Translations under genes and position numbers: made by a program
Shown here: positions 1 through 64,000 of the stretch, one piece after another
How positions within the stretch are numbered: the first letter of the stretch is position 1
How the letters are laid out: the number at the start of each line of letters is the position of its first letter
Notes under the pieces: model-generated
What the model saw: only the letters and a program-made list of their open reading frames with translations
Database searches by the model: none
What the model was told of the DNA's origin: nothing
Assembly (NCBI GenBank): GCA_022712895.1
Contig: JAFLJS010000036.1
Span: forward strand, 1-64,000
Reading direction: 5' to 3'
Length of the DNA stretch: 64,000 nt
From: Desulfocapsa sp.
GTDB taxonomy: Bacteria > Desulfobacterota > Desulfobulbia > Desulfobulbales > Desulfocapsaceae

Positions 1-1431
1 TTCACCAAATTCTTTCTCAATCTCCGCCAGATAGTCTCCCAGGTTCTGTTTCCTGCTCTGTACCATATCCAGGGCCAGCAACAAACCTATATAGGCATCT
101 TTTTCAGGAGTATGCCCAATGATTGAAATACCATCTGATTCTTCAAAACAGACAATTGCCTTTCCGACAACAGGTTTGAATTCTTTAAAACCTACTTTAG
201 GTTCGAAAGTCTCCTCTCCAAAAACATCGGCCAGCCTGTTGGCAAGGTTTGAGGTGGCAACCGTTTTAGCAACCATACCTTTCTTGCCCTTCACTTCATG
301 CAGGAAATGATAGGCCATAGCTCCAAACTGATTCATACTTATCTCAGTTGTACCATCGGTAAAACGTATTCTGTCACCATCTGGATCAATAATAGCGCCC
401 ACTTTAAACTTCTCTTTTCTTCCTCCAAGCGTTTTTATAACTGTCTGCATATTTACAGAGGAGGGTTCAGGGGCAATACCATTGAATGTTACATCAGAGC
501 TGTCACGCAGCTGGATCAAGCGTTCACTTTTTATATTTTCAAATAGTGGCGCTATATGAATCCGGGAAGCGCCGTGTACGGAATCAACGACAACTACAAC
601 ATCCTCATTAGTAGCAAACGTTTTTATGATTTCATCATAATCAAGCCCGTGCACCGACTTATTTTTGCGTACCAGATTTTTCCACGTGGCCAGTCCGTCA
701 AAAGGTTGAACATCATCTCTTTCCGTTGCAGAAATGACTGGTTTATCAAGGCTCACTAGTGGCGATGTCCCATCAGCTATAAGTTCCTGTGCCTTTTGTG
801 TAATACGACTAGTGAGTTCAGCAGCAGCTGGTCCTGCATCAGCGGCATTATATTTAAAGCCAGCGTATTCCAGAGGATTGTGTGATGGAGTAAGATTAAT
901 TGAAAAAGCAGCATTCAACTCAAGAACGGCCGCCGATAGAACTCCGGTGGTGCACTCACCTGCGTAATGGACAGAAAAGCCTGCTGTCCGTAACACTTCA
1001 GTTACAGCACCGGCAAATATTTCACCACCAAAACGATTATCAAAACCAAGCACGCAACCTCGGTTTCTTGCCTCTTCAAGGCTTGATACACCAAGAAAAC
1101 CAGCAAGTTCAGGTTCTGTATCCAGCGCAAAATAAAGATGCAGTATGGCTGCTGTTACAAAAGAAACAGACCGTACAGACAGGTCTTTGCCAATCATTCC
1201 ACGCCAACCTGAAGTACCAAATTTCACAACAGTCCGGGGAGGATTTTCGTTGCATATAATCTCATCCATAACAAGGGAATAGGTCTGATCAATGTTTTTT
1301 TGCCAACTTTCCCCCTCAACATTTCGCAGATGAACCAGCTCACGGATAAGGGAAAAATAGTCACTTTTTTGATGATCCTGTCCGATGTTACACGTCTTAT
1401 AAAGTTCTCTGATTATTGTATTCTGCGACAT
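1..1431 (-). CDS. Phosphoglucomutase/phosphomannomutase family protein (partial, runs off left edge)
   Basis: This is an alpha-D-phosphohexomutase, an enzyme that moves phosphate between C1 and C6 of hexose phosphates. The window holds the first 477 codons; the C-terminal end lies beyond position 1. Visible family motifs are FGTSGWRG near residues 71-78, the phosphoserine loop TPSHNP with the likely catalytic Ser183, the metal-binding DPDGDR at 349-354, and a sugar-binding EESDG near residue 430. The ATG at 1431 has GGAG a few bases upstream. It is transcribed divergently from ppsA across a 277-base gap, which suits central sugar and gluconeogenic metabolism. Glucose versus mannose specificity cannot be told from sequence alone. 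Confidence 0.88.
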   Translation of the reverse strand, partial: MSQNTIIRELYKTCNIGQDHQKSDYFSLIRELVHLRNVEGESWQKNIDQTYSLVMDEIICNENPPRTVVKFGTSGWRGMIGKDLSVRSVSFVTAAILHLYFALDTEPELAGFLGVSSLEEARNRGCVLGFDNRFGGEIFAGAVTEVLRTAGFSVHYAGECTTGVLSAAVLELNAAFSINLTPSHNPLEYAGFKYNAADAGPAAAELTSRITQKAQELIADGTSPLVSLDKPVISATERDDVQPFDGLATWKNLVRKNKSVHGLDYDEIIKTFATNEDVVVVVDSVHGASRIHIAPLFENIKSERLIQLRDSSDVTFNGIAPEPSSVNMQTVIKTLGGRKEKFKVGAIIDPDGDRIRFTDGTTEISMNQFGAMAYHFLHEVKGKKGMVAKTVATSNLANRLADVFGEETFEPKVGFKEFKPVVGKAIVCFEESDGISIIGHTPEKDAYIGLLLALDMVQSRKQNLGDYLAEIEKEFGE

Positions 1432-1593
1432 AATTTACTCCATTTTTTTGATACCTTCGAAATTCCTTTTGCATCTTACTGAAGAGAATATCATATTTTT
1501 TTTGCCACTTCTAGAAATTCATTTCCAGGAGGCACCAAAAAGACCTCTCTTAGACTAACTGACATTTTAATTTATATATTGTATCAATTTTTT

Positions 1594-1622
1594 TTGACTT
1601 TCATCCTGCATCCTACTATATA
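1594..1622 (+). promoter_or_regulatory. Sigma-70-type promoter for ppsA
   Basis: TTGACT at 1594-1599 and TATATA at 1617-1622 are separated by exactly 17 bases, matching -35 and -10 elements. A T-rich run lies just upstream. The predicted start would give a leader of about 80 bases before the ppsA ATG at 1709, which has AGGAGA as its ribosome binding site. Confidence 0.6.
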
Positions 1623-1708
1623 GAGGGTGGATTTTTATTTTCACGGATAAGACCGATTCGGGCTCTGGATCTGTCACTTCAATAATTTAATTTGTAGGAG
1701 AAATAACG

Positions 1709-4150
1709 ATGGCTAAAAGTCACGACGAAGAACTAATTCTATGGTTTGACGATATTGGAATTGATGATGTTCCTCTTGTGGGTGGAAAAAATGCATCGCT
1801 TGGTGAAATGTACCAGCATCTCACAGCCAAAGGTGTTGCTGTTCCCCACGGTTTTGCCATTACAGCTTATGCGTATCGGTATCTCTTAGAAGCCGCCGGT
1901 GTTGAACAGGATATCCGCGACGTTCTTGCAGATCTTGATATTGAAGATATGGCCAATCTGGCAGAGCGTGGCGAAAAATGTCGTAACATTATCCGAAATG
2001 CAGAATTCCCGGATGACCTTCGTGAAGAGATCATTAAAGCTTACAAAGTGATGGAAGGACAATATGGCGAGAATTGTGACGTTGCTGTTCGTTCATCTGC
2101 CACCGCCGAAGATCTGCCAGACGCATCCTTTGCCGGTCAGCAGGAGACATACCTGAACATCCACGGTTACGATGCAATTATTGATAACTGCCGTAGCTGT
2201 TTTGCCTCTCTTTTCACCAACCGGGCCATCTCCTATCGTCAGCATCAGGGCTTTGGTCAGTTTGATGTCTATCTGTCTATCACTATCCAGAAAATGGTTC
2301 GATCTGATTCCGCCTCTTCCGGTGTTCTATTTACCATTGACACCGAATCCGGTTTCAAAGATGCCTGTTTTATCACCGGAGCCTGGGGACTTGGAGAAAA
2401 CGTTGTACAGGGAGCCGTTAACCCTGATGAATACTATGTTTACAAACCAAAACTGAAAGAAGGCAAGCGCCCGATTGTCGGCAAGAAGGTAGGGTCCAAA
2501 GAGATCAAAATGATCTACGACAACGATCCTTCCACACCAGAGCCAGTGAAAAACATTGATACCACCGAGGAAGAACGCAAATCCTACGTTATCAGTGACG
2601 ATGAGATTCTCAAACTTGCTGAATGGGCTTGTATTATCGAAGACCATTACGAAAAAGGTATGGATATCGAGTGGGCAAAAGATGGTGACGGAGTAAACGT
2701 TGGAACTGGTGAACTGTTCATCGTTCAGGCTCGTCCCGAAACCGTTCATTCCCAAGCCAATAAAGGCATGATGGAGACCTACAAACTCCTTGAAACCGGA
2801 AAGATACTTGTTGAAGGTTTGGCCGTTGGAGCAAAAATCGGCCAGGGTGTTGCACACTGCATTGATGACGTAAAAGACATAGGAACATTCAAGAAAGGTG
2901 AAGTACTTGTTACTGACATGACTGATCCCGATTGGGAACCAATTATGAAGATTGCAGGAGCTATCATCACCAACCGTGGTGGTCGTACCTGTCATGCAGC
3001 GATCATCTCCCGTGAGCTTGGCATTCCATGTGTTATTGGAACAGGTGATGCCACCGAATTTATCAAAACCGGTATGGAGATCACCGCATCTTCTGCTGAA
3101 GGTGAAACCGGATTTGTTTACGAGGGCCTCCTCAAATTTGAGATTGACCGTCAGGATCTCGGTAGCCTGCCCGAGACCAAAACTAAAATCATGATGAACC
3201 TTGCCATTCCGGAAAAAGCATTCACAGAATGCCAGATTCCAAATGATGGCGTTGGGCTTGCCCGTGAAGAGTTTATTATTAACTCCCATATCGGCCTGCA
3301 TCCTCTGGCACTCTATAACTATGAAGAGCTCAAAAAATCTGATGATCCTGAGAAGAAAGAGATCGTAGCCAAGATTGATGCCAAAACCGGTGCATACAGT
3401 GACAAACGTCAGTTCTTTATCGATAAAGTAGCAGAAGGCGTAGGTCGCATTGCTTGTGCATTCTACCCCAACGATGTTATCGTTCGTCTCTCTGATTTCA
3501 AGAGTAATGAATATGCCAACCTCGCTGGTGGAACTCTGTACGAGCCAAAGGAAGAGAATCCAATGATCGGATGGCGTGGAGCTTCCCGCTATTACGACCC
3601 AAAATATCGTCCTGCCTTTGAGCTTGAATGTGCTGGCCTGTTAAAGGCTCGTAATGAGATGGGATTGGATAACATCAAACTGATGGTTCCTTTCTGTCGT
3701 ACTCCTGAGGAAGGCAAGAAGGTTATCGAAGTGATGAAAGAGTGCGGTTTGGTGCAGGGCGAGAACGGACTTGAACTCTACGTTATGTGTGAAGTTCCAA
3801 GTAACGTAATTTCTGCCGACGCCTTTGCTGATATCTTCGATGGCTTCTCCATCGGCTCCAATGACCTCACCCAACTTACTTATGGGCTTGATCGTGACTC
3901 AGGGCTTATCGCGGGAATTGCAGACGAGCGCGATGAAGCTGTAAAAGATATGATCCGCATGGTTATTAAGACAGCCAAACGCCGTGGCAAGAAGATCGGA
4001 ATTTGTGGTCAGGGACCATCTGATTTCCCTGAATTTGCCACATTCCTCGTTGAACTTGGAATTGACTCCATGAGTCTTATTCCGGATACTGCCATTAAGA
4101 CACGCCTGGCAATACATGAAAAAGAGAAAGAAATGGGTATTGCTCCCTGA
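1709..4150 (+). CDS. ppsA: Phosphoenolpyruvate synthase (pyruvate, water dikinase)
   Basis: Converts pyruvate and ATP to phosphoenolpyruvate, AMP and phosphate, the entry step of gluconeogenesis from C2/C3 compounds. At 813 residues it is the length of PpsA (about 790 in E. coli), shorter than pyruvate phosphate dikinase, and the N terminus (VPLVGGKNASLGEM) is PpsA-type. Order: N-terminal ATP-grasp nucleotide-binding domain, swivelling phosphohistidine domain with His429 in GGRTCHAA, then a PEP-binding TIM barrel with SIGSNDLTQLTYGLDRD and the catalytic Cys766 in GICGQGPSDFPEF. All key residues are present. It is a single-gene unit with its own promoter and a strong terminator. Confidence 0.95.
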   Translation: MAKSHDEELILWFDDIGIDDVPLVGGKNASLGEMYQHLTAKGVAVPHGFAITAYAYRYLLEAAGVEQDIRDVLADLDIEDMANLAERGEKCRNIIRNAEFPDDLREEIIKAYKVMEGQYGENCDVAVRSSATAEDLPDASFAGQQETYLNIHGYDAIIDNCRSCFASLFTNRAISYRQHQGFGQFDVYLSITIQKMVRSDSASSGVLFTIDTESGFKDACFITGAWGLGENVVQGAVNPDEYYVYKPKLKEGKRPIVGKKVGSKEIKMIYDNDPSTPEPVKNIDTTEEERKSYVISDDEILKLAEWACIIEDHYEKGMDIEWAKDGDGVNVGTGELFIVQARPETVHSQANKGMMETYKLLETGKILVEGLAVGAKIGQGVAHCIDDVKDIGTFKKGEVLVTDMTDPDWEPIMKIAGAIITNRGGRTCHAAIISRELGIPCVIGTGDATEFIKTGMEITASSAEGETGFVYEGLLKFEIDRQDLGSLPETKTKIMMNLAIPEKAFTECQIPNDGVGLAREEFIINSHIGLHPLALYNYEELKKSDDPEKKEIVAKIDAKTGAYSDKRQFFIDKVAEGVGRIACAFYPNDVIVRLSDFKSNEYANLAGGTLYEPKEENPMIGWRGASRYYDPKYRPAFELECAGLLKARNEMGLDNIKLMVPFCRTPEEGKKVIEVMKECGLVQGENGLELYVMCEVPSNVISADAFADIFDGFSIGSNDLTQLTYGLDRDSGLIAGIADERDEAVKDMIRMVIKTAKRRGKKIGICGQGPSDFPEFATFLVELGIDSMSLIPDTAIKTRLAIHEKEKEMGIAP

Positions 4151-4180
4151 GAGTAAACTCCATTAGAGTTCTACAGACGA

Positions 4181-4217
4181 AAAGGCTCAATCCACCATGC
4201 GGATTGAGCCTTTTCTC
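4181..4217. terminator. Intrinsic terminator, probably bidirectional
   Basis: A perfect 13-bp stem (arms 4181-4193 and 4201-4213) with a 7-base loop is followed by TTTTCTCTTTT on the plus strand. It sits 30 bases after the ppsA stop. The convergent MscS gene ends at 4251, and the minus-strand reading also leaves the stem into a short T-rich run, so it may serve both genes. Confidence 0.85.
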
Positions 4218-4250
4218 TTTTAAACACAGAACAACAAAGAATAGAGATTC

Positions 4251-5339
4251 TTACTCGTCCTGCTTCCGTTCCTTGATGTATAGATCGTGCCGGGGGAATG
4301 GTATGGAAATATTATTCTCGTAAAAAACACGGTAGATTTCCTTCAGCAACAGGTGCGTCTGCCTTCCTTTCTCCCGAGGATCCTTTATCCAAAGAAGTAA
4401 TTGAAAATTCACAGCAGAGTCCCCGAATGTCCGTAAGCGTAACCGGGGTGCAGGCTGTTTCACCACCTGGTTATTTTCGCCAGCAATCTGCAAGAGCAAA
4501 TCCTCCAGCATATCCAAATCAGTTCCGTAAGCCACACCAATGTCCAGACGTATTCGAAACCTGGGCCGTGGTGCTGACTCATTAATGATTTTTGTGTTTG
4601 CCATTAGGGCATTTGGAATGGTAATCAACACATCATCCCTTGTCTGCATCTTTGTGGATCGAATGCCCACCTCAACCACTTCGCCACGTTCTCCTGAATC
4701 GAGTATTATATATTCACCCACCTTGTAGGCACGATCCATAAATACGGAAATTCCACCAAAAAAATTGGCGAGCGTATCTTTTGCAGCCAACGCAATTGCG
4801 ATACCTACGATTCCGGCAGAAGCGAAAAGGGGGGAGAGGTTAACGTTCCAGACGAGAAGTATCCATAGAATGGTCGAAAAGAGAATTAGGATACGAGATA
4901 CATTTTTAAATAAAGAGAAAATATCTGCATCAATCTGGGCCCCGCCAAGGATTCGTCGTCCCTCCTCAAGATCAGTTCTGCTTAGACTTCGTAAAAATGC
5001 GACTCCCCAGACCAGAATGATCAAACTTTTACTCAACCCGGGGATGATGATAGCGTACAGATTAGGTAGTGAAGGCTCGACAGAACAGGCATGCAACACA
5101 CCAATCAGTAAGACGGTGCTCAGAAATGGACGGTGAAAAAAATTGATCACAAAGTCATCAAAATGCATTTTTGTTCGCGCAGCAACTCTGTGCAGGGTAC
5201 GGATGATCAGCAAATCAATGATTTTGGCCAGAACGGCATAGATGAGTACAATAACAAAACGTTCCAGCAGATCATACTCTTTAAGGATAGGAAATCCCTG
5301 CAGATAGCCATCAAGCCAGGCAAAGGTAAACATATCCAT
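4251..5339 (-). CDS. MscS-family small-conductance mechanosensitive channel
   Basis: An inner-membrane channel of the MscS superfamily that opens under membrane tension to release solutes during osmotic downshock. The 362-residue protein has several hydrophobic segments. These are followed by the pore helix and beta domain signature from about residue 170 (GIVGIAIALAAKDTLANFFG, then GEYIILDSGERGEVVEVGIRS) and a C-terminal alpha-beta domain. It lies 14 bases downstream of a small Trm112-type gene and is probably cotranscribed with it. The start has no clear Shine-Dalgarno; a second in-frame ATG lies two codons in. Confidence 0.9.
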   Translation of the reverse strand: MDMFTFAWLDGYLQGFPILKEYDLLERFVIVLIYAVLAKIIDLLIIRTLHRVAARTKMHFDDFVINFFHRPFLSTVLLIGVLHACSVEPSLPNLYAIIIPGLSKSLIILVWGVAFLRSLSRTDLEEGRRILGGAQIDADIFSLFKNVSRILILFSTILWILLVWNVNLSPLFASAGIVGIAIALAAKDTLANFFGGISVFMDRAYKVGEYIILDSGERGEVVEVGIRSTKMQTRDDVLITIPNALMANTKIINESAPRPRFRIRLDIGVAYGTDLDMLEDLLLQIAGENNQVVKQPAPRLRLRTFGDSAVNFQLLLWIKDPREKGRQTHLLLKEIYRVFYENNISIPFPRHDLYIKERKQDE

Positions 5340-5353
5340 AAATTAGTTTACCT

Positions 5354-5521
5354 TCAGCTTATCGGCTTAGCTTCATCTATAAGCATAACCGGAATATCAT
5401 CACGAATTTCATAGACTAATTCGCATTTTTCACAAACCAGACCATCTTCAGGCTCATTCAGAAAAACAGCTCCCTTACACTTCGGACAAGCCAATATATC
5501 GAGTAATTCCTGACTAATCAT
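5354..5521 (-). CDS. Trm112-family small zinc-ribbon-like protein (YcaR type)
   Basis: A 55-codon gene. The product begins MISQELLDILACPKCKG, has CPKC and CEKC knuckles, then ends IRDDIPVMLIDEAKPIS. This is the pattern of the Trm112/UPF0434 family, small proteins often found beside cell-envelope or methyltransferase genes; no specific partner is evident here. AGGA lies a few bases before the ATG at 5521. The gene sits between the MORN-repeat gene upstream and the MscS gene downstream on the same strand, so all three may form one transcript. Confidence 0.82.
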   Translation of the reverse strand: MISQELLDILACPKCKGAVFLNEPEDGLVCEKCELVYEIRDDIPVMLIDEAKPIS

Positions 5522-5537
5522 TTTATATCCTTTTTAA

Positions 5538-5975
5538 TTAAAACTTCAAATCGCCATCTTCCCAGAGGCCATCAGTAACTTTTCCGTCGGGGTAGGTCAA
5601 ACGCCCTTTCCCATGAGACATACCATCAAGCCATTCACCTTCATAGACCCTGCCGTCTGGCCAGGTCATAGTACCGACGCCATCCATAAGGTTAAAAGCC
5701 CACTGGCCGCTGTACTTTTTCCCATCCGCAAAACTCATATCACCCTTCCCACTTCGAGAGCCTTCTTTCATTTCTCCCTTGTATTCTCCACCATCCTGAT
5801 ACAACATGCTCCCCTGACCATCCGGAGCTTTATTTCGTATGGAACCACTATATCGAGTACCATCAGACCATTCATAGACACCTTCCCCATTCACACAGTC
5901 ACCCTCAACACAAGCAGCGTAACTTTGACCGGAAAAAGCCAAAAGAAGACAAACAGCCATTATAAAGTTTTTCAT
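5538..5975 (-). CDS. Secreted MORN-repeat protein
   Basis: A 145-residue protein with a Sec signal peptide (residues 1 to about 20, hydrophobic core then QSYA-A). It is followed by a short Cys-containing stretch (CVEGDC) and about five MORN repeats of 22-24 residues with the pattern DGxxYxGxWxxGxxxGxG. MORN repeats form extended beta-hairpin sheets used in protein or membrane contacts; the partner is unknown. AGGAA precedes the ATG. It is the first gene of a likely three-gene unit with the Trm112-type and MscS genes, so an envelope role is plausible. It carries no enzymatic domain. Confidence 0.85.
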   Translation of the reverse strand: MKNFIMAVCLLLAFSGQSYAACVEGDCVNGEGVYEWSDGTRYSGSIRNKAPDGQGSMLYQDGGEYKGEMKEGSRSGKGDMSFADGKKYSGQWAFNLMDGVGTMTWPDGRVYEGEWLDGMSHGKGRLTYPDGKVTDGLWEDGDLKF

Positions 5976-6149
5976 ATTTATCGTTTCCTTTTTTAATGAA
6001 AAAAACTAAAAAAATACCTTTTCAATTTAATATAGCACCACATTATAGAATTTTTCACAGGCAAAAGCAAAGCAAAGCTTTCACTTCTAGACTGCACCCC
6101 CTAGACATGGTACATTTGTGAAAACTTACACTACAAAAGGATAGGAAAG

Positions 6150-6962
6150 ATGCAAAATACAATTGGTTTTATCGGTGGTGGACAGATGGGTGAAGCGCTT
6201 ATTCGTGGGCTTATCCAATCTGAGCTCTATGCAAAAGAAGATATTTCTGTTGCAGAGCCCAATGAAGAACGTCGAGAGTATATGACTTCCACTTATGGCA
6301 TAAACAGCTACGAAACCAGTGATTCTTTATGGACTAACTGTGCTGTTATAATACTTGCCGTTAAACCACAAATCATGCGTATTGTTTTGGATGCCTGCAA
6401 AGAATTCGTCACGCCTGAGCACCTCATCATTTCTATTGCCGCAGGACTCCCCATCTCTTTTTATGAAGAGGGACTGGAACGGAGTGACTGCAAGATAATT
6501 CGTGTGATGCCGAACACTCCCGCTCTGGTGCTTGAGGGTGCCTCTGGAATTTCCGGGAATGCAAATGTAAGCCAGGAAGAAATGGAAAAGGCTGAAGCGA
6601 TATTCAATAAAATTGGAAAAGCAGTTATTCTCCCCGAATCATCCATTGATGCGGTAACCGGACTTTCAGGCTCCGGCCCTGCTTACGTTTTCACCTTTGC
6701 TGAAGCGATGATTGATGCAGGTATCGAGCAGGGACTTCCCAGGCCTACCGCCGAGATATTAGTGTTACAGACTCTGCTTGGTTCAGTAAAACTCCTGATC
6801 GAAAGCAAAAAACATCCCGCTGAACTGCGGGCAATGGTCACCTCGCCAGGCGGCACCACAATAGCTGCCCAACATGTCCTTGAACGTAGCGGATTTAAAG
6901 GGATTATCATGGATGCTGTTGCCGCTGCAGTAAATCGTTCAAAAGAACTCGGAAAGAACTGA
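6150..6962 (+). CDS. proC: Pyrroline-5-carboxylate reductase
   Basis: Catalyses the last step of proline synthesis, reducing 1-pyrroline-5-carboxylate with NAD(P)H in the cytosol. The 270-residue length is standard. The N-terminal Rossmann motif is IGFIGGGQMGEAL (residues 5-17), and the C-terminal dimerisation domain carries the family signature GLSGSGPAYVFTFAEA and TSPGGTTIAA. AGGA lies about 8 bases before the ATG. The stop is 1 base from the nadK start, so the two genes are cotranscribed; NADPH supply by NadK for ProC is a possible reason, though this is inference. Confidence 0.95.
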   Translation: MQNTIGFIGGGQMGEALIRGLIQSELYAKEDISVAEPNEERREYMTSTYGINSYETSDSLWTNCAVIILAVKPQIMRIVLDACKEFVTPEHLIISIAAGLPISFYEEGLERSDCKIIRVMPNTPALVLEGASGISGNANVSQEEMEKAEAIFNKIGKAVILPESSIDAVTGLSGSGPAYVFTFAEAMIDAGIEQGLPRPTAEILVLQTLLGSVKLLIESKKHPAELRAMVTSPGGTTIAAQHVLERSGFKGIIMDAVAAAVNRSKELGKN

Positions 6963-6963
6963 C

Positions 6964-7833
6964 ATGGCTCCCCTTGCCGAAACGTTCCGCAGCAGTAGAA
7001 AATTTTCTCTCCAGCATATCGGTATTGTCTGCAAAAAAGACGATTCACCTGCTGATACTCTTGCAAACACCATAAGCAAGAAACTGCAAAAGCAGAATAT
7101 TGAAGTACAAATCAATCAGATTCATAAAAATCAGGATTTGCTGATTGTCCTTGGTGGCGACGGAACGCTACTTCACGTTGCGGATCAGGCTGCACACCTC
7201 GAAATTCCTGTACTGGGTATCAATTTAGGGAACCTCGGTTTTTTAACAGAACGTACTGAACAGGAAGCACTTACAGCTGTGGATGAGTTGCTTCACGAAG
7301 AGGTAACCATTGAACAACGCATGATGCTGAAAGCCACACTGACAGAACCCGGTAAACCGGTAAATTCCCGGTACGCTTTAAACGAAGTTGTAATCAACAA
7401 AGCAACCCTTGACCCTATGCTGCAACTCTCAACACATGCAGATCAGGAGTATATCAATACGTACAAGGCAGATGGCCTGATTTTCTCCACTCCCACAGGC
7501 TCTACAGCCTATAACCTCTCGGCTGGTGGCCCTCTTGTGTACCCAGGACTCGCCTCAATTCTCGTCACCCCTATCTGCCCTTTTATGCTTGGCTCACGCC
7601 CTGTACTACTGCCAGCAGAAAGCAGGCTGCAAACACGATTCAACGGCAAACAAAAGCAGACAGCACATGTAATAGTTGATGGTCAAGCCGCATGGGATAT
7701 GAATGGAAAATGCTGCCTGATCATTGAAACAGCAAAACAGCCTTTGCATCTGATCGTCTCCCCCCACCGCGATTATTTTGCCATCCTCAGAAACAAATTG
7801 CATTGGGGACTTGGCAACAAAAGCGAAAAGTAA
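6964..7833 (+). CDS. nadK: NAD kinase
   Basis: Phosphorylates NAD to NADP in the cytosol and so sets the NADP pool. The 289-residue product has the catalytic GGDGT motif at residues 64-68, the NLGNLGFLTE motif, the NE pair in ALNEVVIN, and the conserved TPTGSTAYNLSAGGP segment. Its ATG begins 2 bases after the proC stop codon, implying translational coupling. Nothing is missing relative to the family. Downstream lies a dispersed repeat and the leader of the formate dehydrogenase operon. Confidence 0.95.
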   Translation: MAPLAETFRSSRKFSLQHIGIVCKKDDSPADTLANTISKKLQKQNIEVQINQIHKNQDLLIVLGGDGTLLHVADQAAHLEIPVLGINLGNLGFLTERTEQEALTAVDELLHEEVTIEQRMMLKATLTEPGKPVNSRYALNEVVINKATLDPMLQLSTHADQEYINTYKADGLIFSTPTGSTAYNLSAGGPLVYPGLASILVTPICPFMLGSRPVLLPAESRLQTRFNGKQKQTAHVIVDGQAAWDMNGKCCLIIETAKQPLHLIVSPHRDYFAILRNKLHWGLGNKSEK

Positions 7834-7838
7834 TCCAT

Positions 7839-8050
7839 AATGGCGTCGAACTTACCCTTCTCAAAGGGGGATAAAAAAGAGTATCCATTCTTCATGGTTA
7901 AAACGCCCCATGGTCTTCGTCACTACAAATCTACTATCCTTACAACTTACTAAAATATTCTCCTCCACCAAATCCCGCCCCGACAGGCACGTTCCTTGAG
8001 TATGAAGCTTTTTCATTAGCCATCTGAAATTTCACCTTTACGAATCTGAT
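7839..8050 (+). repeat. Dispersed palindromic repeat, copy C (diverged)
   Basis: This 212-base segment starts ATGGCGTCG and contains TCTTCGTCACT, then CGTTCCTTGAGTATGAAG, TTAGCCATCTGAAATTT and TTTACGAATCTGAT. The same blocks occur in the same order in copies A (26898-27076, opposite strand) and B (30441-30639). The central palindrome seen in A and B is degraded here. It fills most of the 319 bases between nadK and fdhA and carries no supported gene. Confidence 0.7.
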
Positions 8051-8107
8051 AATCTTGACTTTTCACCTCAATTTCTCATACGCTTGAGAGAGGACGTAAT
8101 CAGCAAA

Positions 8108-8125
8108 GTGTTACACAAGTGTTAC
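8108..8125 (+). promoter_or_regulatory. Direct-repeat operator candidate upstream of fdhA
   Basis: GTGTTAC occurs twice, at 8108-8114 and 8119-8125, one helical turn (11 bases) apart and 28 bases before the fdhA ATG. Same-face direct repeats of this spacing are typical of sites for tandemly bound regulators. A TTGACT hexamer at 8055-8060 could be a -35, but no good -10 is visible, so the promoter type is unresolved. Confidence 0.3.
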
Positions 8126-8152
8126 TCTTGATTTTCGGTGTGGAGATTCTGT

Positions 8153-10198
8153 ATGAAAGATGTCATGACCATTTGCAACTACTGCGGTTGCGGCTGCGGT
8201 GTTTACCTTTCAGTTAGTAATAACCGGGTTGTGGGCTCTTACCCGAGCAAAATGCACCCTATCAGTCGTGGCAACCTCTGCTCTAAAGGCTGGCATTTAC
8301 ATCAATTTATCCACTCGAAAAATAGACTCACCGAACCATTACTCCGAAAAAACGGTACCCTTGTTCCTGTTAGCTGGCAGGAGGCGCTTGATGTCACAGC
8401 ACAGGCATTTCTGAAAAGTAAAAAAACGTCCGGCCCTGACTCCATTGGCGTACTTGCTTCTGCCAAATGTACCAATGAGGAAAACTACCTGCTCCAGAAA
8501 CTAACCCGGGCAGGATTTGGCACCAACAACATCGACCACTGCGCACGACTCTGACACTCATCCACGGTGGTAGGTCTTGCCACAAGTTTTGGTTCCGGTG
8601 CCATGACAAACTCCATTGGAGAACTTGGTGGTGCCGATGTCCTTCTGGTCACAGGCTCAAACACCACCGAAACCCATCCCCAGATCGGTCGCAATATCAT
8701 GGAAGCATCTGATAAGGGAGCAAAATTAATTGTAATCGATCCACGAAGCACTGATATTGCCAAAGGGGCTGATATCCACTTGAACCTGCGTCCAGGTACG
8801 GATATCGCTCTCATTAACTGTATGATGCGTATCATCCTTGATGAGAATCTGGCCGATGATCTCTTTATATCCATGCGCACAGAGAACTTCACAGAACTTC
8901 GTGACTATTTGCACCGTCTGGACCTTGATGAATTAAGTGCAACCACGGGTATCAACCTTGATCTCATCCATGAGGCAGCCTGTACCTATGCCAGATCTAA
9001 TAAATCTGTGATTTGCTACTGCCTTGGAGTCACCCAGCACACATGCGGCACAGATAACGTACAAACGGTGGCCAATCTTGCCATGCTCACCGGCAATATA
9101 GAAAAAAGACATAGCGGGGTTGATCCCCTGCGTGGCCAAAACAATGTACAGGGAGCCTGCGACATGGCTGCTCTCCCCAATGTATTACCTGGATACCAAT
9201 CATTGTCAGACTCTGATGTTCGTGGTCGTTTTGAGAGTGCATGGAAATGTCAAATACCGGAGACACCGGGTTTCAGTCTTACTGAAATGACCCACGGTGG
9301 CGCCAAGGGAAGCATACGTGCCATGTTCATCATGGGTGAAAATCCTCTGGTCAGTGCCCCACACCTGCATCGTGTCCAGGAGACCTTTGAACACTTGGAT
9401 TTTTTAGCCGTCTCAGATATTTTCCTTACCGAAACGGCACAACAGGCTCATGTGGTATTTCCTGCCGCCTCCTTTGCTGAGAAAAGAGGTACCATCACCA
9501 ACTCGGAACGACGGGTTCAACTTTGCAGACAGGCTATTTCCCCCATTGAAAACTGCAGAACAGATAGTGATATTATCATGGGTCTTGCCAGACGCATGGG
9601 GCTCTCAGGAATGGACTTTGAAAGCAGCGAAGAAATAATGGAAGAGATAAACCTTCTCACTCCTATTTATGGTGGTATACACTACGACAGATTAACAAAT
9701 AGCCATGGTTTGCAATGGCCCTGTTGGGATCGAAAACACAAGGGAACAGAATTTCTTCATAAGTACAGTTTCACAAGGGGGAAAGGTCAATTCACTATCA
9801 CCAGACATCAAGAACCTGCAGAAGTAACAGAGAAGAAATATCCCTACACACTCCTTACCGGTCGTGGGTCTTATCATCACTATCACACAGCTACAATGAC
9901 CCGCAATTCCAACCGCCTGGTTCGTGAATATCCAGAAGCACTCCTTGAGATGCACAAAGAAGATGCCAAAAAGCTCAACATCCAGAATGGAGAACAGGTC
10001 GAAATCTTCTCTAAACGAGGAAGGGTTTGTATAAAAACGACTGTCAGCGACAGGGTTCAGCAGGGTACAGTTTTTTCTTCCTTTCATTTTTTTGAAACTC
10101 CCATCAATGAACTCACCATTGACGCCATGGACCCAAAATCAAAATGTCCGGAATTTAAAGTTTGTGCCGTAAATTTGCAAAAGGTGATCCATGATTGA
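8153..10198 (+). CDS. fdhA: Selenocysteine-containing formate dehydrogenase, catalytic subunit
   Basis: A molybdopterin enzyme that interconverts formate and CO2. The reading frame passes through an in-frame TGA at 8552-8554, read as selenocysteine 134. The flanking residues (DHCARL-U-HSSTVVGL) match the Sec site of E. coli FdhF, and a SECIS hairpin follows. Full length is 681 residues against 715 for FdhF. Cys8, Cys11 and Cys15 plus the later GNLCSKG Cys form an N-terminal [4Fe-4S] site; a molybdopterin-dinucleotide C-terminal domain ends the protein. The ATG at 8153 has GGAG upstream; an in-frame GTG at 8138 is less likely. There is no twin-arginine signal, so the enzyme is cytosolic. It overlaps the next gene by 8 bases. 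Confidence 0.93.
8552..8583 (+). promoter_or_regulatory. Bacterial SECIS element with UGA Sec codon
   Basis: After the UGA (8552-8554) the mRNA can form a stem of GUGGUA (8567-8572) with UGCCAC (8578-8583), including one G-U pair, closed by the pentaloop GGUCU (8573-8577). The apical GGUCU and its position, starting 22 bases from the U of UGA, equal those of the E. coli fdhF SECIS that binds SelB. This makes Sec insertion, not termination, the expected reading. Confidence 0.9.
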
Positions 10199-11237
10199 TT
10201 TACAAGAAGTTATTCTTGAAAAAGATCACCTGCTGCCCTTTCTGCGTAAGCTGCTAAAAGACGCGAAACTCGTGGCCCCAGTAACCAATAAGCATGGCGA
10301 CACGTTACTCACTGAGATTCATGATATAGACAGAGAGCCTATTGATCTCTCCAGACAACCACAAAACTCGCTAAAATCCTTTTTTCTTCCTCAGCAGGAG
10401 ACTCTTGCTCACTACAATATTGACGCAAATGGATACAGTTTTACAAAACCCGATCCTCCAGGAGACACCATCTATTTTGGAATACGCTCCTGCGACCTCA
10501 CCGCTCTTCTTTATATGGATCTTATCTTTTCAAAACCATCAAAAGATGAGACGTATTACAGCAGACGGAGAAATTCACTTATCATAACCCTTGGCTGTAA
10601 TAATCCATTTGACAACTGTTTCTGTGAGGCCAGCAACAGTGGCCCATACCTTGACTACGGATACGGCCTGCAGTTTATTGACCTTGGCACACACTATTAT
10701 GTCGCCGCAGGGCGTGGTAAAGGAGCAGATCTATTAAAAAAATGGGACTACTTCTTCCGTGAAGTTAACGAAGAAGATCAGAAGATCCGATACCAGCTTT
10801 TTCTTGAATCGAGGGGGCGGTTCAACCGCAATATTCAGCTTGAACACGCCTGCCAACTCCTGCAAAACAAGAGCGTGGATGAAAGTATCTGGCAAAAACT
10901 CTCCAGCCGCTGCTATGACTGTGGCGGTTGTGCTTATGTCTGTCCGACCTGTACCTGTTTTTCTGTTGATGATCTGCCAAGGAGTAAAACTGAAGGGGTA
11001 CGGGTTCGAAGCTGGGATGCGTGTACAAGTTCCGGATTCACACGAATGGCAGGAAACCACAACCCGGTGGACAGGACTCGTCACGCCTTAAAACGCCGCT
11101 TCCTCCACAAACTGAAATTTGACTATAAAGAACATGGAAAGGCCTCCTGTACGGGATGTGGCCGCTGTATAGATATCTGCTTTGGCGGCGTGGATATTAC
11201 CAGTTTTATAAAAATGCTGACACGAGAAGCACCATGA
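10191..11237 (+). CDS. 4Fe-4S electron-transfer subunit, group 3b hydrogenase/sulfhydrogenase beta type
   Basis: A 348-residue cytosolic iron-sulfur protein. The N-terminal two thirds match the HydB/HyhB-type fold of sulfhydrogenase beta subunits (FFLPQQETL, YFGIRSCDLTAL, GCNNPFDNCFC). The C-terminal part has two 4Fe-4S motifs: Cys241, 244, 247 and 251, and Cys320, 323, 326 and 330. Extra cysteines at 254 and 256 follow the first motif. The start overlaps fdhA by 8 bases and the end overlaps the next gene by 4, so the three are one operon. It probably carries electrons between FdhA and the flavin subunit. Anaerobic sulfite reductase A is a related alternative family, but the context favours formate dehydrogenase. 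Confidence 0.83.
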   Translation: MIDLQEVILEKDHLLPFLRKLLKDAKLVAPVTNKHGDTLLTEIHDIDREPIDLSRQPQNSLKSFFLPQQETLAHYNIDANGYSFTKPDPPGDTIYFGIRSCDLTALLYMDLIFSKPSKDETYYSRRRNSLIITLGCNNPFDNCFCEASNSGPYLDYGYGLQFIDLGTHYYVAAGRGKGADLLKKWDYFFREVNEEDQKIRYQLFLESRGRFNRNIQLEHACQLLQNKSVDESIWQKLSSRCYDCGGCAYVCPTCTCFSVDDLPRSKTEGVRVRSWDACTSSGFTRMAGNHNPVDRTRHALKRRFLHKLKFDYKEHGKASCTGCGRCIDICFGGVDITSFIKMLTREAP

Positions 11238-12070
11238 ATTCAAATTTTATTCCATCAACGGCCATAATCCGTGAGATCCAACAAGAAAATAAAACGATAG
11301 CGACTTTCCGACTCGAGCTCACTGACAAAACTATTCCATTTTCTTTTCAGCCCGGTCAATTCTGCATGCTCTCCGTTCCCCATTTCGGTGAGGCTGCTTT
11401 TTCCATCTCCTCATCACCAAGTATACTGCCCCATTTTGATCTTTCCATTCGTAACACCGGTTCACTTACTGGTGCAATCCACACCATGCACCCCCATGAC
11501 CTGGTAGGAATCCGAGGTCCTTTCGGTACGCCTTTTCCAATAAAAACTTTTTCAAACTGTGATCTGCTTTTTATTGCTGGAGGGATTGGCCTGGCACCTT
11601 TGAAAAGTGTCATAGACTACTGTCTTTTTAAAAATACCCTTAAAGACAATGGAGTTAATACGATCAGCCTGCTCTATGGCAGTAGAACACCATCTGAAAT
11701 TGCGTTTGGTGCAGCGATTAAAGATTGGCAGGAGCAAGGACTGACATGTAATTTGACGGTTGATGAAGGAGACAGTAGCTGGCAGGGACATGTCGGTCTG
11801 GTCACCGAACTCCTGCAAAAAAATCTAATCACAGAAAAAACAAAAGCACTGGTGTGCGGACCACCATTGATGATCCGCTTCATTATCAAACTTCTTAGCG
11901 AAATGGGTATAAGTAGCGACCACATATACACCACCCTTGAACGCCATATGAAATGCGGCATAGGCATCTGTGGACATTGCCACCTTGATGGCAAACTAGT
12001 CTGCAAAGACGGTCCTGTTTTCAGCCTCAGCCAACTCCAAGATATGGATGTCATGGAGTTTAGCACTTAA
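11234..12070 (+). CDS. FAD/NAD(P)-binding oxidoreductase subunit, hydrogenase gamma/PyrK type
   Basis: A 278-residue ferredoxin-NADP-reductase-like subunit. It has an FAD-binding barrel (QPGQFCMLSVP, then AFSISSSP), an NAD(P)-binding domain (FIAGGIGLAPLKSVI), and a C-terminal [2Fe-2S] site with Cys241, 246, 249 and 257, as in HydG/HyhG and PyrK. The ATG at 11234 overlaps the upstream stop as ATGA; a longer in-frame reading from 11156 would lie inside the upstream gene and is rejected. With FdhA and the beta subunit it would form a soluble formate:NAD(P) oxidoreductase. Direction and cofactor choice (NAD or NADP) are not visible in the sequence. Confidence 0.85.
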   Translation: MNSNFIPSTAIIREIQQENKTIATFRLELTDKTIPFSFQPGQFCMLSVPHFGEAAFSISSSPSILPHFDLSIRNTGSLTGAIHTMHPHDLVGIRGPFGTPFPIKTFSNCDLLFIAGGIGLAPLKSVIDYCLFKNTLKDNGVNTISLLYGSRTPSEIAFGAAIKDWQEQGLTCNLTVDEGDSSWQGHVGLVTELLQKNLITEKTKALVCGPPLMIRFIIKLLSEMGISSDHIYTTLERHMKCGIGICGHCHLDGKLVCKDGPVFSLSQLQDMDVMEFST

Positions 12071-12149
12071 AACATATCAAACAACAGCAATAATTAGCAC
12101 CATCAAAAAGATAGGTATACGTACCTTGCCAATTTCCAGCCGTAGCGCT

Positions 12150-14678
12150 TTAGCCAATTGTAACTTCAGAATAGCTTTGACCCTGATCAGGATCAACTGG
12201 CAACAGTAACCTTACAGTTGTTCCCATATCTTTTTTACTTTCCACCGTCAACGCACCATGGTGCGACTGCATAACAGCCACAGTCAATGCCAGCCCAAGT
12301 CCTCTCCCTACAAATCGGGTGCTATAGAACGGTTCAAAAATACGTGCCAGATTTTCCTGATTGATACCGTGACCTGAATCTGAGATCTGGCAATAAACAT
12401 AGTCCCCGTCTCTCAACTCTGCGCCCTGAAAAACAACTGGAAAAAAATTCTTTTGAAAAAAATCAGTGCCAAAGGACACTTCAATTGTCCCACCATCACT
12501 TCCCAAAGATTCAACACTGTTGACAAGAATAGTCTCAATCACTTCTTTAATCTGCACCTGATCAGCGAAACAGTAGAGTGACTGTTCCGGAAGCGCCACC
12601 TGTAAGGATAGGGATGCTGGAAAGAAATCTTTTAGCGAAGCTATGCTCTCTTTTAAAAGGTTCTCCAATGAATAGTGCTGAAGATTTGCCTGACGTTGCC
12701 CCACGTAACTCAACATCATGGATCCAATTTGTGATGCTCCTCTGGCGGATTGCAATGCGCTAAAAACCATTTCCTGCTCATCGGATTTTTCAGGCAGCAT
12801 ACGAGCAAGCATACCGAGATTCCCCTGGACAGTCATCATGCTATTATTAAAACGATGGGCAATGGCTCCAGCCATGGTTTTTAAACTCTCCAGACGTTTT
12901 AATTCTTCTTCTTTTTTCCATAGCGAAATGTTGGTTATAAAATTCGCAAAAAACAGAGGTTTCGAGGTATCATCATAAATAAGAAATAATTCATTGTAGG
13001 TAGGGATTATTTTACCCGTCAGGGTCTGCAATTCCAATTCACCATTCCAGTTCCCAGCGTCAAGCAAATGAGGAAATATTTCGTTTTTCAATTTATCCCG
13101 CACAGTTTCAGGGTAATACGTTGCGAGGACATTTTTCCCAATCGGAGTTGTTATATTTTTTTCTTCCAGCAGCGTGGCAAATGCATGGTTTACATAGACA
13201 ATATTCCCCCGCATATCTGTCCACCCCAGTCCCTGAGTTGAGGACTCGGCAAAAGACTTAAACATCTGTAGTTGTTTTTCTACAAGTTTCCGACTGGTTA
13301 TATCATGGACAATGGCAAACAATACACCTCTCTCCTGCCCGGCAAGTTGACATGAGTACACTTCTACATCCCGGACATCACCACTCTTTAAACGATGTTT
13401 AAAATTAAAATAATGTTTTTCTCCCTTCTCCACCTTCATCATTTCCCTTTCAAGCTCTTCCTGCGACAGAGTGTTGAGATCAAGAAAATGCATCTTCAAC
13501 ATTGCTTCTCTATCATAGCCATAAAAACTACAGGCTGCTGGATTAACGTTGATAATGGAACCACTATTGGCTTCGATGAGTAGCATAATGGAGTGACTGT
13601 CCATAAACATGCTGCTGTAACGTTGCTTACTTTTTTCGAGTTGCGCAGTTCTTTTTTCAACTCTGTTTTCCAGTTCCTGATTGAGGCTGACAATTTCCTT
13701 CAAAACCGAGCCAATGCCACAGAAAAGAACCCAAAAAGAAAGCAAACAGACGAGAAGTACCAGACTTAACACAGTTAATAACATGGTACGTTTTGCTACA
13801 ATGTCCCCTGATATATCCATGGAAACGAACAACTTAGCGAGCATTTTCCCTTGAAAGCTATTCAACCAAAAAGTATTAATCAGGATATATTCTTTCCCCT
13901 GTAACGTCACTCGCTGCCTGTATTGTGAGAAATCTAGGTTGAGCTGGACCTCCCTGTAAGGGGACACATCATTGGCACGAATGACATATTTGCCACAATT
14001 CAACATTTCTCCATCTCTATTTTTTTCTTTTGCACATTCTCTGCTCATTACCGCCAGGGCAACAGGCATATTCAATTCCTGCTGCAGAGTATCCACAATA
14101 AAGTCTGTCTTCACACCAAATTGCAACGCACCAAGGTAGTTACCATTATAGAAAACCGGGCTGACAACTCTTAGCTGGAGACCTCTCCAACCACTTGCAA
14201 AACCTGTCACATGCTTTCGCTCACTGTTCACAGCAGCAACGTCGGGGCAAAGAGAAGTGATATCATCACCAAATAATTGTGGGTCATGTACCCGTAAAAA
14301 GACCCTGTTGTCCGGAAGTATCCAGGCAAAGGACTCAAAGTACTTATTTTCTCTTTTAAAACTCTCCAGGAATGGCTGGGTCAGGCGGAACAGCTCGTCA
14401 CGATCCTTGCGAGCAAAGGCTCGTAATATCATCTCTCTAGATTTTACTGTTTTGTAGTTGATAAGATTTTTGATTCGACTCTGATATTGCACGGTAGTCT
14501 GGTGCATCAGAATATGAGTCAAGGACTCGGCAATCTCTTCTTTCGCAGAAATTTTTTCGGATAAATTATTTTCAGCAAGGCGCACCAACTGGAAGCCGAA
14601 AAGGGCACAGACAGTAAGCAGGATCGACATTATCACCAGAATAATCTTCCAGCGGATGCCTTTTATTTTAATCTTCAT
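12150..14678 (-). CDS. Membrane sensor histidine kinase with Cache-type sensor and two PAS domains
   Basis: An 842-residue inner-membrane kinase. A first membrane helix (about residues 10-30) and a second near 300-320 enclose a large periplasmic region resembling a double-Cache sensor, which commonly binds small organic ligands. Two PAS domains follow (about 355-590). The phosphoacceptor is His608 in an AHRFNN H-box, a diverged form of the usual AHDFNN. A HATPase domain with DSGHGINQENL and GRGLGLAL ends the protein. The ATG at 14678 has GAGAAG upstream; a TTG two codons earlier is less likely. It follows a sigma-54 response regulator gene on the same strand, its likely partner. Confidence 0.85.
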   Translation of the reverse strand: MKIKIKGIRWKIILVIMSILLTVCALFGFQLVRLAENNLSEKISAKEEIAESLTHILMHQTTVQYQSRIKNLINYKTVKSREMILRAFARKDRDELFRLTQPFLESFKRENKYFESFAWILPDNRVFLRVHDPQLFGDDITSLCPDVAAVNSERKHVTGFASGWRGLQLRVVSPVFYNGNYLGALQFGVKTDFIVDTLQQELNMPVALAVMSRECAKEKNRDGEMLNCGKYVIRANDVSPYREVQLNLDFSQYRQRVTLQGKEYILINTFWLNSFQGKMLAKLFVSMDISGDIVAKRTMLLTVLSLVLLVCLLSFWVLFCGIGSVLKEIVSLNQELENRVEKRTAQLEKSKQRYSSMFMDSHSIMLLIEANSGSIINVNPAACSFYGYDREAMLKMHFLDLNTLSQEELEREMMKVEKGEKHYFNFKHRLKSGDVRDVEVYSCQLAGQERGVLFAIVHDITSRKLVEKQLQMFKSFAESSTQGLGWTDMRGNIVYVNHAFATLLEEKNITTPIGKNVLATYYPETVRDKLKNEIFPHLLDAGNWNGELELQTLTGKIIPTYNELFLIYDDTSKPLFFANFITNISLWKKEEELKRLESLKTMAGAIAHRFNNSMMTVQGNLGMLARMLPEKSDEQEMVFSALQSARGASQIGSMMLSYVGQRQANLQHYSLENLLKESIASLKDFFPASLSLQVALPEQSLYCFADQVQIKEVIETILVNSVESLGSDGGTIEVSFGTDFFQKNFFPVVFQGAELRDGDYVYCQISDSGHGINQENLARIFEPFYSTRFVGRGLGLALTVAVMQSHHGALTVESKKDMGTTVRLLLPVDPDQGQSYSEVTIG

Positions 14679-14795
14679 ATACAAATCTTCTCTTTCTGTA
14701 AAACTAGAAAAAAATACAATTACGCTACGTTAGTTAAACATATAGAAATTAGTATTAAAAGAAGTTTCCCAAAGAAGGGGGGAGAAGAATAGATG

Positions 14796-16184
14796 CTATT
14801 TCTTTTTCTTGATCCCATATTTTTTCATTTTATACTGCAATAAACTTTTGGTAATACCAAGTTTGTCAGCAGCTCTTGCCTGCACATATCCTGTTGCATC
14901 AAGTGCCTGATGCAACATCTTGTCTTCTATGGCATATAAAACATCATTGAGATCGGTACCTGCAGGAATTATCTGACTCAGATCGAGTTCTTCCCCCCAG
15001 GCCTGTTTTTTATCACTCCCCATGGATTCAGGCTGCACATCGTTCTCTGTAATCTTATTCTTATCACAGAGAATTGCCGCCCGTTCAATGGTATTCTCCA
15101 GCTCCCGGACATTCCCTTCCCAGGGTAGACTTACAAGTAAGCGCATGGCTTCTTTGTTTATTTCAAGATCTGATTTATCAAGCCGATCCGCAACTTTTTT
15201 CACAAAGTATTCCACAAGAAGCGGAATATCATCCTGACGCTCTCGAAGTGCAGGCAGACCAACATGGATAACATTGAGGCGATAATAGAGATCTTCCCTA
15301 AAAGTGCCTTTTTTCACTTCATCTTTCAGCTCTTTATTGGTTGCACTGACAATACGTACATCCACGTTTAAAGTTTTACTGCCACCCACTCTTTCAAAAC
15401 TCTTTTCCTGAATAGCACGCAAAAGTTTTGCCTGAAGAACGAGAGGAATTTCTCCGATCTCATCTAAAAAAAGCGTTCCTCCATCTGCCAGTTCAAAACG
15501 TCCTTTGCGCATGGCGATGGCTCCCGTAAAAGCACCCTTTTCATGACCAAAGAGCTCACTTTCAAGAAGATTTGTAGCCAGAGCCGCACAATTTACTGTA
15601 ATAAAGGGTTTTTCAGCTCTTGGACTATTCAGATGAATGGCTTTAGCAACTAACTCTTTTCCTGTGCCGGATTCACCCGAGATAAGCACAGAAGAAGGTG
15701 TCGGTGCAACCTTCTCAATAAGCTCATACACTTGGCGCATACTCTTGTTCTTACCCACCATTCCTGAAAAACCGGTGCGCGTGAGTATATCATGGCGGAG
15801 CCTGCTGTTTTCCTGAATCAGAGAATAGTGATGAACAGCCTTATTGACATTTATAAGAAGTTCGTCGTTGGAAAACGGTTTTGACAGGTAATTGTAAGCA
15901 CCGGCTTGCATAGCGGCCACCGCTTTTTCTACTTCCGCAAAAGCGGTGATCATAATTACCGGAAGATGTACATTTCCCTTTTTTATCTTATCCAGAAGTT
16001 GCAGCCCGTCCATTTCCGGCATCTGCATATCGGTGATAACCAGATCGAGATCCACTTCCTGTACGATTGCCAGCCCTTCTTTTCCGTTTGGTGCTGTAAA
16101 TATTTCATAGCCCTCATCACGGAGGAGTTCGGAAAGGATAATCAGATAATTGGGTTCATCATCAACTACTAATATTGAGTGCAT
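14796..16184 (-). CDS. Sigma-54-dependent NtrC-type response regulator
   Basis: A 462-residue activator. The receiver domain (residues 1 to about 120) begins MHSILVVDDEP and has the phosphoacceptor Asp in VITDMQMPE. The AAA+ domain carries Walker A GESGTGKE, the sigma-54 contact motif GAFTGA, and FLDEIGE. A Fis-type helix-turn-helix (ARAADKLGITKSLLQYKMKK) ends it. The ATG at 16184 has AGGA 8 bases upstream; an in-frame ATG at 16211 lacks one. It lies upstream of the Cache/PAS kinase gene, separated by 117 bases that hold no clear terminator. The regulon is unknown; the adjacent formate dehydrogenase operon is one candidate. Confidence 0.92.
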   Translation of the reverse strand: MHSILVVDDEPNYLIILSELLRDEGYEIFTAPNGKEGLAIVQEVDLDLVITDMQMPEMDGLQLLDKIKKGNVHLPVIMITAFAEVEKAVAAMQAGAYNYLSKPFSNDELLINVNKAVHHYSLIQENSRLRHDILTRTGFSGMVGKNKSMRQVYELIEKVAPTPSSVLISGESGTGKELVAKAIHLNSPRAEKPFITVNCAALATNLLESELFGHEKGAFTGAIAMRKGRFELADGGTLFLDEIGEIPLVLQAKLLRAIQEKSFERVGGSKTLNVDVRIVSATNKELKDEVKKGTFREDLYYRLNVIHVGLPALRERQDDIPLLVEYFVKKVADRLDKSDLEINKEAMRLLVSLPWEGNVRELENTIERAAILCDKNKITENDVQPESMGSDKKQAWGEELDLSQIIPAGTDLNDVLYAIEDKMLHQALDATGYVQARAADKLGITKSLLQYKMKKYGIKKKK

Positions 16185-16248
16185 TCTTTTTCCTGTTTTG
16201 AAAAGGGGCAAATTCGTAAATAACTATAACTGTTCAGCTAAAAATACG

Positions 16249-17124
16249 CTAAAAAGACACGGTATCAGGTACTGAGCATTCATGTTTTTGTTCAAGACGT
16301 TGCTTCATGCTTTTCAGCAGTTCCGGTGGCACATACACATTATGCCCGCCCGCCAGACGCGTTCCAGGCCGGATATCACCATGATAATCACTGCCACCAG
16401 TGAGGAATAGACCATTTGCCTCAGCAAATTTTCTGATTCGTTTCTGCATTTTTTTCTTCTGACTGGGATAGTAGGTTTCAATCCCTTCAAGACCATAGGC
16501 TCTGAGTTTCGGGAGTAAGGAGTTTAAGGCGCATAATGTCTTATCTATTTGTATCGGGTGTGCCAGCACAGCAAGCCCTTCGGCTGCACGGATAAAGGCG
16601 ATAGCCTCTTTGGCACTGTAGGCAAAACGTCCGACATAAGCTTTCTGGCCTTCTGCCAGGTACTCATCAAAGGCCTGGGGAAAAGAACGTACGACACCAT
16701 GATTCAGCAGGAGTTTTGCAATATGTGGCCTACCTGTCTGTCCGACTCCTGAGATCAAGCTTAACTCTTCAACAGTCGCATCAATCCCCAGTGCCTGCAG
16801 TTTGACAATGATCTTTTCATTTCGTTTATCTCGTGATTCCTGCAAAATGGACAAGGCCTGGGCCAAATCTTTCTGTAAGGGGTCTACAAAATAGCCTAGA
16901 ATATGCAGCACCTGCCCTTCATGGACAACACTGATTTCCACACCTGGTATAACCTCAACATCATATTTCTCACTGACAGCTTGCGCTTCTGCAACCCCGT
17001 CCATGGTGTCATGGTCAGTCAAAGCAATTGCGGTAACACCGGTTTGTGAGGCAAGACGCACCAGTTCTGTTGGACTTTTGGTTCCATCGGAAAAATGGGA
17101 ATGAACATGCAGGTCTATTGTCAT
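16249..17124 (-). CDS. PHP-domain phosphoesterase (YciV/RNase AM-like)
   Basis: A 291-residue cytosolic metal-dependent phosphoesterase. The N terminus DLHVHSHFSDGTKSP and ALTDHDTMDG are the metal-binding motifs of PHP domains, and later GSDYHGD supplies further ligands. The insert between them matches the YciV/TrpH group, members of which hydrolyse 3',5'-nucleotide bisphosphates or trim RNA 5' ends. The ATG at 17124 is preferred over an in-frame TTG at 17139. It lies upstream of the two-component pair on the same strand with a 64-base gap. Confidence 0.88.
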   Translation of the reverse strand: MTIDLHVHSHFSDGTKSPTELVRLASQTGVTAIALTDHDTMDGVAEAQAVSEKYDVEVIPGVEISVVHEGQVLHILGYFVDPLQKDLAQALSILQESRDKRNEKIIVKLQALGIDATVEELSLISGVGQTGRPHIAKLLLNHGVVRSFPQAFDEYLAEGQKAYVGRFAYSAKEAIAFIRAAEGLAVLAHPIQIDKTLCALNSLLPKLRAYGLEGIETYYPSQKKKMQKRIRKFAEANGLFLTGGSDYHGDIRPGTRLAGGHNVYVPPELLKSMKQRLEQKHECSVPDTVSF

Positions 17125-17292
17125 AGTGGTATCGAACAATGTTTAAAACTTGACTAAAAGTGTATCACACTACTTTTGAAAAATTCGTAAAATGTAAACT
17201 CATTGATGGCTTGACACTTTGTGACTTCATCCCCACATTCTACCTAACAGCTGCTGAGGAGTACATATAAAAGATCAATCTGGAGAATTTTC

Positions 17293-17733
17293 GTGAACAA
17301 TATCATTCTTGTCTGCCCTTCCTGTTCTTCTAAGAACAGAATTCCCGCAGGAAAACAACATCTCTCCCCTAAATGCGGAAAATGTGGGACAGTAATCAAT
17401 ACCGGAGCCAATACGGTTCCCGTTGAATTAACAGATTCTGATTTTCAGTCTTTTGTTAAAAATGCTTCTTTGCCAGTGATGGTGGATTTTTATTCCCCCA
17501 CCTGCGGTCCATGTCAATCAATCGCACCAATCATCTCTAATTTGAGCAAAGAGTATCTGGGTAAAGTGATTGTCGCCAAACTGGATACGTCAACCAATCC
17601 AGGAACTGCCATGCATTACCAGATTCGTGGTGTCCCAAGTCTCTACTTCTTTAAAAATGGAGAAATAGTTGATCAGGTTGTGGGCGCTCCCCCTGAAAAC
17701 CAGTTGCGTCAGAAGCTGGATTCAATTATTTAG
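17293..17733 (+). CDS. trxC: Thioredoxin 2-type protein with N-terminal zinc ribbon
   Basis: A 146-residue thiol-disulfide reductase. The N terminus has two knuckles, CPSC and CGKC, as in thioredoxin 2. The thioredoxin fold follows with active-site Cys71-Gly-Pro-Cys74 (PTCGPCQS) and the cis-proline region RGVPSLYFFKNG. The start is GTG at 17293, supported by GGAG eight bases upstream. It is the first of a run of plus-strand genes but is not obviously functionally tied to the lipoprotein genes that follow. Confidence 0.92.
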   Translation: MNNIILVCPSCSSKNRIPAGKQHLSPKCGKCGTVINTGANTVPVELTDSDFQSFVKNASLPVMVDFYSPTCGPCQSIAPIISNLSKEYLGKVIVAKLDTSTNPGTAMHYQIRGVPSLYFFKNGEIVDQVVGAPPENQLRQKLDSII

Positions 17734-17808
17734 CTTTAGTTTTTCCCATGTTATCCGATATAGTTGTGTTAGAAGTAAATAAATGACCACTTTATCAGGG
17801 ACGACTTA

Positions 17809-18474
17809 ATGCGCTCAATTCTAATCCTTCTTATTCTTTTTTTAGTTGTCGGCTGCACCCGTATTCCACAGCCGGCATCTTACGCCTACAGTGAACAACA
17901 GAAAATGCAGGCAGCCCACCACTGGGATGTACTGGCAAGCGATGTTGCAAATCAGATCAACAACCAATTGATCCGCAGTGACTATATTGATAAAAACGTT
18001 TTTGTGAAAAGTAGTTGTGGATCAGACGCAGAACCTTGTGAACGCGGACAAACCACACAATTTAATGAAGCGTTTAGAGATCTGTTACTCACAAGACTGG
18101 TAGGCTTTGGTGTACCTACTTCAGCAGAAAAACGAGTGGCCGACATTCAGATCGATTATAAAGTTCAAGTGGTGTATCACGCAAGTGACCGCTTCACAAT
18201 TCCAACCGGATCGTTAACAGCACTCTCAGCTCTTGTTCTGGTTTTTCGTCATGCGCCCGCAGAACTTCAACTCCTGGCGCTGGCAGCAGGATTCGATACA
18301 ATGAATTCTGCAGGTCCGCGTAACGGTCACTATGAGGTTATCATCAGTACCTCCATGGTTGCTGACGAGAAATACCTGTTCAGAACTTCTGATATTTATT
18401 ACATTAATGACACTGATTTCTGGCATTATCAGAATTATTCCAACGGAAAAACAATTCAAATGGTATCATTATAA
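17809..18474 (+). CDS. Lipoprotein of unknown function, paired with FlgO-type gene
   Basis: A 221-residue protein with a lipoprotein signal: hydrophobic residues 4-15, then the lipobox VVGC with Cys16. The mature part begins with a soluble stretch (SYAYSEQQKMQAAHHWDVLA) and has a paired-Cys segment, CGSDAEPC. I do not recognise the domain. The downstream gene starts 4 bases after its stop and encodes an FlgO-type lipoprotein, so the two are surely cotranscribed and probably act together in the outer membrane. AGGGACG precedes the ATG. Confidence 0.75.
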   Translation: MRSILILLILFLVVGCTRIPQPASYAYSEQQKMQAAHHWDVLASDVANQINNQLIRSDYIDKNVFVKSSCGSDAEPCERGQTTQFNEAFRDLLLTRLVGFGVPTSAEKRVADIQIDYKVQVVYHASDRFTIPTGSLTALSALVLVFRHAPAELQLLALAAGFDTMNSAGPRNGHYEVIISTSMVADEKYLFRTSDIYYINDTDFWHYQNYSNGKTIQMVSL

Positions 18475-18478
18475 CTCC

Positions 18479-19102
18479 ATGACATTCATATACAAGTCTA
18501 CACTTCTTCTTCTCCTTTCAGTACTACTGTCCAGTTGTTCTTCTTTGAACTGTACGCCCCTTGAACGTTTTATAGGAGCAGACGTCAACCTGATCAACCT
18601 GGGGGATAAAATTGCAGACGAGCTTATAAACAGCGCCATGCCTCCCCTTATGCCAAGGCATCCAGAGGAAGCAGTTCTCACTTCTACTTTTGTTGACATT
18701 GATAATTTTGAAACTACGTCGACATTTGGCCGTCTGTTACAAAACCATGTAGGAGCCCGGCTCGTGCAGCAAGGCTACACAGTCAAAGAGGTGAACCTCA
18801 GAAATACCATGAAAATTCGGCCAACCGATGGTGAAACAATTCTCTCCCGTGATCTCTCACAGATTAGCCCGGATCAACCTGTGCAGGCCGTCATGCTGGG
18901 TACCTACTCTCTCAATAACCGAATTTTGTATATTACTGCCAAGCTAGTGAATCCAAGTAACCGCAATATCATTGCTGCCAGAAGTTATCGTCTCTGTATG
19001 GATGACAACCTCCTCGCCATGTTTGGTCTACAACGTTACCAGCAAGATCCAAACGGCATCGATCCTCCCCGCGGATCACTTATTGACGACATCTTCTACT
19101 AA
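18479..19102 (+). CDS. FlgO-family outer-membrane lipoprotein
   Basis: A 207-residue lipoprotein with lipobox LSSC near residue 19. The mature region carries the FlgO-domain pattern: TSTFVDIDNFETTSTFGRLL, a LVQQGYTVKEV segment, GETILSRD, and VMLGTYSLNNRILYITAKLV. In Vibrio, FlgO is an outer-membrane protein needed for full motility, but no flagellar gene lies here, so the function is open. The ATG at 18479 is chosen because the longer reading from 18332 lies inside the upstream gene and lacks the signal sequence. It is translationally linked to the preceding lipoprotein. Confidence 0.82.
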   Translation: MTFIYKSTLLLLLSVLLSSCSSLNCTPLERFIGADVNLINLGDKIADELINSAMPPLMPRHPEEAVLTSTFVDIDNFETTSTFGRLLQNHVGARLVQQGYTVKEVNLRNTMKIRPTDGETILSRDLSQISPDQPVQAVMLGTYSLNNRILYITAKLVNPSNRNIIAARSYRLCMDDNLLAMFGLQRYQQDPNGIDPPRGSLIDDIFY

Positions 19103-19117
19103 ATTTCCTTCTTTCCC

Positions 19118-19426
19118 ATGGCTCTTGTGAATATAGCAACACTTGCCACTGACGTGAAAAGAGTCCTTAAAAAGATTCAATACCCTGGTGGGATTGAACT
19201 TTTATCGTACAAACGCAACCGTGGCATAGCGATCCTCAAACAGGAGAATGCTACACTTATTCTCAGAGAATCAGGCTACGAGGAACAGGAAATAGTTATC
19301 CCTTCCGCTAAACTCACAAAAGAATTAAAAACAATGATCAAGCGAGAATTTCCACGAAGCAGAAAGGTCAGACTTATAAAAATCAATCACCCTGATGAAC
19401 TGGAACGCAAACGACAAAAGATATAA
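19118..19426 (+). CDS. Small basic protein of unknown function
   Basis: A 102-residue protein I do not recognise. It has no signal peptide or membrane helix, is lysine- and arginine-rich, and ends ELERKRQKI. It reads as a compact alpha/beta domain, with hydrophobic patches such as GGIELLSY and EQEIVIPSAKL. It starts 15 bases after the FlgO-type gene and ends 8 bases before a zinc-ribbon gene, so it probably belongs to the same transcript. The start lacks a good Shine-Dalgarno. Coding status rests on compact packing and uninterrupted frame. Confidence 0.6.
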   Translation: MALVNIATLATDVKRVLKKIQYPGGIELLSYKRNRGIAILKQENATLILRESGYEEQEIVIPSAKLTKELKTMIKREFPRSRKVRLIKINHPDELERKRQKI

Positions 19427-19434
19427 GGAGCAAA

Positions 19435-19665
19435 ATGCTGACAATACGCTGCGCCGCCTGTAAAAAGAAACTGTGGCGTTACGATAAAATTGGACAGGGT
19501 GAAGTACTCCGGTGCCACAAGGACAGAATTAAAAAAATGTTCAACTCACAAATGAATGGACATAAAATTCAATGCCCTTGTGGAAAAGACATCGGTATCG
19601 ACAAGGGCAGCAACTACAAAATGATCTCCAAAGCCTTTACCTACAAAGGTACGAAACGAAATTAA
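19435..19665 (+). CDS. Small zinc-ribbon protein of unknown function
   Basis: A 76-residue protein with four metal-ligand cysteines arranged as CAAC...C...CPC, plus further basic residues (KDRIKKMFNSQ, KAFTYKGTKRN). The Cys pattern suggests a zinc ribbon that might bind nucleic acid or protein; Com-like translational regulators have a similar layout, but this is only a resemblance. AGGAG lies 6 bases before the ATG. It directly follows the small basic gene. Confidence 0.65.
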   Translation: MLTIRCAACKKKLWRYDKIGQGEVLRCHKDRIKKMFNSQMNGHKIQCPCGKDIGIDKGSNYKMISKAFTYKGTKRN

Positions 19666-19789
19666 CTCGATTTTTCTGGACTTTCGTCTTTTTTCCTGCT
19701 TAATTCTGGAAAAGAATCTTTAGCTTGTTAGTTCTGACACTGTTTTACCGGGTTAATTAAACATAATTCAAGCCTTTTACTTCCAACAT

Positions 19790-20611
19790 ATGCGTATCTT
19801 CAGCCTCACAATCCTGCTATTCTTTTTTTCCTTGGTACAGACAGGGCATTTTGCTGTTGCCGCCTCCAGCATCCCCAGCAGCAACAAATCACAATCTGCC
19901 TATAAACGTATTGCCCCAAAGCTCATTCACGCAATGCAGAAAAAAGGCCATCACCTTGGAGATCCGGTCTTTATCCGACTCTTCAAGCAAGAAAGAGAAC
20001 TTGAAGTCTGGTTACGTAACGGCCTTACCTATGACCACTTCAAGACATACTCGATATGTTATAATTCCGGAAAATTAGGACCGAAGATTAAAGAAGGAGA
20101 TAAGCAGAGCCCTGAAGGATTTTATACGGTTGGGGCAAACCAGCTGAATCCAAACTCTGATTACCACCTCTCTTTTAATCTGGGATTTCCCAACGAATAC
20201 GATAGAAGTCATAACCGTACAGGATCATTGTTAATGATCCATGGCCGCTGTTCTTCCGCAGGTTGTTTTGCCATGACTGACTTTCGCATGGATGAGATTT
20301 ATGCCATTGTGGAGTCTGCAATAATTGCTGGCCAGCACCAGATTCCCATTCATATTTTTCCTTTTAAGATGACAAAAAGGAATATGAACATCCATAAAAG
20401 CTCAAGATGGATTTCCTTCTGGGAAAACCTAAAAGAAGGCTATGACTATTTTGAAGGCCACCTGGCGCCTCCTCTGGTGACAGTACAGGATAAACGCTAC
20501 CAGTTTATTACCTTTCGCCCATTACTCTTTGGTGGCAGCTTCCCTCCACGCACCGACAAGCATCAGTATGTAGGGCTAAAAAAACGAAAGCGCCAGACAG
20601 AAACCCTGTAG
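19790..20611 (+). CDS. L,D-transpeptidase (YkuD domain, YafK/DpaA type)
   Basis: A 273-residue exported protein with a Sec signal peptide (residues 1 to about 26). The YkuD catalytic motif is visible as MIHGRCSSAGCFAMTD with nucleophile Cys159. The flanking KEGDKQSPEGFY segment is typical of the YafK/DpaA branch, which in E. coli cuts or forms links between peptidoglycan and Braun lipoprotein. It acts in the periplasm on the cell wall. There is no clear ribosome binding site. It converges with phoR across an 18-base gap. Confidence 0.88.
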   Translation: MRIFSLTILLFFFSLVQTGHFAVAASSIPSSNKSQSAYKRIAPKLIHAMQKKGHHLGDPVFIRLFKQERELEVWLRNGLTYDHFKTYSICYNSGKLGPKIKEGDKQSPEGFYTVGANQLNPNSDYHLSFNLGFPNEYDRSHNRTGSLLMIHGRCSSAGCFAMTDFRMDEIYAIVESAIIAGQHQIPIHIFPFKMTKRNMNIHKSSRWISFWENLKEGYDYFEGHLAPPLVTVQDKRYQFITFRPLLFGGSFPPRTDKHQYVGLKKRKRQTETL

Positions 20612-20629
20612 TAAGGTTTGTCAAAACGC

Positions 20630-22438
20630 TTAACCCGGCAAAAACATTGAGACAGTAGTTCCTTTTCCTGTTTCGCTCTCTATGGAAACATCCCCATTAT
20701 GGGCCTGTACGATATGCTTCACGATGGCAAGCCCAAGACCAGTTCCGCCTAGTTTTCGGCTTCTGGCTTTATCGCTACGATAAAAACGTTCAAACAACCT
20801 GGGTAAATGCTCAGTTTCTATACCAACACCAAAATCCTGTACACTGATTACAATCTGTGTCTTTTCATTTAGTGTCCTTCTCTCAGCGCTCACCACAACC
20901 TCACTGCCATCATCACTGTATTTTACTGCATTCATAATCAAATTTACCAACGCCTGTTCCAGTAGTGTCTCATGAATATGGACAAAGAGATTTTCAGGAC
21001 AATTGAGTTGCAAGCTGATCTGCTTGAATGAAGCTTGCGGAGTGCAGGAATAGATAGCCTCACTGAGTATAGGATACAAATTTCCCAGTTGCAGTGCTAT
21101 TTTTGATGTTTCTTCTTGCTGTTCAATCCGTGAAAGCAGGAGTAAATCATCAATAATAGCATTTAACTGATTTGATTTTTTTAAAACAATTCCCAGGAAA
21201 CGAAGACTATTCTCTTTATCATTCAACTCATCATCAAGGACAGTTTCCACATATCCTTTTATAGAGGTGATGGGAGTCTTCAGCTCATGGGAAACATTGG
21301 CGACAAAATCTCTTCGCATCTTTTCAAGAAGTCGTAATCTTGAGACATCATGCAGTACCAGCAGAAGGCCAAAACTCTCTTTATTCTCGTCATAGAGATG
21401 CACACAGTTGGTGAGTAAAAAAAGACTGTCCCCTCCATTTTTAGTTATCTCAATCTCACTTTCCACAGCGTCACCGCTTGCATGAGCACGCTCAATCAAT
21501 TGCAAAAGATCTATGTTCCGAACGAGTTCCTGAACAGATCTGCCGACACTGGCTTCACGCTCAAGATTCAATAAATCTGATGCCGAGGAGTTCAAACTGA
21601 CAAGGACATCATTGGAATCGATGGTCAGCACGGCAGCAAGCATGGAATCCAGAACTGTCTGTACTTCATTTCTCTGATGGAGGATAATTGAGATACGATC
21701 TTGCAACTGATCAGCCATGGAGTTTAAAGCCTGTGAGAGTGTTGCAATTTCTGTGGGCACGTGATCGGGAGGGAGAAGATGTGGAGAAAACTGCCCTACG
21801 GCGAAACGTTCAGCACCGGATGTCATCTCTTCAAGAGGTATCGAAATTCGGCGACTCACATAGACGGTGACCAAAACAGCTGTAAAAATCACAACCAGCA
21901 TAGCAATGGCCATATCTTTTTTCACTTGATCCAGTGTCTTTTCAAGTTTAGCTACAGAAACTGAAATTCGCAGCATACCTATGATTCCGCTTTCTTTTAT
22001 ATCGTCTTCCCGGTACAGAGGAATGGCAACATAGAGCATTTTTTCACCCACTGTTTTACTAAAACGTACAGAAGATCCGTGCCCTTTAGTTTTCGCCTCT
22101 AGAAATTCTGGCCGGTTCTTATGGTCATCCATTTTCTCCGGATTTTTTAACGAATCACTGACCACATGCCCTGCGGCATCAATCAGGGTAATTCTTGACA
22201 AGGTCTTCTTTGCTATACGCTGTATAAAGTCCCGAATGGTCTCCACGTCATCTTCAACTAAAAGTACATGTAGATGACTTTCGATGGAATAGGCACGAGC
22301 AAGCAGAGATGCCCGAGTCTCGTCCATATAAAACTGTTGCAGAGTCGCAGATCCGTACCAGATTAGAGCCAGCATGGCTCCCACGGTAACCAGAATATTT
22401 GCCGGGAAAATATGATAGATCAGTTTTCTTGATTGCAT
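20630..22438 (-). CDS. phoR: Phosphate-regulon sensor histidine kinase
   Basis: A 602-residue inner-membrane kinase. Two membrane helices near the N terminus and residue 190 flank a periplasmic sensor region; a HAMP linker (RRISIPLEEMTSGAERFAVG), a PAS domain and the kinase core follow. His384 lies in NVSHELKTP; the HATPase domain has NAVKYSDDG and GGTGLGLAI. Location just downstream of phoB and opposite phoU-pstCA supports the PhoR assignment. Unlike E. coli PhoR it has a substantial periplasmic domain, a form common outside the enterics. Confidence 0.9.
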   Translation of the reverse strand: MQSRKLIYHIFPANILVTVGAMLALIWYGSATLQQFYMDETRASLLARAYSIESHLHVLLVEDDVETIRDFIQRIAKKTLSRITLIDAAGHVVSDSLKNPEKMDDHKNRPEFLEAKTKGHGSSVRFSKTVGEKMLYVAIPLYREDDIKESGIIGMLRISVSVAKLEKTLDQVKKDMAIAMLVVIFTAVLVTVYVSRRISIPLEEMTSGAERFAVGQFSPHLLPPDHVPTEIATLSQALNSMADQLQDRISIILHQRNEVQTVLDSMLAAVLTIDSNDVLVSLNSSASDLLNLEREASVGRSVQELVRNIDLLQLIERAHASGDAVESEIEITKNGGDSLFLLTNCVHLYDENKESFGLLLVLHDVSRLRLLEKMRRDFVANVSHELKTPITSIKGYVETVLDDELNDKENSLRFLGIVLKKSNQLNAIIDDLLLLSRIEQQEETSKIALQLGNLYPILSEAIYSCTPQASFKQISLQLNCPENLFVHIHETLLEQALVNLIMNAVKYSDDGSEVVVSAERRTLNEKTQIVISVQDFGVGIETEHLPRLFERFYRSDKARSRKLGGTGLGLAIVKHIVQAHNGDVSIESETGKGTTVSMFLPG

Positions 22439-22457
22439 TATTGTTTTAGTGCCTTAA

Positions 22458-22488
22458 AAATTCTTTTTGTGTTTTTCGAAAAGAATTT
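22458..22488 (-). terminator. AT-rich hairpin between phoB and phoR
   Basis: Perfect 10-bp arms at 22458-22467 and 22479-22488 (AAATTCTTTT and its complement) enclose an 11-base loop. On the minus strand the stem is followed by a short T run. It lies in the 90-base gap after the phoB stop and could lower readthrough into phoR. The low GC makes it a weak terminator. Confidence 0.4.
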
Positions 22489-22528
22489 GGTGAAGGGACT
22501 TACACTGGCTTACCGTTCATCACCAATG

Positions 22529-23233
22529 CTAGTTCCTGAAGCGGTACCCTATACCACGTACGGTTTCGATACGTTTGCCGGCTTCTCCCAGTTTTTTCCT
22601 CAGCCCGAAAACCTGTACATCAATAGCACGAGGTGTAACTGAATAATCATAGCCACGTACACTATCTATAATTGCCTGCCGACTGAAGACCCAACCGGGC
22701 CTTGCTGCCAGCAGCCGAAGCACATTAAATTCGGTTACGGTCAGATTAATTATTCCCATACCCAAACGCACCTCATGACGCCCCAAGTCAATGACAAGGT
22801 CGTCGTAACTTATTATATCTTCGTCACTTTCCCCTTCCCCTGCAAGGGCATCATCCCTTTGCCCACGACGTAAAACAGATTTGATTCTAGCCACGAGAAC
22901 TTTTGGACTGAAAGGTTTGGTGATATAGTCATCACCACCCGATTCAAGGCCTGTGACAATATCATTTTCCTCGCCCTTGGCCGTTAACATAACAATGGGC
23001 AGTTTACTCTTTTCTTCATTTTCACGAATCGTACGACACACTTCATAACCGGATATACCAGGCAACATAAGATCCAGAATCAGACAGTCAAAATCATTCT
23101 CGGCAACCTGTGCCAGTCCATCTTCACCGTCATCGGCACAACTGACATGAAAACCGGCCTTAATCAGATTAAAGGAGACTAGTTGCTGGATATCTTCATC
23201 ATCTTCAACGATAAGGATATGTTTTTTGGTCAT
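22529..23233 (-). CDS. phoB: Phosphate-regulon response regulator, OmpR family
   Basis: A 234-residue transcription factor. The receiver domain starts ILIVEDDEDIQQLV and carries the phosphoacceptor Asp in CLILDLMLPG and Lys in ITKPFSP. The C-terminal winged helix has RLLAARPGWVFSRQ and ends ETVRGIGYRF. GGAG lies 8 bases before the ATG. It is divergent from phoU across a 242-base region that contains a Pho-box-like repeat. Identification as PhoB rather than another OmpR-family regulator rests on context. Confidence 0.92.
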   Translation of the reverse strand: MTKKHILIVEDDEDIQQLVSFNLIKAGFHVSCADDGEDGLAQVAENDFDCLILDLMLPGISGYEVCRTIRENEEKSKLPIVMLTAKGEENDIVTGLESGGDDYITKPFSPKVLVARIKSVLRRGQRDDALAGEGESDEDIISYDDLVIDLGRHEVRLGMGIINLTVTEFNVLRLLAARPGWVFSRQAIIDSVRGYDYSVTPRAIDVQVFGLRKKLGEAGKRIETVRGIGYRFRN

Positions 23234-23340
23234 TTGTTACTCCACCAGATAATAATAAACGCACCACGATCTTTCCTACCCTGTATTTATACGGAAGTTT
23301 TCCCGCACTCGTCAAGGGATACCTCATGCCTAATCGAATC

Positions 23341-23383
23341 CTAACATAACTTTAACGGGTAACGAATATTAGCCCTCTATTAT
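23341..23383 (+). promoter_or_regulatory. Pho-box-like repeats and -10 element upstream of phoU-pstCA
   Basis: CTAACATAACTTTAACGGGTAAC at 23341-23363 holds TAAC three times at 5-9 base steps, resembling tandem PhoB/PhoP half-sites (TTAACA-like in many bacteria). TATTAT follows at 23378-23383, so the box occupies the -35 position as in PhoB-activated promoters. phoU starts about 90 bases downstream. The match to the enteric CTGTCAT consensus is poor, so the call rests on layout. Confidence 0.4.
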
Positions 23384-23475
23384 ACGTTGCTGAAAACAAC
23401 ACAAACACCACTGAACAATGCAAAAGTACCTCAAGGATTTTTAAGGTACTCACCCAAACGATAAAGAGAGATGCA

Positions 23476-24144
23476 ATGCACCGAAATTTTCACCATGAAA
23501 TCGACCAATTACAAAAACGACTACTGACCATGAGTTCAATGGTTGAAGACCGGGTTCGCAAGGCCTGTTCTGTCATTGAATCAGAAGATATTGAACTCTC
23601 CAAAATGATAATCAAATCAGATTGGGAAATTGATGAAATGGAAATTGAGATTGAGGAAGAGTGCCTGAAGATAATGGCTCTTTATCAACCCGTTGCCAAG
23701 GATCTTCGTTTCCTGGTGACTATCATCAAGATCAACAACGAGATGGAACGTATTGGTGACTATGCTGTACAGATTGCTAAACGTGTAAAACGACTTTCCG
23801 ATTTTGAGCGCCCTCAGTTTGCTTTTAATTTTCAGGAAATGGCAGACAAAGTAGTGCAGGAGCTGCAGACCAGTATCGACGCACTTGTCCACCAGGACGT
23901 GAACGTGGCTAAACAAATTTTTATACTTGATCACGACATTAACGACATGCGAAGTACAGCTTATAGAACGATTGTCAAAGAAATGGATCGTGCCCCCAAG
24001 CACGCTACGGCATTCCTCAATCTCTATCTAGTGGTACGTCACCTTGAACGCATTGCAGACCGGGCAACTAATATCGCGGAAGATATTATTTATATGGTTG
24101 AAGGTGAAATTGTACGCAAAAAGATTGATTTTGACAGGAGCTAA
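23476..24144 (+). CDS. phoU: Phosphate signalling protein PhoU
   Basis: A 222-residue all-helical cytosolic protein that links the Pst transporter to PhoR and dampens the phosphate response. Two PhoU repeats are visible; the metal-binding motifs are ExxxIGDYAVQIAK in the first repeat (residues near 93) and ERIADRATNIAED in the second. It is the first gene of phoU-pstC-pstA, with 12 bases to pstC. Placing phoU first differs from the usual order, in which it comes last. Confidence 0.95.
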   Translation: MHRNFHHEIDQLQKRLLTMSSMVEDRVRKACSVIESEDIELSKMIIKSDWEIDEMEIEIEEECLKIMALYQPVAKDLRFLVTIIKINNEMERIGDYAVQIAKRVKRLSDFERPQFAFNFQEMADKVVQELQTSIDALVHQDVNVAKQIFILDHDINDMRSTAYRTIVKEMDRAPKHATAFLNLYLVVRHLERIADRATNIAEDIIYMVEGEIVRKKIDFDRS

Positions 24145-24156
24145 GGAAACAGGATT

Positions 24157-25545
24157 ATGTCAAATCTATTTCTCACAACCATACTGTTAGGATTTGTCAG
24201 TTTCGGTTATCTCCATGGTAAAAAATTTGCTTTTTCAGCTGGAAACAAAGCGGGCGGCGTACAGAAACTGCACTCAAGGCCGACCTACCACGGAATGCTT
24301 ATTGCGCTCTGGTGTGCCCTGCCATGTATTCTTATTCTGTTTGTCTGGCAGTTTGTGGAACCTGCAATTATTTCATCCATGGTTCTTTCCTCCCTGCCAG
24401 ACACACTCAGTTCACTGCCAGCAGAACGATTAGGGCTGATACTAAATGATATCAAGAACCTGTCCATGGGGCTCCACTTTGGTGGGCAGATTGACCCGGA
24501 ACTCCTCAAAGCATCCAATTATTATCTGCACCTGCAACAAACCGGGCTCAACATAAAAAGTGCCTCCGTTATTGTTCTTGCAATTGTAATGCTGCTCATC
24601 GGCTTCAGGCTCTTAAGACCATCGTTACGTGCCCGTAATCATGTTGAGCGGATTATTCGCTATTTCCTGATCTTCTGTTCACTTATTGCTATTTTTACAA
24701 CCATTGGCATTGTGCTTTCAGTTCTCTTCGAGGCCTTACGTTTTTTTCAGAAAGTATCTCTTGCTGAATTCCTTTTCAGCCTTACCTGGAGTCCGCAAAT
24801 CTCAATTCGTCCCGATCAGGTTGGGGCATCTGGTGAGTTCGGAGCTGTTTCTGTATTCGCTGGCACTATGCTTATTTCTGCCATTGCCATGTTTGTGGCG
24901 GTACCCATTGGATTGATGTCTGCCATCTACTTATCCGAATATGCATCCAAACGAATGCGAGCCACTGCCAAACCACTCATTGAAATTTTAGCAGGTGTAC
25001 CAACGGTTGTTTACGGATTCTTTGCAGCCCTTGTGGTAGCACCTTTTATACGAAATGCTGGAACCGCAATGGGTCTTGAGGTCTCTTCCGAATCAGCCCT
25101 TGCCGCAGGCCTTATCATGGGCATCATGATTATCCCCTTTGTGATGTCCATAGCTGACGATGTGATCAATGCTGTTCCCCAATCTTTACGGGACGGTTCC
25201 TACGGGCTCGGTGCAACCAAATCTGAAACAGTTAAAAATGTTGTTATCCCAGCTGCTCTGCCCGGAATTGTCGGCGGTATTTTACTCGCCGTTTCAAGGG
25301 CCATCGGAGAGACGATGATCGTTGTCATGGCGGCGGGCCTTTCTGCCAATCTGACAGCTAATCCGTTACAGGCGGTAACCACAGTAACAGTGCAAATTGT
25401 CACCCTTCTGGTTGGAGATCAGGAGTTTGACAGCCCCAAAACTCTGGCTGCCTTTGCCCTTGGGCTCCTCCTTTTTGTGGTTACCCTGATTTTAAACATA
25501 GTCGCTTTATATATCGTACGAAAATACAGAGAAGAATATGAATGA
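24157..25545 (+). CDS. pstC: Phosphate ABC transporter permease, long form
   Basis: A 462-residue inner-membrane permease. The C-terminal half (from about residue 200) is the standard binding-protein-dependent permease domain, with the ATPase-contact loop in LRDGSYGLGATKSETVKNVV. The N-terminal 150 residues, with LHSRPTYHG and two extra membrane segments, match the extended PstC type well known in Alphaproteobacteria; E. coli PstC has only 319 residues. AGGA precedes the ATG. It overlaps pstA by 8 bases. Confidence 0.93.
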   Translation: MSNLFLTTILLGFVSFGYLHGKKFAFSAGNKAGGVQKLHSRPTYHGMLIALWCALPCILILFVWQFVEPAIISSMVLSSLPDTLSSLPAERLGLILNDIKNLSMGLHFGGQIDPELLKASNYYLHLQQTGLNIKSASVIVLAIVMLLIGFRLLRPSLRARNHVERIIRYFLIFCSLIAIFTTIGIVLSVLFEALRFFQKVSLAEFLFSLTWSPQISIRPDQVGASGEFGAVSVFAGTMLISAIAMFVAVPIGLMSAIYLSEYASKRMRATAKPLIEILAGVPTVVYGFFAALVVAPFIRNAGTAMGLEVSSESALAAGLIMGIMIIPFVMSIADDVINAVPQSLRDGSYGLGATKSETVKNVVIPAALPGIVGGILLAVSRAIGETMIVVMAAGLSANLTANPLQAVTTVTVQIVTLLVGDQEFDSPKTLAAFALGLLLFVVTLILNIVALYIVRKYREEYE

Positions 25546-26818
25546 AAAAAAATTAAAACACGACACAACCATGACCCTTGTTGAGTGTGGCCTTGCCAAG
25601 CGCTACCAAAAAGAAAAACGTTTTAAGCTACTGGGTCTTTCTGCCATTGCATTCAGTCTGCTCTTTCTGGTTTTTCTTTTTTCATCCATTTTTCTCAATG
25701 GCTATAAGGCCTTTTTTCAAACTGCTGTACAGATAGATGTTTTTTTTGACCCTGCGATTCTTGGTCTCAAGGATCCTGCTTCTGCTGACTACCACCGCCT
25801 AATTAAAAATAGCATGCGAACTGCCTTTCCTGATGTCAAAAACAGGAAGGATAAGAAAAAGCTCTACGGACTCGTCAGCAGTGGTGCTGCATTCAAGTTG
25901 CGTGACATGGTACTCGATAATCCCTCTATTATCAGTCAGACACAATCTGTTTGGGTACTGGCCGATGATGACGTTGATATGCTGAGGAAGGGCTACATCG
26001 ATCGCACACTCCCTCAATCGGATCGGCGCATGAGTGACATGCAGATTGAATGGATTGACAAATTACAAGAACAGGATCGGATACAGTCACAATTCAATAT
26101 TGGTTTCTTCACAAATGGCGATTCCAGAGAACCGGAAACGGCAGGAATCCTTGGTGCCACCATGGGGTCTATGTACATGCTTGCCATCACACTGGTACTT
26201 TCGTTTCCCATAGGTATTGGGGCTGCTATCTATCTTGAAGAATTTGCCGTTAAAAACTGGCTCACAGATATTATTGAAGTAAACATTAATAACCTGGCTG
26301 CCGTTCCTTCAATTGTATTTGGACTCTTAGGGCTGGCAGTTTTCCTCAATTTTTTCCAGCTTCCCCGCTCTGCTCCCCTGGTTGGTGGTCTGGTACTCTT
26401 TTTAATGACCCTGCCAACCATTATCATCACCGGACGTGTTGCACTGCAATCAGTACCACCCTCAATCCGTGAAGCGGCCCTCGGTGTTGGTGCTTCGAAA
26501 ATGCAGGCAATTTTCCATCATGTTCTACCACTGGCAATGCCCGGAATACTTACAGGAACGATTATCGGCATGGCACGGGCACTTGGAGAAAGTGCCCCCC
26601 TGCTGATGATTGGTATGGTAGCCTTTGTTGTTGATATCCCCTCCGGTATCACCGATCCGGCGACGGCCCTTCCTGTACAGATTTATCTCTGGGCAGATAG
26701 TCCAGAGAGGGCCTTCGTTGAGCGAACATCCGCTGCCATTATGGTTTTACTGACCTTTCTGATATTGATGAATGGTACTGCCGTCTATCTGAGAAGTAAA
26801 TTTGAGCGCCGCTGGTAA
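25538..26818 (+). CDS. pstA: Phosphate ABC transporter permease PstA, DUF3333 type
   Basis: A 426-residue inner-membrane permease that pairs with PstC. An N-terminal periplasmic domain of about 200 residues (AKRYQKEKRFKLLGLSAIAF then QTAVQIDVFFDP) resembles DUF3333, found in long PstA proteins. The transporter domain follows, with the ATPase-contact loop SIREAALGVGASKMQAI. No pstB ATPase or pstS binding protein follows; a 786-base region with a repeat and a decayed gene comes next. A functional transporter therefore needs those subunits from another locus. Confidence 0.93.
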   Translation: MNEKKLKHDTTMTLVECGLAKRYQKEKRFKLLGLSAIAFSLLFLVFLFSSIFLNGYKAFFQTAVQIDVFFDPAILGLKDPASADYHRLIKNSMRTAFPDVKNRKDKKKLYGLVSSGAAFKLRDMVLDNPSIISQTQSVWVLADDDVDMLRKGYIDRTLPQSDRRMSDMQIEWIDKLQEQDRIQSQFNIGFFTNGDSREPETAGILGATMGSMYMLAITLVLSFPIGIGAAIYLEEFAVKNWLTDIIEVNINNLAAVPSIVFGLLGLAVFLNFFQLPRSAPLVGGLVLFLMTLPTIIITGRVALQSVPPSIREAALGVGASKMQAIFHHVLPLAMPGILTGTIIGMARALGESAPLLMIGMVAFVVDIPSGITDPATALPVQIYLWADSPERAFVERTSAAIMVLLTFLILMNGTAVYLRSKFERRW

Positions 26819-26897
26819 CTTTTTTTGATCATAAACAAATATGCCCCTAACAGTTTCTTAATATTGTTCTGCTAGATTCATCACTCAAGTCAAGAGT

Positions 26898-27076
26898 GAT
26901 AAACTCGTAAAAACCCAGAATTTAGATGGTTAAGTATTTATGCCCTTTGTTCGGGTGAAAAACTTCATATCCGAGGCGCAAATATTTTCTATCATTTCGG
27001 CGTACTGAGGTACGTCGTAATGATAGAAAATGTCCAGCAACGAAGGAGATGGAGAGTTTTTACGACGCCATCATAC
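26898..27076 (-). repeat. Dispersed palindromic repeat, copy A
   Basis: A 179-base element, given as minus strand to match the orientation of copies B and C. Its ends are similar inverted sequences: GATAAACTCGTAAAAA at 26898-26913 and TTTTTACGACGCCATC at 27057-27072. The centre is a nearly perfect hairpin: arms 26984-26996 and 27019-27031 (13 bp), with an inner CGTAC/GTACG stem at 27001-27005 and 27010-27014. It lies after pstA and has no coding capacity. Confidence 0.8.
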
Positions 27077-27124
27077 TTAGCCTTATTACAATTTTCAGTT
27101 CTTCCTTCTTGTGCTAACCCTTAT

Positions 27125-27336
27125 TGTTTTCCTGCTCTTAGGGGTAGCACCATTCCTGCAACGTGATGATGTTTTTATTTTTATTTCGCTGGTGGGCCTC
27201 CATTGGGCTCGGGTATATCTTACACTCAGTAAAAGCCGGGATACTGGGAGTAACAGTTTTCTTTATCGGGCACATATTGGCAGATCTGACCTGGTACGCA
27301 TTTATTTCTGTTATTTCTTCTACAGTGGAATCGTAA
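27125..27336 (+). pseudogene. Decayed C-terminal fragment of a LysE-family translocator
   Basis: Reading 27166-27336 gives a 56-codon frame containing RWWASIGLGYILHS, then GVTVFFIGHILADLTWYAF. This is the typical C-terminal half of LysE/RhtB amino-acid exporters. Just upstream, in another frame (27143-27163), GSTIPAT matches the segment that normally precedes it and is followed at once by two stop codons. The N-terminal half is absent; copy A of the dispersed repeat lies directly upstream. This looks like a frameshifted, truncated remnant. The assignment comes from motif recognition only. Confidence 0.55.
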
Positions 27337-27604
27337 AAATTTTGTAAGATTCTTATTTTCATAATAAAATTGAATAGTGGAGAAGGAGGACTCACTCTCT
27401 AAGAGTTCAACCACCCATTAGCAGAAACAACACACTGCTGTAAAATCACTCCCAAAACAAAAATATTTTCGATACTCCGATATACACAAATATCATTAAC
27501 AGAATTTTGAGAAGGATGATAAGCTGAAATATAGTTCAGCTGTTATTGTCTAATTCTTACAGAATATTCACCCTAAAGCGGGTGCTACTAATATTATTTG
27601 TTCC
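27337..27604. other. Intergenic leader of the hybrid kinase gene
   Basis: These 268 bases hold no supported gene. A 7-bp hairpin (AGCTGAA with TTCAGCT) lies near 27523-27543. No clear promoter pair or ribosome binding site could be picked out before the ATG at 27605. Confidence 0.4.
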
Positions 27605-30427
27605 ATGAAAAAAACACCTCAATCACTCCACACCCTTTATCAACGATCAATCCTCATTGTTTTATCTATTGCCATATGTATGTCAGGGATCATATGGATG
27701 TTCTATGAATACCAAGCCGGACAGAACGATATCAAAAGAATTGAAAGGGAGTATCTTGAGGTCAAAAAAGATGATTTACGCACCACAATAGAAACCCTAA
27801 TCAGAGGAATACAGTACAAGCGTCAACAAACCCATCAACAAACAAAAAAAATCCTCAAAGACCGTATGGATGACGTCTTTGCGATGGCAACACATCAATA
27901 TTCACGCTTCAATTCACAAGAATCTTCAGAACGGATACGGCGACATATCATAGACCTGTTCATGTCTTCAAATTTTGCTAACGGTAGAGGATATTTTTGG
28001 ATACTTGATACAGATCACACTATGGTTGCTCACCCTTACAACAAGAATCTTGTCGGCAAGGATCAGTCTCAACTTGAGGATAAGAATGGGAAAAATTTTA
28101 TCCAGGAGTTTATACAGACTGCACATCAACAAAAAGAAGGTGGATTTGTATCCTATAGCTGGACTGAGCCTGATGTTTCCCCGCTGTTACAACATGAAAA
28201 AGGCAAGGAAAAGATAGCCTTTGTAAAAGTGTTCCCACCCTATAACTGGATTGTCGGTGTTGGTTTATACGTCCATGATATTGAAAAAAGAAATCAGCAG
28301 GACATTATCAAGCAATTGGACAGATTCCGACATGGTGATAGCGGTTACATTTTCAACCATACCTTTGATGGTATTTGTCTGAACCACAATAATAAAGAGC
28401 TGCTTGGAACAAATCGCTGGGAACAGACCAATGATCAGGGGGTTAAGCTGATTCAGGAAATTTCCCGTGTCGGACGCCAAGCTGGTGGAGGATTCATTGA
28501 GTATACCGCCACAAGTAATCCGCAAACGGGAAAATCAGCCCTCAAAGTAAGCTATATTAAATCCATTGATGAGTGGCAATGGGTCATAGGAACGGGTGTC
28601 TATCTTGATGAAATAGAAACAAAAACAGCAGATCTGCGGGAAATTTACAAAAAACGCATGGTAAACCGGATTTTAATTTCTCTGGTCCTTATTATGATCG
28701 CATTTGCAGTCAGTTACTGGGGATCGACATTGCTAACCAGAAAACTTGAACATGAACTGCAGATCTTTATGGCCTTCTTTTCACAAGCCAGTAGAAAGCA
28801 AACGAAAATTGATCTGCAACAGTTACAAATTAAAGAGTTTACAAGTCTTGCGATGGACGTAAACTCCATGGTCGAAAGACAGGAAAAAACGCAACAAGCA
28901 GTTTTCAGGGCAAAGATGATATGGGAGCGAACTTTTGATGCCGTGCCTGACACAATCATTATCCTGGACACAGACTATCAGATCATTCAGGTCAACCGAG
29001 CCATGGCGGACATGCTTGAAGTTCCCATTGAAAGCCTTATCCATACCAAATGTTATAAAGCCTTTCATGGAATGGATAAGCCGCCTCCAAATTGTCCTCA
29101 TAAGCACCTTCTGAAAGATCATAAATCCCATCAATCCGAAATATTTGATGAAAAATTACAACGCTATTTTTCAATCACTGTTTCGCCAATAACAGATAAT
29201 GATGGGACTTTCCTTGGCTCTGTGCATATAGCTCGTGATATCAGTGACCAGAAAAAAGCAGAATTGACTCGTCTTGCAACTGAAGAAAAGCTCCAGAAAA
29301 TAGAAAAAATGGAGGCCATTGGTCTTATGGCCGGAGGTGTTGCCCATGATTTAAACAACATTCTCTCTGGTATCGTCAGTTATCCTGAACTGCTTCTTCT
29401 GCAATTAGAAAAAAATGATGACATGTATAAGCCACTCAAGTCTATCCAGGAATCCGGCAAGCGTGCGGCAGCTGTTGTCTCTGATCTTTTAACAGTTGCC
29501 CGTGGAGTCGCAACCGTTAAAGAAATCTGTTCTCTTAACAATCTGGTCCAGGAGTATCTTGACTCGCCTGAATTTAAAAAAGTGAACTCCCTATATCCTG
29601 CCATTACCGTCCAATCTGACCTTCAATCCCGACTGCACAACATCAATTGCGCTCCCGTTCATATTCAAAAAGTGTTGATGAATTTAATCACCAATGCTCT
29701 GGAAGCCATCGAAGGGCCTGGTACTGTTTTTGTGAGTACGGAAAACCATTCTGTTGCACCTGCCCCCAAAGACCCATTAGCCGCTGGCGGTAACTTTACA
29801 GTTTTAACAGTACGAGATACGGGTCCTGGTATTTCCAGGGCAGCCCAAAAACGAATTTTCGAGCCATTCTACAGCAGTAAAGTGATGGGGCGCAGTGGAA
29901 CTGGTTTAGGACTGGCCGTTGTCTGGAACACCATCAAAGATCATGATGGCTCAATTCATGTGGCTAGTGACGATAAGGGTACGACTTTTACCATACGTTT
30001 CCCGTCATCTACAAAAAAGCCTGTATTACCAAAAGATGTCACCAACATTGAGACTCTAACAGGACGTGGATCTATTCTTGTAGTGGACGATGAGCCGCAA
30101 CAACTGGATATAGCAACGAAGATGCTCACAATGCTTGGCTACACAGTGCAGAGTGTTACCAGCGGTGAAGAAGCTGTTATTTATTGTCGCCATAATTCCG
30201 TTGATATCCTACTGCTTGACATGATAATGGCTCCAGGCCTCAGTGGCGCACAAACATATCAACAAATCACTGCATTCCATCCCTCTCAAAAAGCAGTTTT
30301 AGTCAGTGGCTTTTCCAAGAGTGATGATGTTAAGAAAGCCATTGAACTTGGGGTGGCTGAATTTGTGAAAAAACCTTATTCAATGGAACAGTTGGGCCGA
30401 ACGATTAAAGAGGTACTGTCACGATAA
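27605..30427 (+). CDS. Hybrid sensor histidine kinase with Cache sensor, PAS and C-terminal receiver
   Basis: A 940-residue membrane protein. A membrane helix at about residues 15-35 is followed by two Cache-type sensor repeats, each with a YxWxxDxxxxxxxHP-like or GYIFNHT...NHN segment and closing WIVGVGLYV or WVIGTGVYLD. A second membrane helix lies near 355-375. A PAS domain with a CYKAFHGMDKPPPNCPH insert, a HisKA domain with His581 in GGVAHDLNN, a HATPase domain and a receiver with Asp872 complete it. Such hybrids usually pass phosphate to a separate phosphotransfer protein or act on an orphan output; none is adjacent. Inverted repeat copies A and B flank the gene. Confidence 0.9.
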   Translation: MKKTPQSLHTLYQRSILIVLSIAICMSGIIWMFYEYQAGQNDIKRIEREYLEVKKDDLRTTIETLIRGIQYKRQQTHQQTKKILKDRMDDVFAMATHQYSRFNSQESSERIRRHIIDLFMSSNFANGRGYFWILDTDHTMVAHPYNKNLVGKDQSQLEDKNGKNFIQEFIQTAHQQKEGGFVSYSWTEPDVSPLLQHEKGKEKIAFVKVFPPYNWIVGVGLYVHDIEKRNQQDIIKQLDRFRHGDSGYIFNHTFDGICLNHNNKELLGTNRWEQTNDQGVKLIQEISRVGRQAGGGFIEYTATSNPQTGKSALKVSYIKSIDEWQWVIGTGVYLDEIETKTADLREIYKKRMVNRILISLVLIMIAFAVSYWGSTLLTRKLEHELQIFMAFFSQASRKQTKIDLQQLQIKEFTSLAMDVNSMVERQEKTQQAVFRAKMIWERTFDAVPDTIIILDTDYQIIQVNRAMADMLEVPIESLIHTKCYKAFHGMDKPPPNCPHKHLLKDHKSHQSEIFDEKLQRYFSITVSPITDNDGTFLGSVHIARDISDQKKAELTRLATEEKLQKIEKMEAIGLMAGGVAHDLNNILSGIVSYPELLLLQLEKNDDMYKPLKSIQESGKRAAAVVSDLLTVARGVATVKEICSLNNLVQEYLDSPEFKKVNSLYPAITVQSDLQSRLHNINCAPVHIQKVLMNLITNALEAIEGPGTVFVSTENHSVAPAPKDPLAAGGNFTVLTVRDTGPGISRAAQKRIFEPFYSSKVMGRSGTGLGLAVVWNTIKDHDGSIHVASDDKGTTFTIRFPSSTKKPVLPKDVTNIETLTGRGSILVVDDEPQQLDIATKMLTMLGYTVQSVTSGEEAVIYCRHNSVDILLLDMIMAPGLSGAQTYQQITAFHPSQKAVLVSGFSKSDDVKKAIELGVAEFVKKPYSMEQLGRTIKEVLSR

Positions 30428-30440
30428 CTCTCCAAAGTAT

Positions 30441-30639
30441 GATGGCGTCGTATTTATGCCCGTAGTTAGGGTGAAAACTCTTCATCTTCTTCGTCACGCG
30501 CCCGAAGGTAGTGCCCTTGGGGTACAAATTTGCTGTCATTACCACGTACCTAAGTACGCCTCATTCCATCAAATTTGCGTTCCTCGAATATGAAGTTTTT
30601 TACTTAGCCATCTAAATTTTAGGTTTTTACGAGGTCATC
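30441..30639 (+). repeat. Dispersed palindromic repeat, copy B
   Basis: A 199-base element with similar inverted ends, GATGGCGTCGT at 30441-30451 and TTTTTACGAGGTCATC at 30624-30639. Internal blocks shared with copies A and C are CTTCATCTTCTTCGTCAC, the palindrome ACGTACCTAAGTACG, CCTCGAATATGAAG and TTAGCCATCTAAATTTT. Short AGTAT direct repeats lie immediately outside both ends. It fills most of the gap after the hybrid kinase gene. Confidence 0.82.
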
Positions 30640-30672
30640 AAGTATGCCATTGGACAAAACAATTACTCCTTT

Positions 30673-31353
30673 TCAAGGGCTCTTTAGTAAATGCCCTGTT
30701 TCTTTTGGGGTAAAGCCAAAGTAATTGGCAATTTCGCCCCAACTTTTCTGCTGTCTGCTATGCATAATTAAAATATCTGCGGGTTTGCTGTCTCGGGAAC
30801 TGTGTTGCGCTAAAATATTCACGAGCACAGACTCTCTGCCTGTTGCCCCTTCCTTATGAAGCGATACAACTTCATCTTCCCCTATTCCAAAATAACTTTG
30901 CAGCAACTGATCTGTCACGATTTCTGCTGCGACAGTAGTGTTTCCTTTGGTGGCTACGATTTCAGCAAAAACATCCTTTGCCTTAGCACTTCCTTTGAGA
31001 CTGGCTGAAGAGAAAACCTGCTCCCAACTCCCTCCATGTTCCAGAATGGCAAGTATATTGTCAAGCTCAACGCCACCTTCTCTTGCCACGTAAAGGGCAA
31101 TTAAAAGGGTATCCGGATCTATACCGCCCTTCATTTTCATCATTACAATTTGACGTTTAGAGAGGTTAAAATTAACCGCAATGAAAGAGTTAAAACTTGT
31201 GGTGAGGAGATATTTATCTGCAGCAAATTTCTTTTCCGGAATAAAAGCACGATCTTTAAAACAGTGGCAGCTATTGGTTGATTCAGGACTCATAGCCCAT
31301 GATACGGGGGCGAAGAGGAGCAGCAACAGCAATATTCCAAATAATTTCGTCAT
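30673..31353 (-). CDS. Exported protein of unknown function
   Basis: A 226-residue protein with a Sec signal peptide (residues 1-20, ending SWA-M). The mature protein starts with a CHC pair (NSCHCFKD) and is mostly helical and soluble, with no motif I recognise. A segment near the C terminus (ILIMHSRQQKSWGEIANYFG) looks like a short helical repeat also seen earlier in the protein (LLIALYVAREGGVELDNILA), so it may contain a duplicated helical unit. AGGAACACC precedes the ATG. It is divergent from the MotB-like gene. Confidence 0.7.
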   Translation of the reverse strand: MTKLFGILLLLLLFAPVSWAMSPESTNSCHCFKDRAFIPEKKFAADKYLLTTSFNSFIAVNFNLSKRQIVMMKMKGGIDPDTLLIALYVAREGGVELDNILAILEHGGSWEQVFSSASLKGSAKAKDVFAEIVATKGNTTVAAEIVTDQLLQSYFGIGEDEVVSLHKEGATGRESVLVNILAQHSSRDSKPADILIMHSRQQKSWGEIANYFGFTPKETGHLLKSP

Positions 31354-31556
31354 GGTGTTCCTTTGAAAATAGATTGAGACAGAAGGATATTTTTTTATTA
31401 CAAAACACCAGAGTTAATAATTATTTTCACTGTTTTCAGCAACCGTTTTGTTTTTCACCCACAAAAAAGAACCTTTTGAAAATTCACTAATAATCCGATA
31501 CAACAAGATATACTTATTCATTGTTCCTATAATACGACATAATAACATTATTGTTT

Positions 31557-32717
31557 ATGAGCCAAGAGACTAACCCCACCAGCAAGTTAACTGCACAAGA
31601 ACCTTTTAAAACTCCCTCGAAACCAGGATCAATTTCCGCGCCTCCACAAACGGCACACCAATTTCAGGCGAACAGCTTTACTATCGCAGACTCTTTCTAT
31701 CGCTCACGTCTGCCAAGAGCCACCCACTGGTCCGTTGCCTGGTCTGATCTGATGATGACCATGTTTATTCTTTTTCTTTCCATGTTTGTATATCAGGCTG
31801 CACATAAAGATTTTCTGGTAAGTGACAGTCCTCAAGTCATTGGCGGCAGTACAACAGATGCAATTGAACTTGATACCATCCAGGATCTGATAGTGCCCAT
31901 CGTTCCTCTTTCTCATAACGCCCCGCTCATCACGGCTGGGACTGTCTTTAAGGTAGAGAAAGTTACACTGGATGAGTTAAGTATTGATGAGGCTTTTCGT
32001 GATCAAATTATCTCTCTTGCGGAAGACGAAAATATTATAGCAACTGTTCCAGAACCAGAGACAATTGTAGAAGCAGAAGCAATAACAGAAAAAGAACAAG
32101 AACCAACAAACATTGAGCCCCCCCCCCCTGCGGCAGTAGTTCTACCTCAAATATTACCAGACCAGGATGTGATTGAGCCTGCCCCAATTGTTGACGACAT
32201 CAAACCCACTGCAAAAAAAACAGAGGATAGTTTTACTGAAATTTATGATGCCAGTAAGCAGGTACTGGACAAATATAATCTGGAGAAATTTGCTTCAATT
32301 GAAATTGTTCCTGATAAAACCATGCGCATCATTCTGACCGGGGACTTACTCTTTTCTATTGGGCAAGCAGAACTTTCTCATGCGGCAAAGGAATCACTAA
32401 TCAAGATTGCGGCCATTATTAAACGCTCACCTTATATGATTAACATTATTGGTCACACAGACAACATTCCCATGCACTCACAACAATTCGCCTCAAACTG
32501 GGAACTGTCCGTGGTTCGTGCCAGCAGTGTGACCCGCTTCCTCATCGAGGCAACGAAAATGAATCCACAGCAGTTTATAGTTTCCGGCTATGGTTCTCAT
32601 CGCCCACGTAAAGCCAATACTAACACAGCTAACCGAGCTGCAAACAGACGGGTTGAGATTATAATATCCAAACGATTACCCCCTGCAGTCAAGGCAACAT
32701 CTAAAAACCTCTTATAG
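31557..32717 (+). CDS. MotB-like protein with OmpA peptidoglycan-binding domain
   Basis: A 386-residue inner-membrane protein. A 57-residue Pro/Ser/Thr-rich cytosolic N terminus precedes a single membrane helix that carries Asp64 in WSDLMMTMFILFLSMF, the equivalent of the proton-binding Asp of MotB. A long periplasmic linker rich in Glu and Pro leads to a C-terminal OmpA domain (about 265-380) with NIIGHTDNIP, NWELSVVRA and ANRRVEIII. With the adjacent MotA-like protein it should form a stator-like proton channel. No flagellar genes are near. The start ATG has no strong ribosome binding site; a TATAAT hexamer lies at 31528-31533. Confidence 0.83.
   Translation: MSQETNPTSKLTAQEPFKTPSKPGSISAPPQTAHQFQANSFTIADSFYRSRLPRATHWSVAWSDLMMTMFILFLSMFVYQAAHKDFLVSDSPQVIGGSTTDAIELDTIQDLIVPIVPLSHNAPLITAGTVFKVEKVTLDELSIDEAFRDQIISLAEDENIIATVPEPETIVEAEAITEKEQEPTNIEPPPPAAVVLPQILPDQDVIEPAPIVDDIKPTAKKTEDSFTEIYDASKQVLDKYNLEKFASIEIVPDKTMRIILTGDLLFSIGQAELSHAAKESLIKIAAIIKRSPYMINIIGHTDNIPMHSQQFASNWELSVVRASSVTRFLIEATKMNPQQFIVSGYGSHRPRKANTNTANRAANRRVEIIISKRLPPAVKATSKNLL
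32118..32128 (+). repeat. C11 homopolymer inside the MotB-like gene
   Basis: Eleven consecutive C residues encode a Pro-Pro-Pro-Pro run in the periplasmic linker, between the membrane helix and the OmpA domain. Tracts of this length are prone to slipped-strand mispairing, and a one-base change would truncate the protein before the OmpA domain. Confidence 0.85.
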
Positions 32718-32731
32718 AGGATGATACCATT

Positions 32732-33541
32732 ATGAAAAGCAAAAACCTGTTCGGCCTCATCGCCTGTATTTCTCTCTTCTGTTTCGGTTTTCTTATCAAC
32801 GGGAACCTCTCTCTCTATTTTAACTTTTCAGGGCTTCTTATCGTCTTTGGTGGAACCTTTGGCGCCACCCTTCTCAGTTTCAAAACAGAACAACTCGCAA
32901 TCGTCTATAAAGTTCTGCGAAGTTCCTACAGGGGAGAAATTAAAAAAGAAACTGAAATCATCCGTATCCTCATCGATCTTTCCATTAAATCACGTATGCA
33001 AGGCGTTCTCGCCCTCCAGGATGAAGAGAATGAAACATCCATTCTTTTCCTGCGCCGTGCTCTGGGCTGCCTTGTTGACGGGTATGCCCCTGAACAAACC
33101 CGTGAAATCCTGAATACTGAAATCTACTTTTTTAAAATGCGACGTGAAGATTCCGAACGCATTTTACGCACCATCGCTGATTTTTTCCCAGCATTTGGTA
33201 TTACCGGATCAGTTGTTGGCTTAATTTCTATGCTTGGAGGCATAGGGGATACTTCTATTATTCTACATGCCATTCCCATAGCACTTACCTCCACCCTGTA
33301 TGGAATTGTTTTTGCCAATTTTTTCTTCCTCCCCTTCGCTGCTTTCCTACGCGAGCGAACAAACCAGGAGCTCCTTCTCCAAAAAATAATCTTGGAGGGT
33401 GTCATCGCCATCGAATCCGAAGTAAATCCTGTAATTTTAAGGACTAAGCTCGAATCATTCCTAACACCTTCAGAGCGTAAAGAGAGCCTGGTTTCCTATG
33501 CTCAAATCAAGGAACGCTTTAACATTCCCCAAGAAGAATAA
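32732..33541 (+). CDS. MotA/TolQ/ExbB-family proton channel protein
   Basis: A 269-residue inner-membrane protein with four hydrophobic segments in the MotA arrangement: two near the N terminus (residues about 5-45) and two after a cytosolic loop (about 150-210). The GITGSVVGLISMLGGIGD and IALTSTLYGIVFANFFFLP segments are the conserved channel-lining helices 3 and 4. It starts 14 bases after the MotB-like gene; the B-then-A order is opposite to the classic motAB order. Whether it drives flagella, gliding or an envelope process cannot be told here. Confidence 0.87.
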   Translation: MKSKNLFGLIACISLFCFGFLINGNLSLYFNFSGLLIVFGGTFGATLLSFKTEQLAIVYKVLRSSYRGEIKKETEIIRILIDLSIKSRMQGVLALQDEENETSILFLRRALGCLVDGYAPEQTREILNTEIYFFKMRREDSERILRTIADFFPAFGITGSVVGLISMLGGIGDTSIILHAIPIALTSTLYGIVFANFFFLPFAAFLRERTNQELLLQKIILEGVIAIESEVNPVILRTKLESFLTPSERKESLVSYAQIKERFNIPQEE

Positions 33542-33658
33542 ACTAGAGATACCAACTATAAAATAAGCTCTTTCAATGTGCATTGTGCACGCGTTTGTGG
33601 TATATTTTCACAATTATTTTGTCATATGACATTCCCTCTGCCTGACAGGAGAAAGATT

Positions 33659-34567
33659 TTGAATCATATCGCCGCCAAATTGTGTATTGCTCTTACCGCT
33701 TTAACTTTAACCAGCTGTGGCACATCAACCCTAAACAGTGCCTTGAAGAAAGGTGCTATCCCCCTCTCCGTTGATGAAATTTATTCACTTGTAAACAACA
33801 ATACCCTGCGCCTTGTCTCCTCGGATTTCGATGCACATGTGTTCCTTACCGAGAATGGAAAACTCACCGCAAACTCCCTGAAGAATTCCGATGATACTGG
33901 CCTGTGGGATATTAAGAGCAACGCCAGCCTCTGTTTAAAATTTTCCCTCTGGTATTACGGCGATGTTAACTGCTACTCTGTCTACAGTGAGACTGAAAGG
34001 GATTCCTACCTGCTATACACCACCAATGGAGCTTTTGCCTACACGGCAACCATGGTTGGCGGTAACTCGCAACATTTAAAAATTGCTTCTCCCAAAAACA
34101 AAAATGAGTTTATGAGAGAATCTCTCAGCCAAGGGAACAGCAGTGCCCCCTTGCGCGCTCAAGCAGCAGTTGCCGCCCCTGCACCTGTAATCACCAGTAC
34201 CGGGCCCGCAGCATCCAGTGAAGAAATCAATAATACTGTGAAAAGTATGGCTCAGGACTGTCCTGATTGTAACCTTGAAGATGCCGATCTCAGACAGGCA
34301 TATCTTGTTGGAGCAAACCTGAAAGGAGCAAATTTACGAGGAGCTGATCTCAGCCGTGCCAATCTGCGTCGTGCCAACCTTGAAGGTGCTGATCTTTCCG
34401 GTGCAACACTGCTCTCCACAAACCTGCCTGGTGCCAATTTGAAAGATGCCAATTTAAGAGGAGCTGATCTCACCGGATCCAACTTGATTCAGGCAGATTT
34501 TACGGGAGCTGACCTTGCCAATTCGATTTTAAAGGACACCCTCCAGGAGGGAAGTAAGGGATTATAA
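33659..34567 (+). CDS. Pentapeptide-repeat lipoprotein
   Basis: A 302-residue lipoprotein. The start is taken as TTG at 33659, because AGGAGA lies 7 bases upstream and the frame then opens directly on a signal peptide with lipobox LTSC. In-frame ATG 33626 and GTG 33578 are alternatives without a ribosome binding site. The mature N-terminal 150 residues form an unrecognised domain with paired cysteines. The C-terminal 100 residues are about 19 pentapeptide repeats (A[DN]LxG pattern, as in GANLRGADLSRANL) forming a right-handed beta helix. It follows the MotB/MotA-like genes by 117 bases and may share their envelope context. Confidence 0.82.
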   Translation: MNHIAAKLCIALTALTLTSCGTSTLNSALKKGAIPLSVDEIYSLVNNNTLRLVSSDFDAHVFLTENGKLTANSLKNSDDTGLWDIKSNASLCLKFSLWYYGDVNCYSVYSETERDSYLLYTTNGAFAYTATMVGGNSQHLKIASPKNKNEFMRESLSQGNSSAPLRAQAAVAAPAPVITSTGPAASSEEINNTVKSMAQDCPDCNLEDADLRQAYLVGANLKGANLRGADLSRANLRRANLEGADLSGATLLSTNLPGANLKDANLRGADLTGSNLIQADFTGADLANSILKDTLQEGSKGL

Positions 34568-34697
34568 CAGCAGCACTCTTTTCAACCCAACCCTTTCTTC
34601 TCGATGGATATATGCCCTAGAGCATCATTAACGAAAGGAGTTGATTAGCTACTTCAGCGTTTCTTTTTATTAACAGTTTTCCCGGGGTAAGACACTC

Positions 34698-37600
34698 ATG
34701 AGCGCAGGTTTCACCCACCTTCATGTCCACACACAATACAGTCTCCTAGATGGTGCAATCCGTCTACCAGATATGCTTGCCAAGTGCAAAGAACTTGGCA
34801 TGGATTCCGTTGCCATCACTGATCATGGCGCCATGTACGGCGCTCTCGAATTCTTTTTAAAAGCAAAAGCCAAAGGGATTAAGCCCATTGTCGGCTGCGA
34901 ATTTTATATCGCTCCCGGCCATCGTACAGATAAAGACCCCACTGCCCCCACCAAGGCGTATCACCTCGTTCTCCTTGCCATGGATTATACTGGCTATAGA
35001 AACCTGATGAAACTTGCTGGAATTGCTCAATTTGAAGGATTCTATGCAAAACCCCGAATCGATATGGAGGTATTGCGAGAACATAACGAGGGGCTAATCT
35101 GTCTCAGCGCCTGCCTGCATGGAGAAATCCCCTGGTTTGCAGTCCACAAAGGACAAAAAGCTGCCACAAAAAAGGCACAGGAGTATCTGGACATTTTCGG
35201 CGACAGGCTCTATCTCGAGCTCCAGGACAACTCAATTCCTCAGCAAACCGTCGTTAATAGCTCACTGAAAACAATTGCGAAAGAACTCGGCATTAAGCTT
35301 GTTGCCACCAACGATTGTCATTATCTCAACAAAAAAGATGCCTATGCCCATGAGGTCCTGCTCTGTATTCAGTTTGGTAAAACTATTACCGACCCCAAAC
35401 ACTTCAGTTTCCCTTCCGACACGTTCTACTTCAAATCTGCTGACGAGATGCGGGAGAGCTTCAAAGATTGTCCTGAAGCCATCACGAATACTCAAGAAAT
35501 TGCGGATCGCTGTAACCTCGATATAAATCTTGACGATTACCATTTTCCGGAATTTCCGGTACCCGAAGGCGAGACACTGGAGACGATGTTTGTTACTGCC
35601 TGCTGGGATGGCTTAAAAGAACGCTTTGCTGCCATGCGCAACGCAGGTACATTCAGTAAAGAGATTGAAAAGCAGTACACTGAACGACTGGAATATGAAC
35701 TTGGTATTATCAATTCCATGGGCTTTGCCGGATACTTTCTTATTGTGGCTGACTTTATTAACTGGGCGCTCGATCACGATATCCCCGTCGGCCCCGGCCG
35801 TGGGTCCGGTGCTGGAAGCCTTGCCGCCTATGCCATGCGCATCACCAACATAGATCCAATTCCTTACGGCCTTATTTTTGAACGATTCTTAAATCCTGAA
35901 CGCGTCTCCATGCCTGACTTTGATATTGACTTCTGTCAATATCGACGTGGTGAAGTGATCGATTATGTACGAAACAAGTATGGCGGCGCAGCACACGTTG
36001 CCCAAATCATTACTTTCGGCTCCATGAAAGCCAAAGGTGCCATCCGCGATGTTGGCAGGGCGCTTGATATTCCTTTCGGCGAGGTGGATAAGATCGCCAA
36101 ACTTATCCCGGATGCCCTGAAGATGACAATTGACAAGGCCCTTGACGAAGAGCCCCGCCTTGTGGATGCCATCAACAAAGATCCGCGAATAGCAGAGCTT
36201 ATCGAGATAGCACAGACCCTCGAGGGACTGGCAAGACACACTTCAACCCATGCAGCAGGTGTTGTGGTGTCGCCCAATCCCATGGTGGAATATCTGCCGA
36301 CCTGCAAGGGAAAAGACGGAGAGACGCTCACCCAGTATGATATGAAGCATACTGAGATGACAGGTCTTATTAAGTTTGACTTTTTAGGCCTTAAAACTCT
36401 CACTGTTATAGATAACGCCCTGAAACATATCCTGGCTGATATCGGTACTGATCTTGATATTAACGCCATCCCCATGGATGATTTAAAGACCTACAAGCTG
36501 CTCTGTGATGGAGATGCCCTTGGGGTCTTCCAACTGGAAAGTTCCGGCATGCGAGAGCTTCTGGTGAAGATGGCTCCCGAGCAATTCACTGACCTTATTG
36601 CCCTGGTAGCCCTCTACCGACCCGGTCCATTGGATTCTGGTATGGTTGATGATTTTGTAGAAACCAAACATGGACGTGCCACTGCCAACTATCCCTTGCC
36701 AGAGCTGAAACCGATTCTTGAAGAAACCTACGGAGTGATAGTTTACCAGGAACAGGTAATGAAAATCTCCTCCGTACTTGCCGGTTATTCTCTCGGAGAC
36801 GCTGATATCCTGCGTCGCGCCATGGGCAAGAAAATTGTTGAGGTGATGGATGAGGAGAAGGTCAAATTTATGGCCGGTGCCAAGAAGAAACAGGTCGATC
36901 TCAAAAAAGCGGAATATGTTTTCGATCTCATGGCAAAATTTGCCGGTTACGGTTTCAACAAATCACACTCTGCTGCCTACGCACTTATCTCATACCAGAC
37001 AGCATACCTGAAAGCACACTACCCTTCACAGTTTATGGCCGCCCTGCTCTCCTGTGACATGAACAACACAGATAAAATCGTTCTCTACATCAATGAGTGC
37101 AGAGAACATGCCATTGAAGTGCGGCCTCCCGATATAAATGAGTCGCTCATCGATTTTTCTGTCCATAATGACCGTGTCCGTTTTGGTATGGCTGCTGTTA
37201 AAAATGTAGGCAAAGCTGCCCTGCAGTCAATTATCGAAGAACGTGAGGAGGGCGGGAAATATAAGTCACTTGAGGATTTTTGTAACCGGGTCGATTCCAG
37301 GAAAGTCAATTCACGGGTTATTGAAAGTCTTATTAAATCAGGGTCCTTTGATTCTGTAGGTTGCAAACGTTCTCAACTCATGGCAGTTGTTGATCAGGCC
37401 ATGGACAAAGCCAAAGCAGTACAGCGCGACAAACAATCCGGACAGATGTCACTTTTTGCCCTGGCCCCGGAAACCGACACCAGTGACAAAAGTGCAATAA
37501 CCTTACCTGATATCCCTGAATGGGCAGAACGAGAACGTTTAACCAAAGAAAAAGAAACCGTCGGGTTTTACATCTCTGGCCATCCACTTGATGAAGACAT

Positions 37601-38216
37601 ACATGAAATCGAGACCATAGCTGACACCGACATTGCTGGCCTTGCTGACTTTGGCGAAGACCAACCAGTGCGTATTGGGGGGCTTATTCGCAGTTGTAAA
37701 CAGCTAAAAAGTAAACGAGGCGACCTTATGGCCTTTGTGACGGTAGAAGACCTGCTCAATGCGGTGGAGGTGATCGTATTCCCAGACACGTTCACCCGTT
37801 GCCAGCACTTGTTAAACTCTACGGAAACACTGGTCATCCAGGGCACGGTGCAGAACGATGAACGAGGTCCGAAGATCATTGCTGAATCTATCGAACTCTT
37901 ACCCGATGCCAGAATCACCCATACGGAATCGATCAAAATCAAACTGGAAAGTGACAAAATCAGTCGAAAACGTCTCGAATCTTTAAAACAGACATTTTAT
38001 CGCTACCATGGAGATTGCCCACTCCTCCTTACCATGCATTTCGCAGGACAGGGCGAGGTGGATATCGAAATCCTGAAAGATCTAACAGTACGCCCATGCA
38101 AAGAATTTACCGAAGAAGCTGAAGCGATATTAGGCTATAAAGCATTGGCCTTTAAGAAAAAAACAATAATCAGCAATAAACGAAAACGTTGGGGCCAGGC
38201 AAAAAGCCCGCAATAG
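34698..38216 (+). CDS. dnaE: DNA polymerase III alpha subunit
   Basis: The replicative polymerase catalytic subunit, 1172 residues, close to E. coli DnaE (1160). An N-terminal PHP domain begins FTHLHVHTQYSLLDGA. The palm has GPGRGSGAGSLAAY and the catalytic aspartates in PDFDIDF (Asp407 and Asp409). The finger and helix-hairpin-helix regions follow, and an OB fold sits near residues 990-1070. The stop is 1 base before the following diguanylate cyclase gene. A weak GGGGTAAG lies before the ATG. There is no sign of damage. Confidence 0.97.
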   Translation: MSAGFTHLHVHTQYSLLDGAIRLPDMLAKCKELGMDSVAITDHGAMYGALEFFLKAKAKGIKPIVGCEFYIAPGHRTDKDPTAPTKAYHLVLLAMDYTGYRNLMKLAGIAQFEGFYAKPRIDMEVLREHNEGLICLSACLHGEIPWFAVHKGQKAATKKAQEYLDIFGDRLYLELQDNSIPQQTVVNSSLKTIAKELGIKLVATNDCHYLNKKDAYAHEVLLCIQFGKTITDPKHFSFPSDTFYFKSADEMRESFKDCPEAITNTQEIADRCNLDINLDDYHFPEFPVPEGETLETMFVTACWDGLKERFAAMRNAGTFSKEIEKQYTERLEYELGIINSMGFAGYFLIVADFINWALDHDIPVGPGRGSGAGSLAAYAMRITNIDPIPYGLIFERFLNPERVSMPDFDIDFCQYRRGEVIDYVRNKYGGAAHVAQIITFGSMKAKGAIRDVGRALDIPFGEVDKIAKLIPDALKMTIDKALDEEPRLVDAINKDPRIAELIEIAQTLEGLARHTSTHAAGVVVSPNPMVEYLPTCKGKDGETLTQYDMKHTEMTGLIKFDFLGLKTLTVIDNALKHILADIGTDLDINAIPMDDLKTYKLLCDGDALGVFQLESSGMRELLVKMAPEQFTDLIALVALYRPGPLDSGMVDDFVETKHGRATANYPLPELKPILEETYGVIVYQEQVMKISSVLAGYSLGDADILRRAMGKKIVEVMDEEKVKFMAGAKKKQVDLKKAEYVFDLMAKFAGYGFNKSHSAAYALISYQTAYLKAHYPSQFMAALLSCDMNNTDKIVLYINECREHAIEVRPPDINESLIDFSVHNDRVRFGMAAVKNVGKAALQSIIEEREEGGKYKSLEDFCNRVDSRKVNSRVIESLIKSGSFDSVGCKRSQLMAVVDQAMDKAKAVQRDKQSGQMSLFALAPETDTSDKSAITLPDIPEWAERERLTKEKETVGFYISGHPLDEDIHEIETIADTDIAGLADFGEDQPVRIGGLIRSCKQLKSKRGDLMAFVTVEDLLNAVEVIVFPDTFTRCQHLLNSTETLVIQGTVQNDERGPKIIAESIELLPDARITHTESIKIKLESDKISRKRLESLKQTFYRYHGDCPLLLTMHFAGQGEVDIEILKDLTVRPCKEFTEEAEAILGYKALAFKKKTIISNKRKRWGQAKSPQ

Positions 38217-38217
38217 G

Positions 38218-39658
38218 ATGATTACACTGCCAACAATACAACCACAGAAAAAAAGAAGGGATGTCTTTCGCATTCTTTTCCTGTGTATGATTGCCTTTGG
38301 ATTTCTCATGGGGATAGCATTCCCTCCCCTTGAGAAACTCTACTTTAACGACACATCTCCCATCAGCATTAGTTTTACTATCATGTGCCTGGCCGCAGGT
38401 ATCACTGTAGGAGTCGCTAATTACATTCTGTTTTCGCTGGTTGTCTCCAAAGAGCTTCGCTTTCTGGTTGATGGCATGAACAGAATAAATAAAAAAATCA
38501 GCGGTACCTCGTTTAACAAAAAGGATCGGGACGATAATTATGAGATAGAGGTTCGCACAAATGACATGCTGGGCGAGGTTACTCAAGCATTTAACACCAT
38601 GGGGAAAACTGTCATAGAACGCTTGGATCACGAAGCCAGCTTTCGTGATATTATATCTCTGCTCTCCGCCACTGTTGAACTTGACGCCACTTCCCAAAAC
38701 ATTCTGAAGTATTATATCGACTCCACCTGCATCTCCGCGGCCCTACTCTATGGCAAAATTGATGCTGAAATGGTTCTTCTTTCCAGCCATGATATCGACA
38801 CCAAAGAGAACCTGCCTAGAAAACTTGAAAGCTGGCAGGGAATCATTCGTGACACCATAGAATCCGGTAAGATTCACACCATTAATACAGAAAAAAACAA
38901 ACTTGACTGGGTATCCATTACCACCCCATTAGGTACACTCCAGCCAAAAGTCTTACGCCTGATACCTCTCATTGCCGACAAGAGCACCGTTGGTTTGGTA
39001 ATAGCTGCCTGCGGAGAGAGTGACTATTCAGAAGTAGCTCAGCTAGAGACTCTGGAAACCTATTCAAAATACATGGCTCCCTATCTGCAGAATGCATTAC
39101 TGCACAATAAGATTCAGGAGATGGCTTCCTACGACTCTTTAACCCAAGTATTAAATCGGCGCTTTGGCCTGATCAGGCTCCACGAAGAGTTTTCCTCAGC
39201 CCAGCGCTACAGTAGCGATCTCAGTGTTATCATGCTCGATATTGACAAATATCAAACAGGTCAATGACACCTACGGACATGAGGCTGGAGATCTGATCCT
39301 CAAACAGGTGGCCTCAACGATTGCCCTCAACTTACGAAATGAAGAAGTGATTTGTCGCTATGGAGGAGAAGAATTTCTCATTATCCTACCCATGACAAAT
39401 CTCAATAAGGCGGGGCTTGCCGCTGAACGGTTACGAAAAACTGTACAGCAATTGACAAGTTACTACAAAGAAAAGGCCATTCTGGTGACTGCAAGCCTTG
39501 GTGTCGCCAGCCTTGCCTCTCTAGCTACCCAAAATGAAAAAAACTTGATTAACGCTGCAGATACAGCGTTATACCATGTGAAAAACATGGGCCGCAACCA
39601 GGTTGCTCTTTTTAGAGATAACGAATCGGTACTCCTGCCCAAGGAACCGAAAAGCTGA
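38218..39658 (+). pseudogene. Membrane diguanylate cyclase (HAMP-GAF-like-GGDEF) interrupted by a +1 frameshift
   Basis: The first frame (38218-39267, 349 codons) encodes two membrane helices (about 15-37 and 50-75), a HAMP region, a GAF-like sensor and the start of a GGDEF domain (YDSLTQVLNRR, then SVIMLDIDKY). It then hits a stop. The rest of the domain continues one base ahead: KQVNDTYGHEAGD, RYGGEEFLII (active-site GGEEF at 39362-39376) and the C terminus to 39658. The extra base is most likely the C at 39253 (GACAAATAT-C-AAACAGGTC). Removing it restores DKYKQVNDTYGHEAGD, an ideal GGDEF sequence. It could be a recent mutation, an assembly error or, less likely, programmed frameshifting. 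Confidence 0.85.
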
Positions 39659-39661
39659 GCG

Positions 39662-40570
39662 CTATCTGTGCCACTTTTCCAGGCCTGCTGTAGCTTCTTT
39701 TTCAAGCATTGCCAATGTGTCAGGCGAATTGAATAACTTCTCGCATAACTCACATTTACGATACTGAACAATCTCCCTTGCAGTAAATCCAGCAAAAGAA
39801 GCAATTCCACTTATTCCAATGTTTCTTATATGGGCATAGAGGATATTCTGCTCACTTTTCAAAAGAAGTTGCTCAATAGTACTTTCCTGTAAATTACCCA
39901 GATGGAAAAAGTTTGTCTTGCTGAAATGACTCCCGGCATCACAGCATGCGTACATATCAAGCCCCGGTGCGAGATACGGGTTCATGACACAGCAATTATC
40001 CTGATAATCAGTCTGTAAGGGCTTTCTGGGGAACCCCTGTGCCCGGCCAGAATAGATGACAGGTTCTGGAAAAAACAGAAGTTCATTTCCTCTCAGGTAG
40101 GCCTCAAAAGTGTCATCCTCTTCACTAAAATCTGTGACAAAAGAGACAAAATAATCAAGCCCGCTTTTCTGACAACTCTTTGCGGCATTAACAACATTGA
40201 TGGACGAGATATTTTTCTGATGCCAGCGGCTATAACTGAGGCGTAACTGACAGAGCCCGTTTTCTTGCAGTTTAGCAACAATACTCTCAGCAATAGCAGG
40301 AGTTTTTGCCCAGAAACTGTTTGTCACCACCCGGCTATAGATTCCATGTTGTTTGCAACGAGTTAACAAGCTACAGATATCATCAAGGTATAGCAGAGGC
40401 TCCCCGGCAGTAAAGCTTATACCTTTTACATGGGCTGCAGCCATATCATCTATGATATCCAGGGCCTGCAATAAGTCTATCTTTGCACTATCAAGCACAG
40501 CATCTGCCGCGACACAGTGCTCGCACCTCACATTACAGCGCGTTGAATATCCGAAAGCGATCTTTCTCAT
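39662..40570 (-). CDS. Radical SAM protein with SPASM-like C terminus
   Basis: A 302-residue cytosolic radical S-adenosylmethionine enzyme. The cluster motif CNVRCEHC (Cys12, 16, 19) binds the SAM [4Fe-4S] cluster; GISFTAGEPLLY is the GGE-like SAM-binding motif. C-terminal cysteines (CCVMNP, CC in MYACCDAG, CELC) suggest at least one auxiliary cluster as in SPASM proteins. Substrate unknown; SPASM enzymes often modify peptides or act in cofactor synthesis, but no small peptide gene is evident here. It overlaps the upstream DUF2058 gene by 4 bases and converges with the GGDEF gene across a 3-base gap. Confidence 0.87.
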   Translation of the reverse strand: MRKIAFGYSTRCNVRCEHCVAADAVLDSAKIDLLQALDIIDDMAAAHVKGISFTAGEPLLYLDDICSLLTRCKQHGIYSRVVTNSFWAKTPAIAESIVAKLQENGLCQLRLSYSRWHQKNISSINVVNAAKSCQKSGLDYFVSFVTDFSEEDDTFEAYLRGNELLFFPEPVIYSGRAQGFPRKPLQTDYQDNCCVMNPYLAPGLDMYACCDAGSHFSKTNFFHLGNLQESTIEQLLLKSEQNILYAHIRNIGISGIASFAGFTAREIVQYRKCELCEKLFNSPDTLAMLEKEATAGLEKWHR

Positions 40571-41040
40571 GATTGTTTTTCATGGAAGGCGATAATTGCC
40601 TCGTTGCTGCGCTCAGCAATCTGACGAGCTACTTTTGCTGGCACAACTTCATAACTTGCCCCAAGTTTCACAATAGCCAAGTTTCCACAACTGAGCTGAT
40701 CAATCATCTCTTCAGCCACAAAAATGCGCATAATCTTATTCTGCAGCACAAAGTGATATGCTTCACCACGTGCGTCCTGTTCCATGCGGTTTTGTTCAAT
40801 CAATTGTTTTACCTGAGCCCTCTGTTCTCGCTGACGTTTTACCTGCTCACGCTTCCGGTTCAATTCGCGAATTTGTTGTGCCTGGGTGGCCTGCTGCTCC
40901 TGTACTTTTGTACTTATCCCGGAGACAGTATTATCTTTATTCTCTTTACGTTTAACATGATTATCACGTTTGGCTTTATTGACCTGTTTTTTATTGACCA
41001 GGCCAGCTTTTAAAAACTTGTCTCTAAACGGATTTCCCAT
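40567..41040 (-). CDS. DUF2058-family protein (YaiL-like)
   Basis: A 157-residue protein starting MGNPFRDKFLKAGLVNKKQ, the hallmark of DUF2058 (E. coli YaiL). A long, charged, Gln- and Arg-rich central helix (about residues 20-80) probably forms a coiled coil. The C-terminal domain (YHFVLQNKIMRIFVAEEMID) is a compact fold. Family members are suggested to associate with nucleic acid, but the function is unsettled. It is the first gene of a two-gene unit with the radical SAM gene (ATGA overlap). AGGGA precedes the ATG. Confidence 0.85.
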   Translation of the reverse strand: MGNPFRDKFLKAGLVNKKQVNKAKRDNHVKRKENKDNTVSGISTKVQEQQATQAQQIRELNRKREQVKRQREQRAQVKQLIEQNRMEQDARGEAYHFVLQNKIMRIFVAEEMIDQLSCGNLAIVKLGASYEVVPAKVARQIAERSNEAIIAFHEKQS

Positions 41041-41242
41041 TGATTTTCCCTATAAAAGCAATTTCTGATTCACCACAACATTTCTATTTTCCAAACCTTC
41101 TTTTACCCTACAAAGAGACTTTGGAAAATCACTTTTCTCTGCCTATGACAATTCTCCTTGCAGCGGCTTGATACACATGATAAAAAACCCCATTCTTTCA
41201 ATGACAACAGCCCGAACTTACCTTTTCTGACTAAGAGTCCCT

Positions 41243-42871
41243 ATGATCCACCTGACAAATATCACCAAACAACATGGCAGCCACATCCTTTTCTCCAATG
41301 CGAGCCTGCAAATTCTTCCCGGTATTCGAAGCGGGCTGGTCGGTCCCAATGGCGCCGGGAAAAGTACCATTTTTCGTCTTATCACTGGTGAAGAAGAGAT
41401 CGATAAGGGGGATATCGCCTGTTCAAAAAAGACTGTCATAGGTTATTTCTCTCAGGAGGTTGGAGAGATGAGCGGTAGATCGGCACTTGAAGAAACCATG
41501 TCAGCTGTGGCTGAGGTTATGCTACTTGCCGAAGATATCAAAGTGATGGAAACATCCATGGCCATCCCCATGGATGACAGCGAACTGGCTGAGCTCCTGG
41601 AACGTTATGGCAATGCGCAGGAAGAATTTGAACATCGTGGAGGCTATGACCTTGAAAGTCGTGCCCAGGCAGTACTTACCGGACTAGGCATAGGCCCGGA
41701 TGATTACAACAGACCTGTCGAATCCTTTAGTGGTGGCTGGAAGATGCGGATTGCTCTTGCAAAAATACTCACTATCAATCCTGATGTACTACTCTTGGAT
41801 GAACCAACAAACCATCTGGATATAGAATCTATTCTCTGGCTTGAAGAATGGTTGAAAAATGATTTCACAGGCAGTGTGCTGATGACCAGCCATGATCGGA
41901 CTTTTATGAATTCAATCGTCAGCCGGATCATAGAAGTTGCAAACGCTACAGTTACCACCTATGGCGGGAATCACGATTTCTATCTACGAGAACGTGAAAT
42001 TCGCAGAGTACAGTTACAGGCCAGCTACCGCCGCCAGCAGGAGATGCTTGCCAAAGAAGAAGATTTTATCGCCCGTTTTGCCGCACGTGTATCCCATGCA
42101 GCCCAGGTGCAGTCTCGCATTAAAAAACTTGATAAGATCGAACGAATAGAACTACCTCCCGAACAGAAAGTAATGCGCTTTGAATTTCCGGAGCCCCCCA
42201 GAAGCGGCGACGATGTGGTTGCTATGCATGATCTCGGCAAAACATGGACACTCGAGGATGGTACTCAGAAAAATGTATTCAGTGGTGTCAGTGGTATGAT
42301 CAGACGACAGGAAAAAATTGCGGTTGTAGGAGTAAATGGTGCCGGCAAATCGACATTCCTTAAAGTCCTCACCGGCCAGACAGATGCCACAAGTGGTTCA
42401 GTGAAATTAGGTGCCAATGTTACTGTTGGTTATTTCAGTCAGCACTCCATGGATATCCTGGTGAAAGAACGGACAGTCTTTGACACAGTCCAGGAAGCTA
42501 TGCCCACTGCCCATATTGGTACGATCCGCAACTTGTGCGCTGCCTTTCTCTTTAGAGGGGATGATGCCGACAAGCATATTTCACAACTTTCCGGAGGAGA
42601 AAAAAGCCGCGTGGTGCTGGCCACCCTTCTGGCTCAGCCCTTCAATTTCCTGGTCCTTGATGAGCCCACAAACCATCTAGACATGCAGTCCCGTGACATA
42701 CTCCTTGAAGCGTTGAAAAAGTTCGCCGGAACTGTCATCCTTGTCAGTCATGACCGGCATTTCCTTCATTCTCTGGTGGATCATGTTCTTGAAATTGATC
42801 ATGGTGCCATGCACCTCTATGGCGGTGACTACAACTATTATCTACAGCAGACCACTACAAAAGAGACTTGA
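41243..42871 (+). CDS. ABC-F family ATPase
   Basis: A 542-residue soluble protein with two ABC ATPase domains and no membrane segments. Walker A motifs are GPNGAGKST near residue 36 and GVNGAGKST near 365. The signature motifs are SFSGGWKMRIALA and QLSGGEKSRVVLA, and the Walker B motifs are VLLLDEPTNHLD and FLVLDEPTNHLD. A linker helix region lies between the domains (about 240-300). ABC-F proteins such as EttA bind ribosomes and rescue or tune translation; some give antibiotic resistance. Which subgroup this belongs to is uncertain. Confidence 0.92.
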   Translation: MIHLTNITKQHGSHILFSNASLQILPGIRSGLVGPNGAGKSTIFRLITGEEEIDKGDIACSKKTVIGYFSQEVGEMSGRSALEETMSAVAEVMLLAEDIKVMETSMAIPMDDSELAELLERYGNAQEEFEHRGGYDLESRAQAVLTGLGIGPDDYNRPVESFSGGWKMRIALAKILTINPDVLLLDEPTNHLDIESILWLEEWLKNDFTGSVLMTSHDRTFMNSIVSRIIEVANATVTTYGGNHDFYLREREIRRVQLQASYRRQQEMLAKEEDFIARFAARVSHAAQVQSRIKKLDKIERIELPPEQKVMRFEFPEPPRSGDDVVAMHDLGKTWTLEDGTQKNVFSGVSGMIRRQEKIAVVGVNGAGKSTFLKVLTGQTDATSGSVKLGANVTVGYFSQHSMDILVKERTVFDTVQEAMPTAHIGTIRNLCAAFLFRGDDADKHISQLSGGEKSRVVLATLLAQPFNFLVLDEPTNHLDMQSRDILLEALKKFAGTVILVSHDRHFLHSLVDHVLEIDHGAMHLYGGDYNYYLQQTTTKET

Positions 42872-42970
42872 AGAATCTTCCAGCTTTAGGTATCCTTAAC
42901 TTTACGGTGCCAGTATTGCACGGCTGTCATAGCAGAATCATGACCACAACCGATTCCCCCGGAGGACAAC

Positions 42971-43240
42971 ATGACGACATTCTGGAAAATGGTTAAAAGA
43001 CTCCCATGCATTGCAGTAATTATACTGTTTGTTTTTCTGACAATGACCGCCCGGGTCCAGGGAAACATTGCCACCCTCACCGAACGAACCCTGGTCAATT
43101 TTGTTTCAGGTATCGCTGTTATCACCATCATTTTATATTCCATTCTTTATATAACCGGATCTCTCAATCCGGGCGACAAAGCACTCATCGATTTCAAAAA
43201 GATTGGTGAGAAACTGCTCAAGGGAAATGCGAACGATTGA
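42971..43240 (+). CDS. Small inner-membrane protein of unknown function
   Basis: An 89-residue protein with two hydrophobic segments (about residues 13-29 and 42-64) and a short charged C-terminal tail. No family is recognised. GGAGGA lies 5 bases before the ATG, strongly supporting translation. It sits between the ABC-F ATPase and a carboxymuconolactone-decarboxylase-like gene, 47 bases before the latter. Confidence 0.72.
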   Translation: MTTFWKMVKRLPCIAVIILFVFLTMTARVQGNIATLTERTLVNFVSGIAVITIILYSILYITGSLNPGDKALIDFKKIGEKLLKGNAND

Positions 43241-43287
43241 TTAATTGTTGAATTGCACTTGCCATATAACATAAGGAGACTTTACCC

Positions 43288-43608
43288 ATGTCTGACAACA
43301 AAGGCCCAAGTCATTACCAGGATTTACAGAAACGTTTTCCAGATGTATTAACTGCCGTGAACAACCTTGGCACCATAGTTCGTGCCGCAGGTCCTCTGGA
43401 CAACAAAACAGCAGAGCTTATTCAGCTTGGCGTTGCGGCCTCATCGGGATCAACAGGAGCGGTACGCTCCCACGCAAGACGTGCATTACAGGCGGGAGCA
43501 ACTGAAGAAGAGTTACAACATGCCCTTCTCCTGCTGATTTCAACCATTGGTTTCCCGCAGGTTGCTGCTGCCCTTGCCTGGATTCAGGACGTACTGGACA
43601 ATCAGTAA
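43288..43608 (+). CDS. Carboxymuconolactone decarboxylase-like (AhpD fold) protein lacking the CxxC
   Basis: A 106-residue all-helical protein of the CMD/AhpD fold (AELIQLGVAASSGSTGAVRSHARRALQ shown as AELIQLGVAAS and VRSHARRALQAGAT). Peroxidase-type members have a CxxC before the conserved His; here that segment is SGSTGAVRSH, with no cysteine in the whole protein. So an AhpD-type thiol peroxidase role is unlikely. AAGGAG lies before the ATG. It converges with the zinc-ribbon gene across 15 bases. Confidence 0.85.
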   Translation: MSDNKGPSHYQDLQKRFPDVLTAVNNLGTIVRAAGPLDNKTAELIQLGVAASSGSTGAVRSHARRALQAGATEEELQHALLLLISTIGFPQVAAALAWIQDVLDNQ

Positions 43609-43623
43609 GAGCAAGAGTTTCTG

Positions 43624-44145
43624 TTAGAAACAGAGGCCACAATCTGGACAAGTTGAGGAGCTTGTGGAAAAACTAAATCCACAGGCCGGACAGGTTGAGC
43701 TTTCAGCACCGGTATCGAAAACGGCGTGGGCTGTGCTTAAGTCATGTGAATCAAGAGCTGTTTTTGCCTTAAAATCATCTGCCAGCACCCGCATGGCCTC
43801 TTCAGCATCACTCACTTTAATCTGCAGGTACAGCTCATCGCCGCAGCAGCCTTTGCCACAACTCCCGCCTTCTCCGGCCAGAAGAGAAGGGATATTCTCT
43901 TTGGCCAGCAGGGTTTGTAACTGTTTCATATCATGCAGAGAGCCCTTTCTGACATTGGCCAGTTCATCATCATTGCTGATGGTCATGGAACGCGCATCTA
44001 TCTTCTGTTTTACCGCCTCTTCCTGAGCCAGTCGTTCCTTACCACCTGTCAACTCGACATTACAAGTTGCACACATTGTAATTTCCGCTCTGTACTCTTC
44101 ATCACACTTGGGACAATACTTTAACTCAGGGTCTGTATAACGCAT
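43624..44145 (-). CDS. Double zinc-ribbon protein with central alpha/beta domain
   Basis: A 173-residue soluble protein. It has a zinc ribbon at each end: CPKC...CATC at residues 11-30 and CPAC...CPDC at the C terminus. Between them, a small domain (KQLQTLLAKENIPSLLAGEG, then ELYLQIKVSDAEEAMRVLAD) resembles the DUF2007-type signal-transduction fold, interrupted by a Cys-rich CGKGCCGD loop. The function is unknown. AGGA lies 11 bases from the ATG. It is the last gene on this strand after hslU, with a 66-base gap. Confidence 0.75.
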   Translation of the reverse strand: MRYTDPELKYCPKCDEEYRAEITMCATCNVELTGGKERLAQEEAVKQKIDARSMTISNDDELANVRKGSLHDMKQLQTLLAKENIPSLLAGEGGSCGKGCCGDELYLQIKVSDAEEAMRVLADDFKAKTALDSHDLSTAHAVFDTGAESSTCPACGFSFSTSSSTCPDCGLCF

Positions 44146-44211
44146 CTTATAATTAATCCTATCAATGTTCTTTTTATGAATTTATTAGAGCCTTACCATT
44201 CATCACTGGTG

Positions 44212-45612
44212 TTAGAGAATAAACCGACTTAAATCACGATCTTCCACCACATCACGAAGTTTTTCTTTCACATATTCAGCAGTTACCACAAATCGTTTAT
44301 CGTCACGATCACTGGCGGTAAAAGAGAGATCATCAAGCACCCGTTCCATCACTGTATGCAAACGTCTGGCCCCAATTTCTTCGGTCTGTTCATTCACTTC
44401 AACAGCAATTGCCGCCAATTCTTCAATACCGTCCTTCTCAAAAACAAGCTCGATGCCTTCTGTCGCCATCATGGCTACATACTGTTTAACAAGGGCACTT
44501 TCAGGCTCAGTCATAATACGAACAAACTCATCTTTGCCAAGGGAATGCAATTCAACGCGAATGGGAAATCGCCCCTGTAGTTCCGGGATAAGATCTGAAG
44601 GTTTCGACATATGAAAAGCGCCACTTGCAATAAACAAAATATGGTCAGTTTTAACCATTCCGTATTTGGTCGTAACGGTTGAGCCTTCCACGATTGGTAG
44701 AAGATCTCGCTGCACACCTTCCCGTGAGACTTCAGGACCATGGCCACCTGATCGTTGGGTTGCCACTTTATCAATCTCATCAAGGAATATGATGCCTGAT
44801 TCTTCAGTACGTTTCAAGGCCTCTTTGGTTACCTTGTCCATATCAATAAGGCGTTCCATCTCCTCACGGGTGAGACCACTCAGCGCTTCCGGAATCTTGA
44901 TTTTAAGTTTCTTTTTCTTCTTGGGAAATATTTTACTGAAAGCATCCTGAAGATTTGACTGCATATCCTCCATACCGGAAGTAGTCATAATCTCCACCAT
45001 GGGCATGGATTGCGATTCTGTGAGGTCGAGCTCTATCTCACGATCATCCAGCTTTCCGTTTCGCAGCATATCACGAAATTTTTCCCTTGTGGAGTCCTCT
45101 GCTTTCCCCTGCTCTGCCGGCAGATGAATGGTACCGGCCACCATTGCATCCATGTCATAATCACTAGATTGCTCAGCAGAAGCCGAGACAGGAGGCAACA
45201 AAATATCCAGAATACGCTCCTCGGCATTGGCTGCAGCCACTCCCTCCAGACGTTCTTTTTCTTCCTTTTTAACCATGGTGATCGCAATTTCAACAAGATC
45301 GCGAATCATGGATTCAACATCACGCCCAACATAACCAACTTCTGTAAATTTCGAGGCCTCAACCTTAAAAAATGGAGACTGGGCAAGGGTGGCCAGACGC
45401 CTGGCTATTTCTGTCTTGCCGACACCAGTGGGACCAATCATAATGATATTTTTGGGAGCTATCTCTTCACGTAAAGGAGAAGGCACCTGCTGTCTACGCC
45501 AGCGATTTCGCAAAGCTATGGCTACAGAGCGTTTGGCATCGGCCTGGCCAACAATATACTTATCAAGTTCGGAAACGATTTCTTTTGGGCTTAAAGATTG
45601 TGCAGTGATCAT
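44212..45612 (-). CDS. hslU: ATP-dependent protease HslUV, ATPase subunit
   Basis: The 466-residue AAA+ unfoldase of the HslUV (ClpYQ) protease, which feeds misfolded or regulatory proteins to HslV. Walker A is [13 protein letters not shown] near residue 57, Walker B is IIFLDEIDK, and sensor and pore-loop segments ([17 protein letters not shown]) are present. The length is close to E. coli HslU (443), with a longer intermediate domain (about 110-240). The ATG overlaps the hslV stop as ATGA, so the pair is translationally coupled. Confidence 0.96.
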
Positions 45613-46139
45613 ATTGTCTCAATTACTGTGGAATGATTGGTGAAAACACATATATCTGCTGCAATCTTCATAGACGCTTCGCAGATTTGTCTGGCATCAA
45701 GTTCACTGTTTTCAACCAGCGCCAAAGCGGCCGCCTGGGCATAGGGGCCACCGGAACCAATAGCAAGTACCCCATTATCCGCTTCTATAACGTCTCCTGT
45801 CCCTGTCAGCAGTAGAGAATACTCCTCATCCACGGCCACCAGCATCGCTTCTAGTTTGCGCAGCATTTTATCTGTACGCCACTCTTTAGCAAGCTCAACA
45901 GATGCCCGCATAAGGTTTCCATTGTACTGCTCAAGTTTTTGTTCAAGTTTATCAAAAAGAGTAAACGCATCGGCTGTGGCCCCGGCAAATCCTGTAATAA
46001 CTTTGCCATGATAGAGCCTTCTTACTTTTTTCGCCTTATGCTTCATAACGGTATTGCCAAGAGAGACCTGCCCATCTCCTGCAACAGCGACCTGTCCTTT
46101 GTGGCGTACTGCCAGTATAGTTGTTGAACGTATTTTCAT
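45609..46139 (-). CDS. hslV: ATP-dependent protease HslUV, peptidase subunit
   Basis: A proteasome-like threonine peptidase. The N-terminal catalytic Thr follows a short propeptide ([15 protein letters not shown]), then [13 protein letters not shown] and [11 protein letters not shown]. The start at 46139 gives 176 residues, the same as E. coli HslV, and has a weak GAGAAA upstream. Alternatives are ATG 46148 and TTG 46178, neither with a ribosome binding site. It lies downstream of xerC, separated by a large hairpin. Confidence 0.94.
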
Positions 46140-46215
46140 TTTTCTCATATGGCTAGAGGATTTTTTCACTGAGGACAAAGAACGAATACACCATTCTCTG
46201 CTTCACATAACAGCA

Positions 46216-46295
46216 AGTGTTGCACCTGCTTAGTGACAAACAATCCCGCAGCCAGGTACTGGCGTGGACGTTTGTCCCTAAGCAGGTGCAACACT
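46216..46295. repeat. Long inverted repeat (26-bp arms) between xerC and hslV
   Basis: Arms at 46216-46241 and 46270-46295 pair over 26 bases with a single mismatch. They are separated by 28 bases, within which GCCAG-GTA-CTGGC makes a second small hairpin. The arms are GC-balanced and there is no T run on either side, so this is not a standard terminator. Possibilities are a transcript barrier between xerC and hslV, a small non-autonomous element or a recombination site. Confidence 0.85.
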
Positions 46296-46313
46296 GCGAT
46301 GACTGAGTCACTT

Positions 46314-47222
46314 TTATTTAGAATGGGGATGAGCCTTATCATACACTTCCGTCAAATGATCCAAAGTCAAATGCGTATACCGTTGTGTAGTCGATAAACT
46401 AGCATGCCCAAGCAACTCCTGAACCGAACGCAAATCAGCACCCATCTCAAGTAAATGAGTCGCATAGGAATGTCTCAACGCATGGGGAGTTACAATCTGC
46501 GGAATACCTGCCCGCTCCCCGTATGCCTTCACAATACGCTCAATACTCCGGGTCGTAAGGCGTCCTCCACGACCACTTAAAAACAGGGCATCCTTCTCAA
46601 CTTCACGCCCTCTGCGACTACGATCGGCAATAAGCTGTTCGCGAATCCCCAGCCACTGCTGAACGGCGTGTGCCGCAGGACGCCCGACCGGTACCAGGCG
46701 CTCCTTATTTCCTTTGCCCGTCACCCTAAGCATTTCCAATGTAAAATCAAGGTTCAATAAATCCGTAGATACCAGTTCGGCAACACGCACCCCTGTTGAG
46801 TAGAGCAATTCAAGTATTGCAATATCCCGGAGCATAAATCGATCTTTTTCAGACGGTGCATCAATGAGTGCAAAGACTTCATCCACAGTCAAAAAAACCG
46901 GGATATGTTTGCCAACTTTTGGTCCGGATATTCCAGCAATAGGATCATTGCCAATTATTTTTTTTCGCACAAGATACTTAAAAAAGCTGCGCAGGGCTGA
47001 TAATTTACGAGCAACGGTAGCTGCCCCATTATGTCCGTGAAGGGAGACTACAAAGCGACGAATATGAATCGCTTCAATAGCCCCAAGCTCAACGCCACCG
47101 CCAAGACTTTCCTGAAAACTCAGCAAATCATGTCCATACCCTTGAATGGTATGTGGCGAATAGCCCTTTTCAGCTTCCAGCCATCCAAGAAATGATTTAA
47201 TTGCATTGTCCGTTTTACGCAT
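46314..47222 (-). CDS. xerC: Tyrosine recombinase XerC
   Basis: A 302-residue site-specific recombinase that resolves chromosome dimers at dif. The N-terminal SAM-like domain (residues about 8-90) is followed by the catalytic domain with the R-K-HxxR-H-Y set: Arg in STGVRVAEL, Lys in TGKGNKERL, HALRHSYATHLL, GHASLSTTQRYTHL. The ATG at 47222 has GGTGAG upstream; a GTG three codons earlier is possible. The neighbourhood with hslVU matches the common xerC-hslV-hslU (codV-clpQ-clpY) order, supporting XerC rather than a phage integrase. Confidence 0.93.
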   Translation of the reverse strand: MRKTDNAIKSFLGWLEAEKGYSPHTIQGYGHDLLSFQESLGGGVELGAIEAIHIRRFVVSLHGHNGAATVARKLSALRSFFKYLVRKKIIGNDPIAGISGPKVGKHIPVFLTVDEVFALIDAPSEKDRFMLRDIAILELLYSTGVRVAELVSTDLLNLDFTLEMLRVTGKGNKERLVPVGRPAAHAVQQWLGIREQLIADRSRRGREVEKDALFLSGRGGRLTTRSIERIVKAYGERAGIPQIVTPHALRHSYATHLLEMGADLRSVQELLGHASLSTTQRYTHLTLDHLTEVYDKAHPHSK

Positions 47223-47331
47223 ACTCACCACATCAATTTACCGATTTAGTTCTCGACTTCTCCTCAATGGTTGAATATATAATGCGTGACAGATCAATTG
47301 AAAAGTAAAACAGACTCTATCGGCACAAGTT

Positions 47332-47580
47332 ATGGCAAAAAGAACATTTGAAAATGGTCTCTCAAGACTGGAACAGATCACTGAGGAACTTGAAAACGGA
47401 GATCTTAGTCTAGAGAAGAGCCTGAAGAAATTTGATGAAGGCATCAGCCTTGTAGAATTTTGCAATAAGACCCTCACCGACGCCAAGGCAAAGGTAGAGT
47501 TACTCCTTGAGAATCAGGGTGATTTAGCAAAAGTACCCTTTAAAGAGTTGGATAATGGAGATCAAGGACTACCTGAATAA
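47332..47580 (+). CDS. xseB: Exodeoxyribonuclease VII small subunit
   Basis: An 82-residue helical protein that associates with XseA to degrade single-stranded DNA. The pattern [20 protein letters not shown], then [12 protein letters not shown] and EFCNKTL, is the XseB signature. It overlaps ispA by 26 bases in a different frame, a very common xseB-ispA-dxs arrangement. xseA is not in the window. Confidence 0.93.
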
Positions 47581-48448
47581 GCAACGACAGTTGGTTGAGG
47601 ATGCTTTTGACAGCTATATCCCCGCAACTAGCGGTGATTTTGCCGAGCACATCAAAGCGATGCGCTACTCTTTGGAGGCTGGCGGTAAACGTGTCCGTCC
47701 CATTCTCTGCCTCGCTGCTGCCGGTGCCATTGCTGATGACACTAAAAGCGAGGATATCCTTCCCATTGCCTGCGCACTTGAATGCATTCATACCTACTCA
47801 CTTATCCATGATGATCTTCCAGCAATGGATAACGATGCCCTAAGACGTGGCAAAGCAACCAACCACATATTGTTTGGCGAAGCTGCCGCAATTCTTGCCG
47901 GTGACGGACTTTTAACATGGGCTTTTGATTTATTGGGAGACCAGCAACGCGGAAATCTCTCAGCCAACAAACGTTTACGTATTACTCATATTATTGCACG
48001 AGCTGCCGGATCTTACGGAATGGTCGGCGGACAAGCTCTGGATATAGCATCTGAAAATACGACGTTCCCTTTTTCCACGCTGCAAACCATTCATCGCAGT
48101 AAAACTGGAGCATTAATTACGGCATCTGTTCTTGCTGGTGCAATGGGTGCCGGAGCAAGCAAAGAGCAACTCACAGCCCTTGAACAGTATGGCAATCAGA
48201 TTGGCCTTGCCTTTCAGATTGTGGATGATCTGCTCAACGCCACAGCCACAACGAAACAACTGGGAAAAGCGGCTGGCAGTGACGAAGCACTTGGCAAAGC
48301 CACATATCCTGCTTACTTTGGTATTGAAGAGACACGAAACAAAGCAAAAGCAGCTGTTGAGGAGGCAAAAACCAGCTTGTCCCTTTTTGATGACAAAGCA
48401 CGTCCCCTGCGGCTACTAGCAGATTACATATATACAAGGTCAAACTGA
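47555..48448 (+). CDS. ispA: Polyprenyl (farnesyl) diphosphate synthase
   Basis: Condenses isopentenyl and dimethylallyl diphosphates to C15 (possibly C20) prenyl diphosphate, precursor of quinones and undecaprenyl phosphate. The 297-residue all-helical protein has the first Asp-rich motif in [10 protein letters not shown] and the second in FQIVDDLLN, with [11 protein letters not shown] near the N terminus. It lies between xseB and dxs in the isoprenoid cluster. Chain length is inferred from context, not proven. Confidence 0.92.
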
Positions 48449-48460
48449 CACCGGCCAAGA

Positions 48461-48510
48461 ATGATGACTTCAGAAGAAGCCAAAATTGAAGTTGGATTTG
48501 TAAATCGGCA
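48461..48510 (-). repeat. Dispersed repeat remnant, copy E
   Basis: About 50 bases (ATGATGACTTCAGAAGAAGCC, then AAAATTGAAGTTGGATTTG) resemble one end of the repeat family, best compared with copy D at 52981. Only an outer arm survives. It lies between ispA and dxs. The match is short and the call is tentative. Confidence 0.4.
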
Positions 48511-48614
48511 TAAGTACCTTCACAAAATTCTATTTAATATGGGCACGAGATAAAGTATTAACATTGAAAGAATTTTTAAGTCATTAAAATAGATCATTTC
48601 AGGATACTTTCATT

Positions 48615-50519
48615 TTGATAAGCAATAATACAGAGGGCTTAACCGTAAGCCTCAGCGATATTCATTCCCCTGCAGATCTCAGAGACCTTACTATTCCGGA
48701 ACTCGAATGCATTGCGGAAGACCTGCGCGAGACCATCATTGTCACAACCTCCAAAACCGGCGGCCATCTAGCACCAAGCCTTGGAGTGGTCGAATTAACC
48801 CTTGCCCTGCACTACGTTTTTAACACCCCAAAAGACAAACTCGTCTGGGACGTTGGACATCAAACCTATGCCCATAAGCTTCTGACTGGCAGACAGGAAC
48901 AATTTCAAACTCTTCGTCAGTACAAAGGGTTGAGCGGTTTCCCTAAATTTAAGGAAAGTGAATACGACGCCTTTCAAACGGGACACTCTTCCACATCCAT
49001 ATCAGCTGCCCTTGGCATGACCGCTGGCAAGGATCTTAACGAAGATAAAAACAAAGTGGTTGCTATTATTGGCGACGGCTCCATGACTGCTGGCATGGCT
49101 TTTGAAGCCCTTAATCAGGCCGGCCACCTGGATAAAGATCTGATCGTTATCCTTAATGACAACGAGATGTCCATCTCTGAAAATGTGGGGGCAATTTCCA
49201 GCTTTCTCTCACGACAGTTGACCAGCAAAACTGTTCGGCGACTACGCAAACATATCTCCACAAGGCTGAAAGAGTTACACGGAGTAGGAGATCGTTTTTT
49301 AAATGTTTTAAAGAAGAGCGAAGAGAATATAAAAAGTTTTTTCACCCCGGCGATGCTCTTTGAAGCGTTCAAATTTTATTATATTGGCCCCATCTCCGGT
49401 CATGAACTTGAAGACTTGATTCCCACCCTTGAGAATATTCGGGATAACGTAGATGGCCCGGTTCTGGTTCACGTCATCACCCAGAAAGGAAAAGGTTACG
49501 AGCCTGCTGAAAAAAATCCAGGCAATTATCATGGACTTGGGCCTTTTGATATCGAAACCGGTAAACCTCACTCCTCCTCCTCTGGACCTATCAGTTACAC
49601 AGAAGTTTTTGGCAATACTATCTGTAAACTTGCCGAGAGCAATGACAAAATCGTGGCCATTTCTGCTGCCATGCCGGCAGGTACTGGCCTTACAAAGTTT
49701 GCAGAACAATTTCCTGAGCGTTTCTTTGATGTGGGAATTGCAGAGCAGCATGCTGTAACTTTTGCGGCAGGACTTGCCACCGAAGGGATACGACCGGTTG
49801 TAGCAATTTATTCATCGTTCTTCCAACGAGCACTGGATCAGATTATTCACGACGTGTGCATTCCTAATTTGCCGGTCACTCTTGCCATTGACAGGGGCGG
49901 TGTGGTTGGTGATGACGGTGAAACGCACCACGGTGTCTTTGATATTTCCTTTTTACGTTTTATACCCAATATCACCTACATGGCACCAAAAGATGAAAAT
50001 GAACTTCAGCATATGCTTTACACAGCAACGTCTTTAGCTGGTGCCTCGGCTATCAGGTACCCTAGGGGTGCTGGTGAAGATGTGGAGTTAGATAGTGAAC
50101 CTATTCGCATTGAAATAGGAAAAGGCGAATTATTACGCCAAGGGAGTGACATCCTGCTTCTGCCCATTGGCAACAGAGTCTATCCCGCCATGCGAGCAGC
50201 AGAAGGTTTAGAGAAGTTGGGTATTAACGCAGCTGTGATTAATCCGCGTTTTATTAAACCCATAGATACAGATCTGATTTGTGAGTGGGCCGCAAAAACC
50301 GGAAGAGTTGTCACCGTGGAAGACAATGTTGAACATGGTGGTTTTGGCAGTCTGGTCCTTGAATTACTTTCAAGCAATAAACTCTTTTCAGTAAAAACAC
50401 ACCTGCTCGGACATCCTGATAACTTTATTGAACACGGGCCACAGAAAACTCTTTGGAAAAACTCGAAGATTGATTCACCAGCCATTATCAGTGTCGCGAT
50501 GGAACTGATGAAACAATAA
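48615..50519 (+). CDS. dxs: 1-deoxy-D-xylulose-5-phosphate synthase
   Basis: A thiamine diphosphate enzyme that joins pyruvate and glyceraldehyde 3-phosphate, the first step of the MEP isoprenoid pathway. At 634 residues it is full length (E. coli 620). The ThDP motif GDGSMTAGMAFEALNQAG (about residues 155-172), the transketolase-type central domain with DVGIAEQHAVTFAAG, and the C-terminal transketolase domain are present. The start is TTG at 48615 with AGGA 9 bases upstream; no upstream ATG fits and the N terminus aligns with the family. It completes xseB-ispA-dxs. Confidence 0.95.
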   Translation: MISNNTEGLTVSLSDIHSPADLRDLTIPELECIAEDLRETIIVTTSKTGGHLAPSLGVVELTLALHYVFNTPKDKLVWDVGHQTYAHKLLTGRQEQFQTLRQYKGLSGFPKFKESEYDAFQTGHSSTSISAALGMTAGKDLNEDKNKVVAIIGDGSMTAGMAFEALNQAGHLDKDLIVILNDNEMSISENVGAISSFLSRQLTSKTVRRLRKHISTRLKELHGVGDRFLNVLKKSEENIKSFFTPAMLFEAFKFYYIGPISGHELEDLIPTLENIRDNVDGPVLVHVITQKGKGYEPAEKNPGNYHGLGPFDIETGKPHSSSSGPISYTEVFGNTICKLAESNDKIVAISAAMPAGTGLTKFAEQFPERFFDVGIAEQHAVTFAAGLATEGIRPVVAIYSSFFQRALDQIIHDVCIPNLPVTLAIDRGGVVGDDGETHHGVFDISFLRFIPNITYMAPKDENELQHMLYTATSLAGASAIRYPRGAGEDVELDSEPIRIEIGKGELLRQGSDILLLPIGNRVYPAMRAAEGLEKLGINAAVINPRFIKPIDTDLICEWAAKTGRVVTVEDNVEHGGFGSLVLELLSSNKLFSVKTHLLGHPDNFIEHGPQKTLWKNSKIDSPAIISVAMELMKQ

Positions 50520-50521
50520 AA

Positions 50522-50552
50522 AAAGGCCGTTAAGAATCTCCTAACGACCTTT
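50522..50552. terminator. Hairpin terminator downstream of dxs
   Basis: Arms AAAGGCCGTTA (50522-50532) and TAACGACCTTT (50542-50552) pair with one mismatch around a 9-base loop, directly after the dxs stop. It has A residues on the left and TTTC on the right, so it may act for either strand. Confidence 0.65.
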
Positions 50553-50570
50553 CAAGCTACAGCCTGACAA

Positions 50571-50603
50571 AACTAAACAATATGAAAGTCACATTGTTTA
50601 GTT
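50571..50603 (-). terminator. Hairpin at the end of the epimerase gene
   Basis: Perfect 11-bp arms (50571-50581 and 50593-50603, AACTAAACAAT and its complement) enclose 11 bases. The stem includes the epimerase stop codon, and on the minus strand it runs into TTTTGTC. It converges with the dxs terminator. Confidence 0.55.
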
Positions 50604-51626
50604 CTTATAATAATCCAGATACCAATCGACAAACTTCTTCACCCCTACATCCAGTGGGGTGTCCGGTTTGTAATCAAAATCCCGAATCAGGTCGTCAACA
50701 TTGGCATAGGTGGCCTGAACATCACCGGGCTGCATGGGCATAAAGTTCTTATCGGCCACTTTCCCAAGGTTTTTCTCAAGTAACTGAATAAAATAGAGGA
50801 GACGCTCTTTCTTATTATTCCCTATATTATAGATCCGATATGGGCAATATGATGTTGCGGTGTCTGGGTTTTCACTGTCCCATGTAAAATCGGGTTCTGC
50901 CGGTTTTTGAATGACCCGCGCAACTCCTTCAACGATATCATCAACAAAGGTAAAATCCCGTTCCATATTACCATTATTAAAAACGTTGATTGGTTCACCT
51001 GCCAAAATTGCTTTGGCAAAGAGCATAGGTGCCATATCTGGTCGTCCCCATGGGCCATACACTGTAAAAAAACGAAGCCCTGTACAGGGTAATCCATAGA
51101 GGTGGCTATAGGAATGTGCCATCAACTCATTAGCTTTCTTTGATGCTGCATAAAGAGAAACCGGATGGTTTACATTGTCATGCTCCGAAAAGGGCTGTTT
51201 AGTGTTGGCACCATAGACAGAGCTTGAGGAGGCATAAACAAAATGCTTCACATGAGAATGTCTGCACCCTTCAAGAAGATTACCAAAACCAACCAGATTT
51301 GTATCCACATAAGAAGCTGGGTTGATTAATGAATACCGAACACCTGGCTGAGCTGCGAGATTCACAACTGCATCAAAACTATTGTCTGTAAACAGCTTTT
51401 CCATGGCTGCACGATCAGCAATATCAATCTCAAGATTCCTGAAGTTTTCACCTTCTGCAATAGTTCGCAATCGATCACGTTTCAGACTCACATCATAATA
51501 ATCTGTGATCGTATCGATACCGGTAACATCACAACCGGATTCCCGCAGTTTCTTCGCCAGAAATGATCCGATAAAACCTGCAGTTCCTGTAACCAGTATC
51601 TTTTTCATCTTTGTACTCTCAGTCAT
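50598..51626 (-). CDS. NAD-dependent sugar-nucleotide epimerase, UDP-glucuronate 4-epimerase type
   Basis: A 342-residue short-chain dehydrogenase of the extended type. It has the Rossmann motif VTGTAGFIGSFLAKKL, the catalytic Ser and YxxxK region (YASSSSVYG, then SLYAASKKANE) and the sugar-binding RFFTVYGPWGRPDMAP, which is characteristic of UDP-glucuronate 4-epimerases. It would supply UDP-galacturonate for surface polysaccharide. The ATG at 51626 has AGGGG 7 bases upstream and overlaps the aldolase stop by 8 bases; ATG 51608 is an alternative. The overlap implies coupled translation with the aldolase. Confidence 0.88.
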   Translation of the reverse strand: MTESTKMKKILVTGTAGFIGSFLAKKLRESGCDVTGIDTITDYYDVSLKRDRLRTIAEGENFRNLEIDIADRAAMEKLFTDNSFDAVVNLAAQPGVRYSLINPASYVDTNLVGFGNLLEGCRHSHVKHFVYASSSSVYGANTKQPFSEHDNVNHPVSLYAASKKANELMAHSYSHLYGLPCTGLRFFTVYGPWGRPDMAPMLFAKAILAGEPINVFNNGNMERDFTFVDDIVEGVARVIQKPAEPDFTWDSENPDTATSYCPYRIYNIGNNKKERLLYFIQLLEKNLGKVADKNFMPMQPGDVQATYANVDDLIRDFDYKPDTPLDVGVKKFVDWYLDYYKN

Positions 51627-52890
51627 CAAAATCCCCTTCAGGTCCTCTATCAGTGTCGAGCCCTTTGGCACGCTCTATTATTTTTTCTTTTGTCCAATCA
51701 GCAGGGTCCTCAATACGTGCAGCCTTTGCCCCCATATCATAGGAGCCGACTGTAAGAATCGCTTCTTTGGCAAGGTCTGCTGAATTTTCTGCGTTGAACA
51801 CATTGACAAGCATATTATAGGCAAAATCTTCAACCCGTTTACACATTCGTTCACGAATATCCGCTGGCAAGCCAAGAAGTTTGGTATTGAGAGGCAGATT
51901 CAGCCACTTATATTCTCCGGCGGTCCAGCCTTTGTCATCGGCAAAAGCAACTACCTGTTTCCAGGCGTCTCCACTCAAGCCCTCGCCTTTTACCTTAATA
52001 AATCGGCCGTCATCATCCAGAATGGCATTTCCGTCATCATTTACTTCAAGCCCCCAGCCGACCATCTGTAGTGCTGTGGCAACATTAGCCTTAGTCGTTT
52101 TGGTGCTTTTACAGATGGAACGCAGTTTTTCCGAACTGTTGCCAGACGTTCCATGCTGGGCACCGGATGTTCCGTAGGGGGCAAGAGCATTATGAATCTC
52201 GCCAGTCAAGGGAACCTGAATTCCCTGCCCGGAAACCTCCAGACCATGAGTGCTGCCATTGTTCAGGGCAATCCAGTCGGGACAAATACCGTGAGCATTG
52301 AGACCCTTTATAAGAAATGAGGCGTCATCTACCGTTGACAAACCCTGCTCACCTTTAATTTCCCCAACCTCTGTTTCAAGACCTGCCCAGCCGGGAATCA
52401 CAGAATTAAGTTCCAGATTGGCTAACAGATTTTTGTCATCAAGCATATGGGAGGCGTCAACTGCAATGGAGGTTATTCCCGCATCAAAAATAGAGGGGAT
52501 ATCAATTTTTGCCTCAGGAATATCAGATTCCTGTTTAATACCGTAATGATCGGCGTGGATAGCCACAGGAATAGTGATTGCCATCTCATTACATAAGGCG
52601 TCTACAATTCGTGCCATATTCCAGAAATTGACTGGGCAATAGTTGCACTCCGATCGAGCTATTTCAATTAGTATCGCACTGTTTGCACGCTGAGCAGCCA
52701 TCAAAGCACCACGAATAACAAAATAATTTCTGCCATTGGCAGCCATAGTCATGGCTCCACCTTTGGCAATAAGTGCTCTATCTATAACTTTTCCACTTAC
52801 CAGCAATGCTTTTGAATTGGGGAAAAGTTTTTGAATATTCGGCGGACGACCGATCTTCAGAACTCTTGCAAAATCTGCACTGTTACTCAT
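51619..52890 (-). CDS. Class II fructose-bisphosphate aldolase family protein
   Basis: A 423-residue zinc-dependent aldolase-fold enzyme that would cleave or form fructose 1,6-bisphosphate. Zinc and catalytic motifs are visible: AIHADHYG (His ligand), LETEVGEIKG (Glu and His-equivalent region) and ALNNGSTHGLE. The protein is about 60 residues longer than E. coli FbaA (359), with inserts in the C-terminal third. GGAGG lies 6 bases before the ATG at 52890; an in-frame ATG at 52911 is less likely. It overlaps the epimerase gene. A tagatose-bisphosphate or other keto-sugar specificity cannot be excluded. Confidence 0.86.
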   Translation of the reverse strand: MSNSADFARVLKIGRPPNIQKLFPNSKALLVSGKVIDRALIAKGGAMTMAANGRNYFVIRGALMAAQRANSAILIEIARSECNYCPVNFWNMARIVDALCNEMAITIPVAIHADHYGIKQESDIPEAKIDIPSIFDAGITSIAVDASHMLDDKNLLANLELNSVIPGWAGLETEVGEIKGEQGLSTVDDASFLIKGLNAHGICPDWIALNNGSTHGLEVSGQGIQVPLTGEIHNALAPYGTSGAQHGTSGNSSEKLRSICKSTKTTKANVATALQMVGWGLEVNDDGNAILDDDGRFIKVKGEGLSGDAWKQVVAFADDKGWTAGEYKWLNLPLNTKLLGLPADIRERMCKRVEDFAYNMLVNVFNAENSADLAKEAILTVGSYDMGAKAARIEDPADWTKEKIIERAKGLDTDRGPEGDFDD

Positions 52891-52980
52891 ACAAACCTCC
52901 GTATTTGTCATTATCTACACACATTGCGTGAGAAAGGTTGCGACATTTTGTATTCGATATTCTGTGATTTCTATTTACCC

Positions 52981-53075
52981 ATGGTGACTTCGCAAAAAAC
53001 CAAAATTAAAGATGATTTTATAAGAAGCTTCATATTCAAGGCACGTAACGAAGAAGATGGAGAATTTCCACAAAT
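52981..53075 (-). repeat. Dispersed repeat remnant, copy D
   Basis: This 95-base stretch has ATGGTGACTTCGCAAAAAACC, AAGCTTCATATTCAAGGCACG and AACGAAGAAGATGGAGAATTT. They match the outer arms of copies A and B, but the central palindrome and one end are deleted. It lies between tatC and the aldolase gene. Confidence 0.6.
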
Positions 53076-53103
53076 CCACCACCCTTACTTATACCGTATT
53101 CAG

Positions 53104-53940
53104 TTAATTAATTCCAGAACTTACATCTTCCTTTTCCACAAATCCGCCAAAACTCTTCTTCCCGAAAAAGTGGACGGCTACCACACTGATTTCATACAGA
53201 ATCAACAGTGGAATACCCATCATCATTTGATTTACGACATCGGGCGTAGGGGTCAGGATTGCGGCAATCACAAAATTGATAAGGATGGCATACTTTCTAT
53301 TTTTATTTAAGAAAGCAACTGATACAATACCCATCTTGGCTAGAAAGACCATCAGAATGGGCATTTCAAAAATAACTCCAAAGGCAATTAACAGACGTAA
53401 TGCCAAAGAAAAATATTCACTGACCGCTGGCATGGAAGTAAGAAAATCGTTGGAATAACCGACAAGAAAACGAAAAGCCGGGGGAAAGACAACGAAATAA
53501 CCAAAGGCGCAACCACCAAGAAAGCAAAGAGTGGAAAGAAAGGTAAAAGGTATCAGCACCCGTTTCTCATGTTTAAATAAACCGGGCGCAATAAATCGCC
53601 ATACCTGATAAAAAATCACAGGAGTAGCTGACAGCAGACCACAAACAAGTGCAAGCTTCAGATAGAAAAAGAAGCCCTCCTGATAGGAGGTAAAGATCAG
53701 CGTGCTTCCTTCGGGCAAGACGTCCATAAGAGGTTTAAAAAACCAGGTTCCGATGGGTTTGATAAAACCATAGGAAACTGCAAAACCGATTATCACAGCG
53801 ATAAGCGAAGTAATCAGACAAGAGCGCAGTTCACGCAGATGTTCTGTGAGAGCCTGGGACTCAAAAGTCTGTCCACTCCCGTCAGTTATTTTCTTTTCTT
53901 CGCTTGACTCATCCTGCATTGTATTTCTTCTTGCCTCCAT
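53104..53940 (-). CDS. tatC: Twin-arginine translocase subunit TatC
   Basis: The substrate-receptor subunit of the Tat pathway, which exports folded proteins. The 278-residue protein has six membrane helices and the conserved features TEHLRELRSCLI before helix 1, the periplasmic Pro-rich SATPVIFYQVWRFIAPGL segment, and helix-breaking FEMPILMVFLAKMG. An extra polar N terminus of about 25 residues precedes the core. The start ATG at 53940 has no clear Shine-Dalgarno; Met8 at 53919 is an alternative. tatA and tatB are not in the window. Confidence 0.95.
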   Translation of the reverse strand: MEARRNTMQDESSEEKKITDGSGQTFESQALTEHLRELRSCLITSLIAVIIGFAVSYGFIKPIGTWFFKPLMDVLPEGSTLIFTSYQEGFFFYLKLALVCGLLSATPVIFYQVWRFIAPGLFKHEKRVLIPFTFLSTLCFLGGCAFGYFVVFPPAFRFLVGYSNDFLTSMPAVSEYFSLALRLLIAFGVIFEMPILMVFLAKMGIVSVAFLNKNRKYAILINFVIAAILTPTPDVVNQMMMGIPLLILYEISVVAVHFFGKKSFGGFVEKEDVSSGIN

Positions 53941-54038
53941 GTTAAATGCTTTTCTTTTTTACCTTAATTCCTCACTTACGGCAAGGGGAGAGGGCGAACA
54001 AACAGCGCTGAAAAAGCTCCGTCCGCAAAAATTACAAT

Positions 54039-54080
54039 TTGACTTATGTCAATGATTTATGATTAACTTCTAACTATATT
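54039..54080 (+). promoter_or_regulatory. CRP/FNR-type (HcpR-like) operator and promoter of the octaheme cytochrome gene
   Basis: TTGAC-TTAT-GTCAA at 54039-54052 is a perfect palindrome flanked by T on both sides. TATATT lies at 54075-54080. If transcription starts near 54087, the palindrome centre is at about -41.5, the class II activator position. TTGAC-N4-GTCAA is the kind of site used by CRP/FNR-family regulators, including HcpR of sulfate reducers, which controls genes for nitrogen oxides. The regulator itself is not in the window. Confidence 0.55.
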
Positions 54081-54157
54081 ATATTTCTAAAAATTTTATC
54101 CTTATCGACAGGCGGTAAGAGATTAATTTATTAACCATTTTCACCTTGGGAGGGAAA

Positions 54158-55447
54158 ATGAAATCATTTAAAGTAGCATTGGCCATCGGTGCTTTTGCTC
54201 TGCTCGCTACTTCCGCAAGTGTAGCAGTTGCAGACGACTGTATCGATTGTCACACAAAAGTATCTCCTGGCATGGTAAAGGACTTCCAGGCATCAAAACA
54301 CGCTGAAAGCGGAGAAGTCACCTGTTCCACCTGCCACGGCGAGGCACATTCAACAGCAGAAGATTACAAAAAGGCAACACTGCCTAGAGAAGCTGTCTGT
54401 ATGGAATGCCATGAAGAGCAGTATAACTCTTTTGCCATGGGCAAGCACAACTTTGGTTGGACAAGCCTCAACGCAATTCCTGCAACCCACATGGCACCTG
54501 ATGAACTCATCGAAGGTGGCCGTGGTTGTGGCGGTTGTCACAACATGGGTATCAAATCTGAAGAGCAATTGAAAGCTCAGGCGGATGCCGGATACCGTTA
54601 CCAGACCAACTCTTGTGACGAATGTCATACCCGTCACACCTTCTCCAAGAAGGAAGCTAACAACCCTCGTGCATGCCAGACATGTCATATGGGTTATGAC
54701 CACCCACAGTGGGAAATGTGGTCAAGTTCCAAGCATGGTGTCCGTTACTTTGCAAAGCTTGAGGGTTCTCTGCCAGAAGGAGCTGCAGCCCCTACTTGCC
54801 AGACCTGTCACCTTCCTGACGGAACCCATCAAAATGAAACAGCATGGGGTTTCTTAGGTGTTCGTCTACCTCTGCCAGAAGATAAACAGGAAGCGGCTGA
54901 TCGTGTAGTTATTCTCAAAGCCCTTGGTGTTCTTGACCCCGAGACTGGAGAGCCTACCGCTATCCTTGATGCGGTTAAAGCTGTCAGAATGGTTAAGCTT
55001 GACCAGGCATCCTGGGAAAAAGAGCGTAATAAGATGCTCGACACGTGTAGCAATTGTCACTCCAGATCATATGCTAAAGAGCAACTGGAAATGGGAGATT
55101 CCATCCTTGGGAAAGCTGATCGTCTGATGGCGGAAGCAATTACAACTGTTGCGGAACTCTACAAAGATGGCATCATTAAGAAGCCTGCCGGATATCCGCA
55201 CAACTACCCATTCCTCCTTTCCTTCATGCACACCAATGGTGCAAAATGGAATGAGGACTTGGACAGCCTCTCTTTTATCGATCAGGTTCTGCTGCGTATG
55301 TTCATGAAACATCGTATGCGCGCTTACCAGGCATTCTTTCACGTGAACCCTGACTATGCCTACTGGTATGGCTGGAACATGATGACAGAAGACCTTGGCG
55401 AAATCAAAGAACTTGCCAAAACCATGAGAGCAACCCACAAGAAGTAA
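54158..55447 (+). CDS. hao: Periplasmic octaheme cytochrome c, hydroxylamine-oxidoreductase-like
   Basis: A 429-residue periplasmic multiheme enzyme. The Sec signal peptide ends VAVA-DD near residue 25. Eight CxxCH heme sites are present: CIDCH (28-32), CSTCH, CMECH, CGGCH, CDECH, CQTCH, CQTCH and CSNCH. HAO-family segments are clear: KHAESGEVTCSTCHG, SCDECHTRHTFSKKEA, DHPQWEMWSSSKHG and FHVNPDYAYWYGW. In non-nitrifiers such proteins (epsilon-HAO type) are thought to reduce nitrite or hydroxylamine. The ATG at 54158 has GGAGGG 4 bases upstream; a TTG four codons earlier is discounted. No NapC/CycX-type quinol partner is adjacent. A strong terminator follows. Confidence 0.92.
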   Translation: MKSFKVALAIGAFALLATSASVAVADDCIDCHTKVSPGMVKDFQASKHAESGEVTCSTCHGEAHSTAEDYKKATLPREAVCMECHEEQYNSFAMGKHNFGWTSLNAIPATHMAPDELIEGGRGCGGCHNMGIKSEEQLKAQADAGYRYQTNSCDECHTRHTFSKKEANNPRACQTCHMGYDHPQWEMWSSSKHGVRYFAKLEGSLPEGAAAPTCQTCHLPDGTHQNETAWGFLGVRLPLPEDKQEAADRVVILKALGVLDPETGEPTAILDAVKAVRMVKLDQASWEKERNKMLDTCSNCHSRSYAKEQLEMGDSILGKADRLMAEAITTVAELYKDGIIKKPAGYPHNYPFLLSFMHTNGAKWNEDLDSLSFIDQVLLRMFMKHRMRAYQAFFHVNPDYAYWYGWNMMTEDLGEIKELAKTMRATHKK

Positions 55448-55479
55448 GGGTTTTTCTTCTCGTTGTAACGGTTTGAATG

Positions 55480-55520
55480 ATCCCCGGTTATCTTCCAGCA
55501 AGATAATCGGGGATTTTTTT
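55480..55520 (+). terminator. Intrinsic terminator of the octaheme cytochrome gene
   Basis: Arms 55480-55494 and 55500-55514 form a 15-bp GC-rich stem with one wobble pair and a 5-base loop, followed by a run of seven T. It makes the cytochrome gene a single-gene transcription unit. Confidence 0.92.
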
Positions 55521-55556
55521 GTTTACAGTTTTTAACGTTCATGTAAAATTCTTACT

Positions 55557-55820
55557 ATGAAAAGCAAAGAACAAACATGGTTTGTGTACATACTCCAGTG
55601 TTGTGACAAGACACTCTATACCGGTATTACAACAAATCTTGAACAACGATTATATGAACACAACCACAGTCCCAAAGGTGCCAAATACACAAGTGGACGC
55701 CGACCTGTAACCCTTCATTATTCCGAAACACACCCATCCAGATCTTCTGCGGCAAGCCGTGAATTCCAACTTAAAAGACTGTCCCGAAAACAAAAAAAGC
55801 AATTAATTGGAAAAGAATAA
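55557..55820 (+). CDS. GIY-YIG domain nuclease-like protein (UPF0213, YhbQ type)
   Basis: An 87-residue single-domain GIY-YIG protein. WFVYILQCCDKTLYTGITTNLEQR carries the paired Y-x-Y and YTGIT motifs and a conserved Arg (shown here as WFVYILQC and LYTGITTNLEQR); the His and Glu follow. Small proteins of this group nick or bind branched DNA, and their cellular role is poorly defined. It starts 37 bases after the cytochrome terminator, so it needs its own promoter, which I could not place. Confidence 0.9.
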   Translation: MKSKEQTWFVYILQCCDKTLYTGITTNLEQRLYEHNHSPKGAKYTSGRRPVTLHYSETHPSRSSAASREFQLKRLSRKQKKQLIGKE

Positions 55821-55961
55821 CAAGATGAAGTAGATTAGTCTTTATGGGCACATGGGAAAGACGTGTATTCCTCAGCAAACGGAAAAAAGATACAAGCAGT
55901 TCTTCACAGTTAAGACAGTTTCCACTATATTGGCACAACAGAACCTCCCCCGGACTTCCAC

Positions 55962-57338
55962 ATGACATCTATCCTTGTAGTTGATGACGAACGCTCCATG
56001 CGTGATTTCCTCAAGATTCTTCTTGTTAAAGAGGGATATAATGTGGAAACCGCTGCCACTGGAAATGAGGCTCTGCAACTGCTGAACGAACAGACTTTCC
56101 ATCTTGTCATTACAGATATCAAGATGGATGGCATGAGCGGTCTTGAGCTGTTAAATTCCATAAAAGAACAAAGCCCTACCCTGCCAGTGGTTATTATCAC
56201 TGCCTTTGCCTCGCCTGATGACGCTGTTTTTGCTATGAAAAATGGTGCCTTTGACTATATCAGCAAGCCCTTTAATGTGGATGAGATAAAGTCTGTTATT
56301 ATCTCCGCCACATCTAAAACCTCTGAACTTGCTGAAGCAAAAACTATCTCTTCACACTTCCCTGAAATAATAGGGGAAAGCAGGGAAATGATAAAGATTT
56401 TTGAGATGATTCAACGCATAGCACCCACTCCTGCCAACGTGCTGATATACGGTGAGTCAGGAACAGGAAAAGAACTGGTTGCCCAAGCCATTCACCGCCA
56501 CTCGCAAGTTGCAGCTCAGGATTTTATTCCAATCACCTGTAGCGCGATACCGGAAGATCTTATGGAAAGTGAGCTTTTCGGTCATGTCAAGGGATCATTT
56601 ACCGGGGCTATCAGTGACAAGCAGGGGCTCTTCCAACTGGCTGACCGAGGAACAGCATTTCTCGATGAGATCGGCGAGCTTACTCCTATTATCCAGACAA
56701 AACTCCTGCGTGTACTTCAGGAAAGAGAAGTGAAGCCGGTTGGAGGAATAAAGATACAACGTGTATCTGTGCGTATCATTGCAGCCACAAATAAGGTTCT
56801 TGAAGAAGAGATCATGGCCGGTCGTTTCCGTGAAGACCTCTACTATCGCTTAGCCGTTGTACCCCTCCGCGTCCCCCCCTTACGGGAACGAAAAGGTGAT
56901 GTACCTTTGCTCGTTGACTATTTCTTGAAAAAATATTCGACTCTTTTTGGCAAAGAAGTCCAGGAGATCTCCAGCTATGCCATGGAGGTATTAATGAAGT
57001 ACGACTTCCCCGGAAACGTACGAGAGCTTGAAAATATTATTGAACGTGGCGTTGCCCTGGAATCATCGAACATCATCCTCCCGGAAAGTCTCACTCTGTC
57101 AGCCTTTCGCAGTGACAAAATGACAGCAGAACTTAAAAAGATATCACCCTTCCAAATTGTGGCAGATGAAGATGAGCTATTCGAGCGTGGCCTTGAAGAG
57201 GTTATGGCTGAAACAGAAAAAGTATTTCTCAACACTGCTCTTACAAAAAGTGGCAACTCAAAAATGCAGGCAGCAGATCTGCTCCGTATAAGTTTCAGAT
57301 CCTTTCGCTATAAAGTTAAAAAATATGAATTAGGCTAA
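55962..57338 (+). CDS. Sigma-54-dependent response regulator, PilR/NtrC type
   Basis: A 458-residue activator. The receiver domain starts MTSILVVDDERSMRDFLKIL with the phosphoacceptor Asp near residue 54 (LVITDIKMDG). The AAA+ domain has Walker A GESGTGKE, GSFTGA for sigma-54 contact and FLDEIGE. A Fis-type helix-turn-helix (QAADLLRISFRSFRYKVKK) ends it. The following gene, 7 bases on, is a PilS-like kinase, so this is probably PilR, which controls type IV pilin genes; no pilin gene is present here to confirm it. Confidence 0.9.
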   Translation: MTSILVVDDERSMRDFLKILLVKEGYNVETAATGNEALQLLNEQTFHLVITDIKMDGMSGLELLNSIKEQSPTLPVVIITAFASPDDAVFAMKNGAFDYISKPFNVDEIKSVIISATSKTSELAEAKTISSHFPEIIGESREMIKIFEMIQRIAPTPANVLIYGESGTGKELVAQAIHRHSQVAAQDFIPITCSAIPEDLMESELFGHVKGSFTGAISDKQGLFQLADRGTAFLDEIGELTPIIQTKLLRVLQEREVKPVGGIKIQRVSVRIIAATNKVLEEEIMAGRFREDLYYRLAVVPLRVPPLRERKGDVPLLVDYFLKKYSTLFGKEVQEISSYAMEVLMKYDFPGNVRELENIIERGVALESSNIILPESLTLSAFRSDKMTAELKKISPFQIVADEDELFERGLEEVMAETEKVFLNTALTKSGNSKMQAADLLRISFRSFRYKVKKYELG

Positions 57339-57345
57339 ATCTCCC

Positions 57346-59061
57346 ATGGCTACGCTCCCCGAATTCCATTCAAGCGTCCATAGAAGTACTGTGGAACGTT
57401 TACTCGTTAATCAACTCTTATGGATGATCTTTCTTCGGGTGGTCTTATACACTCTTATCCTTGGCGTAAGCCTATATCTGCAAGGCATACAACTGAATGT
57501 TGTTGTTCTTCCACCTCACCTACTCCTTATTTTTATTGTAGTTATCTATGCCTTATCCATTGTTTCCAGTCTGATCCTCCTGCAAACCAATGGAGACCCC
57601 AGAAGTTTTGGCATTAAACAGAATCTACTGGACACACTTTTTGTTTCCATCCTCGTCTATCTCTCAGGTGCCTCTCTTTCTATTTTTGCACCTATTTACT
57701 TCTTCCCGATTATTGCCGGTGGCCTTATCATGCCACGCCTTGGTGGACTAGTCGCGGCAGGTGCATCCACTCTGCAATATGGCCTGGCCCTGGCTCTCGG
57801 ATATTATAATATTTTCCCAAGCTTCCTCGGCATTACCTTACCTGAGAACAGTCGTGATGTCCTTGCAACACTTAATATGTTTTCGGTATTTGGCCTTACC
57901 TTTTTTCTGGCCGCCATTCTAGCCTCTCTTTTTGCGGGACGATTAAGAAAAACTGAGGATGCACTTTCAGATTCTGTTCGAGACTTCGACAGACTGAGCC
58001 TGCTCTATAAACAGATTTTTGATGATATTAATACTGGTATTATCACCACCGATGACCATAATCGGATCTCTTCTGTAAACAATGCCGCATGTGAAATCAC
58101 AGGGTATACTGTTGATGAACTTCTACACCATGATTTTCACTCTTTCTTCCCTAATGTGACATTCTCTAAACAGGAAATGCGTCACTCTGCCGAACTTAAA
58201 AGGAAGGATGATGAAACAATCCGGGTAGGATATTCTTACGCAAAGCTTCAATATTTACAGGCTGATACCACAATAAAATTGTCACAACAAGAGGTGCAGA
58301 CATGTCAAAACTGCAAAGTTGTAACCATTAAAGATATTAGCGAAGTTGAACGCCTTGAAAAACAGATGCAGCAAGCCGAAAAACTAGCTGCCATAGGACG
58401 CATGAGCGCAGGAATCGCCCATGATTTCAGAAATCCTCTCACTGCAATCTCTGGTTCTGCCCAGGTTCTTGCCAACGAACTCAGCCTGGTTCAATCCCCT
58501 CAACAACAGCAAAATTACGACCTTATCAATATTATCCTTCGAGAATCAAACAGACTCTCAAATACGGTTTCTGATTTTTTAAAATTTGCCCGACCTGAAC
58601 ATGCTGAAAAAGACTGGTTTTCACTTAAACGATGTCTTGATGAAGTAATCGAAGTTGCGGAAGTCAGCCCGATATGGCCAAAAGATTGGGAAATTGAGCT
58701 GGAGATAGAGTCTGTGGTAGATATCTGGGCCGACAAGTATCAGCTTTTCACCATTTTCAACCATCTCCTGCAAAATGCTCAGGCTTTCTGCCCTCTTGGA
58801 GAGGAACAGATACGAATTACAGCAAAAGAGATCAAAGAGGAAGACAGGATAGAAATACGTATAGAAGATAATGGCCCAGGAATCAGTCCCGGCAAAGAAA
58901 AGAAAGTTTTTGAACCCTTTTACACACGAAGAGTCGACGGAACCGGATTGGGACTGGCAATTGTTAAACAGATGATGGAAGAACACCAAGGGACCATTCA
59001 AGTATCAAAATCTTCTCTTGGCGGCGCCAAGTTCATGCTCTCCTTCCCCCTCCCAGAATAG
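57346..59061 (+). CDS. Sensor histidine kinase, PilS-like
   Basis: A 571-residue kinase with about six membrane helices in the first 200 residues and no periplasmic domain, the PilS layout. A PAS domain follows (about 220-330) with a CQNCK pair. His359 lies in GIAHDFRNPLTAISGSA, and a HATPase domain with DNGPGISPG and GTGLGLAI ends it. It is cotranscribed with the upstream regulator; the order is regulator then kinase, the reverse of Pseudomonas pilSR. Confidence 0.88.
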   Translation: MATLPEFHSSVHRSTVERLLVNQLLWMIFLRVVLYTLILGVSLYLQGIQLNVVVLPPHLLLIFIVVIYALSIVSSLILLQTNGDPRSFGIKQNLLDTLFVSILVYLSGASLSIFAPIYFFPIIAGGLIMPRLGGLVAAGASTLQYGLALALGYYNIFPSFLGITLPENSRDVLATLNMFSVFGLTFFLAAILASLFAGRLRKTEDALSDSVRDFDRLSLLYKQIFDDINTGIITTDDHNRISSVNNAACEITGYTVDELLHHDFHSFFPNVTFSKQEMRHSAELKRKDDETIRVGYSYAKLQYLQADTTIKLSQQEVQTCQNCKVVTIKDISEVERLEKQMQQAEKLAAIGRMSAGIAHDFRNPLTAISGSAQVLANELSLVQSPQQQQNYDLINIILRESNRLSNTVSDFLKFARPEHAEKDWFSLKRCLDEVIEVAEVSPIWPKDWEIELEIESVVDIWADKYQLFTIFNHLLQNAQAFCPLGEEQIRITAKEIKEEDRIEIRIEDNGPGISPGKEKKVFEPFYTRRVDGTGLGLAIVKQMMEEHQGTIQVSKSSLGGAKFMLSFPLPE

Positions 59062-59091
59062 GAGCAAATCTAGCAGACGATTTGTACTCCC

Positions 59092-60363
59092 TTACTCGTT
59101 CTCTTTCCAGACAACAGCACCCAGGCCGCTCAATTTTCCGACAATATCTTCATAGCCACGTTCCAGATGATAAATTCGAGAAATATCTGTCCGGCCATTT
59201 GCGACAAGTCCTGCAATCACAAGGGAAGAACTTGCACGCAGATCAGTGGCCATAACAGGTGCTCCTGTTAATGTTTTACCGACAAGCCCTTTTACCATGG
59301 CAGTACGGCCATCTATCTGTATAGATGCCCCCATGCGCTGCAATTCGGCCACATGCATAAATCTGTTTTCAAAAATGGTCTCATGTACAACACAAACACC
59401 TTCACTGCATGTCATTAATGCCATAAACTGTGCCTGTAGATCGGTGGGATATCCGGGATAGGGCATGGTGGTGACATCAACGGCCTTAATAGGTTGTTGT
59501 ATGCCTTTTGATCGTATACGCAAAAAAGTATCGCCAATTTCCACGTCAATTCCAGCCATCTGCAATTTTTCAACAAGGGATGGCAAATGATGTGGTTCAC
59601 AATCCTCAATAATAGCATCGCCACCAGCAGCAGCCACAGCAATGGCATACGTTCCAGCCTCAATACGATCCGGGATAATCCTGTTTTCAGCAGCTGTTAA
59701 CTTCTCAACCCCCATAATCTCAAGACGATCACTATCCTTTCCTTTAATCTTTGCCCCCATGGAATTGAGCATATCAATTAAATTTCCGATTTCGGGTTCA
59801 CGGGCAGCATTTTTAATAATGGTGAGACCTTCAGCTAAGGCTGCAGCCATCAGCAGATTCTCAGTTCCTCCAACGGATGGAACATCAAAATATATCCTCC
59901 CTCCCTGTAAACGCCCAGCAATGGATGCATCAACATATCCCTGCTCAAGGTCACACTGCACACCCATCTGTTCAAGGCCTTTAAGATGGAAATTAATAGG
60001 ACGTGCACCAATGGCACAGCCACCGGGTAGTGAAACTTTAGCCTTGCCAAGTCTTGCCAGTAGTGGTCCAAGGACAAGTACAGAGGCACGCATGGTTTTC
60101 ACCAGATCATAGGACGCTTCCGAATATTTCAAACCACTGCCGTCAATTCGCAAGGTTGAGCCATCCCGTTCCCAACTCAAACCCAGCGATTCCAAAAGAG
60201 TGAGGATGGTTCTTGTATCGCGAAGATCAGGAACGTTATGCAGTACATGGATACCAGGTGCTAGAAGGCTTGCTGCAATTAATGGCAGTGCTGCATTTTT
60301 GGCACCACTGATTTTCACTCTACCGTGTAAAGGTTTGCCGCCTTCGATAACTAATTTTTCCAT
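59092..60363 (-). CDS. murA: UDP-N-acetylglucosamine 1-carboxyvinyltransferase
   Basis: First committed step of peptidoglycan synthesis, adding enolpyruvyl from PEP to UDP-GlcNAc; the fosfomycin target. The 423-residue EPSP-synthase-fold protein starts [27 protein letters not shown] (given here by its [14 protein letters not shown] core). It has the active-site Cys116 in GGCAIGARP, which means fosfomycin sensitivity is expected. It lies 2 bases after prmC and ends the prfA-prmC-murA run. Confidence 0.96.
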
Positions 60364-60365
60364 AA

Positions 60366-61280
60366 TTATTTATGACTGTAGCCTTGAAGACCACTATTCT
60401 TAGGTTTTTGAGGATTCATCTTTGCTTGAAAAAATCGATCATGACCAGCATAATCCTTTTGCACTGAAACATCACCAAACGTGAGTTTTTCTGTTTCTTT
60501 TGTCGTAAACAACTGACAAATATCTTGTCCCTGTTCAGTCCCTATCTCCATAAAAAGATATCCACCAGGGGCCAATTGGGTGGATAACTGCTTTTTTATT
60601 CGTTGAATAATTTCAAGCCCTTTTTGCCCGCCATCCAAAGCAAGATGAGGTTCATAGAGATCTACTTCGGGCTGTAGCCCATCATCCATTTCTTCGCGGC
60701 TGACGTAAGGAGGATTGGAGACCACGCAAGAGATTCCTGAGACAGGACGAAATGCAGTTAACAGATCGGACTGGAGCGGAGAGACCAGATGAGAGACGCC
60801 ATGTTTTTCACAATTTGCTTTAGTAATACGTAAGGCCTCAAAGGAAATATCAACGGCAATGACCTTAAGTTGTAGTTCCTTGGCCAGCACCACCGCAATG
60901 GCTCCACTGCCACAACAGAGATCTACCAGTAAACCGTTATTTGGTCGTGAGGCACGATAAAAAGATATAACCTTTTCCAGTAATAGTTCTGTTTCAGGTC
61001 TTGGAATCAATACATCGGGGGTGACAAGAAAATCAAGCGACCAGAACTCCTGAACACCTAGAATATAAGCAAGGGGTTCTCGCTGTTCACGCCTCTTGAG
61101 TAACGATTGGAATTGGATGACAGAAACACTGGAAAGAGTGTCCTGAGCATTTAAATAGAGCTCAGTGCGGGACATTTCAAGACAATACCCAAGCAGAAGT
61201 TCCGCATCGATGGCAGGACTCTCAATACCAGCATTGGAGAGTACAGCAGCACTTTCCTGTAAAAGCTCGCAAATAAGCAT
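60366..61280 (-). CDS. prmC: Peptide chain release factor N5-glutamine methyltransferase
   Basis: Methylates the glutamine of the GGQ motif in release factors RF1 and RF2. The 304-residue protein has an N-terminal helical domain, the SAM-binding [18 protein letters not shown], and the catalytic NPPYVS motif. Its ATG lies 1 base after the prfA stop codon (TAG-T-ATG), so substrate and modifying enzyme are translationally linked, a widespread arrangement. Confidence 0.95.
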
Positions 61281-61281
61281 A

Positions 61282-62352
61282 CTACTGAATCTGCTTAAGT
61301 TTTTCTTCCTGATCGTGGGTAATTAACGGGGTAAGTACATCGTCAAGCTTGCCATCCATTATTGAATCAAGCTTATAGAGTGTAAGATTAATACGGTGAT
61401 CGGTGAGCCTTCCCTGGGGGAAATTATAGGTACGTATTCGTTCACTGCGGTCTCCGGTTCCAACCTGACTCCTACGTTCCTTAGAAATCTTATCGTGATG
61501 TTCCTGTTCCAGCTTATCCAGCAAACGGGCACGTAAAACCGTCAGTGCTTTAGCTTTATTTTTGTGCTGAGATTTCTCATCCTGACAGGTAACAACGAGC
61601 CCTGTGGGCAAATGGGTAATACGAACAGCAGAGTCCGTTGTATTAACAGACTGACCACCAGGACCGGAGGCTCGATACACATCAAACTTAAGCTCATGCA
61701 TATCAATATTGAGCTCCACTTCATCGGCTTCAGGTAAAATGGCAACTGTTACAGCAGAGGTATGAATGCGCCCCTGGGTTTCAGTGGCTGGCACACGCTG
61801 TACACGATGTACACCACTCTCATATTTCAACCTTGAGAAAACAGCCTTGCCACTGATGAGTGCAATCATCTCTTTAAAGCCACCAATTCCAAGGGGATTT
61901 GAGGACATTACTTCCACTTTCCAACCTTGTGATTCGGCATAACGGGAATACATACGAAAAAGATCAGCTACAAAAAGGGCTGCCTCGTCTCCACCAGTTC
62001 CAGCACGAATTTCCAAGAAGGTATTTCGCTCATCGTTAGGATCTTTGGGAAGCAGCAGAAAGAGAATTTCCTTTTCAAGTTCTTTCAGACGATTTTCAAG
62101 ATCTCCAATTTCATCTTTTACCATCTCCACCATTTCAGGATCATCATCTCCCTCCTGCAACAGCTCACGATTATCTGCAATTTCTTTTATAACAAAATCA
62201 TTCTCATTGTAGAGAATTTGCAATTTTAAAAAATGCGCATGTTCCTGGGCTACCTTCTGATATGCTTTCTGGTCACTGATAAGTGATGGGTCAGAAAGCT
62301 TTCCCTCGAGGTGAGATATTTTCTCGTCAAGATCTGTTAATTTATCAATCAT
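61282..62352 (-). CDS. prfA: Peptide chain release factor 1
   Basis: Terminates translation at UAA and UAG. The 356-residue product has the RF1 codon-recognition tripeptide PAT (in [12 protein letters not shown]) and GGQ at residues 232-234 (E. coli RF1 233-235). The ATG at 62352 gives the standard length; the longer open reading from 62427 runs back through the rpmE terminator hairpin and is rejected. No strong ribosome binding site is visible. It is followed immediately by prmC. Confidence 0.95.
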
Positions 62353-62384
62353 GAAGTCGGAGGCATGGGAGTTCAAAGGAAGCT

Positions 62385-62424
62385 GAAAATAGAAAATCCA
62401 CACCCTGTAGTCAGGCTGTGGATT
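62385..62424 (-). terminator. Terminator/attenuator hairpin between rpmE and prfA
   Basis: Arms at 62395-62407 and 62412-62424 pair over 13 bases with one mismatch and a 4-base loop. On the minus strand the stem is followed by TTTTCTATTTT. It lies 80 bases after the rpmE stop and about 40 bases before the prfA start. Confidence 0.75.
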
Positions 62425-62504
62425 CACTCGATAACAAAGAAGAAAACGCTTCGCTTACGTACTGTTTGCAGCAGGCAGACAGCATAAAGCAGTGGTACAA
62501 ACGA

Positions 62505-62720
62505 TTAGCCTTTCTTCTCGAAATGTTTAGCGTAACGTTTCTTAAATTTCTCAATTCTTCCGGCGGTATCAATCAGTTTCTGCTTTCCAGTGAAGAATGG
62601 ATGGCATGCAGAGCAGATATCAACTTCCATTTCTGTAACTACAGAGCCTATTTCAATTTCATTTCCACAACCACAAGTAGCTGTAATCTTATGATATTCA
62701 GGGTGTATATCACTTCTCAT
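62505..62720 (-). CDS. rpmE: 50S ribosomal protein L31, zinc-binding form
   Basis: A 71-residue ribosomal protein of the C+ type: the four zinc ligands are present as CGCG and CSACHPF. It begins [12 protein letters not shown]. Such proteins can be swapped for a zinc-free paralogue under zinc limitation; no paralogue is in the window. It sits between rho and prfA, the usual order in this phylum. Confidence 0.96.
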
Positions 62721-62875
62721 AATCTTGTATCCTTAAAAATAAGTGGCTTATACGCCACATTTATCAATTTTGCATTTAAAATCAGAAAGAATATAATAAA
62801 CTGAACAGGAATTTCAAGCATTAATATATTTTCCTGGCAGACAACGCATACCCTCTGTAAATAAATGAAACTTCA

Positions 62876-64000
62876 TTAATGATTCATCTGATCAAAGAAT
62901 TCTTGATTTGTTTCGGTCTGCCTCAACTTATCGAGCAGAAACTCCATACCACTAGCGGGATTCATAGAGGCCAGCAGCTTACGTAATATCCACACACGAT
63001 TGAGGATATCGGGAGCCAAAAGCAAATCTTCTTTACGGGTACCTGAACGCTTCACATCAATGGCCGGATAAATACGTCTGTCCGACATTTTTCTGTCAAG
63101 CACGACTTCCATATTACCGGTACCTTTGAATTCCTCAAAAATCACGTCGTCCATGCGACTTCCAGTTTCGACAAGAGCTGAAGCAACGATGGTTAAACTA
63201 CCGCCATCTTCAATATTTCTAGCTGCACCAAAAAAACGTTTGGGGCGAAGTAATGCATTGGCTTCAACACCACCGGAAAGGATCTTGCCACTGGAAGGTG
63301 TTACAGTATTGTAAGCCCTTGCCAGACGGGTGATGCTATCAAGTAAAATCACAACATCTTTGTTATGCTCAACCAGACGTTTTGCCTTCTCGATAACCAT
63401 CTCTGCCACTTGAATATGGCGCTGAGGAGGTTCATCAAAGGTGGAACTGACAACTTCAGCAGTGGTTACCGTACGCTCCATTTCAGTTACCTCTTCAGGA
63501 CGCTCATCAATCAGCAAGATAATGAGATATATCTCTTTATGATTACGGGCAATGGAGTTTGCAAGTTTTTGAATAAGGACAGTTTTACCGGTTCGTGGCG
63601 GAGCGACAATCAGGCCACGTTGTCCTTTTCCGAGGGGGCACATCATCTCCATAAGACGCATGGAGAAATTATCGGCCTGCCACTCCAGATTCAGCTTTTC
63701 ATCTGGATGAATAGGGGTCAGATTAGAAAAGACTGTTTTCTTCTTGGCGGCTGCAGGAGAATCAAAGTTCACAAACTCCACTTTAAGCAGAGCAAAATAG
63801 CGCTCACCATCTTTAGGAGCTCTAACCTGTCCTTCAATTGTATCACCTGTACGCAAGCCAAGGCGTCGTATCTGAGATGGTGATACATAGATATCATCAG
63901 GACCTGGCAGATAGTTATAATCAGGTGCCCGCAGGAAACCAAAACCATCCGGCAGGATTTCAAGAACACCGCTACCACGCATCTTCCCGTCCTTATCGGC
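62876..64000 (-). CDS. rho: Transcription termination factor Rho (partial, 5' end beyond window)
   Basis: A hexameric RNA helicase that ends transcription. The window holds the C-terminal 374 codons; the frame is open through position 64000 (ADKDGK before MRGSG), so the ATG at 63982 is internal. Present: the RNA-binding cold-shock-like domain with GFGFLR and [18 protein letters not shown], Walker A APPRTGKT, the Q-loop and R-loop, and SGGVEANAL. The usual Lys-Ala of the Walker region (PPKAGKT in E. coli) is Arg-Thr here, a common variant. Only an N-terminal segment of about 45 residues or more is missing. Confidence 0.96.

Follow-up and report, generated by a model that had tools for sequence, protein, structure and literature searches.

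An HcpR/DNR-type activator site predicted upstream of an HAO-like octaheme cytochrome gene in Desulfocapsa

Which regulator governs the gene for an HAO-related octaheme cytochrome in Desulfocapsa sp., and does that control tie the cytochrome to reactive nitrogen species? The question is raised by a palindrome, TTGACTTATGTCAA, that lies in the intergenic DNA between a divergent tatC-like gene on the minus strand and the cytochrome gene on the plus strand. The locus is part of a 64,000-nt stretch of DNA (hereafter, the window) from a draft genome of 3.68 Mb in 75 contigs (G000), and the literature, in the portions covered, assigns no function to this octaheme family. The answer that we hold with considerable confidence is that 54039-54052 is the site of an HcpR1/DNR-type CRP/FNR activator that switches on the HAO-like octaheme gene for reactive nitrogen species, alongside the frdX arm of its regulon. 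What the analysis shows directly is a conserved site with conserved spacing, a motif that also precedes hcp and frdX, and a gene for a fitting regulator; binding, activation, signal, export, and substrate are inferred. Several genes mentioned below (tatC, ResB/CcsA, NapADGH, NrfCD, CODH, CooA-like, LexA, and DNA polymerase III alpha) were named by eye from their sequences.

A preliminary description of the locus had read TTGAC-TTAT-GTCAA as a perfect palindrome placed for class II activation, with TATATT at the right distance, and both parts of that reading hold up well. The arms, TTGAC and GTCAA, form a perfect inverted repeat around an inner TTAT that is not self-complementary, and the spacer between the palindrome and TATATT (54075-54080) is exactly 22 nt. 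Taking TATATT as the -10 box, transcription would start near 54087, and the palindrome's centre (54045.5) would fall at -41.5 relative to that predicted start, which is the distance at which class II activators bind. A consensus scan of the cytochrome promoter detected no sigma-70 -35/-10 hexamer pair, as expected for a promoter that depends on an activator. Among the 11 loci of the genus that carry the site, a TANNNT hexamer follows the palindrome at exactly 22 nt in seven, against a background of 1.6% per position, and the remaining four have AATACT, TATAAA, TATACA, and TATCTG at that place. Downstream, the cytochrome gene is best read from the ATG at 54158 and encodes eight CxxCH motifs; a terminator-like hairpin behind it suggests that the cytochrome is probably a single-gene unit (Table 1).

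Table 1. Features of the cytochrome locus, in window coordinates.
Feature	Position	Strand	Remark
Divergent tatC-like neighbour	53104..53940	-	named by eye; adjoins the cytochrome in 11 fetched genus loci
HcpR/FNR-type palindrome TTGAC-TTAT-GTCAA	54039..54052	+	predicted activator site, centre near -41.5
Predicted -10 hexamer TATATT	54075..54080	+	22 nt 3' of the palindrome; inferred
Leader hairpin 1 (CTTATCG-loop-CGGTAAG)	54101..54119	+	compensatory base changes within the genus
Leader hairpin 2 (CATTTTC pairs with GAAAATG)	54134..54160	+	covers the ribosome-binding sequence (GGGAGG) and the start codon (ATG)
HAO-related octaheme c-type cytochrome, 429 aa, with Tyr402 where HAO has its cross-link	54158..55447	+	eight CxxCH, profile alignment
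Terminator-like hairpin with T-run	55479..55515	+	consensus match only

Frequency by itself says little about such a string. If at most one mismatch is allowed, the palindrome is matched three times in the window against 2.68 expected, and the whole genome contains five copies of the exact pattern against eight of a backward control pattern. A relaxed pattern yielded 25 matches genome-wide, 20 of them within ORFs, against 19 for its backward version, a slight excess, and in 19 genomes of the genus the counts of the exact pattern and the backward control were of similar size. The string by itself is therefore not significant, and genome-wide counts were rejected as support, leaving only position and conservation to count. 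A second exact TTGACnnnnGTCAA in the window, at 35926-35939, lies within a DNA polymerase III alpha-like coding sequence and was taken as chance.

Conservation within the genus is marked. Fifteen orthologous loci were fetched, and ten of these carry the exact motif at -119 to -122, with an eleventh (G010) differing by one base at -115. No full site was found near -120 in the other four (G007, G022, G021, and G006); G021 has a match to nine of ten positions at -301, G022 has a match to eight of ten at -92, and in G006 the start codon of the cytochrome ortholog was not located. The loci with a site are exactly the 11 in which a tatC-like neighbour was detected (11/11), with the proviso that the contigs of G007 and G021 end less than 500 bp away, so that a neighbour cannot be judged in either. 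In an alignment of the 11 genomes, identity reaches 0.99 in the half-sites, 0.93 in the inner four bases, and 0.76 in the -10 box, relative to 0.54 in the upstream DNA (53940-54038). Of all placings of the motif in the aligned stretch upstream of 54130, the one at 54039 is the best conserved.

The site also extends beyond the genus. A genome scan found 420 stretches that encode octaheme relatives, and the best 80 of these come from Desulfobacterota, Desulfuromonadales, Zixibacteria, Krumholzibacteria, and others. A set of 76 orthologs was assembled from the window's own gene and 75 of these 80, the other five being dropped for having less than 300 bp of upstream DNA. In this set, whose genus loci come largely from the same genomes as the 15 orthologs above, 22 of the 76 have TTGAYNNNNRTCAA within 400 bp upstream, as compared with a mean of 0.28 and a maximum of 3 in 200 shuffles and with 2 for the backward pattern; the other 54 have no full site within 400 bp. 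Leaving out 12 loci (the genus plus one sister genome) still gives 12 motif-bearing orthologs in 64, against 0.225 by shuffling. Only five of these 12 have TANNNT at 21-22 nt, and two of their sites stand at -210 and -369.

The motif points to a known regulon. According to the available part of PMC1274295, the HcpR consensus predicted for delta-proteobacteria other than Desulfovibrio is wyTTGACnnnnGTCAArw, with hcp and frdX as the main targets, and the palindrome at 54039-54052 matches this published form, TTGACnnnnGTCAA. The same excerpt states that HcpR of Desulfovibrio reads a CRP-like TGTGA site, TTGACnnnnGTCAA being the form predicted for the other delta-proteobacteria. The earlier statement that HcpR-type regulators of sulfate reducers recognise similar sites needs correction in this respect for Desulfovibrio.

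Within Desulfocapsa, all 16 examined copies of hcp (from 15 genomes) have TTGAYNNNNRTCAA upstream, 131-141 bp from the start codon in 15 copies and 278 bp from it in the G022 copy that lies near the cytochrome. TANNNT follows these hcp sites at 22 nt in 13 copies and at 21 nt in three. The regions came from 16 genomes, G009 and G023 not being among them, and the G012 copy, which begins at a contig end, was set aside; seven of the regions had been chosen through an exact-pattern match on the same contig, the match being at a gene other than hcp in six. Across the family, the site occurs at 26 of 29 hcp loci, and 24 of the 26 have TANNNT exactly 22 nt on; this sample consists of the 30 best-scoring loci, 29 of which have a recognisable start (three of them from Desulfocapsa), and the loci without a site are those of G056, G052, and G081. 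Likewise, frdX-like ferredoxin genes carry the site in 11 genomes, including G000, with TANNNT at 21 nt in all 11, although most of these loci were chosen because the pattern matched there and the 11 genomes give no unbiased rate. The frdX site lies 72-77 bp from the start in ten genomes and 84 bp from it in G000, or about 168 bp if a later start codon is used there.

Several loci bring the two kinds of gene physically together. In two more distant genomes (L116 and L120), the 14-mer TTGACTTATGTCAA stands at -81 and -85 of frdX, with an octaheme gene directly downstream on the same strand, and the cytochrome gene lies less than 2 kb from an hcp gene in G022, G041, and G043. In G041 and G043, the 350 bp in front of the cytochrome-adjacent hcp gene hold no full site. 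The accessible portion of PMC545781 lists a cytochrome c gene of Desulfuromonas that has a predicted HcpR site and a number adjacent to that of frdX1. At loci of several Desulfocapsa genomes (L207, L209, L219, and L222), the frdX-side site is also 53-61 bp away from a divergent membrane antiporter-like gene and may serve two genes.

The octaheme cytochrome is thus presented as a new member of the known HcpR regulon. A search of PubMed Central, which covers few of the subscription papers, found, in the text consulted, no link of HcpR to an octaheme cytochrome or to hydroxylamine oxidoreductase. Assignment to a regulon with hcp and frdX turns a guess from homology about a widespread octaheme family into a testable physiological role. 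The tie to nitrite, NO, or hydroxylamine metabolism drawn in the preliminary description is borne out to the extent that motif and spacing are common to hcp and frdX, and induction by nitrogen oxides would be expected on the same grounds.

The genome of the window itself is unusual with respect to hcp. No gene of G000 exceeds the cut-off of the hybrid-cluster model (360.8 bits), which 84 of the 93 family genomes do exceed, and hcp appears to have been lost. Two prismane-family matches were considered as hcp and rejected, the only match of G000 to the hybrid-cluster model reaching 49.7 bits, within a CODH-like gene, and both being CODH-like by eye. A search for the palindrome near hcp, nrf, or nap genes, as suggested at the outset, had a mixed outcome in G000: no hcp was detected, the stretch of the nap cluster holds no exact site, and the nrfA locus offers at best eight of ten positions, while frdX has its site. 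That no hcp control is seen here is a property of the genome rather than of the site. The nap cluster (C48, 60000-74000; L265) comprises Nap-like nitrate reductase genes with NrfCD-like genes and a second octaheme protein of 546 aa; nrfA is separate from it, on contig C73.

For a regulator to read the site, the genome offers two CRP/FNR proteins over the HTH_Crp_2 cut-off. The candidate is a 219-aa protein without cysteine (C72, 41966-42622), whose GTIPETLSR helix is present in 30 of 30 fetched orthologs. A helix of the Pro/Ser180-Glu181 type is linked to TTGAC sites in the part of PMC1274295 at hand, and positions Pro180-Glu181 were assigned in the C72 protein by the helix pattern described there. 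The lack of cysteine means that there is no FNR-type Fe-S cluster, and the closest solved structure by sequence is DNR (PDB 3dkw; E 5.5e-32). An ortholog at 58% identity or more occurs in 80 of the 93 family genomes. G016 and G008 have no CRP/FNR protein over the cut-off besides this ortholog, and as both genomes have cytochrome, hcp, and frdX sites, this points to the C72 ortholog as their reader. Conversely, the draft assemblies of G015, G020, and G021 yielded no C72 ortholog, with hcp sites still kept in G020 and G021; G021 has a single CRP/FNR protein over the cut-off, and it is of the other, CooA-like type. The second protein of G000 (C56) was rejected as the regulator, since its gene adjoins one for a CODH-like protein and its helix reads SRQTVS, a third match (C11) falls under the cut-off and reads as LexA, and the short Crp model (PF00325) matched nothing in G000. 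The reader of 54039-54052 in G000 is most likely the C72 protein, and the earlier suggestion to look for an hcpR gene in the genome is answered by this fitting, cysteine-free CRP/FNR protein with a Pro-Glu helix. By analogy with DNR and with HcpR of P. gingivalis (PMC12750200, as far as its available text goes), it may bind heme and sense NO.

Other explanations of the palindrome must be set against these findings. It could be a product of chance, or the conserved -35 region of an ordinary promoter, and the string does occur at chance frequency in both window and genome; moreover, a similar palindrome upstream of dsrA overlaps a TTGACA/17 nt/TATTCT pair and lacks TANNNT at 22 nt. This explanation is nonetheless scarcely credible, given that both arms are 99% conserved amid diverged flanks, that the spacing is common with hcp and the site is in excess over shuffles, and that the scan finds no -35/-10 pair. 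The palindrome might instead serve the divergent tatC-like gene, alone or in addition to the cytochrome, a reading encouraged by the genus, where all 11 loci with a tatC-like neighbour have the site and the four without one lack a site near -120 (the contigs of G007 and G021 ending within 500 bp). It is very unlikely, however, because the -10-like hexamer stands on the cytochrome side, orthologs outside the genus also have sites, all but one without a tatC match in their flanks, and the frdX-octaheme pairs carry the identical 14-mer.

A possibility to be taken more seriously, which we still consider unlikely, concerns the signal rather than the site: the same CRP/FNR protein would bind, with general anaerobiosis, redox state, or some other ligand as the cue and the cytochrome acting as an anaerobic respiratory component. 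Other orthologs (L057, L067, L074, L080, L090, L102, and L103) do have the classical FNR form, TTGATnnnnATCAA, and the regulator, found in 80 of 93 family genomes (identity of 58% or more), is distributed like a core gene. Against this stand the lack of any cysteine in the 219-aa protein, the co-targets hcp and frdX, and DNR as the closest solved structure.

What, then, would be switched on? The best named match to the cytochrome is from Desulfocapsa sp. (90% identity), and its best solved relatives are HAO-family proteins, with a sequence-profile E of 2.1e-29 to 4fas. Profile alignment with N. europaea HAO (4fas/1fgj) places Tyr402 at residue 467 and Asp181-His182 at residues 267-268, which we take to be the P460 cross-link residue and the catalytic pair, respectively. 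The surrounding NPDYAYWYG is found in 79 of 81 orthologs; of the two without it, one reading ends after 54 aa and the other has a short C-terminus. A predicted structure matches HAO over residues 182-429 (Z 11.1, rmsd 3.4, 201 aligned), which exceeds the values for NrfA (Z of 7.3 or less) and for unrelated helical proteins, with the caveat that helical proteins can reach such a Z through common arrangement. The model is mediocre (mean pLDDT 66.9), and the tyrosine argument consequently rests on the profile alignment.

The tyrosine has implications for the direction of catalysis. The available part of PMC12758564 considers tyrosine-type HAO oxidative and histidine-type reductive, predicts the reductive histidine type for most bacteria outside anammox, and reports signs that Desulfobacterota changed to tyrosine separately. 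Judged from the aligned residue, the cytochrome behind the HcpR-type site may therefore be of the oxidative HAO type, which is unexpected for a nitrosative-stress reductase, and its place in a regulon could help to reveal what a tyrosine-type HAO does in an anaerobe. The second octaheme protein of G000 (546 aa) has PDYTHWHG at the same place when aligned by eye, that is, a histidine.

The proposed sequence of events is as follows. When the signal is present (NO by analogy, probably via heme), the C72 regulator would bind at about -41.5 and recruit RNA polymerase to a promoter that has a -10 box and lacks a recognisable -35 box. This would turn on one gene, that of a presumably periplasmic, HAO-like octaheme cytochrome, alongside the frdX arm of the regulon, and the cytochrome would handle reactive nitrogen species, be it hydroxylamine, NO, or nitrite.

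Three known systems come closest. The HcpR regulon of delta-proteobacteria other than Desulfovibrio, as described in the consulted portions of PMC1274295 and PMC545781, has the same motif, hcp and frdX as core targets, the Pro-Glu helix type, and no FNR cysteines; here, by contrast, the target is an HAO-like octaheme cytochrome, G000 lacks hcp, and the regulator gene does not adjoin hcp. DNR of Pseudomonas aeruginosa (PDB 3dkw), the closest solved relative of the C72 regulator by sequence, has an FNR-like box, TTGATnnnnATCAA (PMC1274295), and senses NO via heme (PMC12750200), as far as the available texts of these two papers go. DNR controls denitrification genes, and use of heme by the Desulfocapsa protein is suggested by analogy. 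Finally, the HAO family (N. europaea, 1fgj/4fas; K. stuttgartiensis, 6h5l) has in common with the cytochrome eight hemes, the profile match, the partial fold match over residues 182-429, and the aligned Tyr and Asp-His. The differences are an identity of about 20% over the fold match, a length of 429 aa versus 546, and an anaerobic host, and a cross-link in the Desulfocapsa protein is a possibility raised by the aligned tyrosine.

The 5' leader between promoter and gene, about 71 nt long if transcription starts at 54087, may add a further layer of control. Hairpin 1 shows changes on both sides in seven of its nine pairs among 11 genomes, and the covariation score of the whole leader is 0.264, as compared with 0.146 when shuffled; none of 500 shuffles scored as high, in a control that ignores relatedness, and sliding the partners lowers the score to 0.06-0.12. 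Hairpin 2 is nearly invariant, which makes support from covariation impossible, and as it would sequester the start codon, it hints at control of translation. A leader model (R1) found this leader as its only match in G000, where 150 of 2,227 first-look candidates were scored, and it also matched orthologs outside its building set (L032, L022/L050, and L019). No match to R1 was seen among the given hcp and frdX loci (36 sources), and the four Rfam matches (E 0.67 to 3.6) all fall far under the gathering scores, none being credible for the leader. A bolder and rather doubtful suggestion would join these threads: a strictly anaerobic, sulfur-disproportionating lineage may use a P460-capable, tyrosine-type HAO as an NO-inducible, HcpR-controlled detoxifier that replaces the lost hcp in G000, with the leader hairpin providing a second, translational control.

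Two other palindromes in G000 deserve mention. One, TTGACAAAGGTCAA (C42, 10337-10350; L005), lies about 209 bp upstream of dsrA and is common to G013 and G016. Its left arm doubles as a -35-like box (TTGACA/17 nt/TATTCT), and TANNNT is absent at 22 nt; for these reasons it was not counted as a regulon site, and it may be either an HcpR repressor site on sulfite reductase or chance. The other is the same palindrome at 14453-14466 of contig C2 (L001 and L015), where it stands 80 bp ahead of a ResB/CcsA-like pair for cytochrome c maturation and a small gene for a cytochrome c; of the loci fetched, only that of G013 has it too.
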